Shown: one piece after another, positions 1-40,369 of the stretch
Layout of the letters: every line of letters starts with the position of its first letter
How positions within the stretch are numbered: the first letter of the stretch is position 1
Virus record (IMG/VR): IMGVR_UViG_3300045284_000166
Coordinates: 1-40,369 of that record
Source: a virus
Strand: one strand, 5' to 3'
Length of the DNA stretch: 40,369 nt
Notes under the pieces: generated by a model
Database searches by the model: none
The model's input: only the letters and a program-made list of their open reading frames with translations
Told to the model about the DNA's origin: nothing
Position numbers and translations under genes: made by a program

Positions 1-82
1 TACGGGCGCGATCATCCGAACGCGCTAGGCTGGAAAAAGCCGAACACGTCCAGCCACAGCAGCGCCAGAAAAGCCGCTTCTG
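1..82. repeat. Terminal overlap, left copy
   Basis: Bases 1-82 match 40288-40369 with one difference (G at 5, A at 40292). The last 77 bases are identical. Because a gene reads through the join in frame, this marks a circular or terminally redundant molecule or an assembly overlap, not an inserted repeat. Confidence 0.9.
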
Positions 83-159
83 CTGCGATTGCCAAGATTC
101 CGCTGCCGCTCGCGCAATATCTGGCGCGGGTGTTCAAGCCAACGCCAGAGGAGTGCTAA
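1..159 (+). CDS. Cytosine-C5 DNA methyltransferase, C-terminal part
   Basis: This is the last 52 codons and stop of the methyltransferase that starts at 39514 and runs off the right end. The reading frame is open from base 1 and ends in TAA at 157-159. The overlap of the two window ends keeps the frame, giving a protein of 310 residues. The tail reads as a basic, Ser/Ala-rich stretch followed by IPLPLAQYLARVF, which sits where C5 methyltransferases carry their last conserved helix (motif X). The copy here has GGG (Gly) where the right-end copy has GAG (Glu) at residue 260. Confidence 0.85.
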   Translation, partial: YGRDHPNALGWKKPNTSSHSSARKAASAAIAKIPLPLAQYLARVFKPTPEEC

Positions 160-340
160 ACTGCGCTCTAACCGCCCGCGGTAAGTTCCCTCCTGCGGGC
201 GGCTAGTCCCAGGCTCGCTTTCATATGCCGCGCATGCGTTCCGGGGCCGACCAGAATGCTCGGCGCGTGCGGCAACCGGGGCCGACCGCGGCTGAGACAG
301 CCCCCGGCGCGCGGGTTGCGCCGGGGGCGAACAGAACGCT
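153..340 (+). repeat. Structured leader element, copy A
   Basis: This begins at the methyltransferase stop codon and is a diverged direct copy of 39184-39419. Hairpin 1 has 8-base arms at 172-179 and 195-202 around a 15-base loop. Hairpin 2 has perfect 10-base arms at 301-310 and 318-327 with a 7-base loop. A third, copy-specific hairpin (arms 381-387 and 404-410) follows just before the ribosome binding site of the next gene. Between copies the stem of hairpin 1 has a compensatory change, while its loop GGTAAGTTCCCTCCT is unchanged. Copy A lacks a 48-base hairpin-bearing insert found in copy B. The gap 160-430 holds no other gene. I infer a cis-acting leader RNA; a terminator role for hairpin 1 is less likely because no T-run follows it. 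Confidence 0.65.
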
Positions 341-430
341 CGACCGCGCGGTAATCCTATCGCCGCGCCGGAGAAGCTAGGCCCGGATCTGGCGCTGCGT
401 CAGTCCGGGCCGCCTACGGAGCACGATGGT

Positions 431-610
431 GTGATTGTTTCCCGCCGCAAACCAGGCCCCGATCACAGCGCGGTGATGCGCGGGATTGCACGGATGAAAC
501 GATTCGAGCGGGAGCGGGCGCAGTGGATCCGGGAGCATCCGAATGCCAACCCGGACGAAATCCGCCAGGCCGTTAACCGCATCGCCGCTATGATTATGCC
601 GAGCGCGTAG
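431..610 (+). CDS. Small hypothetical protein behind leader copy A
   Basis: A 59-residue protein starting at GTG 431, with GGAG at 418-421 nine bases upstream. A shorter form could begin at ATG 476. It is basic in the middle (MKRFERERAQWIREHPNANP) and predicted helical. The NPDEIRQAV segment looks like a short helix-turn-helix or helical hairpin, but I do not recognise the family. It is the first gene after the structured leader, the position the methyltransferase holds behind copy B. The start is uncertain because the frame is open upstream to 296. Confidence 0.5.
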   Translation: MIVSRRKPGPDHSAVMRGIARMKRFERERAQWIREHPNANPDEIRQAVNRIAAMIMPSA

Positions 611-638
611 CTAGTCCCTTAATAAATCGGTTTGCATT

Positions 639-650
639 TAATATTTGCGC
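639..650 (+). promoter_or_regulatory. -10-like box directly before an ATG
   Basis: TAATAT at 639-644 is followed by six bases (TTGCGC) and ATG at 651. The local sequence is AT-rich in a GC-rich genome. No good -35 box lies 16-18 bases upstream. The spacing matches the starts at 6267 and 37897 and would place the transcript start on or near the ATG. Confidence 0.35.
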
Positions 651-689
651 ATGCTAATCTTGTTCCTCGCGAACCTGGAAGAAACCACT

Positions 690-1283
690 ATGTCTGATGG
701 CATGCAAAAATGCGTAGTGTGCGACCGAGAATTGATTGGCAGGAAAACCAGAAAATACTGCAAACAATGCGTAAGGGCGGTGTTCATATCTGGCCAAAGG
801 GCGCGCGCGAAAGTAGTGACAGCTATCAGAAACGGTGAACTTCCTGCGCCTCAAACTTTGGTTTGCGTCGATTGTGGCGCCAAGGCCGAATGCTACGACC
901 ACCGGGATTACTCCAAGCCGCTTGAAGTGGCGCCGGTCTGCTTTTCCTGCAACTGCACTCGGGGTCCATCTAATACACCCCATGAACACATATTAATGAG
1001 CGTGGAACGAGCAACGTTGGTGGAGCGCCTGATAGAGAAACACTATGAAGGGTTTGATTATGGTGGTGAGCTTGAGACGGTGTTCGATGAAATGTTTGAG
1101 TTTTTTATTAACGGCATGGAGCCGGCGGATATAGCGAGCCACACATTCATGTCTTTGGATATGGTAAACGGCTTCATTGAAGGCATGCTTGAACAGCCTG
1201 AATACAAGTCATGGAATGAACCGGAGCCTGAGTCTGAGCCAGAGCCTGGCGTGCCTGTTGAAAAACCAATAGCATATTATTAA
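690..1283 (+). CDS. Zinc-finger phage protein
   Basis: A 197-residue protein from ATG 690, chosen because GGAAGA lies about 9 bases upstream. An upstream in-frame ATG at 651 would add 13 mostly hydrophobic residues and could serve a leaderless transcript. The N-terminal half has two CxxC pairs (CVVCDRE, CKQC) followed by CVDCGAK, a DHRDY segment and CFSCNCTRGP. This is a treble-clef-like, HNH-related zinc pattern often seen in phage DNA-binding proteins. The C-terminal half is acidic and ends in an EPEP-rich tail. I infer nucleic-acid binding; no catalytic HNH triad is certain. It lies 2 bases before a HTH gene. Confidence 0.65.
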   Translation: MSDGMQKCVVCDRELIGRKTRKYCKQCVRAVFISGQRARAKVVTAIRNGELPAPQTLVCVDCGAKAECYDHRDYSKPLEVAPVCFSCNCTRGPSNTPHEHILMSVERATLVERLIEKHYEGFDYGGELETVFDEMFEFFINGMEPADIASHTFMSLDMVNGFIEGMLEQPEYKSWNEPEPESEPEPGVPVEKPIAYY

Positions 1284-1284
1284 C

Positions 1285-1632
1285 ATGCGAGCGACAAAAC
1301 ACGATCGATTTCTTGCGAAGGCAGCAGCCTTGAGAGATAAGGCGCGCGCCCTTTATGCCGGCGGAATGACGCAGGCCAAGATTGCGCGTGAACTGGACAT
1401 TACGCCGCCGCGCGTGTGGCAAATTTTGTTCCAAAAACCAAAGCCTAAGGCTGGATCGGAAAAGAAAGCTGTTACTTTGATTGACCATTCTGATTTCTCC
1501 CGCAAAGGCGCGCAGGCGACGAATACGAAGCTCACGGCAGCGCAACGCTCGGCCAACGCCAGCAAAGCGGCCAAAGCGAAGTGGGCCAAGGCCGCGGAAA
1601 AGAAACGCGCGAAAGCGGAGGCCGCGCAATGA
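1285..1632 (+). CDS. HTH DNA-binding protein
   Basis: A 115-residue protein. Residues about 18-50 form a clear helix-turn-helix (MTQAKIARELDITPPRVWQI) of the resolvase/sigma-factor type. The second half is very basic and Ala/Lys-rich, including AQRSANASKAAKAKWAK, a repeat-like helix resembling the basic tails of phage DNA-binding proteins. It overlaps the next gene by 4 bases (ATGA), so the two are probably translated together. Likely a transcription or replication regulator; the target is unknown. Confidence 0.7.
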   Translation: MRATKHDRFLAKAAALRDKARALYAGGMTQAKIARELDITPPRVWQILFQKPKPKAGSEKKAVTLIDHSDFSRKGAQATNTKLTAAQRSANASKAAKAKWAKAAEKKRAKAEAAQ

Positions 1633-1850
1633 AGTCCTGGAGCACACGCGGCCGTCCGCCACGTCGGCAGATCGAGGTTATGCGGCTACTCGCCGCGGTC
1701 TACCCGATGCCCATGACGGCTGACCAAATCGCCTATGAAATCGGAATCAGCATTCAGCACGCATACGTCACCCTCGACCGGATGCGCCTTGCGGGGCGCG
1801 CGGTGAAGTGCGGGCCAGCGCTCTACGGCAGTGTCAGGATACAGCCGTGA
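1629..1850 (+). CDS. Winged-helix protein
   Basis: A 73-residue protein from ATG 1629, which overlaps the stop of the previous gene. The core MTADQIAYEIGISIQHAYVT followed by LDRMRLAGRAVKCG and a short beta hairpin is a typical winged helix-turn-helix, as in small MarR/ArsR-like or replication-associated domains. The N-terminus (WSTRGRPPRR) is basic like an AT-hook. It is coupled on both sides, so it probably acts with the 1285 product. The exact role is not known. Confidence 0.65.
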   Translation: MKSWSTRGRPPRRQIEVMRLLAAVYPMPMTADQIAYEIGISIQHAYVTLDRMRLAGRAVKCGPALYGSVRIQP

Positions 1851-2026
1851 GCAAGCAGTTTTTCAACGTCGTGCCCGAGCCCGCCAAAGAAGTCCCGCGC
1901 GGTGTGACCGAGTACGGCACGCAGTGCTGCGAGAAAATCCGCAAGCTGTTGCACTACGACAAAGCGGTGCCGCTGCTGGACAGGGAGCCGGGTGAAGACG
2001 GCAACGAAGGTGACGATGCAACTTAA
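1847..2026 (+). CDS. Small hypothetical protein
   Basis: A 59-residue protein starting at GTG 1847, which overlaps the previous stop (GTGA). The middle is helical and carries CCEKIRKLLHYDKAVPLL; the tail is acidic (GEDGNEGDD). No recognised domain. The position inside a run of 4-base overlaps supports it being translated. Confidence 0.5.
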   Translation: MSKQFFNVVPEPAKEVPRGVTEYGTQCCEKIRKLLHYDKAVPLLDREPGEDGNEGDDAT

Positions 2027-2047
2027 CGGTTTTTGAAAGGAGGGAAA

Positions 2048-2395
2048 ATGTCAATTCGGCCCGCAATTGAAGTGCTCCGCGAGCTCGACGGGAAAAACTT
2101 TCTCGATAAGCTCGCCCTATCGCTGCACACCGCCGCGGGCGACGTAATCGCGCTAGGCAAGCCGGCGAAAATCATTATCACGCTGACGATCGATCAATTC
2201 AGCAGCAAAGGCATGATCGAGCCGGTTCTCACTGTCGAAGCCGACATCAACGAGAAATTTCCGAAGCCTGATCCGAATTTGGCTCTTTTCTACGCCGACG
2301 CGGATGGGAATATGACTGTCAATCAACAGCGTCAACGTGACTTAGGGCTGAGCATCGCCGACGCACAACCGAGGGAGGAACAGCATGGACGATAA
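2048..2395 (+). CDS. Hypothetical protein upstream of the DUF2303 gene
   Basis: A 115-residue protein. The start at ATG 2048 is set by AAAGGAGGG just upstream. Composition is mixed alpha/beta: an N-terminal helix, then KIIITLTIDQFSSKG and VLTVEADINEKFPKP, which look like beta strands, then an acidic charged tail. It overlaps the DUF2303 gene by 11 bases. Small proteins of this layout often precede DUF2303 genes in phages, so the two may work together. I do not assign a function. Confidence 0.65.
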   Translation: MSIRPAIEVLRELDGKNFLDKLALSLHTAAGDVIALGKPAKIIITLTIDQFSSKGMIEPVLTVEADINEKFPKPDPNLALFYADADGNMTVNQQRQRDLGLSIADAQPREEQHGR

Positions 2396-3248
2396 GACGA
2401 AATCCATCGAAGCAACTGCGGTAGCCGAAGCGGCCGAGCTTGGCCGGCGCCTGGCGGTCGCGCAGCAAAAGCCGCAGAAGGCCGAAGACGTGCTCGACGC
2501 GGCGCCGTACATCGTGCTGCGCGATAGCGAGGGCAACGAAGCGCCGTATTTTCTTGGCGAAGCGCTCGACCCGCCGCACCGCAAGACCGGCACGGTCAAA
2601 CTCTCGGATCAAGAAAGTTTCTGCCTCTACTACGGTGTGCATGGCGTTTCCGCCGTCACCTACGCGACGATGCGCCCAACCGCGCAGTTTGTTGCCGTGT
2701 TCAACGATCATGGCAAAGATTCGGCCGGCTGGCGGGACCATAGGGCCGTGTTCACGGTGCAGCATTCGCCTGAGTGGCTTGTATGGGCCGCGAGCAACGG
2801 CAAGAAGTTCGATTCGACCGAAGACTTTGCCAGGTTCATCGAGGACGTGTCCCCTGATATAGTCGCGCCGGACCCCGCGACAATGTTGGCAATGGCCCTG
2901 AACTTCCGCGTGAACGAAAGCGTGGCGTTCTCGAAAGCGATCCGGCTGCAGGACGGGCATACCGAGCTTGTCTTCAACAATCTGGTGTCCGCCGAAAGCG
3001 GAAACGGCGCCGGCGGGAAGATTGCCATTCCTGATCTATTCACCATCCGGGTGCGCATTTTCGACGGCATCAACTCTCCGCTCTACGAAGTCGATGCGCG
3101 CTTCCGGTATCGGCTCAGTTCGGGCAGGCTGTCGATCTGGTACGAATTGGTTCGACCGGGGCGCGCGATCGAGAACGCTTTCGCGCAGTTGGTGGAGGCA
3201 ATCACCACGGCGACTGGCGCTGCGGTTCTGTTCGGGCAGCCTGATTAG
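2385..3248 (+). CDS. DUF2303 (YfdQ-like) phage protein
   Basis: A 287-residue protein that by overall pattern belongs to DUF2303, the family of YfdQ from an E. coli prophage. Visible features are PYIVLRDSEGNE near residue 40, then VKLSDQESFCLYY, VFNDHGKDSAGWRDHRAVF in the middle and WLVWAASNGKKFDSTEDFAR, followed by a beta-rich C-terminal domain. The family is common in early regions of phages of Proteobacteria and has no established biochemical role. The gene is followed by a terminator-like hairpin. Confidence 0.8.
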   Translation: MDDKTKSIEATAVAEAAELGRRLAVAQQKPQKAEDVLDAAPYIVLRDSEGNEAPYFLGEALDPPHRKTGTVKLSDQESFCLYYGVHGVSAVTYATMRPTAQFVAVFNDHGKDSAGWRDHRAVFTVQHSPEWLVWAASNGKKFDSTEDFARFIEDVSPDIVAPDPATMLAMALNFRVNESVAFSKAIRLQDGHTELVFNNLVSAESGNGAGGKIAIPDLFTIRVRIFDGINSPLYEVDARFRYRLSSGRLSIWYELVRPGRAIENAFAQLVEAITTATGAAVLFGQPD

Positions 3249-3257
3249 GGCGCCGAG

Positions 3258-3277
3258 CCCGGTTTTAACCGGGTTTT
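3258..3277 (+). terminator. Rho-independent terminator candidate
   Basis: CCCGGT at 3258-3263 pairs with ACCGGG at 3268-3273 across a TTTA loop, followed by TTTT. It sits between the DUF2303 gene and 3295, so it could partly separate the two transcripts. Confidence 0.6.
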
Positions 3278-3294
3278 CAGGGAGGAAATCAGCA

Positions 3295-3645
3295 ATGGCC
3301 GGACCGTGGTACTGCCTCGTCGTCAACAACCCGCACCGCGGCGGTCCTGTCGTCGCCCACGTCACGCTAGAAAAAGCCGAGGCCGAGGCCGCGCGCCTGC
3401 ACGCGAAATTGGAGGGGCGGTACGCCGTGCGAGTCCTGGAGACCGTGCGCGAACTGCCCGCGACGGCACCGATTGAGGTTCCTGCGCCGCTACCGGACAA
3501 GCCGCCCGAGGCCGTCGAGGTGCCGCCGGTGCAGGTGGTGCCGAAGCAGGCTGCAAAACCGCCAGTGGTGCCGCCGAAGGCCAAATCTGCGCCGGTTGTC
3601 GTGGTCAAACGGGCGCGCAAAACGATACTAGAGGACAGCGTTTGA
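3295..3645 (+). CDS. Pro/Val/Lys-rich hypothetical protein
   Basis: A 116-residue protein with a clear GGAGG about 10 bases before ATG 3295. Residues 1-50 form a small alpha/beta domain (WYCLVVNNPHRGG, then a helix AEAEAARLHAKLEG and the strand YAVRVLETV). The remaining half is a low-complexity linker of Pro, Val and Lys that looks disordered and basic. It follows a terminator hairpin and is followed by about 180 bases with a short hairpin (3649-3665) but no gene. Function unknown. Confidence 0.65.
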   Translation: MAGPWYCLVVNNPHRGGPVVAHVTLEKAEAEAARLHAKLEGRYAVRVLETVRELPATAPIEVPAPLPDKPPEAVEVPPVQVVPKQAAKPPVVPPKAKSAPVVVVKRARKTILEDSV

Positions 3646-3826
3646 CGGGCGCAATGCCCGTGCGGTAATCTATGCGTACCAGGGCTCTGAAAAGCCTATT
3701 GGAGCGCGATCTTGAACCTTTCCAACCTCTCCGTACCCATTGACCCAAGTCAGGCTCACCTGCGGTCCACCTGCGCTCCGGGAATTTTCAGCTTTGGGAA
3801 CACGGGGAGGCTGAAAGGGCTTAATC

Positions 3827-4075
3827 ATGGACGAGGTGGAATTCACTTGGTTTGACGACAGTTTCAAACAGACCATTGTTGTAAAGCCCCAGGATGCTAT
3901 CGCCGTATACTTGAATCCTGACGGCCTCATAGTTATACGGCAACAAGACCCAATGGGCGACCGGGACGATGTGATTGCTATTCATAAGCAGCACGTCGCT
4001 GTACTGATTCAAGCATTGCAAAAGTTATCCACATGGGAGTTTCCGGAACCAACAAAACCTGGAAAAACGACATGA
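3827..4075 (+). CDS. Hypothetical protein coupled to the replication gene
   Basis: An 82-residue acidic protein. Alternating strands (VEFTWFDDSFKQTIVV, IAVYLNPDGLIVIRQ) are followed by a helix (HVAVLIQALQKL). ATG 4072 of the next gene overlaps its stop (ATGA), pointing to translational coupling with the replication-initiator-like protein. No recognised family. Confidence 0.6.
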   Translation: MDEVEFTWFDDSFKQTIVVKPQDAIAVYLNPDGLIVIRQQDPMGDRDDVIAIHKQHVAVLIQALQKLSTWEFPEPTKPGKTT

Positions 4076-5046
4076 ATCGGCCTTCTATTCAGGTTTATCC
4101 CGGAGATTGGCAGCGAGATACGAGCCTCAGAATTTGTTCTTTAGCAGCGCGCGGTTTGTGGATAGAAATTCTTTGGATCATGCATCAGTCCAACCCCTAC
4201 GGACACCTCGTTTTGAACTCCAAATCCATCACCATCGCGGAACTATCGAGGATGGTCGGCGCTGGCCCTAGAGAAGTCCGGAAGCTGCTAGAAGAATTAA
4301 AACAATCAGGCACATGCAGCGTTACATCAGAGGGAGTTATTTATTGCAGGCGCATGGTCAGGGACGAGGCATTACGGGTTGTTCGGGCCAACGGCGGACA
4401 AGCTGGCGCGGGGTATGGAATCATGGGGTCTGAATACGGAATTAAGGGCGGAAGGCCGTCCGAAAGGGGGGATAAAAAACCCCCCTTGAAACCCCCCTTG
4501 AAACCCCCCTTGAAACCCCCCCCTTCTTCTTCATCTTCTACTTCAGTAAACAGCGCAGCAGCAAGCACCGTGCTTAATCCGCGCGAGACCGCGCTTGATG
4601 CCGGCCAAAGCGCGCTGCTTGAAAATCAAGGGGAACCCCAAAACCCAAAACCGAATGGAAAGCCGGCGGCATACGCGGCTGAACTGAACCGGCTAGGGGT
4701 CGCTATTTCCGAAACGAATGAATACCTGCTGGCCTGGATCGCCGCCGGACACACACTTCCGTTCATCGTGGAGTGTGTTCAGAAAATATGGGCCAGTGGC
4801 TCAAAAAAAGTCGGGGACGCAATCTTGCCAAAGTACCTCGACAAAAAGGTGAGCGACCCAAGCAATGGGATTGCAACCGCCGCGCAGGAATCATCCTCAG
4901 GCATCCCGTTTGGCTGCATTCGGTGCAAAAACTGCGGAACGATTACCGGAACGAGCCACGTCAACGGACAGTGCGACGATTGCCATTTCGGGCGCAAACC
5001 CGCCAGGGCGCCAGCCGGTCAAACGCAACTCATGAATGGAAACTAG
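4072..5046 (+). CDS. Phage replication initiator-like protein
   Basis: A 324-residue protein. Residues 1-110 resemble the N-terminal winged-helix domain of phage replication proteins of the DUF1376/DUF4373 kind: QVYPGDWQRDTSLR, then LSLAARGLWIEILWIMH-like helices, then ITIAELSRMVGAGPREVRKL. A disordered linker with three and a half KPPL repeats and a Ser-rich run joins it to a helical domain (residues about 200-280). It ends in a zinc ribbon, CIRCKNCGT...CDDC. I infer that it opens the phage origin and recruits host replication proteins, since no phage helicase or polymerase is present. The start at 4072 overlaps the previous stop. Confidence 0.65.
   Translation: MNRPSIQVYPGDWQRDTSLRICSLAARGLWIEILWIMHQSNPYGHLVLNSKSITIAELSRMVGAGPREVRKLLEELKQSGTCSVTSEGVIYCRRMVRDEALRVVRANGGQAGAGYGIMGSEYGIKGGRPSERGDKKPPLKPPLKPPLKPPPSSSSSTSVNSAAASTVLNPRETALDAGQSALLENQGEPQNPKPNGKPAAYAAELNRLGVAISETNEYLLAWIAAGHTLPFIVECVQKIWASGSKKVGDAILPKYLDKKVSDPSNGIATAAQESSSGIPFGCIRCKNCGTITGTSHVNGQCDDCHFGRKPARAPAGQTQLMNGN
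4477..4521 (+). repeat. 12-base tandem repeat (KPPL coding)
   Basis: Three full copies of AAACCCCCCTTG and a fourth partial copy lie in frame inside the replication gene. Each copy encodes Lys-Pro-Pro-Leu. The C6 tracts and the exact repetition are prone to slippage or copy-number change; whole-unit changes keep the frame. Confidence 0.9.
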
Positions 5047-5255
5047 GCGTCGTTCCAGCTTCCTAAATGCCGTGTAATCGCAGCGAGCATCCGCAGCGGC
5101 TCCACGTCTCCGGTATAGCCGTTGTGTTCCACCAAATCGCGCTCCAGCGCCACGCACAGCGTAGATGCGAACCTCAAACCAGCCCGGTAATCGGCCGGAA
5201 TTTCATCGGCTGCAATAGCCTCGCAAAACTGCCCCTGCGTCATGCGCGTTTCCAT
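5043..5255 (-). CDS. Lone minus-strand small protein
   Basis: A 70-residue protein. The start at 5255 is set by GGGAGGAAC just upstream on the minus strand. The sequence is helical and acidic (FCEAIAADEIPADYRAGLRF, then CVALERDLVEHNGYTGDVEP). It converges on the replication gene with a 4-base overlap and is the only minus-strand gene in the left arm. No recognised family; a recent insertion or a separately regulated gene is possible. Confidence 0.6.
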   Translation of the reverse strand: METRMTQGQFCEAIAADEIPADYRAGLRFASTLCVALERDLVEHNGYTGDVEPLRMLAAITRHLGSWNDA

Positions 5256-5453
5256 TTGTTCCTCCCTCCCAGGAAGTCGATCAACGGAACCGCACGCTAC
5301 CACACTCCGCACCGCAGCAAAGCAAACCGCACAAAGTTTGAGCAAACGGCGTACAGTCCCGCCCCGTGGAGGCAGAAATTCCTAGCTACTGCCCTCTGCA
5401 CCTTTCCGCCTGAACTTCCTCCCTGTTGTCGCCTCGCGAGTTCGGCGGACCTT

Positions 5454-5493
5454 CGGCCAGGCGTGATCCACATCAAACCGCCTGGCCGCTTTT
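5454..5493 (+). terminator. Terminator candidate 1 in the 5.3-5.6 kb gap
   Basis: A perfect 10-base stem (5454-5463 with 5479-5488) is followed by CTTTT. The stretch 5256-5633 (378 bases) contains this hairpin and the next one but no gene I can support. Confidence 0.6.
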
Positions 5494-5555
5494 GGGGATA
5501 GGCTGGATGTCGCGCGGGCCTCGCCGTTAAGGACATTTTCGGTGCGGACCGCGGG

Positions 5556-5592
5556 CCGAGGTGGTCTTCAAATCTCCAGCCTCGGTCTTTTT
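5556..5592 (+). terminator. Terminator candidate 2 in the 5.3-5.6 kb gap
   Basis: CCGAGG (5556-5561) pairs with CCTCGG (5580-5585), extended inward by TGG/CCA around a bulge, and is followed by TCTTTTT. This is a good intrinsic terminator shape. Two terminators 100 bases apart could bound a short untranslated RNA. Confidence 0.6.
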
Positions 5593-5633
5593 CCATTCCA
5601 GCCCAGAAGCCGGTTCCTCTGCCGGCGCAGAAA

Positions 5634-5744
5634 ATGCCCAGGAAGCCGCCGCAAGCCTGTTCTGGCTGCGCCTACGCCGCGATCGACCCCTCGGAGGTGT
5701 CACAGGGTCAACCGGCGACATGTGCGCTCAGAAGGCCGTTTTAG
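5634..5744 (+). CDS. Possible 36-residue zinc-binding peptide
   Basis: ATG 5634 to TAG 5744. The peptide carries CSGCAYAA and a later single Cys, the CxxC pattern shared by many other small proteins of this genome. No clear ribosome binding site is visible upstream, and it follows a terminator, so it may be spurious. Confidence 0.35.
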   Translation: MPRKPPQACSGCAYAAIDPSEVSQGQPATCALRRPF

Positions 5745-5794
5745 GCGGGGTAGCTTAGAATCAGTCTAAAATCTGGTTCAGTGCAGGAGATGGC

Positions 5795-6208
5795 ATGAGC
5801 TCGCGATGGCTAACCGAGTCGCAAGTCGAAGCCTTTAAGCGCAAGCGGGCCGGGCAGCTTTCGGCCAGAAATGCAAGCATTAGCCCCGGACGTCGACCAC
5901 TTTCACCCGCAGTTCGCAGCAACCTGGAGGCCGAGTTACAGCGGCAACTGGAGGCATCGGACCTGCCGCCGGCGCAGTTCGATGTGGCCTATCTCGTCGG
6001 CAGCCGTTGCCGCGCGGACGTTTTGTTCCAAGCGCAGCGACTCGTCGTAGAAATTCAAGGGGGCTGCCACGTCCTCCGCGCAAAGGCGCACGCAGACATC
6101 CGAAAGGCCGCTGAATCACTGCTGCAGGGCTATAGATTGCTCACGGTGGACAAGGACGCCATCCGGTCTGGTGACGCAATCCGGTGGATCACCGAACTAT
6201 TGAAGTGA
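5795..6208 (+). CDS. PD-(D/E)XK-type endonuclease domain protein
   Basis: A 137-residue protein with AGGAG six bases before ATG 5795. The C-terminal half has the small phage/VSR-like nuclease pattern: CRADVLFQAQRLVVEIQGG (Asp of PD and the ExQ variant of ExK), then a His/Asp-containing helix and LLQGYRLLTVDKDAIRSGDA. The family cuts DNA in repair or recombination; here it could resolve branched phage DNA before packaging. It lies just before the late block. The N-terminal 50 residues are basic. Gln in place of the usual Lys is a known variant in related families. Confidence 0.7.
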   Translation: MSSRWLTESQVEAFKRKRAGQLSARNASISPGRRPLSPAVRSNLEAELQRQLEASDLPPAQFDVAYLVGSRCRADVLFQAQRLVVEIQGGCHVLRAKAHADIRKAAESLLQGYRLLTVDKDAIRSGDAIRWITELLK

Positions 6209-6225
6209 GCAACGAACTACTGCGC

Positions 6226-6260
6226 AAAAGTTGACTTTTCCGGCCATATGTGACAAAAAT
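6226..6260 (+). promoter_or_regulatory. Late-block promoter with palindromic -35 region
   Basis: TTGACT at 6231-6236 lies within the inverted repeat AAAAGT-TG-ACTTTT (6226-6239). AAAAAT at 6255-6260 is 18 bases downstream. The predicted start of transcription falls at or next to ATG 6267. The palindrome could be an operator. Confidence 0.45.
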
Positions 6261-6266
6261 GCGCGT

Positions 6267-6605
6267 ATGTTCAAACCTTTGCATGATTATTTGCTGATCC
6301 GGCCGGAGAAAACGCCGGAATTCTCGCCTCTGATCGTCGTCTCCAATGACCGCATGAACCGTGGCATCGTCGTCGCCGCCGGCCCCGGCAAGTGGCTGCG
6401 AATCAAGTCCGGGCTGATCCACGAACCGGAATCCGGCGTGTTCCTGCCGAATACGGTCAAAGTCGGCGACTTCGTGACCTATACCGATTTGGACATCTTT
6501 CCGAAGTGGCGCGAACGCGACGGCGCGGAGCAGTTCGTGATAATTCAGGAGGTTGATGTCACCTGGATTGAGGAACACGAACCGGAGCAGCAACGTGCCG
6601 CCTAA
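6267..6605 (+). CDS. GroES-like co-chaperonin
   Basis: A 112-residue protein with the GroES fold pattern. FKPLHDYLLIRPEKT matches the PLHDRVIV start of GroES. It is followed by a shortened mobile loop (EFSPLIVVSNDRMNRG), whose LIV could replace the GroEL-binding Ile-Val-Leu, then GIVVAAGPGK, VFLPNTVKVGDFVTY and a closing strand VIIQEVDVTWI. Phage co-chaperonins such as T4 gp31 cap host GroEL and help fold the coat protein. No Shine-Dalgarno sequence precedes ATG 6267, but a promoter places the transcript start near it. An in-frame TTG at 6231 is an unlikely start. It stands directly before the packaging and capsid genes. Confidence 0.8.
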   Translation: MFKPLHDYLLIRPEKTPEFSPLIVVSNDRMNRGIVVAAGPGKWLRIKSGLIHEPESGVFLPNTVKVGDFVTYTDLDIFPKWRERDGAEQFVIIQEVDVTWIEEHEPEQQRAA

Positions 6606-6634
6606 CCAATCAATATTTTGTGCGTTGCGGAACA

Positions 6635-6964
6635 ATGCCTTTTGAGCCTGGAAAATCTGGGAATCCAAATGGCAGCGCTGGTCCGCGCAGATTCCAGGCA
6701 GCTATTGAACGCGCTCTTGCTCAAGATGACGGAAAAAAACTTCGCGCCGCAGTCGATAAAATGCTCACTGCTGCTTCAAAAGGCGAACCGTGGGCGATTC
6801 AGTTTCTCGCTGAGCGACTTGACGGAAAAGCAACACAGACGGTCAGTATAATCAGGGATGCTTGCGAACTCAGCGACACAGATCTCGGGTATATCGCCGC
6901 AGCAGGCAGCGATAGAACTGCTGAAGCGCAGAGCGGCACGAAAGAGCCTTCCAGCGTTCATTGA
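6635..6964 (+). CDS. Terminase small subunit (putative)
   Basis: A 109-residue protein. The N-terminus FEPGKSGNPNGSAGPRRF is the basic Gly/Pro motif (DUF5681-like) of many small terminase and packaging proteins. A helical core follows (LRAAVDKMLTAASKGEPWAI, then AERLDGKA). It overlaps the large subunit gene by about 107 bases in another frame. Role by family and place: recognises phage DNA and delivers it to the large subunit. The start codon is uncertain because no strong ribosome binding site is seen. Confidence 0.65.
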   Translation: MPFEPGKSGNPNGSAGPRRFQAAIERALAQDDGKKLRAAVDKMLTAASKGEPWAIQFLAERLDGKATQTVSIIRDACELSDTDLGYIAAAGSDRTAEAQSGTKEPSSVH

Positions 6965-8300
6965 CTATTTATGCTTCGGCTTTCAATTCGCCACGCATCA
7001 CAAACTGCTTATGGCCGAACTCGAAGCGGTGGAGCGTGGAGATACGCCGCGCCTAATGGTACTGATGCCGCCGGGCAGCGCGAAGTCAACTTACGCATCG
7101 GTCTTATTCCCGCCGTGGTTCATGGGCCGCAATCCGCAGATGGCGGTGCTCGGTGTATCGAATACGACGGACCTTGCGGAACGATTCAGTCGCCGTGCGC
7201 GCAATGTCGTTGCGATGCGTGAATACTCGCGCGTGTTCGAGGGAAACGGCCTGCGCGAGGATGTTGCATCGGCCGGCAATTGGGAGACTTTGCGTGGAGG
7301 TGAATTCTTCGCGGCCGGCATGGGCAGCGCAATCAGCGGGCGCCGTGCCGATCTTGGCCTGATCGATGATCCCATCAAAACGCGGCAGGAAGCGGATTCA
7401 GACCGCGTGCGGCAAACTCAATGGGATTGGTACATCAACGACTTTCTTACGCGCCTCAAACCTGGCGCGCGGCAAATCCTCATTCAAACCCGCTGGCATG
7501 AAGACGATCTCGGCGGCAGAATTCTTGAACGCGAGTCGAATCGCTGGCGTATTATCAAGCTGCCAATGCTTGCTGTTGCCAACGACCCTCTTGGGCGAAG
7601 TGCTGGCGATAGACTTTGGCCTGAGTGGTTCACCGCCGAAATGATTGACACGGCGCGCATGGATACGCGCGCATGGAACGCGCTTTATCAGCAGGAGCCT
7701 GTGCCGGATGAAGGCGACTATTTCAAGCGCGAAAACTTTGGCGAATACGATACCGCGCCGCAGGGATTGCACATCTACGGCGCGAGCGACTACGCTGTTA
7801 CCGAAGGCGCAGGCGATTTTACCGAGCATGGTATATTTGGCTTCGATTTGAATGGCAATCCCTATGTGATCGATTGGTGGCGCGGTCAAGTTGCATCAAA
7901 CGTGTGGATTGAGAAACAATGCGACCTGATCCGGGACTGGAAGCCTATGGTATGGTTCGGAGAAGCCGGACCAATACGCCGTGCGATAGAACCGTTCCTG
8001 ATAAAGCGCATGACCGAGCGTGCCGCATTCTGCCGCCTGGAATGGCTGCCGAGCATTCATGACAAGGAAATCAGGGCGCGGGCGATTCAGGCAATGGCGT
8101 GCATCAAGACAATCATGCTGCCTAAACACGGTGGAACTTGGCGTGCAGAAGTGGAAAAGCAGTTGCTACAATTCCCAAGCGGAAAGTACGATGACGCCGT
8201 TGATGTGTTTAGTCTAATTGGGCGCGGAATGGAATACATCGCGCCGCAACGCAGACCGCAGCAATCAGCCGAACCTGAACCTATGGGATGGATGGCGTGA
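6858..8300 (+). CDS. Terminase large subunit
   Basis: A 480-residue DNA-packaging motor. The N-terminal ATPase has Walker A at residues 71-78 (PPGSAKST), Walker B around 166-171 (LGLIDD) and a probable coupling motif near QTRW (210-213). The C-terminal RNase H-fold nuclease has its first Asp at about 311 (YGASDYAV) and the typical last Asp in KYDDAVDVFSL. Length is normal for the family. It pumps DNA into proheads through the portal encoded at 8751 and cuts concatemers. The extent of the overlap with the small subunit depends on the start; ATG 6858 is the longest option. Confidence 0.92.
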   Translation: MLANSATQISGISPQQAAIELLKRRAARKSLPAFIDYLCFGFQFATHHKLLMAELEAVERGDTPRLMVLMPPGSAKSTYASVLFPPWFMGRNPQMAVLGVSNTTDLAERFSRRARNVVAMREYSRVFEGNGLREDVASAGNWETLRGGEFFAAGMGSAISGRRADLGLIDDPIKTRQEADSDRVRQTQWDWYINDFLTRLKPGARQILIQTRWHEDDLGGRILERESNRWRIIKLPMLAVANDPLGRSAGDRLWPEWFTAEMIDTARMDTRAWNALYQQEPVPDEGDYFKRENFGEYDTAPQGLHIYGASDYAVTEGAGDFTEHGIFGFDLNGNPYVIDWWRGQVASNVWIEKQCDLIRDWKPMVWFGEAGPIRRAIEPFLIKRMTERAAFCRLEWLPSIHDKEIRARAIQAMACIKTIMLPKHGGTWRAEVEKQLLQFPSGKYDDAVDVFSLIGRGMEYIAPQRRPQQSAEPEPMGWMA

Positions 8301-8761
8301 TGACGCAAATCGAAACCAACCAAGGCTCTGAGTTGCTACAGGCTGAATACAACATCGAACGCGATACGTTCACATTCTGCGATGGTCCCAATGGTTACGA
8401 ATGGACAAGCGCGGATTTACCTTTTGCGTTAGTTGAAGGACCGCACGCGAAATTCGCTGAACGCGCGCTTATAAGAAAATACGCGCATACAGCCAAGCGC
8501 ACAACGCAGGATGTGATCGCGCAGGAGGCATTCGTTCCGCAGTGGGCGGAAAAGACGCTCGGCGCGCAACTGAACAACGAACTGGAACTAGAAATGCTGC
8601 GCGCGTTTTTTGCCGCGTGGGAAAGCCTGCACAGTATCCCGAACAAGCCTGAGAACCGGCGCAAGTCTGAAGCAGCAGCCGAGGCGCTTGTAGAAGCCGC
8701 ACACGCGATACGCGCGCTGCGCTCACCCGCGACAGTGGAAGGGATTATCAATGGCCGCTGA
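8300..8761 (+). CDS. Hypothetical protein between terminase and portal
   Basis: A 153-residue protein from ATG 8300, which overlaps the terminase stop (GTGATGA; GTG 8297 is an alternative). It has a beta-like N-terminus, then a helical, charged body including LNNELELEMLRAFFAAWESL and an Ala/Glu-rich helix. It overlaps the portal gene by 11 bases. It is probably a structural or assembly accessory protein, but I do not recognise a family. Confidence 0.65.
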   Translation: MTQIETNQGSELLQAEYNIERDTFTFCDGPNGYEWTSADLPFALVEGPHAKFAERALIRKYAHTAKRTTQDVIAQEAFVPQWAEKTLGAQLNNELELEMLRAFFAAWESLHSIPNKPENRRKSEAAAEALVEAAHAIRALRSPATVEGIINGR

Positions 8762-10847
8762 TCCCGCCGACGCCGTGGAATTCATGCGCCAGGCGAACGA
8801 TGCCGACTCGGATAACCGCGCGCAAGGCGTGGAGGCGCTGCGGTTCCGCTATGGGCAGCAATGGCCGGCTTATGCCTCAGCGTCGCGCGGCCTGGATCGC
8901 CCGCAGCTCACCATCAACGAGACCAATACCTACATCAAAAAGGTCTGCAATGCGCAACGCCAGCAGCGACCGCGTGGAAAGGCGAGCCCGGTTGATTCTT
9001 TCGCTGACAAGAAGGTTGCGAAGATCATTACCGGACTCGGGCGTCACGTCGAAGTCAATTCTGACGCCGACAACGCATACGATACAGCCTTCGACTTCGC
9101 CGCAACTATCGGTTGGGGTTATTGGCGCGTACGTGCTGATTACGTAAGCGAGGATTCATTCAACCAAGATTTATACATTGACTCAATCGATAATCCTTTC
9201 TGCGTGTCGTTTGACCCGAACAGCAAATTGCCGGATGGTTCAGACGCCGAGCGCGCGCTCATCACGGACTTGATGCGCCGTGATGTGTTCAAGAAGCAGT
9301 ATCCGGGCGCCGCGCTGCAAGGATTCGATGCGAACGGGCAGAGCAATTCAGACCCTGAATGGGTGACGGATCAAGACGTGCGGCTTGCCGAGTATTTCCA
9401 TGTCGAGCGCAAGCCGGCGAAATTGGTAATGCTTTCGAACGGAATTGCCCTATTCGAGGACCGCGTGCCGAGTGCGGAAGTGCTCAAGGCTGCGAAGTTG
9501 TTCGTACGAGGCGATCGCCACAGCTTCAAGCGCGTGGTGAAGTGGTGCAAGCAATCCGCATTCGAGATTCTTGAGGAAAAGGAACTGCCAGGCCGCTGGA
9601 TTCCAATCGTGCCGGTGTATTGGACATCGGTAATGATCGATGGCAAACGCGTATTGCGCGGGCTCGTCTACGACGCGATGGACCCGCAGCGCATGGTCAA
9701 TTTCTGGCAAACGTCTATCACCGAATCTATTGCGCTTGCGCCCAAGGCGAAATGGCTGATCGCCGAAGGGCAGGACGAAGGGCATATCAACGAATTCAAG
9801 AATGCGAATCTATCCGCAAGCCCGGTGCTCCATTACAAGACGACCGGGCTTGATGGACGCGAAGTTCCACCGCCATCGCGTATTCAGCCGGAACCACCGC
9901 CCACTGGCGCAATTGAGGCGTCGTTCCTGGCAAGCCAGAACCTTTCGCGCGTAATGGGCGTATTCGATCCAGCGGTACGCGGCGGGGCGCAACATAAGTC
10001 GGACAAGACGCTCAATGCCGAACGCAGCCAGTCGGAAAATACCAATTTCGACGGTTACGACAATCTGACGCGCTCAATCAAGCACACCTGGCGCCTCATG
10101 CTCAGTTATTTCCCTGTCGTCTTCGACACGCAGCGCGTGCAGCGCATCATCGGCGAAGATGGGCGCGAGGAAATGATTACGCTGAATCAGAAAACGCAAG
10201 GGCAGGACGAACAGGGTAACGCGATTGCGACGGTGCTGAACGACATCACCGCCGGCACCTACGATGTCGTGATGCAGACCGGGCCGAGTTACGACACGAA
10301 GCGTCAGGAAGGCGTTGCGTCCATGCTGGAACTGCTCAATACGCCGCTCGGAGAAAAGGTTGCCGTGACGGGGGATGATCTGATCGTGCGCGAAATGGAC
10401 TTCAACGGCGCCGAGATGCTGGCCGATCGCTTGGCCGCGGCGAATCCGTTGGCTCAGGTGGACGAGAAATCAGATATTCCGCCGCGCGCGCAGATGCAGA
10501 TCAAGGCGCTACAGCAGCAATTGGAGCAGGCCGGCCAACAGATGCAGGCGATGGCGCAGGAATTGAAGTACAAGGGCCAACTCGAGCAGATGAAGCAGGA
10601 TGCAGAAACGAAGCGCACGCTGATTACGGCGACTGCGGATGCACACGATACGGAAACGTGGTCGCAGGAGGAATCGCGGCAAGTGGAATCGGTCGAGCGC
10701 ACACGGATGAATGAATCAGCCGCCGATAATCAGACGAAGATTCTCGTTGAGGAAATCAAGGCCCACGTCGCATTGCTCTTGGCGAAGATTGACGAGCGAT
10801 CAGAGAACAAAGCGCGAGAGGGCGCCGAACGCAGCGCAACACAGTAA
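8751..10847 (+). CDS. P22-type portal protein
   Basis: A 698-residue protein (P22 gp1 is about 725). Family-like features are an N-terminal region with RQANDADSDNRAQGVEALRF, then RPQLTINETNTYIKKVC, a DFAATIGWGYWRV strand-helix segment and YIDSIDNPFCVSFDP. The C-terminal 150 residues are Gln/Glu-rich coiled coil, as in the barrel of P22 portals. It forms the dodecameric vertex ring through which DNA enters and leaves and onto which gp4- and gp10-like proteins dock. It follows the terminase and precedes the scaffold, as in P22. Confidence 0.9.
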   Translation: MAADPADAVEFMRQANDADSDNRAQGVEALRFRYGQQWPAYASASRGLDRPQLTINETNTYIKKVCNAQRQQRPRGKASPVDSFADKKVAKIITGLGRHVEVNSDADNAYDTAFDFAATIGWGYWRVRADYVSEDSFNQDLYIDSIDNPFCVSFDPNSKLPDGSDAERALITDLMRRDVFKKQYPGAALQGFDANGQSNSDPEWVTDQDVRLAEYFHVERKPAKLVMLSNGIALFEDRVPSAEVLKAAKLFVRGDRHSFKRVVKWCKQSAFEILEEKELPGRWIPIVPVYWTSVMIDGKRVLRGLVYDAMDPQRMVNFWQTSITESIALAPKAKWLIAEGQDEGHINEFKNANLSASPVLHYKTTGLDGREVPPPSRIQPEPPPTGAIEASFLASQNLSRVMGVFDPAVRGGAQHKSDKTLNAERSQSENTNFDGYDNLTRSIKHTWRLMLSYFPVVFDTQRVQRIIGEDGREEMITLNQKTQGQDEQGNAIATVLNDITAGTYDVVMQTGPSYDTKRQEGVASMLELLNTPLGEKVAVTGDDLIVREMDFNGAEMLADRLAAANPLAQVDEKSDIPPRAQMQIKALQQQLEQAGQQMQAMAQELKYKGQLEQMKQDAETKRTLITATADAHDTETWSQEESRQVESVERTRMNESAADNQTKILVEEIKAHVALLLAKIDERSENKAREGAERSATQ

Positions 10848-10862
10848 TTCGTGGAGGAATCC

Positions 10863-11900
10863 ATGGCAGACGCAGCAACAAACGAATCCCCCGAGCCAGG
10901 CGCAGTCGAAGGCCGTCCTGGCGTGACCGTTCTGACGAACGAGAACTTCAATGAGTATGTTGATTCCAAGCTCGGACCGCTGGCGCCGCCTGAGACAGTA
11001 AATCCTGACCCTGAGGCCGAAGCGGCGGCAGAGGCAGCGGAGATTGAGGCCAGACAAGCCGCGGAAAAGGCTGCTGCCGCAGCTCCGAAAGAGGGTGATG
11101 TAGACGGTGCAAAGGTCTTTTTCAAGGGTAAATGGACGCCGAAGCACGATTTCGCCTATCGCCTGCACATCAAAACGCAGGAGACCGAGGCCGCTGCGGC
11201 TGAAAAAGTAGCCAAGGCCGCTAAGGATGCAGAAGATGCCCGCGCCGAGGCTGCCAAAGCTGCCAAAGAGCGCGACGAGTTGCGCGCGAAGTACGAACCG
11301 CCCAAATCCGAGGAAATCGGGCCGGAACCACAGCCAAGCCAGTTCACCGATATGGCCGAATACGCCAAAGCGCTGAAAGAGTGGGCCGGCCAGAAAGCGC
11401 TAAATGAGGCCAAGGCAGCACGCGAGGCAGAGCAGGCTGCGAAGGACCGGGAAGCGGCTACAAAGGCGTGGAATGCCCGTTTGAAGGCCGCGCAGGAGGC
11501 GTTTCCGGACTACGACGAAAAAGTGAAGGCGAGTCCGGTGCAGGTTTCAGACCAGATGCGCGATGCGATCCTCGAATCTGAAGTTGGGCCGCTGATTGTT
11601 TTGCACTTCGCCGAACACCCGGAAGCGGCCGAGGCAATGAAACAGTTGACCGTCAAGGCCATGCTGAAAGAATTCGGCAAACTGGAGGACAAAATCGGGA
11701 GCGCGGGCAAACCGCCAGGCAAAAGCGGGAATGGGGCTGCGGGTGCCGCTACCGTGGCGGAAATCAGCAAGGCGCCGGCGCCAATTTCACCACTGAGGGG
11801 GGCGAATGCGCCGGCCGGGCTGAAATTCGACGACAAGGGCAATTGGACCGGGACGCCGGAAGAGTGGAAAAAGGCGCGAGAGGCGGGCAAGATAAAATGA
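10863..11900 (+). CDS. Scaffolding protein
   Basis: A 345-residue protein. GGAGG lies a few bases before ATG 10863. It is highly charged and Ala/Glu/Lys-rich with a long coiled coil (residues about 60-210, e.g. KVAKAAKDAEDARAEAAKAA) and a flexible Pro/Gly C-terminus ending in basic EEWKKAREAGKIK. This is the composition of tailed-phage scaffolds, and it lies between portal and coat as does P22 gp8. It would nucleate coat assembly and leave before DNA packaging. There is no sequence-level proof of homology to gp8. Confidence 0.75.
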   Translation: MADAATNESPEPGAVEGRPGVTVLTNENFNEYVDSKLGPLAPPETVNPDPEAEAAAEAAEIEARQAAEKAAAAAPKEGDVDGAKVFFKGKWTPKHDFAYRLHIKTQETEAAAAEKVAKAAKDAEDARAEAAKAAKERDELRAKYEPPKSEEIGPEPQPSQFTDMAEYAKALKEWAGQKALNEAKAAREAEQAAKDREAATKAWNARLKAAQEAFPDYDEKVKASPVQVSDQMRDAILESEVGPLIVLHFAEHPEAAEAMKQLTVKAMLKEFGKLEDKIGSAGKPPGKSGNGAAGAATVAEISKAPAPISPLRGANAPAGLKFDDKGNWTGTPEEWKKAREAGKIK

Positions 11901-12127
11901 GGATCAAAATTTATCCGAACCCAATGCGCGATGATGGCGTTTTTGTCGCGGAAGATCGGCCAATCACAGAATATGCTGGCGCTTATGACGGCAACGGAAA
12001 CGCTTGGTTTCCAGCCGTTCCGCAAAATGGATTCTGCATCATGAATCAATTATCCCGTGAAGTTGCCGAAGAACTTGTGCGCAGATGGAACCATTTTGAG
12101 CCGGAAGTTGCAAAAGCGCCTGATTAA
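11897..12127 (+). CDS. Small hypothetical protein before the coat gene
   Basis: A 76-residue protein whose ATG overlaps the scaffold stop (ATGA). Short strands at the start (MRIKIYPNPMRDDGVFV) and a C-terminal helix (SREVAEELVRRWNHFEPE). Base composition is less GC-rich than its neighbours. No recognised family. Its 3' end contains the promoter-like signal for the coat gene. Confidence 0.6.
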   Translation: MRIKIYPNPMRDDGVFVAEDRPITEYAGAYDGNGNAWFPAVPQNGFCIMNQLSREVAEELVRRWNHFEPEVAKAPD

Positions 12128-12136
12128 GCGTATATA
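12108..12136 (+). promoter_or_regulatory. Internal promoter candidate for the coat gene
   Basis: TTGCAA (12108-12113), a 17-base spacer and TATATA (12131-12136). It would give a leader of about 105 bases before ATG 12250, so the coat gene could be expressed above the level of its operon. Confidence 0.4.
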
Positions 12137-12249
12137 TTCACCGCAAACCGCAATACCGCCCACCTGAGCGTTATCAGGGTTCGTGATGGCTCCATGAGAT
12201 TCAGAGACCGTGCAACGCGGCTTTCTTTCTCAACTTTGTGGAGCTTTTC

Positions 12250-13605
12250 ATGCAAGCACTTCTGAAATTCCTCGCTCCGGTGCGCGATTGGATCGAATCG
12301 TATCTCGTTTGGTCCGGGCTGCAACTGGCTGCGCTCGACACTCTCCTCACGATTTCGCAAATTACCAACGAGTCACTTATGGTGCTCGAAAATGAAATCA
12401 CCTTCACCGGCCAAGTGCTTCGCACCTACGACGATTCGTTTGGCATCGACGGCGCGAAGATTGGCGACACGCTGAATGTCAGGCGCCCGCCGCGCTTCAT
12501 CGGCACCTCGGGGCCGAATCTGGCAGTGGAAGATTTTAACCAGACAAGCGTGCCCGTCGTCGTCGGTGATCCGACGAAATACGGCGATCAATTCCACGTG
12601 GATGTTTCCTTTACCACGAAGGATCTGCGCCTGTCCCTCGGCGCATTCTCCGACAACGTTATCAAGCCTGCCGTCGCCGCAGTGGCGAACCGCGTGGACT
12701 TCATCGGCCTACAGATGGCGAAAAACTCCGTGGCCAATATCGTTGGCGTCCCCGGAACACCGCCCACAGCGCTGCTGACGTATCTCAATGCCGGAGCTTA
12801 CCTGACCGCCGAAGCAACGCCGAAAGGGCCTGGGCGAAGCGTGTGTATCGAACAATTCACGGGCGCTGCGATCGTGGACGCGCTGAAAGGGCTGTTCATG
12901 CCGGGAGACAAAATTTCGTCGCAGTACAAGTCCGGGCGCATGGGCCGCGATAGTGCAGGCATGGACTGGTACGTGGACCAGAACATCAACAACCAGACCT
13001 TCGGCTCCTGGGCGGCGGCAGCGGCGGGCACTTTGACCGCGCCTTCGACTACGTTCGGCATCGGCACCGGATGGGCGCAAACGAGCACGTTTGTCTTGAC
13101 CTCGAGCGCGACGGTGACGCTGAAAAAAGGCGACATCATCTCGATTGCCAACGTGTTCCCGGTCAACCCGCAGAACCGGCAAATCTACGGCAACAAGCCG
13201 CGCACGTTCGTGGTTCAAAACGATTTGACCATTACCGGCGCATCCACCGGCACGATTACCGTCGCGCCAGCAATAATCTGGGGCGGGCAGTTCCAGAATG
13301 TGAGCATTACCGCTTCGAGCGCGACCGCGGCCGTTACTGCACTCTCTTTGGGCGTCTCAGGCGTCGGCATCACGAGCCCGCAAAACATCCTGTTCCACAA
13401 AAACGCATTTACCTGCGCGATGCCGGATTTGCCGCTGCCTGGCGGCGTGGACTTCGCGGGGAGGGCGAGCAGCAAGGAATCGGGGATGTCGATTCGGGTG
13501 GTAAGGCAATATACTATTAACAATGATCAGCTTCCTTCAAGGTTCGATATCTTGTTCGGTTTTGCTCCATTATATCAAGAACTTGCGTGTAAGATTGCTG
13601 CCTGA
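12250..13605 (+). CDS. Major coat protein, P22 gp5-like
   Basis: A 451-residue protein (P22 coat is 430). ATG 12250 is chosen for the GTGGAG six bases upstream. The P22-coat pattern is visible: an N-terminal helix, then ITNESLMVLENEITFTGQVL, GDTLNVRRPPRF, a QTSVPVVVGD segment and FHVDVSFTTKDLRLSL. A beta-rich region of about 250-390 (AAGTLTAPSTTFG onward) probably forms the inserted domain. It assembles the capsid shell with the scaffold. A free-standing HNH gene follows immediately and interrupts the late operon. Confidence 0.88.
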   Translation: MQALLKFLAPVRDWIESYLVWSGLQLAALDTLLTISQITNESLMVLENEITFTGQVLRTYDDSFGIDGAKIGDTLNVRRPPRFIGTSGPNLAVEDFNQTSVPVVVGDPTKYGDQFHVDVSFTTKDLRLSLGAFSDNVIKPAVAAVANRVDFIGLQMAKNSVANIVGVPGTPPTALLTYLNAGAYLTAEATPKGPGRSVCIEQFTGAAIVDALKGLFMPGDKISSQYKSGRMGRDSAGMDWYVDQNINNQTFGSWAAAAAGTLTAPSTTFGIGTGWAQTSTFVLTSSATVTLKKGDIISIANVFPVNPQNRQIYGNKPRTFVVQNDLTITGASTGTITVAPAIIWGGQFQNVSITASSATAAVTALSLGVSGVGITSPQNILFHKNAFTCAMPDLPLPGGVDFAGRASSKESGMSIRVVRQYTINNDQLPSRFDILFGFAPLYQELACKIAA

Positions 13606-13623
13606 GTTTACGTAATCCATTAG

Positions 13624-13665
13624 TTGACTATTCAGATTGATGTGGATAAAATGAATACACATCAA
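13624..13665 (+). promoter_or_regulatory. Promoter with overlapping operator before the HNH gene
   Basis: TTGACT (13624-13629), a 17-base spacer and TAAAAT (13647-13652) make one of the best sigma-70 promoters in the window. The inverted repeat TTGATGTG-N13-CACATCAA (13637-13665) spans the -10 box, as a repressor site would. GGAGG follows before ATG 13682. Confidence 0.65.
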
Positions 13666-13681
13666 CCCTGGAGGGAAACAA

Positions 13682-14467
13682 ATGGACCCGAAGATTTGTT
13701 GCATCAAGGAATGCGATTTACCTGTTCTGGCGCTCGGCATGTGTAACAAGCATTGGCAGCGAAACAGAAAATACGGTTCGCCAGCGGCCACGATGGCGCA
13801 CAGCGGAACAATGGTCGGGTTATCGGCGCCTGAGCGTTTCGCTCGCCAAATGAAAACAGCGGGGCCGGATGAATGTTGGCCGTGGGCAGCAGGAACGGAT
13901 AAGGACGGATACGGCATTTTCAGGGGCGTATATGACGGCGTGGAATATCAGAGAGCAACCCGATATTCCTGGGCGCTGCACAATCGCCAGCAAGTGCCGA
14001 AAGGAATACTCGTTTGCCACAGTTGCGACAATCCGCGCTGCGTGAATCCGAATCATCTTTTCCTTGGCACCACACTTGAAAATAACATGGACAAGATCGC
14101 CAAGGGACGCGACGGAGGGCCGAAAGGCTCGTTGAATCACCACGCGGTTTTAACAGAAGCGCAGGCGCTTGAAGTGCTTGCAGATCCGCGCCCGTATGCT
14201 CAAATCGCTGCGGATTACGGCGTTACCGCATCAACTATTGGCAGCGTCAAGGCAAAATCCTCATGGGCGCACCTTGACGCGCCATCGGTAAAAAATCCGC
14301 ATGCCCGCGCGAATAATCGCAAGGGCAAAGGAACAAAAATCACTGCGGCTGATGTGTTAGCTATTCGCGCTAGTCAAGAAATGGGTGTGACCTTGGCCAA
14401 GCGATACGGTGTCTCACCCGGTTTGATTTGCAACATTATCAAGCGCCGCACTTGGGCGCACGTTTAG
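13682..14467 (+). CDS. HNH homing-type endonuclease with two HTH repeats
   Basis: A 261-residue protein. An N-terminal zinc cluster (CCIKEC ... CNKHW) is followed by an HNH_3-type core, VCHSCDNPRCVNPNHLFLGT at 111-130. The C-terminal half contains two copies of one helix-turn-helix unit (about 172-198 and 236-261), each ending in WAH, likely for specific DNA contact. Free-standing HNH endonucleases insert next to conserved phage genes; here it splits coat from the other head genes. Its own promoter and operator set it apart from the late operon. Confidence 0.88.
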   Translation: MDPKICCIKECDLPVLALGMCNKHWQRNRKYGSPAATMAHSGTMVGLSAPERFARQMKTAGPDECWPWAAGTDKDGYGIFRGVYDGVEYQRATRYSWALHNRQQVPKGILVCHSCDNPRCVNPNHLFLGTTLENNMDKIAKGRDGGPKGSLNHHAVLTEAQALEVLADPRPYAQIAADYGVTASTIGSVKAKSSWAHLDAPSVKNPHARANNRKGKGTKITAADVLAIRASQEMGVTLAKRYGVSPGLICNIIKRRTWAHV

Positions 14468-14476
14468 GAGCCCCGC

Positions 14477-14653
14477 ATGGCAACAAGCTCAGTCACCGTC
14501 TCAGTCGGCGCCACATTCGCCCCCGTCACGGTCAAGCTGCAAACGATCAACGGCGATCCGTGCGGGCAGCCTGACATCCAGGTTGCGGCTGGCGCCAATA
14601 CCGTCGTCGTCATGACGCAAGATCAACGCATCCTCGTCACCATTAAACAATAG
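14477..14653 (+). CDS. Small head-region protein
   Basis: A 58-residue protein. AGGAG lies 7 bases before ATG 14477 and another AGGAG follows its stop. Nearly all strands: SSVTVSVGATFAPVTVKL, then IQVAAGANTVVVM and RILVTIKQ. This is a small beta-barrel-like protein, perhaps a capsid decoration or joining protein given its place. No family assigned. Confidence 0.65.
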   Translation: MATSSVTVSVGATFAPVTVKLQTINGDPCGQPDIQVAAGANTVVVMTQDQRILVTIKQ

Positions 14654-14662
14654 GAGCCGCTC

Positions 14663-15091
14663 ATGGCCGCACCGAATTCCCAACTCTCTACCCCGCTGCA
14701 AAATCTGTCGGCAAACCAGGCTGTGCGCCTGCTTTGCTACGCGCTCAACGTCTCTGCCAACGTGGTAGGCGATACCGCGATGCCGCTGATTGACACCTCG
14801 AAATTCAGCGTGCTCTATGTCATCGTGACCGATGCGACGGCGAGCTTGGCGCAAGCGCTCGGCGGCCTCAATACTGGGCCTGGCGCCACTGGAACCGTGA
14901 TTGTGACGGCTGCGGCGCTCTCGGCCGCTACCGATGCGACGATCGTGGTGCAGCAGACCGTGGCATCGACTGCCGTGGTGACGAACGTGACGAATCTGTA
15001 CTACCGCGTGACGGTGGCGAATACGGCGCAGGCAAACATGGACATATTCGTGTACGGCTTCGCCTTCGACAACGCGCCGGTTTCTCCATGA
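14663..15091 (+). CDS. Putative virion structural protein
   Basis: A 142-residue protein with AGGAG before ATG 14663. It is rich in Ala, Thr and Val with repeated short strands (FSVLYVIVTDATASLA, TGTVIVTAAALSAATD, NLYYRVTVANTAQ), typical of capsid decoration or beta-sandwich virion proteins. It lies in a run of five small structural genes between coat and gp4-like protein. Exact role unknown. Confidence 0.65.
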   Translation: MAAPNSQLSTPLQNLSANQAVRLLCYALNVSANVVGDTAMPLIDTSKFSVLYVIVTDATASLAQALGGLNTGPGATGTVIVTAAALSAATDATIVVQQTVASTAVVTNVTNLYYRVTVANTAQANMDIFVYGFAFDNAPVSP

Positions 15092-15112
15092 TTTGATTTG
15101 AAAGGACGCGAC

Positions 15113-15406
15113 ATGCAAACGAACGAACAGATTCTCGCCGAAATCACCGTAAGCAGCGCGCGCGAGGCGAGCTTGCAGAAATTTCTCTCCAGCATGAAGG
15201 AGCAGGTTGCCGATGTGCTCTCAGGCACGGCGCTGAACACGGCGACGCAGCAAAAACTGGATGCCGTATTCAATCGCTGGAACGGGCACATTGCGGAATT
15301 GGATGCAGCGTTGAATACCAATGTTCCGGCATCACCATTGGTGGTTCCGTCGGCTGATCCGGCCGCACCGCAGACGAAGGCATCTAAAGGCAGTACGCCG
15401 TCATGA
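15113..15406 (+). CDS. Small helical protein of the head region
   Basis: A 97-residue protein with AAAGGA before ATG 15113. Residues 1-70 are predicted helical (QILAEITVSSAREASLQKFL, then a helix through NRWNGHIAELDAAL), and the tail is Pro/Ala/Ser-rich and disordered. It overlaps the next gene by 4 bases. Function unknown; a structural or assembly role is inferred from location. Confidence 0.6.
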   Translation: MQTNEQILAEITVSSAREASLQKFLSSMKEQVADVLSGTALNTATQQKLDAVFNRWNGHIAELDAALNTNVPASPLVVPSADPAAPQTKASKGSTPS

Positions 15407-15804
15407 CAGGGCGTGTGCGTGGTGCCGCAACTGCGCAGGACGAATCGAAGGTAGTCACATTCAATTATGTGGCAGCCCTGGTCACGCAGAAGTTTTTCAC
15501 GGCATCAATCCCGATGCTGGTAACGGACATTACCGTAACGCCGCGCGTAGCGGGGAACGATGCGGGCGCTGTCAGCCTCGCCTTTTTCAAGGCGCCGTCT
15601 GGCATTGCTGTTGGAAGCGGAACAGCGATCATCGCTGGCACGGCGGCAAATCTGAAGGGCACGGCGGACGTGAATCAGGTGCTCACGCTCGTCTCGAATC
15701 AGGACGCGCTCACGCTGCAGGCCGGGGATTCTCTCGGTTACGTTCTGACTGGCACCGCGACGCTCGCTGTGGGTTGCGTCACAGTCACGCTTGAACCGGC
15801 ATGA
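15403..15804 (+). CDS. Putative virion structural protein
   Basis: A 133-residue protein, ATGA-coupled on both sides. Beta-rich and low in charge (SIPMLVTDITVTPRVAGND, then AGDSLGYVLTGTATLAVG and VTVTLEPA). The composition is close to the 14663 product, so the two may be related beta-sandwich virion proteins. No family recognised. Confidence 0.6.
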   Translation: MTGRVRGAATAQDESKVVTFNYVAALVTQKFFTASIPMLVTDITVTPRVAGNDAGAVSLAFFKAPSGIAVGSGTAIIAGTAANLKGTADVNQVLTLVSNQDALTLQAGDSLGYVLTGTATLAVGCVTVTLEPA

Positions 15805-16130
15805 TTGCCTTTAATCCATGCGGGCCGCTGCTGAGTTTTACGGCTGCCGCGACCCCGCCTACTGCGGTCAGGGCGATCAGCCTGAACAATGTGCAAACGC
15901 AGCAATACTGCCTGACGAATATCGACGGTGCGATCGATGCCATTGTCGGATGGGGGCAGAGCGCAACCGAGGCGCAGGCGAATGCCCTTGCTCCGGCTGG
16001 CACGGCGAGGTGCTATTACCTGATGGCGCGGGAGCAGGCGGTTATCACCGGGCCGTCCGATGCATTCTTCTCCGCCGGAACCGCATCTGTTACGGCCGTA
16101 ATCAAGGTCCAAGCTGGCGTAGGAATTTAG
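15801..16130 (+). CDS. Small structural protein before the gp4-like gene
   Basis: A 109-residue protein whose ATG overlaps the preceding stop. Ala-rich with strands (LSFTAAATPPTAVRAISL, VTAVIKVQAGVGI) and a middle reading VGWGQSATEAQANALAPAG. Probably a small capsid or connector protein by position. No recognised domain. Confidence 0.6.
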   Translation: MIAFNPCGPLLSFTAAATPPTAVRAISLNNVQTQQYCLTNIDGAIDAIVGWGQSATEAQANALAPAGTARCYYLMAREQAVITGPSDAFFSAGTASVTAVIKVQAGVGI

Positions 16131-16134
16131 CGCC

Positions 16135-17073
16135 ATGATTCAGGCGCTAGACCTCGTCACGCGCTCCCTGCGCGCTATCGGGGCGTGCGCCGCAGGCGAA
16201 CCACCTGACCAGGAGGACGCGAATGATGCGTTTGAAACGCTCAACGAACTTTTGGAGACGTGGAGCAATTCCACGCTGATGGTTCCGTATGTGACGGAAA
16301 TCATCCACACGCTGCAAACCAATCTTGCGAATTACACGATAGGTCAAGGCGGCACTGTCGGCGGCGCATTCACGGGCGCCCTATCTCTGACGACCTTGAC
16401 CGTTTCCGTCATTCCGTCAGGCAATATCGCGCTCGGCCAGTACATCACTGGCGCGGGCGTCACAGTGGGCACGCAAATTGTCGCGTTTCAGACCGGCGCT
16501 GGAGGCATCGGCACCTATAGCGTAAATATCAATTACGCCGTCCCAATCGCTGCCGAGGCGATGCAGACCTACTACCAGCGGCCTCTGCGCATCAATAGCG
16601 CCTTCGTGCGATCGGCGACGCTGGATTATCCGGTTGCGGTGCTCAATGTCGAAACGTGGGAATTGATTGGCTTGAAGTCGCAGGGCGGGCCGTGGCCGCG
16701 CGCGCTCTACTACCAACCGTCGCACCCGGTAGGCAATATCACCTATTGGCCGGTTCCGGGGTCTGGTGAAATGCATCTGTTTGCAGAAACCGTGCTCCAG
16801 GCATTTACGACGCTGAGTGACGTGGTAACGCTGCCACAAGGCTATGCGCAGGCGATCCGCTGGAATCTCGCCGAGCAGCTTTTGCCGGAATATGGAAAGG
16901 CGGGCGACTCCGGTCTGGTGCAATTGGTTTTGAAAAACGCCGCGGACTCGCGCGCTTGGGTAAAAAGAACAAACGCAAACCCACCTTATGTGGCGAGTTT
17001 TGATCCGGCGCTATTGACCCACAGCGGTCGCGCGCCGTCGAATTGGATACTTGGCGGCGGTTTCATTCCATGA
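16135..17073 (+). CDS. P22 gp4-like tail accessory factor
   Basis: A 312-residue protein. Residues 1-40 carry the gp4 family start: ALDLVTRSLRAIGACAAGEP followed by QEDANDAFETLNELLETWSN, then MVPYVTEI. The C-terminus is alpha/beta with QGYAQAIRWNLAEQLLPEYG. It is longer than P22 gp4 (166 residues) because of a beta-rich middle insert (about 70-150). It binds the portal after packaging and, with the gp10-like protein, seals the head. The gene order gp4-gp10 is as in P22. Confidence 0.8.
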   Translation: MIQALDLVTRSLRAIGACAAGEPPDQEDANDAFETLNELLETWSNSTLMVPYVTEIIHTLQTNLANYTIGQGGTVGGAFTGALSLTTLTVSVIPSGNIALGQYITGAGVTVGTQIVAFQTGAGGIGTYSVNINYAVPIAAEAMQTYYQRPLRINSAFVRSATLDYPVAVLNVETWELIGLKSQGGPWPRALYYQPSHPVGNITYWPVPGSGEMHLFAETVLQAFTTLSDVVTLPQGYAQAIRWNLAEQLLPEYGKAGDSGLVQLVLKNAADSRAWVKRTNANPPYVASFDPALLTHSGRAPSNWILGGGFIP

Positions 17074-17082
17074 ACAATACGC

Positions 17083-18519
17083 ATGGACTTTAATTTTGTC
17101 GGCGCTTCATATGTTGCCGCGTCCCTGACAGAAAATAATCAGGAATGCGTGAACTGGTACCCGGAAATTGATCCTACAAAACAGGAGGGCGAGCGCGGCG
17201 TAATCGCATTGTTGCCGACTCCCGGACTTTTGACGCGGCACGAATTTCCTATTGGCGAAGTTCGCGCGCTGCACACGCTCACCGACGGCACGCTCATGCT
17301 CGCCGTGGTAGGCAACACGCTCTATCTGGTGACGCTCGCCTATACCGTTACGGCAGTCGGCACGCTCTCAACCGCAACCGGCATCGTGCATATTGCAGAT
17401 AACAATTTCGTCGCCATGATCGTAGATGGCCCAAACCGCTACAGCTACAATTGGACGACGAACGCGTTCTCGGTGCTTGCCGATGGCGCATTTACCGGGG
17501 CCGATTGGGTTGACGAGGTGGATAACTTTTTCGTCTACAACCGGCCTGGAACGAACCAATGGGGATCGAGCGACGTTGATGTGGCGACATCCAGCCCGCT
17601 GAATCTAGGCACGATGCTCGGCGCCTCTGGCGATATCGTGGCGCTGATCGCGGACCATCGCCAGGTGCTATTGCTTGGCGAGCGCTATAGCGAGCGATGG
17701 GTCAATGTCGGCACGTTCCCCTTTACCTTCGCCATCATCCCCGGTTCATCAATGCAGCATGGGTGCGGGGCGCCGCATTCCATTGCGCGCCTGGGCGAAG
17801 GCATCGCGTTCCTCGCGCAGGATACGCGCGGGGCCGCTACCGTTATTACCTGGGGCGCGGCAATCCCCGTGCCGCAGCGCATTTCAACCTTTGCGGTAGA
17901 GCAGGCGATTCAGAAATATGCGGTCACGGCGGACGCTGTTGGCTACACCTACTCGCAGTCTGGCCATGAATTCTACATGCTCACGTTTCCGACTCAGGAC
18001 GTGACTTGGTGCTACGACCTGGCGACGACCATGTGGCACAAACGGGCTTGGCGCGACCCGTTCGGGCGCTACCACAGGCATCGCAGCAATTGCGCGGCCG
18101 TGTTCGGCGACGATATCGTAGTCGGGGACTTCGAGAACGGAAAAATCTACGCGCTCTCCGAATCCACCTTTACCGACGATGGCGCGATATTGCCATGCCT
18201 GCGCCGTTGCCGGCATCTCACGAGTGATTTGAAACGGGAATTTTTCCACGATTTGCAGATTCAATTCCAGCCTGGCGTCGGATTGAATGCGGGGCAGGGG
18301 TCGGACCCGGAATGCATCTTGAGATGGTCAAACGATGGCGGTTTTACCTGGGGCAATGACCACATCCTGAAACTCGGAAAAATGGGCGAGTACAAGAATC
18401 GAGCGATCAAGCGCAGGCTTGGCTGGGCGCGCGATCGGGTATTTGAAGTACTCGTAACTGATCCTGTTTTTCGCGTGGTGGTATCGGCGAATCTGAACGC
18501 TTCCGCCGGGAGCAATTGA
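17083..18519 (+). CDS. P22 gp10-like packaged DNA stabilisation protein
   Basis: A 478-residue protein (P22 gp10 is 472). The family start is clear: FVGASYVAASLTENNQECVN followed by WYPEIDPTKQEGERG and LLPTPGLL. Repeated beta-propeller-like strands follow, with GSSMQHGCGAPHSIARLGEG in the middle. It forms the hexameric tail hub between gp4 and the needle and tailspikes. Its stop overlaps the next gene (TGATG). Confidence 0.88.
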   Translation: MDFNFVGASYVAASLTENNQECVNWYPEIDPTKQEGERGVIALLPTPGLLTRHEFPIGEVRALHTLTDGTLMLAVVGNTLYLVTLAYTVTAVGTLSTATGIVHIADNNFVAMIVDGPNRYSYNWTTNAFSVLADGAFTGADWVDEVDNFFVYNRPGTNQWGSSDVDVATSSPLNLGTMLGASGDIVALIADHRQVLLLGERYSERWVNVGTFPFTFAIIPGSSMQHGCGAPHSIARLGEGIAFLAQDTRGAATVITWGAAIPVPQRISTFAVEQAIQKYAVTADAVGYTYSQSGHEFYMLTFPTQDVTWCYDLATTMWHKRAWRDPFGRYHRHRSNCAAVFGDDIVVGDFENGKIYALSESTFTDDGAILPCLRRCRHLTSDLKREFFHDLQIQFQPGVGLNAGQGSDPECILRWSNDGGFTWGNDHILKLGKMGEYKNRAIKRRLGWARDRVFEVLVTDPVFRVVVSANLNASAGSN

Positions 18520-19103
18520 TGGCAGAGACCCATTTCCCGGAATGCAAGTTGATCGACGCTGCCGGGTACATGGATTTTACCTGGCAGATGTATTTCCGCG
18601 AGGAGCAGGCCGCGCTTGCCGGCACTGGAACAGTAACAGGGCCAGTGGTTTCAGTTGCAGGCAACGTCGCGCTATTTGGAGGTATCGATGGTATCGCGCT
18701 GATAGACGGCGGAACATTGGGGACTGCTGCATTTACGCCGGTCGGCAATTATGACGTTGCAGGCGCAGCCTTGGCCGCACAAGCAGCAAGTGATCCGTTG
18801 GGATCGGCTGCCACGGCGCAGGCGGCTGCGATTGCTGCCTCTCAGCCTTTGGACCCCGACCTTAGCGCAATCGCACTGCTGACGACGACGGCATTCGGGC
18901 GCGCGTTGCTCACGCTGGCTGATGCCGCTGCGACCCGCATAGTCCTCGGATTTCCTGCCGCCTCGGCCTCAGGCGGCGCGGCGCCTGCGGGCGGAATAGG
19001 GACGGCGGCGGGCGCATGGAGTACAGCGGCAGACCGTGACGCGGCGATAGCGCTGCTGAACAATATGCGTGCTGCTTTAATTGCGAACGGGCTGATGACA
19101 TGA
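18519..19103 (+). CDS. Tail needle- or fibre-like protein
   Basis: A 194-residue protein from ATG 18519. It sits where P22 has the tail needle gp26. The first 45 residues (FPECKLIDAAGYMDFTWQMY) form a short domain. Next come Gly/Val-rich strands, an Ala-rich stretch and a motif common in tail fibres, LDPDLSAIALLTTTAFGRAL followed by LTLADAAATRIVLGFP. It ends in a helix reading ALLNNMRAALIANGLM. This layout suits a trimeric fibre or plug. Needle identity is inferred from position only. Confidence 0.6.
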   Translation: MAETHFPECKLIDAAGYMDFTWQMYFREEQAALAGTGTVTGPVVSVAGNVALFGGIDGIALIDGGTLGTAAFTPVGNYDVAGAALAAQAASDPLGSAATAQAAAIAASQPLDPDLSAIALLTTTAFGRALLTLADAAATRIVLGFPAASASGGAAPAGGIGTAAGAWSTAADRDAAIALLNNMRAALIANGLMT

Positions 19104-19453
19104 CTACCGCCCTTACTAATGCACGCGACGATGCCTTGCTGGTAGGCTTTGCTGCGACTGATTGGACAGAGCATGTCGGATTGGCTGAGTACATGGCGCA
19201 GCTCAAAGAATGGAATGTGCGAGCGATTGTGCGCGATGGAGAGATTATCGGGGCTGTATACAGCAAGGATGGGGAAGTGCATGCGTCCGTATTGCCGAAA
19301 TGGCGTAAGCGTTGGGCAACGAAGGGATTGCTGAATGAAATATTCAGCGGCCAAAACATGACGAGAGTAACGCCGGGGCACGAGTACATGCACTGCATTT
19401 TGAAGCGGCTCGGGTTCTCGAATGCAGACGACGGGAAGTTTGTGAAGGAATAG
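19100..19453 (+). CDS. GNAT-like acetyltransferase-fold phage protein
   Basis: A 117-residue protein. WNVRAIVRDGEIIGAVYSKD resembles the beta2-beta3 hairpin of GNAT proteins, VHASVLPKWRKRWATKGLLN matches beta4-helix3, and LKRLGFS near the end is the usual C-terminal motif. Small GNAT-fold proteins occur among virion-associated genes of podoviruses (for example T7 gp13). It holds the place of P22 gene 14. The usual acetyl-CoA loop (Q/RxxGxG/A) is replaced by KRWATKG, so activity is doubtful. Confidence 0.6.
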   Translation: MTTALTNARDDALLVGFAATDWTEHVGLAEYMAQLKEWNVRAIVRDGEIIGAVYSKDGEVHASVLPKWRKRWATKGLLNEIFSGQNMTRVTPGHEYMHCILKRLGFSNADDGKFVKE

Positions 19454-19456
19454 GCA

Positions 19457-20152
19457 ATGGGTATTGAGACTGCACTGGTTCTGGGCGGTGGCGCATTGCT
19501 TGGCAGCGCATTGAGTGCTGGCGCCTCTAAATCGGCCGCCAATCAAGCATCGAGCGCGGCGAACAACGCAACGGACCAGCAGTTGCAGATGTTCAATACG
19601 ATCAACCAGCAGCAGGCTCCGTATCGGCAGGCTGGCTACAACGCACTGAACGATATCGCCACGCTGCAACCGCAATTCACTCATCAATTCGGCGCGGGAG
19701 ATTTGAACGCGAACCTTGCGCCGAATTACCAGTTTCAACTTGATCAGGGCTTGGGAGCGGTCAAAAATGCCTCTAACCTGCAAACCGGATTCAGTGGCAA
19801 CACGCTGAAAGGCGTCAACGATTACGCGCAGAACTTCGCCGGGAATGCCTATCAAAACGCCTTCGCCAACTATTCGGCCAATCAGACGAACATTTTTAAC
19901 CGGCTATCGAATATCGCCGGACTCGGACAGACGGCGAATGCAAACGTGGGCAATGCCGGGGCTACCATTTCAGGCAATGCGGCGCAGTCGCAGATTGCGA
20001 GCGGCGCGGCGCAGGCCGCGGGCACCGTAGGCACCGCAAATGCGCTGGCGGGCGGGCTGCAAAACGCCGCAAGCTGGTACGCGCTGCCTCAATTCCTTGG
20101 GCGTGGCGGCGGATCAAGTCCGCCCGCATTAGATACGCTCTTTAGCAATTAG
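19457..20152 (+). CDS. DNA ejection protein, gp7 position
   Basis: A 231-residue protein, almost the length of P22 gp7 (229). The N-terminus is a hydrophobic Gly/Ala stretch (ALVLGGGALLGSALSAGASK). A long Ala/Asn/Gln-rich body follows with QQAPYRQAGYNALNDIATLQ, FQLDQGLGAVKNASNLQTGF and NAGATISGNAAQSQIASGAA. This is a recurrent pattern of internal virion proteins. It would be stored in the head and injected ahead of DNA. It is the first of three ejection-type genes in P22 order. Confidence 0.72.
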   Translation: MGIETALVLGGGALLGSALSAGASKSAANQASSAANNATDQQLQMFNTINQQQAPYRQAGYNALNDIATLQPQFTHQFGAGDLNANLAPNYQFQLDQGLGAVKNASNLQTGFSGNTLKGVNDYAQNFAGNAYQNAFANYSANQTNIFNRLSNIAGLGQTANANVGNAGATISGNAAQSQIASGAAQAAGTVGTANALAGGLQNAASWYALPQFLGRGGGSSPPALDTLFSN

Positions 20153-20154
20153 CC

Positions 20155-21648
20155 ATGCCGGATTACGGTTTTATTGCGCAGCCGCAAGTACAAAACCCGA
20201 TGAATACGCTCGGGTCCATGCTGGACGTTGCGGGGAAAGCGCAGCAGTTGCAAACCGGAAATATCGACTTGCAGAAGGCGCAGCAGGCGAACGATGAACG
20301 CCTGCGCTTGCAGCAATTCATGGCGAACCCGGACAATTTCCAGACCAATGGGCGCATCGATCTGGACAAGGCGAACGCCGCCATTCCGAAGATCGCACCC
20401 TATACCGGCGGCGAGGTGCTTCAAAAGCTCTCCGTGCTCTCCAATGCGCAGACTGCGGCGATTAATGCAAAGCAGAACCTCACGCAATCGCAGCGCGGCA
20501 TTGTCGCCAATACCATCGGCATCCTAGGTCGCGCCAAAATCACAGACCCGGCAATCTATGACAGCGAATTGCAGAACCTCAAAACGACGAACCCGGACAA
20601 TCCTGAGCTGCATAAGCTGATCGATTCCTACTCCACGGTGCTTGGTATGACACAGCCGGGGCCGCACGTCGCCGATGTCGCTGTCCGGGCGTCGCAATCG
20701 TTGATGGGGTCGGTAGAACAGCAATCGAGCCTTGCGCCGCAACCGGGCTTGACGAGCACTGGCGGCAAACTAGAGCAGACCATAACGCAGCCTGGCGTGG
20801 GCGGTGCGCCTGGATCCGTTACCGTTGGTCAGAACGCACCTGGTGCCGGGGCCCCCGTTACGATTGCGCCGGGCGCCCTGGAAACGGTCGAAGTCGGGCC
20901 GGATGGAAACAAGTACATCGTCCAGCGCTCGCCGCAAGGCACGATTGTAGGGACGCGATCGCTTGGCGGCGCGGGGCAGGGCACCGGGCAGTCTGGAGCT
21001 GGCGGGCAACCGGCTGGCGGCGGAACCGGGATGCCGTCCTTTCCGGTCGGGCAAACTGAAGCCATGCGACTGAATGCGGGCACGGCAGCCGCCGACTGGC
21101 AGCAGACTTTCGCCGCGGGCCAGAAAGCGAGTCAGAACATAGGTGTCTTGCAGGAAATCAAGAAATACGCGCCTGGGGCCGTGTCTGGCGTCGGTCAGGA
21201 TCGCCGGGCATTCCTCGCCGGCCTGGCCGGCCTGATCGGCATGGACGCGGGGCAGATGGAAAAAACCGATACGGACCTCCTCGCCAAAAACACGAACATG
21301 CTGGCGCTCGCCGGCGGCAACACCAATCTCGCCAAGGAACTGTCTGAAGTGGCAAATCCGAACGTGCATATGACCAAGGAAGCCATCATAAAAGCGGCAG
21401 ATCAGGTTATTGCACAGCAGCAATTATCACTGGTCCGGGCGAAGCACTTGGGCAAGGTGGCGAACGATCCGGCTGCCTATACGCAGGCGGCGACGGAATT
21501 CAACGCGAACGCCGACCCGCGCGTGCTCCAATATCCAACAATGACGACTGCCGAACGCGCCGAAATGAAAAAGGCCATGAATCCGCAGGAGCAGCTTGAA
21601 TTCGGCAACAAGCTGCGATTTTTCCAGCACTTCGGACATATTAAATAA
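20155..21648 (+). CDS. DNA ejection protein, gp20 position
   Basis: A 497-residue protein (P22 gp20 is 471). It is predicted helical at the N-terminus, rich in Gln/Asn/Ala, with a Gly/Pro-rich flexible middle (about 200-300) and a helical C-terminal part (QIEKTDTDLL-like region, then ATEFNANADPRVLQYPTM). No enzymatic motif is visible. The identity as the second injected protein rests on length, composition and order. The stop codon lies in an AT-rich palindrome (21644-21658). Confidence 0.62.
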   Translation: MPDYGFIAQPQVQNPMNTLGSMLDVAGKAQQLQTGNIDLQKAQQANDERLRLQQFMANPDNFQTNGRIDLDKANAAIPKIAPYTGGEVLQKLSVLSNAQTAAINAKQNLTQSQRGIVANTIGILGRAKITDPAIYDSELQNLKTTNPDNPELHKLIDSYSTVLGMTQPGPHVADVAVRASQSLMGSVEQQSSLAPQPGLTSTGGKLEQTITQPGVGGAPGSVTVGQNAPGAGAPVTIAPGALETVEVGPDGNKYIVQRSPQGTIVGTRSLGGAGQGTGQSGAGGQPAGGGTGMPSFPVGQTEAMRLNAGTAAADWQQTFAAGQKASQNIGVLQEIKKYAPGAVSGVGQDRRAFLAGLAGLIGMDAGQMEKTDTDLLAKNTNMLALAGGNTNLAKELSEVANPNVHMTKEAIIKAADQVIAQQQLSLVRAKHLGKVANDPAAYTQAATEFNANADPRVLQYPTMTTAERAEMKKAMNPQEQLEFGNKLRFFQHFGHIK

Positions 21649-21658
21649 CTAAGTTATT
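21644..21658. promoter_or_regulatory. Perfect AT-rich inverted repeat
   Basis: AATAACT-A-AGTTATT straddles the stop codon of the gp20-position gene, 14 bases before the next ATG. It has no T-run and the next start lacks a Shine-Dalgarno sequence, so it may be a protein-binding or RNA-processing site. Confidence 0.35.
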
Positions 21659-21671
21659 AACTAATTCAATA

Positions 21672-23618
21672 ATGGACTATGCTGCGGAATGGGACTCGCT
21701 GCCCGCCGGCAAGGCGCCCCCTGCGAACGATTACGCGGCGGATTGGGACAGGTTGTCGGTTCCACGCGGAACAACGGAAACCGTTGTTGCTGCGCCGGCG
21801 CAATCCGGTTACAAATCGCCGATTACCAGACAGGATTTAATCCAAAGCGTAAGGGGCGGTCCTATAGGTATGGGCAAGATCGCAATCCGCGCGGCCACAG
21901 GAGAGGCTGATACCCTTGGCGAAGTTGGTAAGGCATTGGCAAGTGGGGCGGCTGGCGCCGTCGTGGGCGGCTTGCATGGCCTGTACAAGCTCGCCATTAC
22001 CGGCGGCGATACCGAGGCAGCATCCAAGGCAGTCGAGGCCACAAGGGACGCCCTGACGCACCAACCGCAGGGCGATGTGGCAAAGGCGATTGTTGGCGGA
22101 ATTAGCTCAAACTGGAATCCTCTGAACTGGCCCTATGCGGCCGGTAGCGCGATTGCGGATTATGGCGCCGAAAAAGGCACTCTGAGCCCGGCCGAGGCGG
22201 CGGCGATCAAGGCCGGGAGCGCAATGGTTACACCGGGCATGATCGTTAAAGGTTTGGGCATTGGCGGCAAGGTTTCAACTACAGCGAACGAGGCGTTCGG
22301 CAGCGTGGGGGCCGCCGCGGCAACGCGCGGTGCAGCAACTGAGGCAACAATTGCCGGAGCGAGCGCTGAAATGCAACAGGCGACGCGGGCCGTAAAGGAT
22401 GTGAACCCGGAAGCCTTGGCGCGGCATGTACAGGCCGATTCGCTTCCTGTGCCGATAAAACTCACGATGGGGCAAGCCACGCGCGATCCGGTGCAGATTT
22501 CGATTGAGCAAAATAGCCGCGCCAAAATGCCGGAATATGCGCAGCGCTTCGCCGAACAGAGCCCGCAACTGCACGAAAACTTGACTGCCGTCCGAGATCA
22601 GGTAGCGCCTGACGTGTACGCGGTAACGCCCAGCGAAAACGCGGCCACGATCATCAAGGGCTATCAAACCAAAGACGCGGCAATTAGCGCGGATATTTCG
22701 TCCAAGTATAAGGCGCTGGAGGATGCTAACGGCGGAAGTTTCCCCGTTGACGGCATAGCGCTCGCTATGGATGCGGAGGCGCGATTAGCAAAGAAACTTA
22801 AAACGGATTTCGTCCCTGCGCCGATCGCCAAGCAGTTGGATAGGTGGAAGAACGGCGAGCCAATGAATCTTGAGCAATACGAAGCGATGCGTACCAATCT
22901 AGCCTCCGAAATGCGCAAGGCTGCGCGCTCAGGCGACGGAAATACCGAATACGCTTCTGGGTTGGTACGGGATGCTCTTGAAGCGCTGCCGTTGACGCCA
23001 GAAGCGGCCGCCTTGAAACCAGTTGCTGACGCCGCCAGAAGCGCCGCCAAGGCGCGATTCGATCTGCTGCGCGCGGATCCCGCATATCAAGCCGCGGTGA
23101 ATGACGTGGCGCCGGACAAGTTCATGCAGAAATACGTGATTGCGGCACCGGTGCGCGATGTGACGACGATGGTCAGAAATCTTGGCGCCGGCACAGTCGA
23201 ACATCAAGCGATGGCAGCCGGCATTATCAACCACCTGAAACAGCAGGCGGGAACGGAGGCAAACAATTTCAGCCAGGCGGGCTATAACAAAGCCTTAAAC
23301 GGGCTGAGTGAAAAACTCCCGCAGATTGTCGGGCGCGACGCGGCAAAAACGCTTCAGAATGTTGGGGAGGTTGCGCACAACACTGTATATCAGCCGCGCG
23401 GATCGTTTGTCAACACATCTAACACTTTTACGGCCGCTCTTGGGCAGCACGCGAAAGGATTAGCGGAAGGCGCCGTGAACAAACTTTTCGGATTTGGATT
23501 GATCCCCATTGGCAGCATGATTCGATCTGTCGGCGCAAATTACTCGGCCAATCAGGCTATGACAAAATCGCTCCAAACCGGCGCCGGAATATCGCTTAAG
23601 GATATTGGAAAAAAATGA
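21672..23618 (+). CDS. DNA ejection protein, gp16 position
   Basis: A 648-residue protein (P22 gp16 is 609). It opens with two copies of a short motif, YAAEWDSLPAGKAPPAN and YAADWDRLSVP. Residues about 70-120 are Gly/Ala-rich and hydrophobic (ALASGAAGAVVGGLHGLYKL), a possible membrane-entering segment. The rest is helical with SLPVPIKLTMGQATRDPVQI and a long C-terminal helix region. P22 gp16 carries DNA across the membrane; the same is inferred here from size and order. Confidence 0.62.
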   Translation: MDYAAEWDSLPAGKAPPANDYAADWDRLSVPRGTTETVVAAPAQSGYKSPITRQDLIQSVRGGPIGMGKIAIRAATGEADTLGEVGKALASGAAGAVVGGLHGLYKLAITGGDTEAASKAVEATRDALTHQPQGDVAKAIVGGISSNWNPLNWPYAAGSAIADYGAEKGTLSPAEAAAIKAGSAMVTPGMIVKGLGIGGKVSTTANEAFGSVGAAAATRGAATEATIAGASAEMQQATRAVKDVNPEALARHVQADSLPVPIKLTMGQATRDPVQISIEQNSRAKMPEYAQRFAEQSPQLHENLTAVRDQVAPDVYAVTPSENAATIIKGYQTKDAAISADISSKYKALEDANGGSFPVDGIALAMDAEARLAKKLKTDFVPAPIAKQLDRWKNGEPMNLEQYEAMRTNLASEMRKAARSGDGNTEYASGLVRDALEALPLTPEAAALKPVADAARSAAKARFDLLRADPAYQAAVNDVAPDKFMQKYVIAAPVRDVTTMVRNLGAGTVEHQAMAAGIINHLKQQAGTEANNFSQAGYNKALNGLSEKLPQIVGRDAAKTLQNVGEVAHNTVYQPRGSFVNTSNTFTAALGQHAKGLAEGAVNKLFGFGLIPIGSMIRSVGANYSANQAMTKSLQTGAGISLKDIGKK

Positions 23619-23824
23619 ATTTACTTTTTCCTAGCAATACCGGCTCCGACTGCAAGGCTTTCGCGCATGTGGCGGCGTATTTTGGCTTTCCTGAATTCAT
23701 CGTGCGCGGCAGAGCACAGACACCAAATTACCCAGCACCAAAAAAGAAATGTAATCATGCTCCCTCCCCGTGGAATTCGTTTATAGCACACAAAACGGCA
23801 ACAGGAGAACTATTGTGTCAGTGA
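23615..23824 (+). CDS. Possible small ORF before the tailspike
   Basis: A 69-residue frame whose ATG overlaps the previous stop (ATGA) and whose end overlaps the tailspike start by 10 bases. The sequence (FAHVAAYFGFPEFIVRGRAQ) looks protein-like, but no family is known and there is no separate ribosome binding site. If it is not real, 23619-23814 is simply the leader of the tailspike gene. Confidence 0.3.
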   Translation: MNLLFPSNTGSDCKAFAHVAAYFGFPEFIVRGRAQTPNYPAPKKKCNHAPSPWNSFIAHKTATGELLCQ

Positions 23825-26139
23825 GTTTGGCCGCTTCCGTAGGCGCGTTCTACCAATCCTTCCTGCGCGGCGGAAACCCCAATAATTGGGGGACGATTGA
23901 CACCTTCCTCACCGGAACGACGACGCCGGCGCCCACATTTACGAGCGCGACCGGAGCAACTCAGAATTCCAATCCAATCGTTTTGGGCGCTGACGGCCGC
24001 GTACCGTTTGAAATATTTCTTACCGATGGAGTTGGATACAGGTTTGTCTTAAAGGATTCTCTCGGCAACACAATCAAGACGCAGGACGATATTGTTGGCA
24101 TTGGCTCAGTTGGCGCCGGTATTTCCGCAGCGCTTGGCGCCCCAGGCGGCTCCGCCCTTGTCGGCTTCCTGCAAGCCGGCGCAGGCGCAATTGCCCGAAC
24201 CCTGCAATCGAAAGGGCGTGACCTCGTCAGCGTGCTCGACTTTTTCGCAGATGGCATATCCGGTCCCGCAGTCGATCCGACAGGAGCGATCAATAGCATC
24301 GGCGGTATCAATGCCGCGCTCGCGGCCTTGTCGAACGGAGGCGTGCTTTACTTTCCGCCAGGCACCTATAAGGTGCAGCGCGGAAACGGGGCGCTTGGCC
24401 CGGACAATATCCTGGCGGACAACGTTACGGTCTTTGGGCCTGGTGCAAAGATCGTTGGATTAAACGCGGCAGGCGCGCTACCGAACAACGCCGGAAACCA
24501 ATTCTATAACGTGTTTCAGGCGACGGGCCGGAAGAACATCACGCTCATTGGACTGTCGTTTTCAGGCTACTGCACGCCGCTATCGGCATTTTCCTGCGAC
24601 AACGTGATCGTTGAGCGCATCACGGACGATGCGCTGCTTGCCAATGCAGGCGGATTTTTGCGGGACAAGACGCTGTATCTGCACCAATGTACCAACGTCA
24701 AGGTATGCCTGAATAGTTTCCTGAATCACTGCAACTGTGTTTATCTCAGCGGCGACGGTGTGACAAGGACGCGCGCGGCAATCGTTTCGCAGAATACTTT
24801 TGAGCATACTGCGGCAGCCGGTGCCTACACGTGTAACTTCCCTGTCGGTGTGTATGCCTTCTTCGCCGATGATGTCCTTGTGACCAGCAACACGTTCAGG
24901 AATATTTATTCAAGTGTGGACAACGGCAATGCAGGCACCGGGATCGGATACTCGATCTACGAGGGCGACGGCGGCTGTACGAGCATCGTCATATCGGACA
25001 ACCTGCTGGAATACACTGGCAAGGGCAGCAAGAACGCCGTTGCGATCTTTTTTAGCAGGGCGCTCTCCGCTGTCGTTCAAGGCAACAGGATTCATTCCTC
25101 GGCCAACGGCAGGCTGGCGTTTGCCATCCACGACATGCTGCCAGCTGCGGGACCGTGCTATCGGTACAAGTACGGCAATACCATCACGCTCGATGCTGCG
25201 CAAGGCATCACTTCCTACGCCATCGGGTCAGTCTTGAATGACACCTGTGTTGCTGCAATCAGCGTGAAAGACAACGTGATTCGCGGTGGAAACAATGCCG
25301 TGCGGATGGACACTGGCGCTCTGACCGCTTACACCATACAAGGCAATCAGTGCCTGGATCAGATCGACAACGGGATCATATCGTTTGCTGTTTCCAGCCT
25401 GCCGTTAAAGTCGCCTCTTATCAGCGATAACATCATACTGCGCTCCGGGCACTCCGGCATGTACCTGAACGGTTGCGTCTCCACTCGCATCATTGGCAAC
25501 ACGATCCTTGACGGCAATACATCAAATTCACCGCCGGTGAACTCGGCGATCGATCTGATAGGCGTCGCCTGCCAGGGAGTTATCCTCCAAAACAACGTGC
25601 TCGGCAATACAGTTGTTGGTGGCGGACTGTTTGGCGCTGGCGTGTCCTTCGACGCCACACCGCAGACTCGTATTCTTAAGGACATCACCGCAGACAACGT
25701 GTTCATGGGGCTGGCTGACGACAAAGCACTGGTGAACTTTCACTCAGTACCGCCGGTAAGCGCATTCTTCGATATGGTGAAGGGCGATTTTGTACAGAAT
25801 TCCCAACTCGATGCTGCGGAAACAACGGGCTGGTATTGCGTAAAGAAGCTCGATCTGACGCTCATCGCAGATGCATCGAGCGCTTCGACTACGGTTCGGG
25901 TCAACAGCACGGCTGGCATGCTGGCCGGAGATGCGGTCCTGTTGTGCAAGGACTCGAATCCGTATGACGGGGACTATGCGAACGGCACGAAATGGCACGC
26001 CGATATTGTGTTGAGCGTGACCGATGCGACGGATTTCGTGCTTACAACCGGAATCCCGGCAGGAGACGGCATTTATGCTAATGCCGTCGCTGTGTGCAAG
26101 GCGGCAAGATTAAAGGCTGCGGCGGCGATTGCAGCCTGA
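23815..26139 (+). CDS. Tailspike with beta-helix depolymerase-type domain
   Basis: A 774-residue protein from GTG 23815, chosen because AGGAGA lies 7 bases upstream. Residues 1-100 form a particle-binding domain of the type seen in many podovirus spikes (FYQSFLRGGNPNNWGTIDTF, then TGTTTPAPTFTSATG and GRVPFEIFLTDG). From about 135 (LQSKGRDLVSVLDFFADG) to 640 it is a right-handed beta-helix, beginning with GGVLYFPPGTYKV and repeating N-x-I/V turns such as ISDNLLEY and IQGNQCLD. The C-terminal domain is beta-rich. It would bind and probably cleave surface polysaccharide, as P22 gp9 does. Confidence 0.85.
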   Translation: MSVSLAASVGAFYQSFLRGGNPNNWGTIDTFLTGTTTPAPTFTSATGATQNSNPIVLGADGRVPFEIFLTDGVGYRFVLKDSLGNTIKTQDDIVGIGSVGAGISAALGAPGGSALVGFLQAGAGAIARTLQSKGRDLVSVLDFFADGISGPAVDPTGAINSIGGINAALAALSNGGVLYFPPGTYKVQRGNGALGPDNILADNVTVFGPGAKIVGLNAAGALPNNAGNQFYNVFQATGRKNITLIGLSFSGYCTPLSAFSCDNVIVERITDDALLANAGGFLRDKTLYLHQCTNVKVCLNSFLNHCNCVYLSGDGVTRTRAAIVSQNTFEHTAAAGAYTCNFPVGVYAFFADDVLVTSNTFRNIYSSVDNGNAGTGIGYSIYEGDGGCTSIVISDNLLEYTGKGSKNAVAIFFSRALSAVVQGNRIHSSANGRLAFAIHDMLPAAGPCYRYKYGNTITLDAAQGITSYAIGSVLNDTCVAAISVKDNVIRGGNNAVRMDTGALTAYTIQGNQCLDQIDNGIISFAVSSLPLKSPLISDNIILRSGHSGMYLNGCVSTRIIGNTILDGNTSNSPPVNSAIDLIGVACQGVILQNNVLGNTVVGGGLFGAGVSFDATPQTRILKDITADNVFMGLADDKALVNFHSVPPVSAFFDMVKGDFVQNSQLDAAETTGWYCVKKLDLTLIADASSASTTVRVNSTAGMLAGDAVLLCKDSNPYDGDYANGTKWHADIVLSVTDATDFVLTTGIPAGDGIYANAVAVCKAARLKAAAAIAA

Positions 26140-26189
26140 GTTATCCAAAGCACCCTCTTTTCCCACTTAGATAGCGAGGATTTTACGAG

Positions 26190-27371
26190 ATGCTTCGCGC
26201 CGGTCAACGCCGGAAGTTCGTTCGGACTACAAGTGGATCGGGTGGTGCCGGTGGTTTAGGGTTTCCATCATTCTATTTGCCGCTAAACGACCTCGGTAAC
26301 GGCATCGTCAACACGGTTCCAGCGCTGTCAGCGGGTTCGCCTGTCGCCACTTTTACGCGCAGCTCGATTGCCTGGACGAAGCTCTCATCGGGTCTGTGGG
26401 CGCCAATCGGCAACGGCATACAGAGGAGCGGATATCTTGGGCAGGACACCGCGGTTGGCGCGTATGGCGGTTATTTTGCCGAAGGCCTGGGCACGCAACT
26501 CGTCAGCCCAACCGCGGCGATCCGGGACATGACGAACGCAGCATGGACCGCAGTGGGCATCACGCCAACCAAGACGGCAACCGGCATCGACGGCGTGCCA
26601 AACGCTTGCACAACGCTGACCTGCACCGCGCCCGGCGGCTCGATCCTGCAAACGCTCGTTGCAGCAGCTTCATCGCGCGCCTACTCCGTATTCCTGCGCC
26701 GCGTATCAGGCAACGGAACAATCGTTATACAGCAAGGCGCGACGACACAGGATGTGACAGCGCAAATCAACACCGTTACTAAGACGCGAGTGTGGCTGAA
26801 CGCGAGCATCCTCAACTCTGTTTTCGGCATCGTCATGGGTACGGCTGGAGACGTGATCGAAGTTGACGTCAACCAGTTCGAGCCACTCACGCCAACGCAG
26901 ATTCCAACGAGCCCGATGGCAAGTACAGGCATCGCCCGCACGGATTGGGATACGCTGTCATTCCCGAGCGCGGGCAACATCAGCGGAACGCAGGGCACAG
27001 CCTACGCCGAAGTGGTGATGCCGAACATCGTTGACAATAACTGGTTCCTGGGTTCAAGCAATGCAGCCCTGTATCGTGCGGCAGGCAAACTGACTCTATT
27101 CGATGGCACGACCAATCGTTCCGGCAATGCGTTTATTCCTTCACAAGCGGTCCAGAAAATAGCGTTCAGTTGGGGCGGAACCGTTTCTCAGACCGCGCTG
27201 AACGGCGTGGCGAGCGCGGCGCTTGGATTCGACGGGGACATGGGATTTTCCGCAGCCGCACTCTTCATCGCGTCATCTGGTTCTGGCAGTCAGCCGAACG
27301 GCTTCATGCGCAACATCCGTATTTTTCCGACGCAATTCAGCGGGGCTCAGCTCGCGGCGCTGACAGCGTGA
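26190..27371 (+). CDS. Second receptor-binding-type tail protein
   Basis: A 393-residue protein with GAGGA 9 bases before ATG 26190. After a basic N-terminus and Gly-rich linker it reads as jelly-roll/lectin-like modules: SGLWAPIGNGIQRSGYLGQD, then WTAVGITPTKTATGIDG, VQKIAFSWGGTVSQTALNGV and FMRNIRIFPTQFSGAQLAAL. The last is the usual ending of concanavalin-like domains of phage tail proteins. It lies straight after the tailspike, so it may be a branching or alternative spike; exact partner unknown. Confidence 0.65.
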   Translation: MLRAGQRRKFVRTTSGSGGAGGLGFPSFYLPLNDLGNGIVNTVPALSAGSPVATFTRSSIAWTKLSSGLWAPIGNGIQRSGYLGQDTAVGAYGGYFAEGLGTQLVSPTAAIRDMTNAAWTAVGITPTKTATGIDGVPNACTTLTCTAPGGSILQTLVAAASSRAYSVFLRRVSGNGTIVIQQGATTQDVTAQINTVTKTRVWLNASILNSVFGIVMGTAGDVIEVDVNQFEPLTPTQIPTSPMASTGIARTDWDTLSFPSAGNISGTQGTAYAEVVMPNIVDNNWFLGSSNAALYRAAGKLTLFDGTTNRSGNAFIPSQAVQKIAFSWGGTVSQTALNGVASAALGFDGDMGFSAAALFIASSGSGSQPNGFMRNIRIFPTQFSGAQLAALTA

Positions 27372-27457
27372 TGACCGAGCGCGAAGCAGGCGATGCGCGC
27401 CTAAAGCGTGACTTTTGGCCTGTTTACGCGCGGCGAACCGACAGGGCAGGGGCATAA
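27371..27457 (+). CDS. Possible 28-residue peptide
   Basis: ATG overlaps the preceding stop (TGATG). A basic, charged peptide (MTEREAGDARLKRDFWPVYA) with no ribosome binding site of its own. Supported only by coupling; may be spurious. Confidence 0.25.
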   Translation: MTEREAGDARLKRDFWPVYARRTDRAGA

Positions 27458-27465
27458 AGTGCATA

Positions 27466-27867
27466 ATGCCGTTCCGCATTTCGGATCCGTCCCGGCCAAT
27501 GAATGAAGCCAATTTCGCGCAATTTTTGATACAGCATTTAGTTGAGTACGCCGCATGGCTGGTTGGCGCGCTAGTGGGGCTGCTCTACACAATTACGCGA
27601 GCAGAACTCGGCGCGCTAAAGGCAGCGCTCAAGAAGACCATCAGTACAGTTGATTTCGAGAAACATGAAGTACGGGAAATGAATGACCGCCGTGAACGCC
27701 GGGACGCCGAGAAAAGCATACGCGAACAGGTGATAGCACTTGATATGAGGATCGATTCGAAACTCAACTCGCTCGATGCCAAGATGGAGAAGAAGCTCGA
27801 TTCGATCATTAGCAACATGATGCAGGCGGCAATGTCTCCGCACAACCGGCGAACGGGGGATGCTTGA
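27466..27867 (+). CDS. Membrane-anchored coiled-coil protein
   Basis: A 133-residue protein from ATG 27466 (ATG 27499 is an alternative). One membrane segment, AAWLVGALVGLLYTI, near residues 28-45. It is followed by a charged coiled coil of about 75 residues (DRRERRDAEKSIREQVIALD, then MRIDSKLNSLDAKMEKKLDS). At the head of the lysis region this layout fits an i-spanin-like or holin-accessory protein, but it also resembles general phage membrane proteins. Role inferred. Confidence 0.55.
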   Translation: MPFRISDPSRPMNEANFAQFLIQHLVEYAAWLVGALVGLLYTITRAELGALKAALKKTISTVDFEKHEVREMNDRRERRDAEKSIREQVIALDMRIDSKLNSLDAKMEKKLDSIISNMMQAAMSPHNRRTGDA

Positions 27868-27918
27868 AATTGAAAACCGGATGGCGCAGGTTCGGGTATC
27901 CGCGAGGACTCGGCCCTG

Positions 27919-27962
27919 ACAGGTCAGAAACCTGTGTCATTCGGCCAAACTTGGCATAGAAT
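27919..27962 (+). promoter_or_regulatory. Promoter and inverted repeat before the lysis genes
   Basis: The inverted repeat ACAGGT-N5-ACCTGT (27919-27935) overlaps a possible -35 GTGTCA (27934-27939). TAGAAT (27957-27962) follows after 17 bases. GGAGG precedes ATG 28028 in the 160-base gap. Confidence 0.35.
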
Positions 27963-28027
27963 GGGCGGACCGGCAGGCGCATTCAACGCCGTGCGCGGTC
28001 CTAATCAATCAGCGTTGGAGGCGCTTC

Positions 28028-28321
28028 ATGACTGCCGATATTGTAAGGCCAGAAACAGACGTAGTGCGCGAGGGTGTGCGACTCATAAAGGAATGGGAGC
28101 AGGCCGTAGCCTATTTAAAAGCGGCGCAGTCATCTGAATGCCAAGCGCGCAATGATCTTACTGCGGCTACGCGAGCTTTAGGAACATGGATGCTACCGCC
28201 GGATGCAAAAGTAGGTGAATCGTTCAATATCGCGCATGGCACGGCTTATTTGCAAGTTGATTATTTATCTACAAATACATTCGATATTAGATGGCGCGGC
28301 AATCGGAGGCCGCGCGAATAA
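28028..28321 (+). CDS. Hypothetical protein of the lysis region
   Basis: A 97-residue protein with TTGGAGG before ATG 28028. An N-terminal helix (VVREGVRLIKEWEQAVAYLK) is followed by a second helix with RNDLTAATRALGTWMLPPDA and a beta hairpin (TAYLQVDYLSTNTFDIRW). Soluble, with no signal peptide. Its TAATG overlap with the holin-like gene suggests coupled expression. No family recognised. Confidence 0.6.
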   Translation: MTADIVRPETDVVREGVRLIKEWEQAVAYLKAAQSSECQARNDLTAATRALGTWMLPPDAKVGESFNIAHGTAYLQVDYLSTNTFDIRWRGNRRPRE

Positions 28322-28677
28322 TGGACCCATTGCTCCAAGCTCGCTTAGAGTCCGCCGGCCGCGCCGTTATCCTGGGCTGCGGGGCGATTGCAGCCGCCCT
28401 TGGGCACCACCTATCCGACGCGACCACGGCGGCGATAGCGGAGGGATTTGGCGGCTTCCTGGTGCTGCTCTCAGTCGGCTTGAGCCAGTGGAATGTGTAT
28501 CGGATGGACCAAGCCGTGAAGGAACGCGAAGCGCGGGCGCTCAATACCGGCATCGTCCTAGCGAACCGCGTGACCGGTGCGACGCCTCTTGTCCCGGCCG
28601 AGGACGCACAGAAGGTGATTGCGATTGTTGCGCCAAGCCTTCCCGACGTTATCGCAAATCCGCTCTCAGGCCATTAA
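28321..28677 (+). CDS. Holin-like membrane protein
   Basis: A 118-residue protein from ATG 28321, which overlaps the previous TAA. Two hydrophobic segments, AVILGCGAIAAALGHHL (about 15-31) and GFGGFLVLLSVGLSQW (about 43-58), are separated by a short acidic turn. A soluble charged tail with an Ala/Val/Ile-rich helix follows. The size and two-membrane-helix layout fit class II holins, which release the lysozyme encoded at 29870. It could also be another lysis-region membrane protein. Confidence 0.55.
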   Translation: MDPLLQARLESAGRAVILGCGAIAAALGHHLSDATTAAIAEGFGGFLVLLSVGLSQWNVYRMDQAVKEREARALNTGIVLANRVTGATPLVPAEDAQKVIAIVAPSLPDVIANPLSGH

Positions 28678-28686
28678 AATGCACGC

Positions 28687-28842
28687 ATGGCGAACAATCC
28701 GCGCCCGGTTTCAATTGACCGTTACTTCTGCTTCGAGAGCGGCGGCGGGTTCATTTTCAGCATTGTGGGCAAGACGAAAGATGGGCGTGACGTTGTGATT
28801 GGGCGCACATACAGGTATCGAAATCCGACTCGATATGATTGA
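28687..28842 (+). CDS. Small beta-type hypothetical protein
   Basis: A 51-residue protein from ATG 28687. It reads as four strands (SIDRYFCFESGGGFIFSIVG, then TKDGRDVVIGRTYRYR). Basic C-terminus. No ribosome binding site stands out, but the codon pattern and low overlap with other frames favour it. Family unknown. Confidence 0.45.
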   Translation: MANNPRPVSIDRYFCFESGGGFIFSIVGKTKDGRDVVIGRTYRYRNPTRYD

Positions 28843-28911
28843 GTCTGCGCGATTGATGCGCGGCAAAAACACCGAAATTCCGATCGTTTGGAACGGAAAG
28901 AGTTTTTAGGG

Positions 28912-29007
28912 ATGGTTCTGACCCTTGAGAATATGGCAATCGCCGTCGCAGCCTACGCGCTCTGCTGCGGCGCGGTCATGCTGCTGTGTAGGTTCCTGAA
29001 ATGTTGA
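28912..29007 (+). CDS. 31-residue membrane peptide
   Basis: ATG 28912 to TGA 29007, preceded by TTTTTAGGG. Mostly one hydrophobic helix (MAIAVAAYALCCGAVMLLCR) with a short basic end. It overlaps the next ATG. A tiny membrane peptide within the lysis cluster, perhaps an accessory to the holin. Confidence 0.45.
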   Translation: MVLTLENMAIAVAAYALCCGAVMLLCRFLKC

Positions 29008-29147
29008 AAGACGGTCTGTATCGCGTGGTGACGCATTATCTGTGCGCTGGCTTCGTCGTCGAGGATGGCGGCGTTACGCAGTGTGCGCCAATCCTGCGAA
29101 AGAGGCTGTCCTACTGGCGCACTATCGCACAGTGGGTTTGTCCGTGA
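29001..29147 (+). CDS. Conserved 48-residue phage protein
   Basis: A 48-residue protein overlapping its neighbour by 7 bases. The pattern YRVVTHYLCAGFVVEDGGVT followed by CAPILRKRLSYW and a final IAQWV belongs to a small protein type I recognise from many tailed phages and prophages. It has two conserved Cys and an APILR core. No function is established for it to my knowledge. Too short to show domain structure; probably a single beta hairpin plus helix. Confidence 0.65.
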   Translation: MLKDGLYRVVTHYLCAGFVVEDGGVTQCAPILRKRLSYWRTIAQWVCP

Positions 29148-29166
29148 ACCGTCAAGAAATCCTTGC

Positions 29167-29268
29167 ATGTTGAGGCAGAACGGGTATGTCAAATGGACCG
29201 ACATCGGCATGGCGATCATGGCGGTGATTCTGTTTCTCGCCGTGCTCGCAATGGTTTCCAACCCCTAA
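29167..29268 (+). CDS. 33-residue membrane peptide
   Basis: ATG 29167 to TAA 29268. A short polar start (MLRQNGYVKWTDIG) and one membrane helix (MAIMAVILFLAVLAMV). Second single-helix peptide in this cluster; its place before the lipoprotein suggests a lysis-related role, but this is inference. Confidence 0.4.
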   Translation: MLRQNGYVKWTDIGMAIMAVILFLAVLAMVSNP

Positions 29269-29283
29269 TAATTAGGAGATGAA

Positions 29284-29661
29284 ATGCTCTACTTGTTGCG
29301 GATTCTTTTGCTCGCTGTGTTTTTCTCGTTTCCGGGCGTGCTGCCTGGGTGCGCAAGCGGCACAAACCCGCTCGGCAGCGTCCTGCTCGCCCCAGACATC
29401 GACACCTTCAACAAAAGGCTCGGCGCGGCTTACGTTTTGAATACCGCTGTGCGGCGCGCATCGGTATCCTTGATGGATGCGGGCAAGATCAGTGCCCAGG
29501 ACGGCGAGAACACGATGGCTGCGAACGACGCGGCCAAGGCCGGGCTTGACCTTGCCGCGACCATGAGCAAGATCGACCTGAATGCCGCCGATGGGAAACT
29601 GACGGCGGTCAATGCTACGCTGGTCGCGCTTGAAGCATACCTAACCTCCAGGGGGCAATAA
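29284..29661 (+). CDS. Phage lipoprotein of the lysis region
   Basis: A 125-residue protein with TTAGGAG before ATG 29284. The signal peptide of about 22 residues (LLRILLLAVFFSFPGV) ends in the lipobox LPGC, so Cys23 should be lipidated. The mature part is helical and Ala-rich (AYVLNTAVRRASVSLMDAGK, then NDAAKAGLDLAATMSK). Its position just before the lysozyme and its lipid anchor fit an outer-membrane (o-spanin-like) or lysis-associated lipoprotein. It is larger than most o-spanins and lacks their Pro-rich region. Confidence 0.65.
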   Translation: MLYLLRILLLAVFFSFPGVLPGCASGTNPLGSVLLAPDIDTFNKRLGAAYVLNTAVRRASVSLMDAGKISAQDGENTMAANDAAKAGLDLAATMSKIDLNAADGKLTAVNATLVALEAYLTSRGQ

Positions 29662-29873
29662 TGGGACCAGGCGAGATACTGGCACTCCAAATCATCCTCG
29701 GCCTGGTTGACCGCGCCGCCGCCTATTCGGCCGCGCTTGCCAAGGCCAAGGCCGAGGGCCGCGACCTCAGCGAAGCCGAGATTCTGGCGCTCGCGCAGGA
29801 TGACGACGTAGCGAGGGCGGAGCAGGTCTTGGCAATCGCCCGGCGGCGCGCGCAGGAAGCGAAGACCGCGTGA
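29661..29873 (+). CDS. Small helical protein before the lysozyme
   Basis: A 70-residue protein, coupled on both sides by 1-4 base overlaps (TAATG, GTGA). Helical and Ala/Glu-rich: LALQIILGLVDRAAAYSAAL, then SEAEILALAQDDDVARAEQ. The first half is amphipathic to hydrophobic but not a clear membrane span. Function unknown. Confidence 0.55.
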   Translation: MGPGEILALQIILGLVDRAAAYSAALAKAKAEGRDLSEAEILALAQDDDVARAEQVLAIARRRAQEAKTA

Positions 29874-30298
29874 CCACTTCGGAAAAAGGGCTGGCTCTTA
29901 TCCGGTCCTTTGAATCGCTTCGGCTTACAGCTTACCGAGACGGCGGCGGAGTCTGGAGCATTGGTTTCGGCCATACGGACGATGTTGAGCCGGGGGATAC
30001 CTGCACCGCGCAGGAAGCGCTGGATTGGCTCAGGCGTGATGCTAACGAAGCCGAAATATGCATCCTTACGAGTGTCGAAACCACGCTGACGCAATCACAG
30101 TTTGATGCTTTATGCAGCTTGGTTTTCAATATCGGCTGCGAGGCGTTCGAGAATTCCACCATGCTGCGGCTGATTAATGCGGGCAAAATGGACGCGGCGA
30201 AAGGTCAATTCTCGCGCTGGAACAAAGACGACGGGAAGATCATTGCTGGCCTGACGCGGAGGCGCGCGGCGGAAGCTGAATTGTTCGCTTCGGCCTGA
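29870..30298 (+). CDS. GH24 lysozyme (endolysin)
   Basis: A 142-residue protein from GTG 29870, coupled to the previous stop. The T4/P22-type muramidase pattern is clear: IRSFESLRLTAYRDGGGVWS followed by IGFGHT. Catalytic Glu15 and Asp24 are spaced nine apart as in T4 lysozyme, and Ser30 takes the place of the usual Thr. Later motifs are LTQSQFDALCSLVFNIG and GLTRRRAAEAELF. No signal peptide or SAR segment, so it needs a holin to reach the cell wall. A strong terminator follows. Confidence 0.9.
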   Translation: MTTSEKGLALIRSFESLRLTAYRDGGGVWSIGFGHTDDVEPGDTCTAQEALDWLRRDANEAEICILTSVETTLTQSQFDALCSLVFNIGCEAFENSTMLRLINAGKMDAAKGQFSRWNKDDGKIIAGLTRRRAAEAELFASA

Positions 30299-30369
30299 AC
30301 CCCAAAACCTTCCCGAACCCCTCCGGACGGCATTTTCTAGGTCAACCCCATTAAAAAAAAGTCAGAACC

Positions 30370-30393
30370 AAACCAAGCAAATCGCCTTGGTTT
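30370..30393. terminator. Convergent-region hairpin
   Basis: AAACCAAG (30370-30377) pairs with CTTGGTTT (30386-30393) around 8 bases. On the minus strand an A/T-rich stretch with an 8-base T-run follows about 10 bases later, so it may stop the leftward operon. The gap 30299-30602 holds this and the next hairpin, and no gene I can support. Confidence 0.4.
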
Positions 30394-30414
30394 AGGTAGC
30401 AACACCGGGAGAGC

Positions 30415-30440
30415 GCACGCGCGCCCTGAGCGTGCTTTTT
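30415..30440 (+). terminator. Rho-independent terminator of the late block
   Basis: GCACGC (30415-30420) pairs with GCGTGC (30430-30435) and TTTTT follows at once. It lies 117 bases after the lysozyme stop. Confidence 0.75.
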
Positions 30441-30602
30441 CGTAGGGATGGCTTTGCGCAGGCGAAAGCCGAAGAAAAGCTAGTTGGCCAGAATCGTACA
30501 CCCTGATTCCACCACGGAAGGCGATACCGGATTGTGAAACGGCTTTTGCCTATGAAAGCGCGCGCGAAAATAATGCTTGACGGCACAATCCGGGATGTCC
30601 CG

Positions 30603-30761
30603 CTATCCGGTTTCGCGTTCCGCATCGTGAAATGCAGGATCAGTCTGCTCAGCGAGGTACATCTCGATCGCCTCGGCGACCCCGCGCAAATTCTCGTCAT
30701 CGCCGCACAGTTCGAGAACAGCTTCAAATAGCTTAATCAAGGTTCGCTTTCTCAGTTTCAT
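30603..30761 (-). CDS. Last gene of the leftward operon, 52 residues
   Basis: A 52-residue acidic helical protein (MKLRKRTLIKLFEAVLELCG, then DENLRGVAEAIEMYLAEQ). No Shine-Dalgarno sequence is visible. TATGAT lies 8 bases before the ATG on the minus strand, so a separate leaderless transcript is possible. Codon pattern and amphipathic helices favour this frame over the overlapping plus-strand frame. Family unknown. Confidence 0.55.
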   Translation of the reverse strand: MKLRKRTLIKLFEAVLELCGDDENLRGVAEAIEMYLAEQTDPAFHDAERETG

Positions 30762-30795
30762 AAGGTGAAATCATATACCGCGCGCGCCTGACCGC

Positions 30796-31002
30796 TCACC
30801 ACGCAATCCCGCCGTCTGAATCTTGCTCCGGTTCCGCGTTACCTGCGTTTCGCAATCCGCACTGCGGGCAGATATATTCAGAACGGCGGCGTTCGATCAG
30901 TTCGCGGGCCATGCGCCAAATTATGCCAAGGCCGGGTATGTTTCCGTCCTTGTCGATTCTGCGCAATTCGTCGTCGCTCACGCGCTCGTCAAGTTTGCTC
31001 AC
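30796..31002 (-). CDS. Small protein with a C-terminal zinc knuckle
   Basis: A 68-residue protein from GTG 31002 with AGGTGA upstream, overlapping the preceding stop by 4 bases. The N-terminus is charged (SKLDERVSDDELRRIDKDGN), followed by a helix and CPQCGLRN near the end, a half zinc-binding site. Probably one of the many small regulatory or host-interaction proteins of this operon; not assigned. Confidence 0.6.
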   Translation of the reverse strand: MSKLDERVSDDELRRIDKDGNIPGLGIIWRMARELIERRRSEYICPQCGLRNAGNAEPEQDSDGGIAW

Positions 31003-31235
31003 GATTTCACCTGATCGGTATCCGGCAGCAGGTAAGTTCTGGAATCAACAGTGACCTGTCTTACGATTTTTACTTCAACATCTCCAAAGTCTTGAGCGTC
31101 TATTATTCTGAGGCAGTTCGGGCATTTTTCTCCCTGTACGCCATGGAATACCCGAATCACGGTGCTGTCCAGAAGGCACCTATAATATCGTTTCCCATCG
31201 GCTCTGAAAAAGTCTCCGTTGCAGTCACGGTTCAC
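30999..31235 (-). CDS. Small hypothetical protein with a CxxC motif
   Basis: A 78-residue protein. The start at GTG 31235 is chosen because it overlaps the previous stop (GTGA); a longer frame upstream is antisense-like noise. Beta-rich with KRYYRCLLDSTVIRVFHG and GEKCPNCLRIIDAQDF, then a strand VEVKIVRQVTVDSRTYLL. A small zinc-ribbon-like fold is likely. Confidence 0.55.
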   Translation of the reverse strand: MNRDCNGDFFRADGKRYYRCLLDSTVIRVFHGVQGEKCPNCLRIIDAQDFGDVEVKIVRQVTVDSRTYLLPDTDQVKS

Positions 31236-31972
31236 GACTTCACCTCGTCCCGTTCCAGCGCGCGGACGGCGGCGACAAGAGCATCCCAATCTGTCTCTAT
31301 CCGATGATCCATCCATGCCTTTGCCGCCTCGGCGACGGCGCGCAGGCGGGCGTTATCTTTTTGCAATGCTTCAATGTGCGTATCCTTGTTCCGCATCGAC
31401 CCGCGCGCGCCATCGCAAACTTGCTCAAGTTCACGCTGTAGACGGGCGCACTCGCGCTCTAGTTCTGCGATCTTGATTGCTGCGTCCAGCGGCGTGCGTT
31501 CGGTCGGTATCGGGGCAGGCGCCGCCCCCGGTTCTTTGCCTGCGTGCGAGTACATCCTGGTTGTTAAATCTGGCAGAGTGATAGCAGACTCGCCTGGATC
31601 CTGTTCTTGCTTGGCGTGCGGGGCGAGGGCACGAATGGCGTATGCGCACTGCGCAGCCATTTTGTAATGCTCTTTATCCTGCCATGGTGTAAATTTATTC
31701 TGTTCCTCGCATATCGTTGCGCACCTTTCGCATTCTTCCTGCGCCACAGTCGCAAGCTGGCGCTCTGCGGCCTTCCACGCTTTCCAGTTTTCGCCAGAAC
31801 GCTGTGCGTGCTGTTCGCTCTCACGGCAATGACGGTCGCGCCAGTACTGCACCTTTGCAATCTGGCGCTCAAGATCGTCCAGGCGGACGGCAGCCTGCTC
31901 GATCAACTCAACGCAGGCAGGAGGAACAATCATTTCGCGCAGTTGCTCCGCAAGCGTTGGCTCGGCGCTCAT
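31232..31972 (-). CDS. Coiled-coil hypothetical protein
   Basis: A 246-residue protein. The start at 31972 is set by GGAGGAAAA directly upstream. Two long coiled-coil parts (AAVRLDDLERQIAKVQYWRD; then IAELERECARLQRELEQVCD) are joined by a Pro-rich linker. A Cys pair lies at CERCATICEE. It ends in a helix WDALVAAVRALERDE. Phage early proteins of this layout are common and mostly unstudied. The two-coil design suggests a dimeric adaptor. Confidence 0.65.
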   Translation of the reverse strand: MSAEPTLAEQLREMIVPPACVELIEQAAVRLDDLERQIAKVQYWRDRHCRESEQHAQRSGENWKAWKAAERQLATVAQEECERCATICEEQNKFTPWQDKEHYKMAAQCAYAIRALAPHAKQEQDPGESAITLPDLTTRMYSHAGKEPGAAPAPIPTERTPLDAAIKIAELERECARLQRELEQVCDGARGSMRNKDTHIEALQKDNARLRAVAEAAKAWMDHRIETDWDALVAAVRALERDEVKS

Positions 31973-32166
31973 TTTTCCTCCATCACAGCCACAATGCGTA
32001 TCCCGCGCCCGACCAATTCCGGCCACCACGCGACGCGGTAGGCGCTCATGGCGTGCTCGGCTGCGCGGTACGGGCAGCGGCACATTCTGCCGCTCAGGCG
32101 CCCATCGGCACGGCGCACGGCAAACCACTCGCCCTTGTGCGCGATGCCGTTCCGGTCGGCGCTCAT
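31969..32166 (-). CDS. Small basic hypothetical protein
   Basis: A 65-residue protein starting at 32166 with AAGGAAT upstream and a 4-base overlap with the preceding gene. Sequence elements: WFAVRRADGRLSGRMCRCPY and YRVAWWPELVGRGIRIVAVM, rich in Arg and Trp with CxC. Possibly a small beta-type protein. No family known. Confidence 0.55.
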   Translation of the reverse strand: MSADRNGIAHKGEWFAVRRADGRLSGRMCRCPYRAAEHAMSAYRVAWWPELVGRGIRIVAVMEEK

Positions 32167-32372
32167 TCGTTTAATTCCTTTCGCAATATTGCAGCCAAAT
32201 CCAAGGCTGTTTGTGCGGGCCTTTCCCATCCGGTAGTATCAAGCGTAGCCCAACGAATCGCGTGCTCCATCGCGTAGGCGATCCGATGTACCGCAGGATC
32301 GCTGCTGCCATCGATCAGTGAGCGCAGTTCTTTCAATCGCAACTTGATTGTGCGCTCGCTCGGCTTGCTCAC
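32163..32372 (-). CDS. Small helical hypothetical protein
   Basis: A 69-residue protein from GTG 32372, overlapping the previous stop (GTGA). Helical with a basic first third (SERTIKLRLKELRSLIDG), then VHRIAYAMEHAIRWAT and LDLAAILRKELNE. It could be a small DNA-binding or inhibitor protein; nothing decisive is seen. Confidence 0.55.
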   Translation of the reverse strand: MSKPSERTIKLRLKELRSLIDGSSDPAVHRIAYAMEHAIRWATLDTTGWERPAQTALDLAAILRKELNE

Positions 32373-32860
32373 TTCGCCACTGCCTTCGCCGCCACGAATG
32401 CGAGTGCTTTGTTGATTCGCGCAACCGTTTTCGTGTTCAAGTCCTGATCCTGAATCCCGCGCGCTAGGTCAAACGCCGAGTCGAAGTCACGCCGCTTCAC
32501 CCGCTTTTCAATGTCCGCGATCAGTTCCGCGTCGGTCGGGGCAGCAGCGGGCGCAGGGGGCGACTCGGGACCGGCATCGCCGCCAGTGCTCCCGTTACCC
32601 TGCGCCGCTGCTGACTCGGGTCCAGCTCCGCCGCCCGCACCGTTCGGCGAAGGGAGACTTACGCCGTCGGGCGAGGCTGACTGCGGCGGCGGGCTGGATT
32701 CTTTTGCCGCTTTCAGGTATGAATAAATTGCGTCCATACAGGCTATCTCGAAGTCGGCATCGGCTTGATCCATGCGCTTTTGCGCTACCCACTTCGGATA
32801 TACCGCGCGCCTCAGTCCAAGCTCGCGGCCGGCGCAGCGGATCATTTCGTCCAGGGTCAT
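32369..32860 (-). CDS. Two-domain hypothetical protein beside the exonuclease
   Basis: A 163-residue protein. An N-terminal helical domain (LDEMIRCAGRELGLRRAVYP, then KWVAQKRMDQADADFEIACM) is typical of small phage proteins encoded beside recombination genes. A Pro/Gly/Ser linker of 50 residues leads to a C-terminal helical domain (ELIADIEKRVKRRDFDSAFD). It overlaps the YqaJ gene by 4 bases. It may help or load the exonuclease; this is inference from position. Confidence 0.6.
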   Translation of the reverse strand: MTLDEMIRCAGRELGLRRAVYPKWVAQKRMDQADADFEIACMDAIYSYLKAAKESSPPPQSASPDGVSLPSPNGAGGGAGPESAAAQGNGSTGGDAGPESPPAPAAAPTDAELIADIEKRVKRRDFDSAFDLARGIQDQDLNTKTVARINKALAFVAAKAVAK

Positions 32861-33501
32861 TTGATTGCCTTCAACTTTTCGACCATCGCGGCCACTTCTT
32901 GCAGAAACACGATAATCTCTGCCTGCATGGCGGTGATGTATGCTCGATCATGTGCAATGTTTTGCACGTAAAGTTGCAAGTCTTCCGGCATGCGTGGATC
33001 AAAACTAATGAAATCACAAGACTGAAACCCCCATGCGTCAAGTCCGCCTTGCACTTGTGCCATGTGTTCCTCTGGCATCCCGTTGAGAATGGTTTCAATG
33101 TGATTGAATGGATTGTACGGACACTTTATTTCTATCGTCCTGTCATCGTCCGCGATGCCGTCAGAAGATACGCCGCACCATTCTATGCTCGGGTGGTGCT
33201 TGAATCCGACTTGCTCGACTAAAGCACCGGTTTTGGCCTCATAGGCGCAACGCGCGGCTGGCTCGTTCGCCAGTCCCCATTGCATCGCGGTGCTGAAATA
33301 ATAGTTGCTCGGCTTATTCGTCAGGCGCTCGATTACCGTTTCCATCATGTAGTTATAGCGCGCAGCCGAGGGCTTGCCACTTTTCAACTTGCGGATAACG
33401 TCGTCGAAGCGGGAACCGGTCGCGTGCCCGATTCTGGATGTCAACCATTCGATGCTCTGCTGTTCGCCCTGCTCAAGGAATTTGTCGAAGCTGTCGCTCA
33501 T
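32857..33501 (-). CDS. YqaJ/lambda-type exonuclease
   Basis: A 214-residue viral recombinase nuclease. Family motifs: EWLTSRIGHATGSRF near residue 19 (the W...R...TGS box), GLANEPAARCAYE at 76-88, SSDGI with Asp114, and IEIKCP with Glu124 and Lys126, the PD-(D/E)XK active site. A C-terminal helix with VQGGLDAWGFQSCDFISFD follows. It degrades the 5' strand at double-strand ends to give 3' tails for the ERF protein encoded at 34397-35164. It overlaps the coiled-coil gene between them by 4 bases. Confidence 0.85.
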   Translation of the reverse strand: MSDSFDKFLEQGEQQSIEWLTSRIGHATGSRFDDVIRKLKSGKPSAARYNYMMETVIERLTNKPSNYYFSTAMQWGLANEPAARCAYEAKTGALVEQVGFKHHPSIEWCGVSSDGIADDDRTIEIKCPYNPFNHIETILNGMPEEHMAQVQGGLDAWGFQSCDFISFDPRMPEDLQLYVQNIAHDRAYITAMQAEIIVFLQEVAAMVEKLKAIK

Positions 33502-34400
33502 GCCGGCAGCTTTTGGGCAAGATATTCGTCGATCGCCGCCGCGATTCCGGCATGCACGGGAGAACCCGCTATCCGCCTGCGCAGTTGCCGGATAAAGTCC
33601 TCTGTGTCGGCTGCGAATTGTCGCTTTCTCTCGGCCTCAAATTGTCTGTCAGCTTCCGCCTGTTGCTCTGCTCTCATTTTGGCTTCGGCTTCCTCGCGCA
33701 CCTTGCGCGCGGCGTCGTCAATGCGCTGTTGCTCCAGCCGTTTGGCCTCGGCCAGAGCGCGCGCCTCGGCGTCGATCCGGTCGCGCTCGGCCTTGAGTTT
33801 CGCTTCCTCGGCATCGCGGATAGCCTTTGCCTTTGCTTCCTCCTGCTCGCGCGCAACCCGAGCGGCGCGGTCGGCTTCCTCGCGGGCTTGGCTGGCTGCT
33901 CTTTCGTCTGCCTCGATCCTGGCGCGCGATGCGCGTGCGGCTTCCTCGGCTTCCCGCTGCTGCCGGGCGATCTCGGCCTGCTGGCGGGCAATCTCGGCAC
34001 GTTGTGCCGCCATCTTCGCCTCTTCGGCTTCGCGGGCTGCTTTCTGCTCTGCAAGGATGCGCTGTTTTTCGGCCTCGATTGCGGCCTCCCGCTCCCGCTG
34101 TTCGCGCTTGGCAATTTCATCGATCTGCTCTTTGATCGGCAGGCGCAGAGCATCCAGTTGGTCGGCAATGCGCTTGGCTTCGCTGTCCACAAACCGGCCG
34201 TAAGTTAGGCTGTCCGCCTTTTCCTTGACGCGGGCAGCTTCAAGCATGATGCTGTAGGCGTTGATGTCCTTGTAGGCGGCTTTCGCCGTGCTCATTCCCG
34301 CAGGCGTGGACACGTCGAACACTACGGCCTTGTACTTGTGCTCCAGGTCGGCCAGTGCGGTCTTGACGGGGTTGTAGGCGACTACTTCTTGCTGACTCAT
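33498..34400 (-). CDS. Long coiled-coil protein between ERF and exonuclease genes
   Basis: A 300-residue protein; GGGAG lies before ATG 34400. The N-terminal 100 residues form a helical domain (TALADLEHKYKAVVFDVSTP, then AAYKDINAYSIMLEAARVKE) resembling DUF1351-type phage proteins. Residues about 100-265 are an unbroken Glu/Arg/Lys/Ala helix (AREAEEAKMAAQRAEIARQQ), TolA-like. A small C-terminal domain follows (FIRQLRRRIAGSPVHAG). It is coupled to both recombination genes by 4-base overlaps, so it may bridge annealing protein and nuclease. Confidence 0.65.
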   Translation of the reverse strand: MSQQEVVAYNPVKTALADLEHKYKAVVFDVSTPAGMSTAKAAYKDINAYSIMLEAARVKEKADSLTYGRFVDSEAKRIADQLDALRLPIKEQIDEIAKREQREREAAIEAEKQRILAEQKAAREAEEAKMAAQRAEIARQQAEIARQQREAEEAARASRARIEADERAASQAREEADRAARVAREQEEAKAKAIRDAEEAKLKAERDRIDAEARALAEAKRLEQQRIDDAARKVREEAEAKMRAEQQAEADRQFEAERKRQFAADTEDFIRQLRRRIAGSPVHAGIAAAIDEYLAQKLPA

Positions 34401-35164
34401 GTTTTTTTCTCCCTGATAAATTTCCGCCGGGCCAGCATTGCCGCGCGCATCGTCTCGTGTGCTTCGATGTCGCCTGCTTCCTTGGATGCCGCTAGAATCT
34501 GAATCCAGCACGCCTCTGCCTGCTCGTTGGTTTCGCACATCTCGATCGCCGTCAGCCAGCCGGCGAGGGTTTTTTCCGGCATCTGGTTTGCCTTCCCCTG
34601 CCGCGCGTCGTCATCGGTCCCCTGCACCGCCATCCCGGTCGCGGAAAGCAGGGTTTGCCGCTGGAGATACGATACCGTGCTCACAATCGCCTGGATGCTG
34701 TTTTTGTTGCCGCTGATGTCCGGGCTTGCTTTCAGCGTCACGCGCTCCGAATGTCCCTGGATGTGAGAAAGCACGCAATGCACCACGATCAGTCCGCCGT
34801 CTAGCTGCTCCGTGTCCCACCGGAACGATAACCCGACCGCGGCCAGTGCTGCGCCTATCGTATCGGTCACGTTATCCAGCGTCGAATATTTATAGTGCGT
34901 GCGACCTTTCGCGCTGGTGAAATCGACCTCGGCGTTTTTGCGAATCTTCGGCGGATTGGCCTTGAACGTGTTGAGCGCCACTACGAATGCCTTGCGCGCC
35001 TCGGTCGCGTCGTAGCGCTCTTGCAAGGTCATCAGGGCCGCAATTGTCGCCGGGTCCATGCCGGTCTGCACCGCGCGGGCTACCATGGCCATTGGCGATT
35101 CTGGCGCGGCTGGCGCGCGGTCCTCGGCGCGGCTGAATTGCTCAACTACAATTTCGTTGCTCAT
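34397..35164 (-). CDS. ERF-family ssDNA annealing protein
   Basis: A 255-residue protein of the ERF superfamily (P22 Erf). Motifs: RKAFVVALNTFKANPPKIRK, YKYSTLDNVTDTIGAALAAV, then LSFRWDTEQLDGGLIVVHCV. The strongest is GNKNSIQAIVSTVSYLQRQT followed by LLSATGM and GTDDDAR. It coats and anneals single strands, allowing the genome to circularise or recombine. The C-terminal 70 residues are helical and acidic. It lies upstream of, and coupled to, the coiled-coil and exonuclease genes. Confidence 0.88.
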   Translation of the reverse strand: MSNEIVVEQFSRAEDRAPAAPESPMAMVARAVQTGMDPATIAALMTLQERYDATEARKAFVVALNTFKANPPKIRKNAEVDFTSAKGRTHYKYSTLDNVTDTIGAALAAVGLSFRWDTEQLDGGLIVVHCVLSHIQGHSERVTLKASPDISGNKNSIQAIVSTVSYLQRQTLLSATGMAVQGTDDDARQGKANQMPEKTLAGWLTAIEMCETNEQAEACWIQILAASKEAGDIEAHETMRAAMLARRKFIREKKT

Positions 35165-35325
35165 GCCTTAGCATCCTTTTTGGCTGGCTGCGCGCGAGGC
35201 GCCCGCGCCTTTTTGTTGACCAATGCAGCGAGCGCGCGCAGATCAAGCGCCGGAACAGACTGCTTGTAGACCTCTTTTTCCTGTCCCGCGTCGTCGATCA
35301 AAAATACCTGCACCTTGTGCTCCAT
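35161..35325 (-). CDS. Small basic protein coupled to the ERF gene
   Basis: A 54-residue protein. GGAGGGGG before ATG 35325 is a strong ribosome binding site, and its stop overlaps the ERF ATG. A strand (HKVQVFLIDDAGQEKEVYKQ) is followed by a Lys/Ala/Arg-rich tail (KKARAPRAQPAKKDAKA) likely to bind nucleic acid. Possibly an ERF partner. Confidence 0.6.
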   Translation of the reverse strand: MEHKVQVFLIDDAGQEKEVYKQSVPALDLRALAALVNKKARAPRAQPAKKDAKA

Positions 35326-35344
35326 GCCCCCTCCTTTGAAATTC

Positions 35345-35641
35345 CTACTTCGTCAACTCCATCAGCGTGAACGGCGATAGCTGCCGGTCGAACACATGCG
35401 TTACCGATACGCCGCCCAAGTTTTCAGGTTTAGGCGATAGGAAGCGCAACCTCTCGATCAGAATGCAAATATCAGAGCGTAGGGCATCGTTTTCCGCCTG
35501 GACCGCGTTCGCCTGTATCGATCCCGGATACAGTTTGCCAACGTACAGGCCGCTTCCGTCTGGCACCATAAAACGCACAGTCTTGGTTTCCCAATCGACG
35601 TTGGCGTTCAGCGGCCATTCTTCGCGGTGCATTTCTAGCAT
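35345..35641 (-). CDS. Hypothetical protein of the early operon
   Basis: A 98-residue protein; ATG 35641 is preferred for the AAGG upstream, and ATG 35632 is possible. Strands in the first half (WETKTVRFMVPDGSGLYVGK) are followed by a helix with AVQAENDALRSDICILIERL, a short coiled coil. Function unknown. Confidence 0.5.
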   Translation of the reverse strand: MLEMHREEWPLNANVDWETKTVRFMVPDGSGLYVGKLYPGSIQANAVQAENDALRSDICILIERLRFLSPKPENLGGVSVTHVFDRQLSPFTLMELTK

Positions 35642-35648
35642 CCCGCCT

Positions 35649-35870
35649 TCATTCCCACGGGTCCCTCCCAAAGGCGGCGGCTAGTTCTTCCAGTTCGGAA
35701 CAGCGATCGCAGACTTCGACAATTCCGTTTTCGCAGTCATCGCACGGCGCAGATTCCAAATCAGCGTCATCCGTTCCGCTCCACAATAGCCCCGATCCTT
35801 TACACGATGCGCAATGCACGCACTTGCATGGGTTTTTAAGTAGCGCATCGCGTTCTTCCTCGTAGGTCAT
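35649..35870 (-). CDS. DnaJ-type zinc finger protein
   Basis: A 73-residue protein. Four CxxC-type pairs (CKCVHCASCKGSG, CDDCENG, CDRC) resemble the CxxCxGxG zinc domain of DnaJ and of phage-encoded anti-host or nucleic-acid-binding zinc proteins. Acidic between the pairs. No J domain. A partner-binding role is more likely than catalysis. Confidence 0.65.
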   Translation of the reverse strand: MTYEEERDALLKNPCKCVHCASCKGSGLLWSGTDDADLESAPCDDCENGIVEVCDRCSELEELAAAFGRDPWE

Positions 35871-35873
35871 CCG

Positions 35874-36095
35874 TCACCCGCCTTGCTTCAACGGCCTTCC
35901 GGCCAGGTCCAGGTCGCCCGCGCCGGTGGTGACGCGCCGATCGGCAAGTTCCGACGGTTTATCGTCGTGCCAGAACGGAAATATTCTTCTGCATGGACCC
36001 ATGCAGCAGTAACGGCAAATCTCGCCGCCGGAAATATCTCCGGTCTCAAACTCGCCGCGGCATCTTTTGCACTGCCAGTGCCATAGTTCGCTCAT
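35874..36095 (-). CDS. Zinc-ribbon protein
   Basis: A 73-residue protein; GGGAGAGCG lies before ATG 36095. CKRCRGEFETGDISGGEICR followed by YCCMGPC is a rubredoxin-like zinc ribbon. The remainder is polar. It sits beside another small zinc protein (35649) and is coupled to a 17-codon frame ahead of it. Nucleic-acid or protein binding is likely. Confidence 0.6.
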   Translation of the reverse strand: MSELWHWQCKRCRGEFETGDISGGEICRYCCMGPCRRIFPFWHDDKPSELADRRVTTGAGDLDLAGRPLKQGG

Positions 36096-36145
36096 TTCTC
36101 GCTCTCCCTGATCTTGCCGCAGGCGTAGCAGATTTCGTAGCTCAT
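36092..36145 (-). CDS. Possible 17-residue CxxC peptide
   Basis: ATG overlaps the stop of the upstream membrane peptide and its stop overlaps the next ATG. It encodes MSYEICYACGKIRESEK. The perfect chain of overlaps argues for translation, but the length is minimal. Its 3' half contains the ribosome binding site of the next gene, so it may act as a coupling leader. Confidence 0.35.
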   Translation of the reverse strand: MSYEICYACGKIRESEK

Positions 36146-36267
36146 TTGCACATCCCCATAGCCATTTTATGCAGCGTGTCCCACACGTCAGGCTCGCCCT
36201 GGAACAAGAAAAACATGGCGAGAATGAACAGGACGAACGCAAAAAATTCCCACGATTCTTGTCTCAT
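36142..36267 (-). CDS. 41-residue membrane peptide
   Basis: One membrane helix (FFAFVLFILAMFFLFQ) behind a short polar start, then a soluble tail with DVWDTLHKM. ATG 36267 overlaps the preceding stop (ATGA). A candidate early membrane effector acting on the host envelope. Confidence 0.5.
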   Translation of the reverse strand: MRQESWEFFAFVLFILAMFFLFQGEPDVWDTLHKMAMGMCK

Positions 36268-36428
36268 GCCTTCCACTTTGGCGCCCTCGCCCCGCGATCG
36301 AGAACATAGATACCTCTCGCGCGCAGATAAGCAATCGCCCTCGCACGCTTTTCCTCCATCGTCACCGCGCGGGGCAGGGGATCAACCGGGCGCTCTATTT
36401 GCTTTACCAGTCTGAGACGAAATTGCAT
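36264..36428 (-). CDS. Small basic hypothetical protein
   Basis: A 54-residue protein; AGGAGG before ATG 36428 is strong. Basic and helical (QFRLRLVKQIERPVDPLPRA; EEKRARAIAYLRARGIYVLD). The YLRARGIYVLDRG segment suits a small DNA-binding helix-strand unit. It is coupled to the membrane peptide that follows. Confidence 0.55.
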   Translation of the reverse strand: MQFRLRLVKQIERPVDPLPRAVTMEEKRARAIAYLRARGIYVLDRGARAPKWKA

Positions 36429-36436
36429 GATTCCTC

Positions 36437-36667
36437 CTATGAGGACTTATGAATCCGTGCCCGTTGCAGATCATCGATCGCTTGGCGCAGAGACCGGCTG
36501 ATATTGGATAGCCCAAGCCCGCGATATCCTCCCTTTAACGCCGGGGTGGCATGCAGAACTATCGGTTCCCGGCTCGCCTCGGCTTCGAGATAGTCAAGCC
36601 GCTCTGCATCCCGCCGCAGTTCGGCAAGCTCGGACGCGCTAATCGGAACAGCATCGTGCTCAGTCAT
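36437..36667 (-). CDS. Small hypothetical protein
   Basis: A 76-residue protein whose ATG overlaps the HNH stop. An N-terminal helix ([20 protein letters not shown]) is followed by [20 protein letters not shown] and a C-terminal helix ([12 protein letters not shown]). The AERLDYLEA motif and RLRQAIDD-like ending occur in a widespread type of small phage proteins of unknown role. Confidence 0.6.
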
Positions 36668-37167
36668 TTCGTCGCCTTAGCGATCGCAGCGCGGGCGGTA
36701 CGGAATTTAAGATGGCGCAATGCCGCACATTCTTTGCATTGTCTGTAGCCCTCATTGGTGACATAAAGATTGTCTCCGCTTAATGGATGACCGTGAAAGC
36801 AATACGTCTCTGTCCGGGCTATCTCACCACCCTTTCGGAAAATCGTTTTGGAAATTCCCATATATTTTCTCTTGTCAGCAGCATCACGCAGGTTCTCTAA
36901 ATTTGTACCAGCAAACAAGTGGTCTGGATTAACACAAGATCGAACATCGCACCTATGGCAAACCAACAGTCCGTCGGGGATTGCTCCGTGGGCCAGAGTA
37001 AATGCGAGGCGATGCGTTTTCCAACTTTTATTACCGGCCCACACAGTTCCGTAACCCTTCTCGTTTCTAAGCGACCCCATCCAAATCCAGCACCCGGAGA
37101 ACGGGATGCGCTCTATGTGGCGTTCCAGCGTTTCCCAGTCCATTTCGTTTGTGGTATGACGGGCCAT
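36664..37167 (-). CDS. HNH endonuclease, second copy type
   Basis: A 167-residue HNH_3-family nuclease. Motifs: [19 protein letters not shown], then a core at 69-88, [20 protein letters not shown], giving the Cys/His zinc ligands and the catalytic His. A C-terminal zinc pair follows (CFHGHPL ... CKECAAL). It is shorter than the enzyme encoded at 13682 and lacks its HTH repeats, so the two are not recent copies. It is embedded in the early operon without an evident promoter of its own. Confidence 0.85.
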
Positions 37168-37212
37168 GTCGCTTTCTCGCGTTAAAATTCCATCGCCTCG
37201 GCTGGACGGTAG

Positions 37213-37395
37213 CTAACTGATCCAGCAGGCGCCGTTATTGATCGCGTCGGCAATCTCTTCGGCGTGCGCGCGGTCAATCGCGCCTATCGTTATCGCGCCT
37301 TTTTCGTCTCCAACGTCCACTAGCACGTTATAGACTTGGCTGTTATCGCTGAGTCCCTGCTTCCTCACTTCTGCCAATTTTATCTGCGCTTGCAT
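37213..37395 (-). CDS. Small alpha/beta hypothetical protein
   Basis: A 60-residue protein with AAGGAGT before ATG 37395. A strand pair (SQVYNVLVDVGDEKGAITIG) is followed by a helix (RAHAEEIADAINNGACW), a compact ferredoxin-like half. Well formed for its size, so probably real. Function unknown. The 45 bases between it and the HNH gene hold no further gene. Confidence 0.55.
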   Translation of the reverse strand: MQAQIKLAEVRKQGLSDNSQVYNVLVDVGDEKGAITIGAIDRAHAEEIADAINNGACWIS

Positions 37396-37438
37396 GCTCT
37401 ACTCCTTGAGTTTCGCGCCGCCGCGCAGCGCAGTTAAG

Positions 37439-37513
37439 TTACCAGCCGCGCCACAGTGCGAGGATTGCCAGCGCGATTACTCCAGACATGATGGCTGCGT
37501 CCACCGGGTGCAT
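37439..37513 (-). CDS. 24-residue membrane peptide
   Basis: ATG overlaps the previous stop (TAATG). One membrane helix (AAIMSGVIALAILALWRGW) ends in Arg-Gly-Trp. Second gene of the leftward operon. Its tiny size makes it uncertain, but the overlap and hydrophobic pattern support it. Confidence 0.4.
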   Translation of the reverse strand: MHPVDAAIMSGVIALAILALWRGW

Positions 37514-37773
37514 TACATCCGTTCCCAAACGCGATTTGCAACGATGTGCACATTTTCACTGATCGCTGATTCGTCGTCATCCGGGCCGGTACTCGGCGCG
37601 CCGGTAACAACAGTTTGATCGTCGTTCGCAAAATCGGATTTCAGATCGACGCGCACATCTGCGCCGGGGTACTCTGTTGCCAGCGCGTTAGTGAGCGCAG
37701 CAACGTATTGCTGCGCGCCTGCGTTATCGGTGTCACCCAGATTTGCAGGTGCAATGTGGTGGTAAATTCTCAT
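37513..37773 (-). CDS. First gene of the leftward operon, 86 residues
   Basis: An 86-residue acidic protein; GGGGGCGG lies before ATG 37773. Elements: a strand (MRIYHHIAPANLGD), a helix (AQQYVAALTNALATEYPGAD) and a strand VRVDLKSDF, then a polar loop and a helix ISENVHIVANRVWERM. The fold looks like a small alpha/beta regulator. As the first product of the divergent operon it is a candidate for very early expression. No family recognised. Confidence 0.6.
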   Translation of the reverse strand: MRIYHHIAPANLGDTDNAGAQQYVAALTNALATEYPGADVRVDLKSDFANDDQTVVTGAPSTGPDDDESAISENVHIVANRVWERM

Positions 37774-37801
37774 GATCCGCCCCCTAATTTCCCGCGCAAT
37801 C

Positions 37802-37824
37802 GCGGTACAAATTAAGAGTACCGC
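37802..37824. promoter_or_regulatory. Operator-like inverted repeat
   Basis: GCGGTAC-N9-GTACCGC, perfect 7-base arms, 28 bases upstream of the leftward operon start and overlapping the -10 of its predicted promoter. A likely repressor site, perhaps for the HTH protein encoded at 37897. Confidence 0.5.
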
Positions 37825-37843
37825 AAGAAAAACGAAATAGCAA
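37815..37843 (-). promoter_or_regulatory. Leftward promoter candidate
   Basis: On the minus strand TTGCTA (37843-37838), a 17-base spacer and TACTCT (37820-37815). The -10 is poor, but it lies in the only place able to drive the whole leftward operon, and the operator-like repeat covers it. Confidence 0.4.
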
Positions 37844-37861
37844 GCGGTTTGTGAAATATAT

Positions 37862-37890
37862 TTGCACCGTACACGATACTGCACTATATT
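37862..37890 (+). promoter_or_regulatory. Rightward promoter for a leaderless regulator gene
   Basis: TTGCAC (37862-37867), a 17-base spacer and TATATT (37885-37890). Six bases later is ATG 37897, so transcription should begin on the start codon, as it does for the lambda cI mRNA from its maintenance promoter. Confidence 0.6.
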
Positions 37891-37896
37891 ACGCGC

Positions 37897-38079
37897 ATGG
37901 GCATAAAAATGAAATCAGCGGCGCAAGCCGCCGCGCAATGGGGCTGCTCGACAGTCTGGGTGCGCCGACTGTGCCAGGAAGGGCGGATCAAAGGCGCGGT
38001 GAAGTTCGGCCGCGACTGGATGGTTCCGCCGGGCGCCAAATACCCGCAGCTATTCAAACGCGGCCCGAAACCGGCATGA
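37897..38079 (+). CDS. Small HTH regulator, probably leaderless
   Basis: A 60-residue basic protein. AAAQWGCSTVWVRRLCQEGR followed by IKGAVKFGRDWMVPPGAKYP is the winged helix-turn-helix of excisionase/MerR-like (HTH_17-type) DNA-binding proteins. There is no dimerisation or peptidase domain, so it is not a lambda-type full-length repressor. There is no Shine-Dalgarno sequence; the promoter ends six bases before ATG. It faces away from the leftward operon and overlaps the next gene by 4 bases. Likely a transcription switch for the divergent region. Confidence 0.7.
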   Translation: MGIKMKSAAQAAAQWGCSTVWVRRLCQEGRIKGAVKFGRDWMVPPGAKYPQLFKRGPKPA

Positions 38080-38273
38080 TGAGCCCGACCACGCCGGAAC
38101 TGCCGCCCGAGCGCTGCGGCAACTGCGCAAACTCTACTGCTGGAGAGGGACGCATGGGTGAAGTGGGCTATGTGCAATGCCGTTTTGAGCGAGCCTACGA
38201 ATACCGTTCAGCGCACTATCCGTGCGTGTTCCTCCCATCGCGCTGGCAAGCCAAACCGAGGGGAAAGCCGTGA
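38076..38273 (+). CDS. Small Cys-rich zinc protein
   Basis: A 65-residue protein from ATG 38076 (ATG 38079 is also possible), overlapping the HTH stop. CGNCANSTAGEGRMGEVGYV followed by QCRFER and YPCVFLPSRW places four Cys in a zinc-binding arrangement common among small phage proteins. Structural zinc is likely; function unknown. Confidence 0.6.
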   Translation: MMSPTTPELPPERCGNCANSTAGEGRMGEVGYVQCRFERAYEYRSAHYPCVFLPSRWQAKPRGKP

Positions 38274-38617
38274 AGGATTGGAAACTCAAGCGCACGGCCC
38301 AATGCATCGGATGCCCCTGGCACGTTGAGACCGACCCGCACGATATACCGAATGGCTACGACGTGGAAAAACACCGCGCGCTATCTGCGACGATTGCAAC
38401 GCCCGGCGACATATCCGGAATTTTCGAGCCCATGCGCGTTATGGCGTGCCATGACTCAGGCTCGGCGCATTGCGTCGGATGGCTCGCAAATCAACTCGGT
38501 CCTGGCAACAATATTCCGCTGCGCATCGCCATGACCGGCTGTTCTAACGCAAAATCGATCCGGCTTCGCGGAAAGCAGCACGCGACATTTGAGGACACGC
38601 TGCCACGAAATCGCTGA
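38270..38617 (+). CDS. DUF6283-like protein
   Basis: A 115-residue protein from GTG 38270, overlapping the previous stop (GTGA). CIGCPWHVETDPHDIPNGYD, then a helix with ALSATIATPGD, and ACHDSGSAHCVGWLANQL give the Cys/His pattern of DUF6283-type phage proteins, probably binding a metal. The remainder is polar and basic. No enzymatic role is known. Confidence 0.6.
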   Translation: MKDWKLKRTAQCIGCPWHVETDPHDIPNGYDVEKHRALSATIATPGDISGIFEPMRVMACHDSGSAHCVGWLANQLGPGNNIPLRIAMTGCSNAKSIRLRGKQHATFEDTLPRNR

Positions 38618-38919
38618 TCCCGCCCATCCTGCACCGCCTGGGCCCCCTCTCAATCGAGCAGATAGGCGCCGAACTCGGCAACCCGAACGATCGCACCCTG
38701 CGCGCCTGGCTCACTGCGCTACGCGACGAGGGGCGCATTGTGCAGCGGTACGCGGGCAGGAACGGCATAAACGGGCGCGTCTATGCCTACGACATCGCGC
38801 CCGCGTACTCGCCGTTGCCGACGATGCGCGCGACCGAGTACCGCTGGCCGGTGCCAACGGGGTCTGACCCAGACCGCGTGCTCCGCTTATTCCGGCTGGA
38901 TGGGCAGGGGGCAGAATGA
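38614..38919 (+). CDS. Winged-helix protein with a non-standard start
   Basis: An open frame runs from 38593 to TGA 38919 with no ATG, GTG or TTG near its beginning. CTG at 38614 overlaps the preceding stop (CTGA) in the way ATGA does elsewhere in this genome, giving 101 residues. The content is clearly protein-like: ILHRLGPLSIEQIGAELGNP, then TLRAWLTALRDEGRIVQRYA, a winged helix, then VYAYDIAPAYSPLP. The stop overlaps the next ATG. A -1 frameshift from the upstream gene is the alternative. Confidence 0.55.
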   Translation: MIPPILHRLGPLSIEQIGAELGNPNDRTLRAWLTALRDEGRIVQRYAGRNGINGRVYAYDIAPAYSPLPTMRATEYRWPVPTGSDPDRVLRLFRLDGQGAE

Positions 38920-39137
38920 GCGTGTGGGCAGACGGCGAATGGCATCAGTACGATCCGAGGTGGACGCGGGAATATTGCGACTATGTGGACAGACTTCGCA
39001 CGGAGGGCCTGCGTTACCATCCGGTCGGTTTTTGCCGCAAGTGCTTGACTGTTCACCTTGATCCGCACCTGAATCCGTGCGCGACATACTCAGACAGGCG
39101 CAACCCGCTGCATAAGCCTGATTGGGGCACACCCTGA
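38916..39137 (+). CDS. Small zinc-binding protein
   Basis: A 73-residue protein, ATGA-coupled to the winged-helix frame. Aromatic N-terminus (SVWADGEWHQYDPRWTREYC), then GFCRKCLTVHLDPHLNPCAT with three Cys and two His, a likely zinc site. Last gene of the short rightward operon; a hairpin with a T-run follows. Confidence 0.6.
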   Translation: MSVWADGEWHQYDPRWTREYCDYVDRLRTEGLRYHPVGFCRKCLTVHLDPHLNPCATYSDRRNPLHKPDWGTP

Positions 39138-39155
39138 GGCCGTGCGGCCGCTTTT
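39138..39155 (+). terminator. Weak terminator
   Basis: GGCC-GTGC-GGCC hairpin (39138-39149) followed by GC and TTTT, directly after the stop at 39137. The stem is short. Confidence 0.4.
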
Positions 39156-39183
39156 CCGGCTGGATCAATAGGTAGATCAGGGT

Positions 39184-39419
39184 GGTGCTAACATGCGCTC
39201 TAACCGGCCGCGGTAAGTTCCCTCCTGCCGCCGGCTAGGCCCCGGTTCGCTTTCCTATGCCGCGCATGCGTTCCAGGGCCGACTGGATGCTGACCTCGGC
39301 GCGGTGTGGCTCCTGCGCCGAGGCGGGGCAGTGAATGCTCGGCGCGTGCGGCAACCGGGGCCGCGCGCGGCTGAGACAGCCCCCGGCGTGCGGGTTGCGC
39401 CGGGGGCGAACAGAACGCT
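39184..39419 (+). repeat. Structured leader element, copy B
   Basis: Diverged direct copy of 153-340, upstream of the methyltransferase. Hairpin 1: 39204-39211 with 39227-39234. Compared with copy A its fourth pair is swapped from C-G to G-C and one pair is lost, while the loop is identical. Hairpin 2: 39380-39389 with 39397-39406, where one C-G pair becomes a U-G pair. A 48-base insert adds a perfect 9-base stem (39294-39302 with 39315-39323). The gap 39138-39513 holds no gene. The similarity resumes just before the start codons (GGCCGCCTAC). Confidence 0.65.
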
Positions 39420-39458
39420 GCGCTCTCCTCGCCAACACGCGGCAAACCGGCGCAGACA

Positions 39459-39490
39459 GGCCGGGGGCGGGCGTCACGCCCGCCCCGGCC
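39459..39490 (+). promoter_or_regulatory. Strong GC hairpin in the methyltransferase leader
   Basis: A 14-pair stem with one bulged G and a 3-base loop, ending 23 bases before ATG 39514. No T-run follows. It holds the place of the 381-410 hairpin in copy A and could limit ribosome entry or stall transcription. Confidence 0.5.
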
Positions 39491-39513
39491 GCCTACAGCG
39501 AGGTTCGTGGAAA

Positions 39514-40369
39514 ATGAAACCATTGGCGATTGATCTTTTCGCGGGCCTAGGTGGCTGGTCTGAAGGATTGCTCGCCGAGGGCTTCGACGTGATCGGATTT
39601 GACATTGAGCAGCACTGCTATGGAGATCTGCATTACCCGGCGCAACTCGTCTTGCAGAACGTTCTGACGCTGCACGGCAGACAGTTTAAGGATGCCGCGC
39701 TGATCGTCGCAAGCCCGCCGTGTCAGGAATTCAGCTACATGGCGATGCCGTGGTCGCGCGCGAAACAGGTAGCGCGAGCGCTGCGCGGTCAGGATGTATT
39801 CCCTGATGGATATACAGGGTCGCGGACCATTGGACAATTGACCGAGCTTTTCGATACTTGTTTCAGAATACAACGCGAAGCCTGCGCGGCTGCCGGCCGC
39901 CATATCCCTATGATCGTTGAAAACGTCAGGGGCGCGCAACCTTGGGTTGGACGTAGTAGAGCCAATTTTGGAAGCTACCACCTTTACGGCGACGTGCCAG
40001 CGCTGATGCCGATGACGAACAAACGCGCCATTATGAAGGCGGAAGTTGTTGGAACACGGCATCTTGGTTGCACAAACTTTCACCAGAGCGAAGAGAGGCG
40101 AGCAACAAAAAACAATGGCGGCTCATGGTTCAATGTCGGTTCGCCAGGGCAAAAGGAATTGAACAGGAATCCGGTGAATGAAGGCTTCAAACCGCACGGC
40201 ATGAACTGGAGCAACCGGGAGTTGCGTGGCCAGGGCTTTACGCGCATCACTGGCAAGCAAGCGGAGGGTGTGAAGGGTTCGGAGGGATACGAGCGCGATC
40301 ATCCGAACGCGCTAGGCTGGAAAAAGCCGAACACGTCCAGCCACAGCAGCGCCAGAAAAGCCGCTTCTG
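39514..40369 (+). CDS. Cytosine-C5 DNA methyltransferase, N-terminal part
   Basis: Runs to the right end and continues at 1-159 (310 residues in all). Motif I starts at residue 7 (DLFAGLGGWSEGL, binds S-adenosylmethionine), motif II includes GFDIE, motif IV is SPPCQEFS with the catalytic Cys70, and motif VI is IVENVRG at 134-140. The remaining part is compact, so the target-recognition region is short. Phage enzymes of this type methylate phage DNA and shield it from host restriction. No matching restriction enzyme gene is seen. GTGGAAA lies just before ATG 39514. Confidence 0.9.
   Translation, partial: MKPLAIDLFAGLGGWSEGLLAEGFDVIGFDIEQHCYGDLHYPAQLVLQNVLTLHGRQFKDAALIVASPPCQEFSYMAMPWSRAKQVARALRGQDVFPDGYTGSRTIGQLTELFDTCFRIQREACAAAGRHIPMIVENVRGAQPWVGRSRANFGSYHLYGDVPALMPMTNKRAIMKAEVVGTRHLGCTNFHQSEERRATKNNGGSWFNVGSPGQKELNRNPVNEGFKPHGMNWSNRELRGQGFTRITGKQAEGVKGSEGYERDHPNALGWKKPNTSSHSSARKAAS
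40288..40369. repeat. Terminal overlap, right copy
   Basis: Copy of bases 1-82, with A at 40292 in place of G at 5. The exact match is 77 bases. See the left copy. Confidence 0.9.

Follow-up and report, generated by a model that had tools for sequence, protein, structure and literature searches.

The question raised by this locus is what function may be served by a structured stretch of DNA that occurs twice in one virus genome, on both sides of a cytosine-methylase gene. The window, i.e., the whole stretch of 40,369 nucleotides that was analyzed, represents the whole virus record (IMG/VR IMGVR_UViG_3300045284_000166); its ends overlap by 82 bases (1-82 and 40288-40369, with one mismatch), so the genome is probably circular or permuted. 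The original prediction placed a duplicated leader at 153-340 and 39184-39419, and both copies are present there: positions 146-251 and 39178-39283 are 88% identical over 106 nt, and positions 254-340 and 39333-39419 are 97% identical over 87 nt. The remaining direct repeats found in the window, record-end overlap aside, reach just 20-29 nt. The location thus stood, but the boundaries had been drawn too narrowly, as the GGCCGCCTAC end common to both copies (408-417 and 39487-39496, after the terminal hairpin of each) extends the element to 149-417 and 39181-39496, both on the + strand (hereafter copy 149 and copy 39181, respectively). Several finer details of the prediction were borne out by the window copies: in hairpin 1 a C-G pair is swapped to G-C while the TTCCCTCC loop stays the same, in the GCCCCCGGCG hairpin C-G is replaced by U-G, and both copies end in a hairpin and the shared GGCCGCCTAC. 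The parts of the locus are as follows:

153-163, + strand: box GTGCTAAACTG of copy 149, extended -10-like TGCTAAACT, invariant in 16 of 17 copies
164-169, + strand: six variable GC-rich bases of copy 149, discriminator-like; length fixed at 6 and sequence variable in all copies
170-202, + strand: putative RNA start AACCG and hairpin 1 (stem 172-202) of copy 149; loop TTCCCTCC at 186-193 invariant
206-248, + strand: hairpin 2 of copy 149, GGCCCCGG/CCGGGGCC type, 96% of cells paired over 16 copies
254-379, + strand: exchangeable units of copy 149, each beginning with GAAYGCT (254, 334), with hairpins and AG linker
380-417, + strand: terminal hairpin (380-411) and GGCCGCCTAC end of copy 149, strong covariation
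431-610, + strand: SP59, conserved 59-aa gene with GTG start; found in 15 other contigs, element upstream in all
39185-39195, + strand: box GTGCTAACATG of copy 39181, a variant that fits TGnTAnnnT
39202-39234, + strand: putative RNA start and hairpin 1 (stem 39204-39234) of copy 39181; loop TTCCCTCC at 39218-39225
39238-39280, + strand: hairpin 2 of copy 39181
39285-39458, + strand: exchangeable GARYGCT units of copy 39181, one of them missing from copy 149
39459-39496, + strand: terminal hairpin (39459-39490) and GGCCGCCTAC end of copy 39181, covariation
39514-40369 and on across the record ends to 1-159, + strand: C5-methylase gene between the copies, 310 aa, PF00145

The additional hairpin unit of copy 39181 amounts to about 48 nt. 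The methylase gene, flanked by both copies, spans the record ends, its length of 310 aa being obtained by reading through the 82-base overlap, owing to which ORF callers will split the gene; its stop codon is the TAA inside the box of copy 149.

The element is also found outside the window. Scans of viral contigs for exact patterns, drawn either from the loop region or from the box joined to AACCG, revealed 14 other contigs with real homologues, while a search with the 59-aa protein, repeated with protein alignment, returned the identical 14 contigs and one more, L125. The view of L125 as a contig devoid of the element was rejected when a covariance model, for which the 5' halves of the 16 other copies had been used, located a copy (79 bits) one gene further upstream than expected; since the other copies match this model by construction, the L125 match serves as independent confirmation. 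Altogether, 17 copies in 16 records were collected, two of them in the window and one in each of 15 other IMG/VR contigs. A looser box-plus-loop scan gave 49 stretches, among which only the already known contigs pass the model; the pattern of hairpin 2 followed by GAAYGCT produced mostly chance matches; no copy turned up among annotated phage genomes when these were searched for sequences similar to the element; and the lone pattern match in bacterial genomes, in a Verrucomicrobium MAG, was dismissed as chance, having neither the loop nor the hairpins. In Rfam the window had no match at the gathering score and only chance-level matches (E 1.5-4.6) at a permissive threshold. With 17 copies in 16 records as the yield of scans of viral contigs, annotated phages and bacterial genomes, the family is a narrow one. 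A single group of metagenome viruses accounts for all copies, and the best relatives of single proteins belong to phages of cyanobacteria, Xanthomonas, Shewanella and others.

All copies possess the same anatomy, with a total length of 180-320 bases. Each begins with the box GTGCTAAACTG (GTGCTAACATG at 39185; consensus GTGCTAA(ACT)G), six variable GC-rich bases and A[AC]CCG, which are followed by hairpin 1 (outer stem and UCCCUCC loop, the latter in 17 of 17 copies), YA (GA in L006), hairpin 2 (GGCCCCGG...CCGGGGCC), GA, at least one unit starting with GARYGCU and containing a hairpin, an AG linker and, finally, the terminal hairpin with a 3-nt loop and the end GCCGCCYA or close to it (GGCCGCCYAC in fuller form). 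The inner GARYGCU units vary freely between copies in both number and sequence. The model of the 5' half weakly matches the 3' half (332-416, 14.7 bits), which suggests that the element grew through repetition of a single GARYGCU-hairpin unit.

The case for folding as RNA is strongest in the terminal hairpin. In this hairpin 99.5% of cells are paired, in comparison with 39-53% in slid controls, and double changes occur at 5 pairs and in 16 cells, a number of cells reached by none of 500 shuffles, although shuffles overstate significance, since the rows represent related viruses. Its 17 wobble cells are exclusively G-U, with no A-C among them, which assigns the folded strand to the + strand. 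Alignment A3, produced by MAFFT without structure, is nearly gap-free. In hairpins 1 and 2, 85% and 96% of cells are paired, respectively, and their joint covariation is not clearly above that of column shuffles. The compensated pair in hairpin 1, from which the RNA had originally been predicted, is thus a real swap with weak value as covariation: it is intact in two of the 16 copies and broken to G-G in two. The folding energy (z = -2.0 and -2.5) constitutes modest evidence by itself. The 17 copies, the terminal-hairpin covariation, the G-U asymmetry and the blind detection of the L125 copy support a structured RNA class, so that this part of the prediction of a cis-acting RNA class held, though on evidence other than hairpin 1. 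The element looks like a previously uncatalogued structured leader RNA.

How such an RNA could be produced is suggested by the box. TGCTAAACT or TGCTAACAT fits the extended -10 motif TGnTAnnnT about 7 nt before AACCG, and in the sole variant, with TAAACT changed to TAACAT (TGCTAACAT), TAnnnT is retained. By this resemblance we infer that the box is a promoter. The spacing from the box to AACCG is constant at 7 bases, which would set the RNA start 2 nt upstream of the hairpin 1 stem; hairpins 1 and 2 begin within 2 nt of the putative start and span 69-81 nt. No recognisable -35 box is conserved upstream of the -10-like box across the copies, and the DNA 5' of the box is conserved only among copies preceded by the same gene. 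GCGCTCT near 39196 could be taken for a boxA-like sequence, a reading that was discarded since the six bases there are not conserved. The element of L016 closely follows a terminator-like hairpin and its T-tract, therefore transcription in this phage probably restarts at the element; the scan detected no terminator-like site upstream of it in L125 or L022.

The position of the element is as constant as its neighbours are changeable. It stands as a single copy at a fixed locus in 15 of the 16 records, within the conserved order of an HTH gene, small genes, variable genes, the element, no or one variable gene, and the 59-aa gene. The latter gene was found in 15 other contigs, always with the element upstream on the same strand. 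In the window it heads the block leading to the terminase, which includes a replication-type gene. The window terminase is encoded in none of the 15 other records, some of which are fragments; the element is accordingly a feature of the control region instead of one phage lineage, and constitutes a control locus conserved among phages whose virion genes differ. In the window, 12-base tandem repeats (AAACCCCCCTTG) at 4477-4521, inside a replisome-organizer-like gene, could be a replication origin, and a protein that is GroES-like by eye is encoded at 6231-6605, directly 5' of the terminase genes; a GroES is annotated at the corresponding place in Xanthomonas phage PBR31. The 59-aa protein is basic, nearly invariant in its first 32 residues and predicted to form two helices (mean pLDDT 86). 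Profile searches with it found no known family and no lambda N match, thus giving no support to the idea of a lambda N-like protein.

Gene content switches exactly at the element borders, the number of independent junctions being judged by eye. On the upstream side the neighbours are a 59-aa gene X, the methylase (with two types of junction) and others; the downstream neighbour is the 59-aa gene, the methylase (window only), gene C (L005) or a gene that is PAPS-reductase-like by eye (L125). In five records (L004, L009, L010, L019 and L020) a convergent gene lies 3' of the element and shares a divergent operator-like palindrome with the 59-aa gene. An insertion of a convergent gene between the element and the 59-aa gene was noted at 280-760 of L120 and in L121, L129, L130 and L132, where the common divergent region of these two genes carries the phage-operator-like palindrome AATGTGTAAAA...TTTTACACATT. 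Several upstream reading frames enter the box, stop on its TAA and end with -EC or -QC. Near position 2728 of L123 and in L121, homologous upstream genes have different ends, the C-terminus in L123 being replaced by VQC and the TAA of the element, which directly records a recombination at this border of the element. In L129 the same gene X tail directly abuts the methylase with no element between them, and this junction represents the empty site of copy 39181. The two window copies might have been regarded as a recent tandem duplication; this origin was rejected, because copy 39181 shares 95% identity with the L005 copy over 242 nt and just 74% with its sister, copy 149. Copy 39181 was thus probably acquired by recombination with an L005-like phage. 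At 38916-39168 of the window a 73-aa gene has been inserted, and behind it lies a remnant that duplicates the 3' end of gene X next to it; this arrangement is the mark of the recombination that introduced copy 39181.

Considering these observations, we tentatively favour, at somewhat less than an even chance, the reading of the element as a promoter with a structured leader RNA that heads a transcription unit and acts in cis. The promoter would rely mainly on the extended -10 box TGCTAAACT, and the RNA, starting at or next to AACCG, would fold immediately into hairpins 1 and 2, to be followed by the exchangeable hairpins and the terminal hairpin just before the next gene. Transcription would thereby restart at an early-operon junction, where the first rightward genes give way to the block that the 59-aa gene heads. 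The hairpins would most probably affect, in cis, either the RNA polymerase during transcription or the mRNA, through pausing, readthrough, stability or translation. Genes on either side could be exchanged without loss of expression, as a self-contained promoter and leader would let phages swap flanking genes while expression is kept. This reading is supported by the 17 copies, the constant 7-base spacing, the terminal-hairpin covariation, the association with the 59-aa gene, the terminator-like site before the element in L016, the absence of the window terminase from the 15 other records and the use of the box TAA as a stop, while the lack of a conserved -35, the low covariation in hairpins 1 and 2 and the lack of an excess of downstream internal terminators count against it. 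A further point against it is that, in the five phages with a convergent gene, the RNA would not be the leader of the adjacent message. These same copies, having no adjacent sense gene, rule out as a general function the proposed cis masking of the next gene's Shine-Dalgarno sequence by pairing with the loop; the anti-Shine-Dalgarno mechanism is unproven.

The loop might instead act in trans. As a free-standing sRNA, the element would pair through UCCCUCC with Shine-Dalgarno sequences of host or phage mRNAs, which would suit a loop that is invariant while the stems differ by type, as well as an element that also precedes convergent genes with no evident leader role. Some sRNAs carry an anti-Shine-Dalgarno motif, such as NfeR1 (PMC10746234). 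Alpha-proteobacterial sRNAs of this type share with the element a C-rich CCUCC-type loop exposed by a hairpin. Unlike them, the element is promoter-linked and phage-borne, contains several further conserved hairpins and has no Rfam match; furthermore, a U-tract terminator is missing from its 3' end, GGAGGGA is present within genes as well as at a number of phage gene starts, with no conserved target, and the linkers, hairpin 2 and the terminal hairpin, i.e., most of the conserved length, would be superfluous for such a loop. We therefore consider the sRNA rather unlikely. Somewhat less probable is a protein-binding site, with the basic 59-aa protein as the best candidate ligand, at which RNA and protein would modify RNA polymerase in the manner of lambda N/nut. 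The one-to-one occurrence of element and 59-aa gene, the basic character, two predicted helices and nearly invariant N-terminal part of the protein, and the resemblance of the repeated GARYGCU-hairpin units to repeated sites agree with it, so the protein could be an RNA-binding partner; yet it matches neither N nor any other family, the association may merely reflect common descent of the region, and internal terminators are not enriched: a crude scan counted 13 and 15 terminator-like sites downstream vs 20 and 22 in shuffles, hence no excess by which a need for antitermination might be explained.

The sharp borders, the many different neighbours on both sides, the presence in L129 of the methylase start but not of the element found before it in the window, and the termination of upstream genes on the element's own TAA would fit structured DNA serving cassette exchange, with the RNA fold as a by-product. 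Such a recombination or mobility element is nevertheless improbable, given that 15 of 16 records have a single copy at a constant location, that no tyrosine integrase was found and no target duplication seen, and that wobbles in the terminal hairpin are G-U and not A-C, which points to RNA. Least of all do we expect an array of terminators or insulators ending upstream and convergent transcription: the hairpins are very GC-rich and in five records lie between convergent genes, but the + strand has no U-tract after the terminal hairpin, and the invariant box and loop would be left unexplained.

Among known systems, the promoter with a structured leader may be compared with HK022 put, of which putL forms two stem-loops with paired residues 3-72 (PMC9378689). 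Both have two adjacent stem-loops near the transcript start (~70 nt in put, 69-81 nt here, with promoter and start deduced from the motifs), and put would, by analogy, be the nearest known mechanism. The element differs in occurring as a rule once per genome and not once per early promoter, in having further variable hairpins and in facing no excess of terminators to suppress; a search of HK022 with model R1 gave no match. It is a doubtful possibility that the element represents a new class of phage-encoded RNA, made up of repeatable GARYGCU-hairpin units and unrelated in sequence to put/nut, that reprograms RNA polymerase at the transcript start, alone or with the 59-aa protein. The late leader of lambda-type Q resembles the element in that a promoter and a structured leader separate early genes from a long rightward block, but no conserved DNA lies upstream of the element's -10 where Q would bind, and the downstream block in the window still holds a replication-type gene. 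Phage_antitermQ (PF06530) had no match in the 16 records, several of them fragments, and in the search with PF06323 the control gave no signal. T4-type PeSL cassettes are units of a promoter and a stem-loop at the borders of exchanged genes, a position shared by the element, which is much longer and more elaborate, lacks a -35 and a U-tract terminator and occupies a fixed locus.

To our knowledge, few RNA elements act on the polymerase that made them, and we know of few promoter-plus-leader units at the borders of phage gene swaps. The clear anatomy, 17 natural variants and constant protein neighbour make the putative promoter, the folding and the protein binding testable on short DNA. Such an element, in which a putative promoter is joined to a structured leader, marks the borders of gene swaps in 16 otherwise very different phage sequences.
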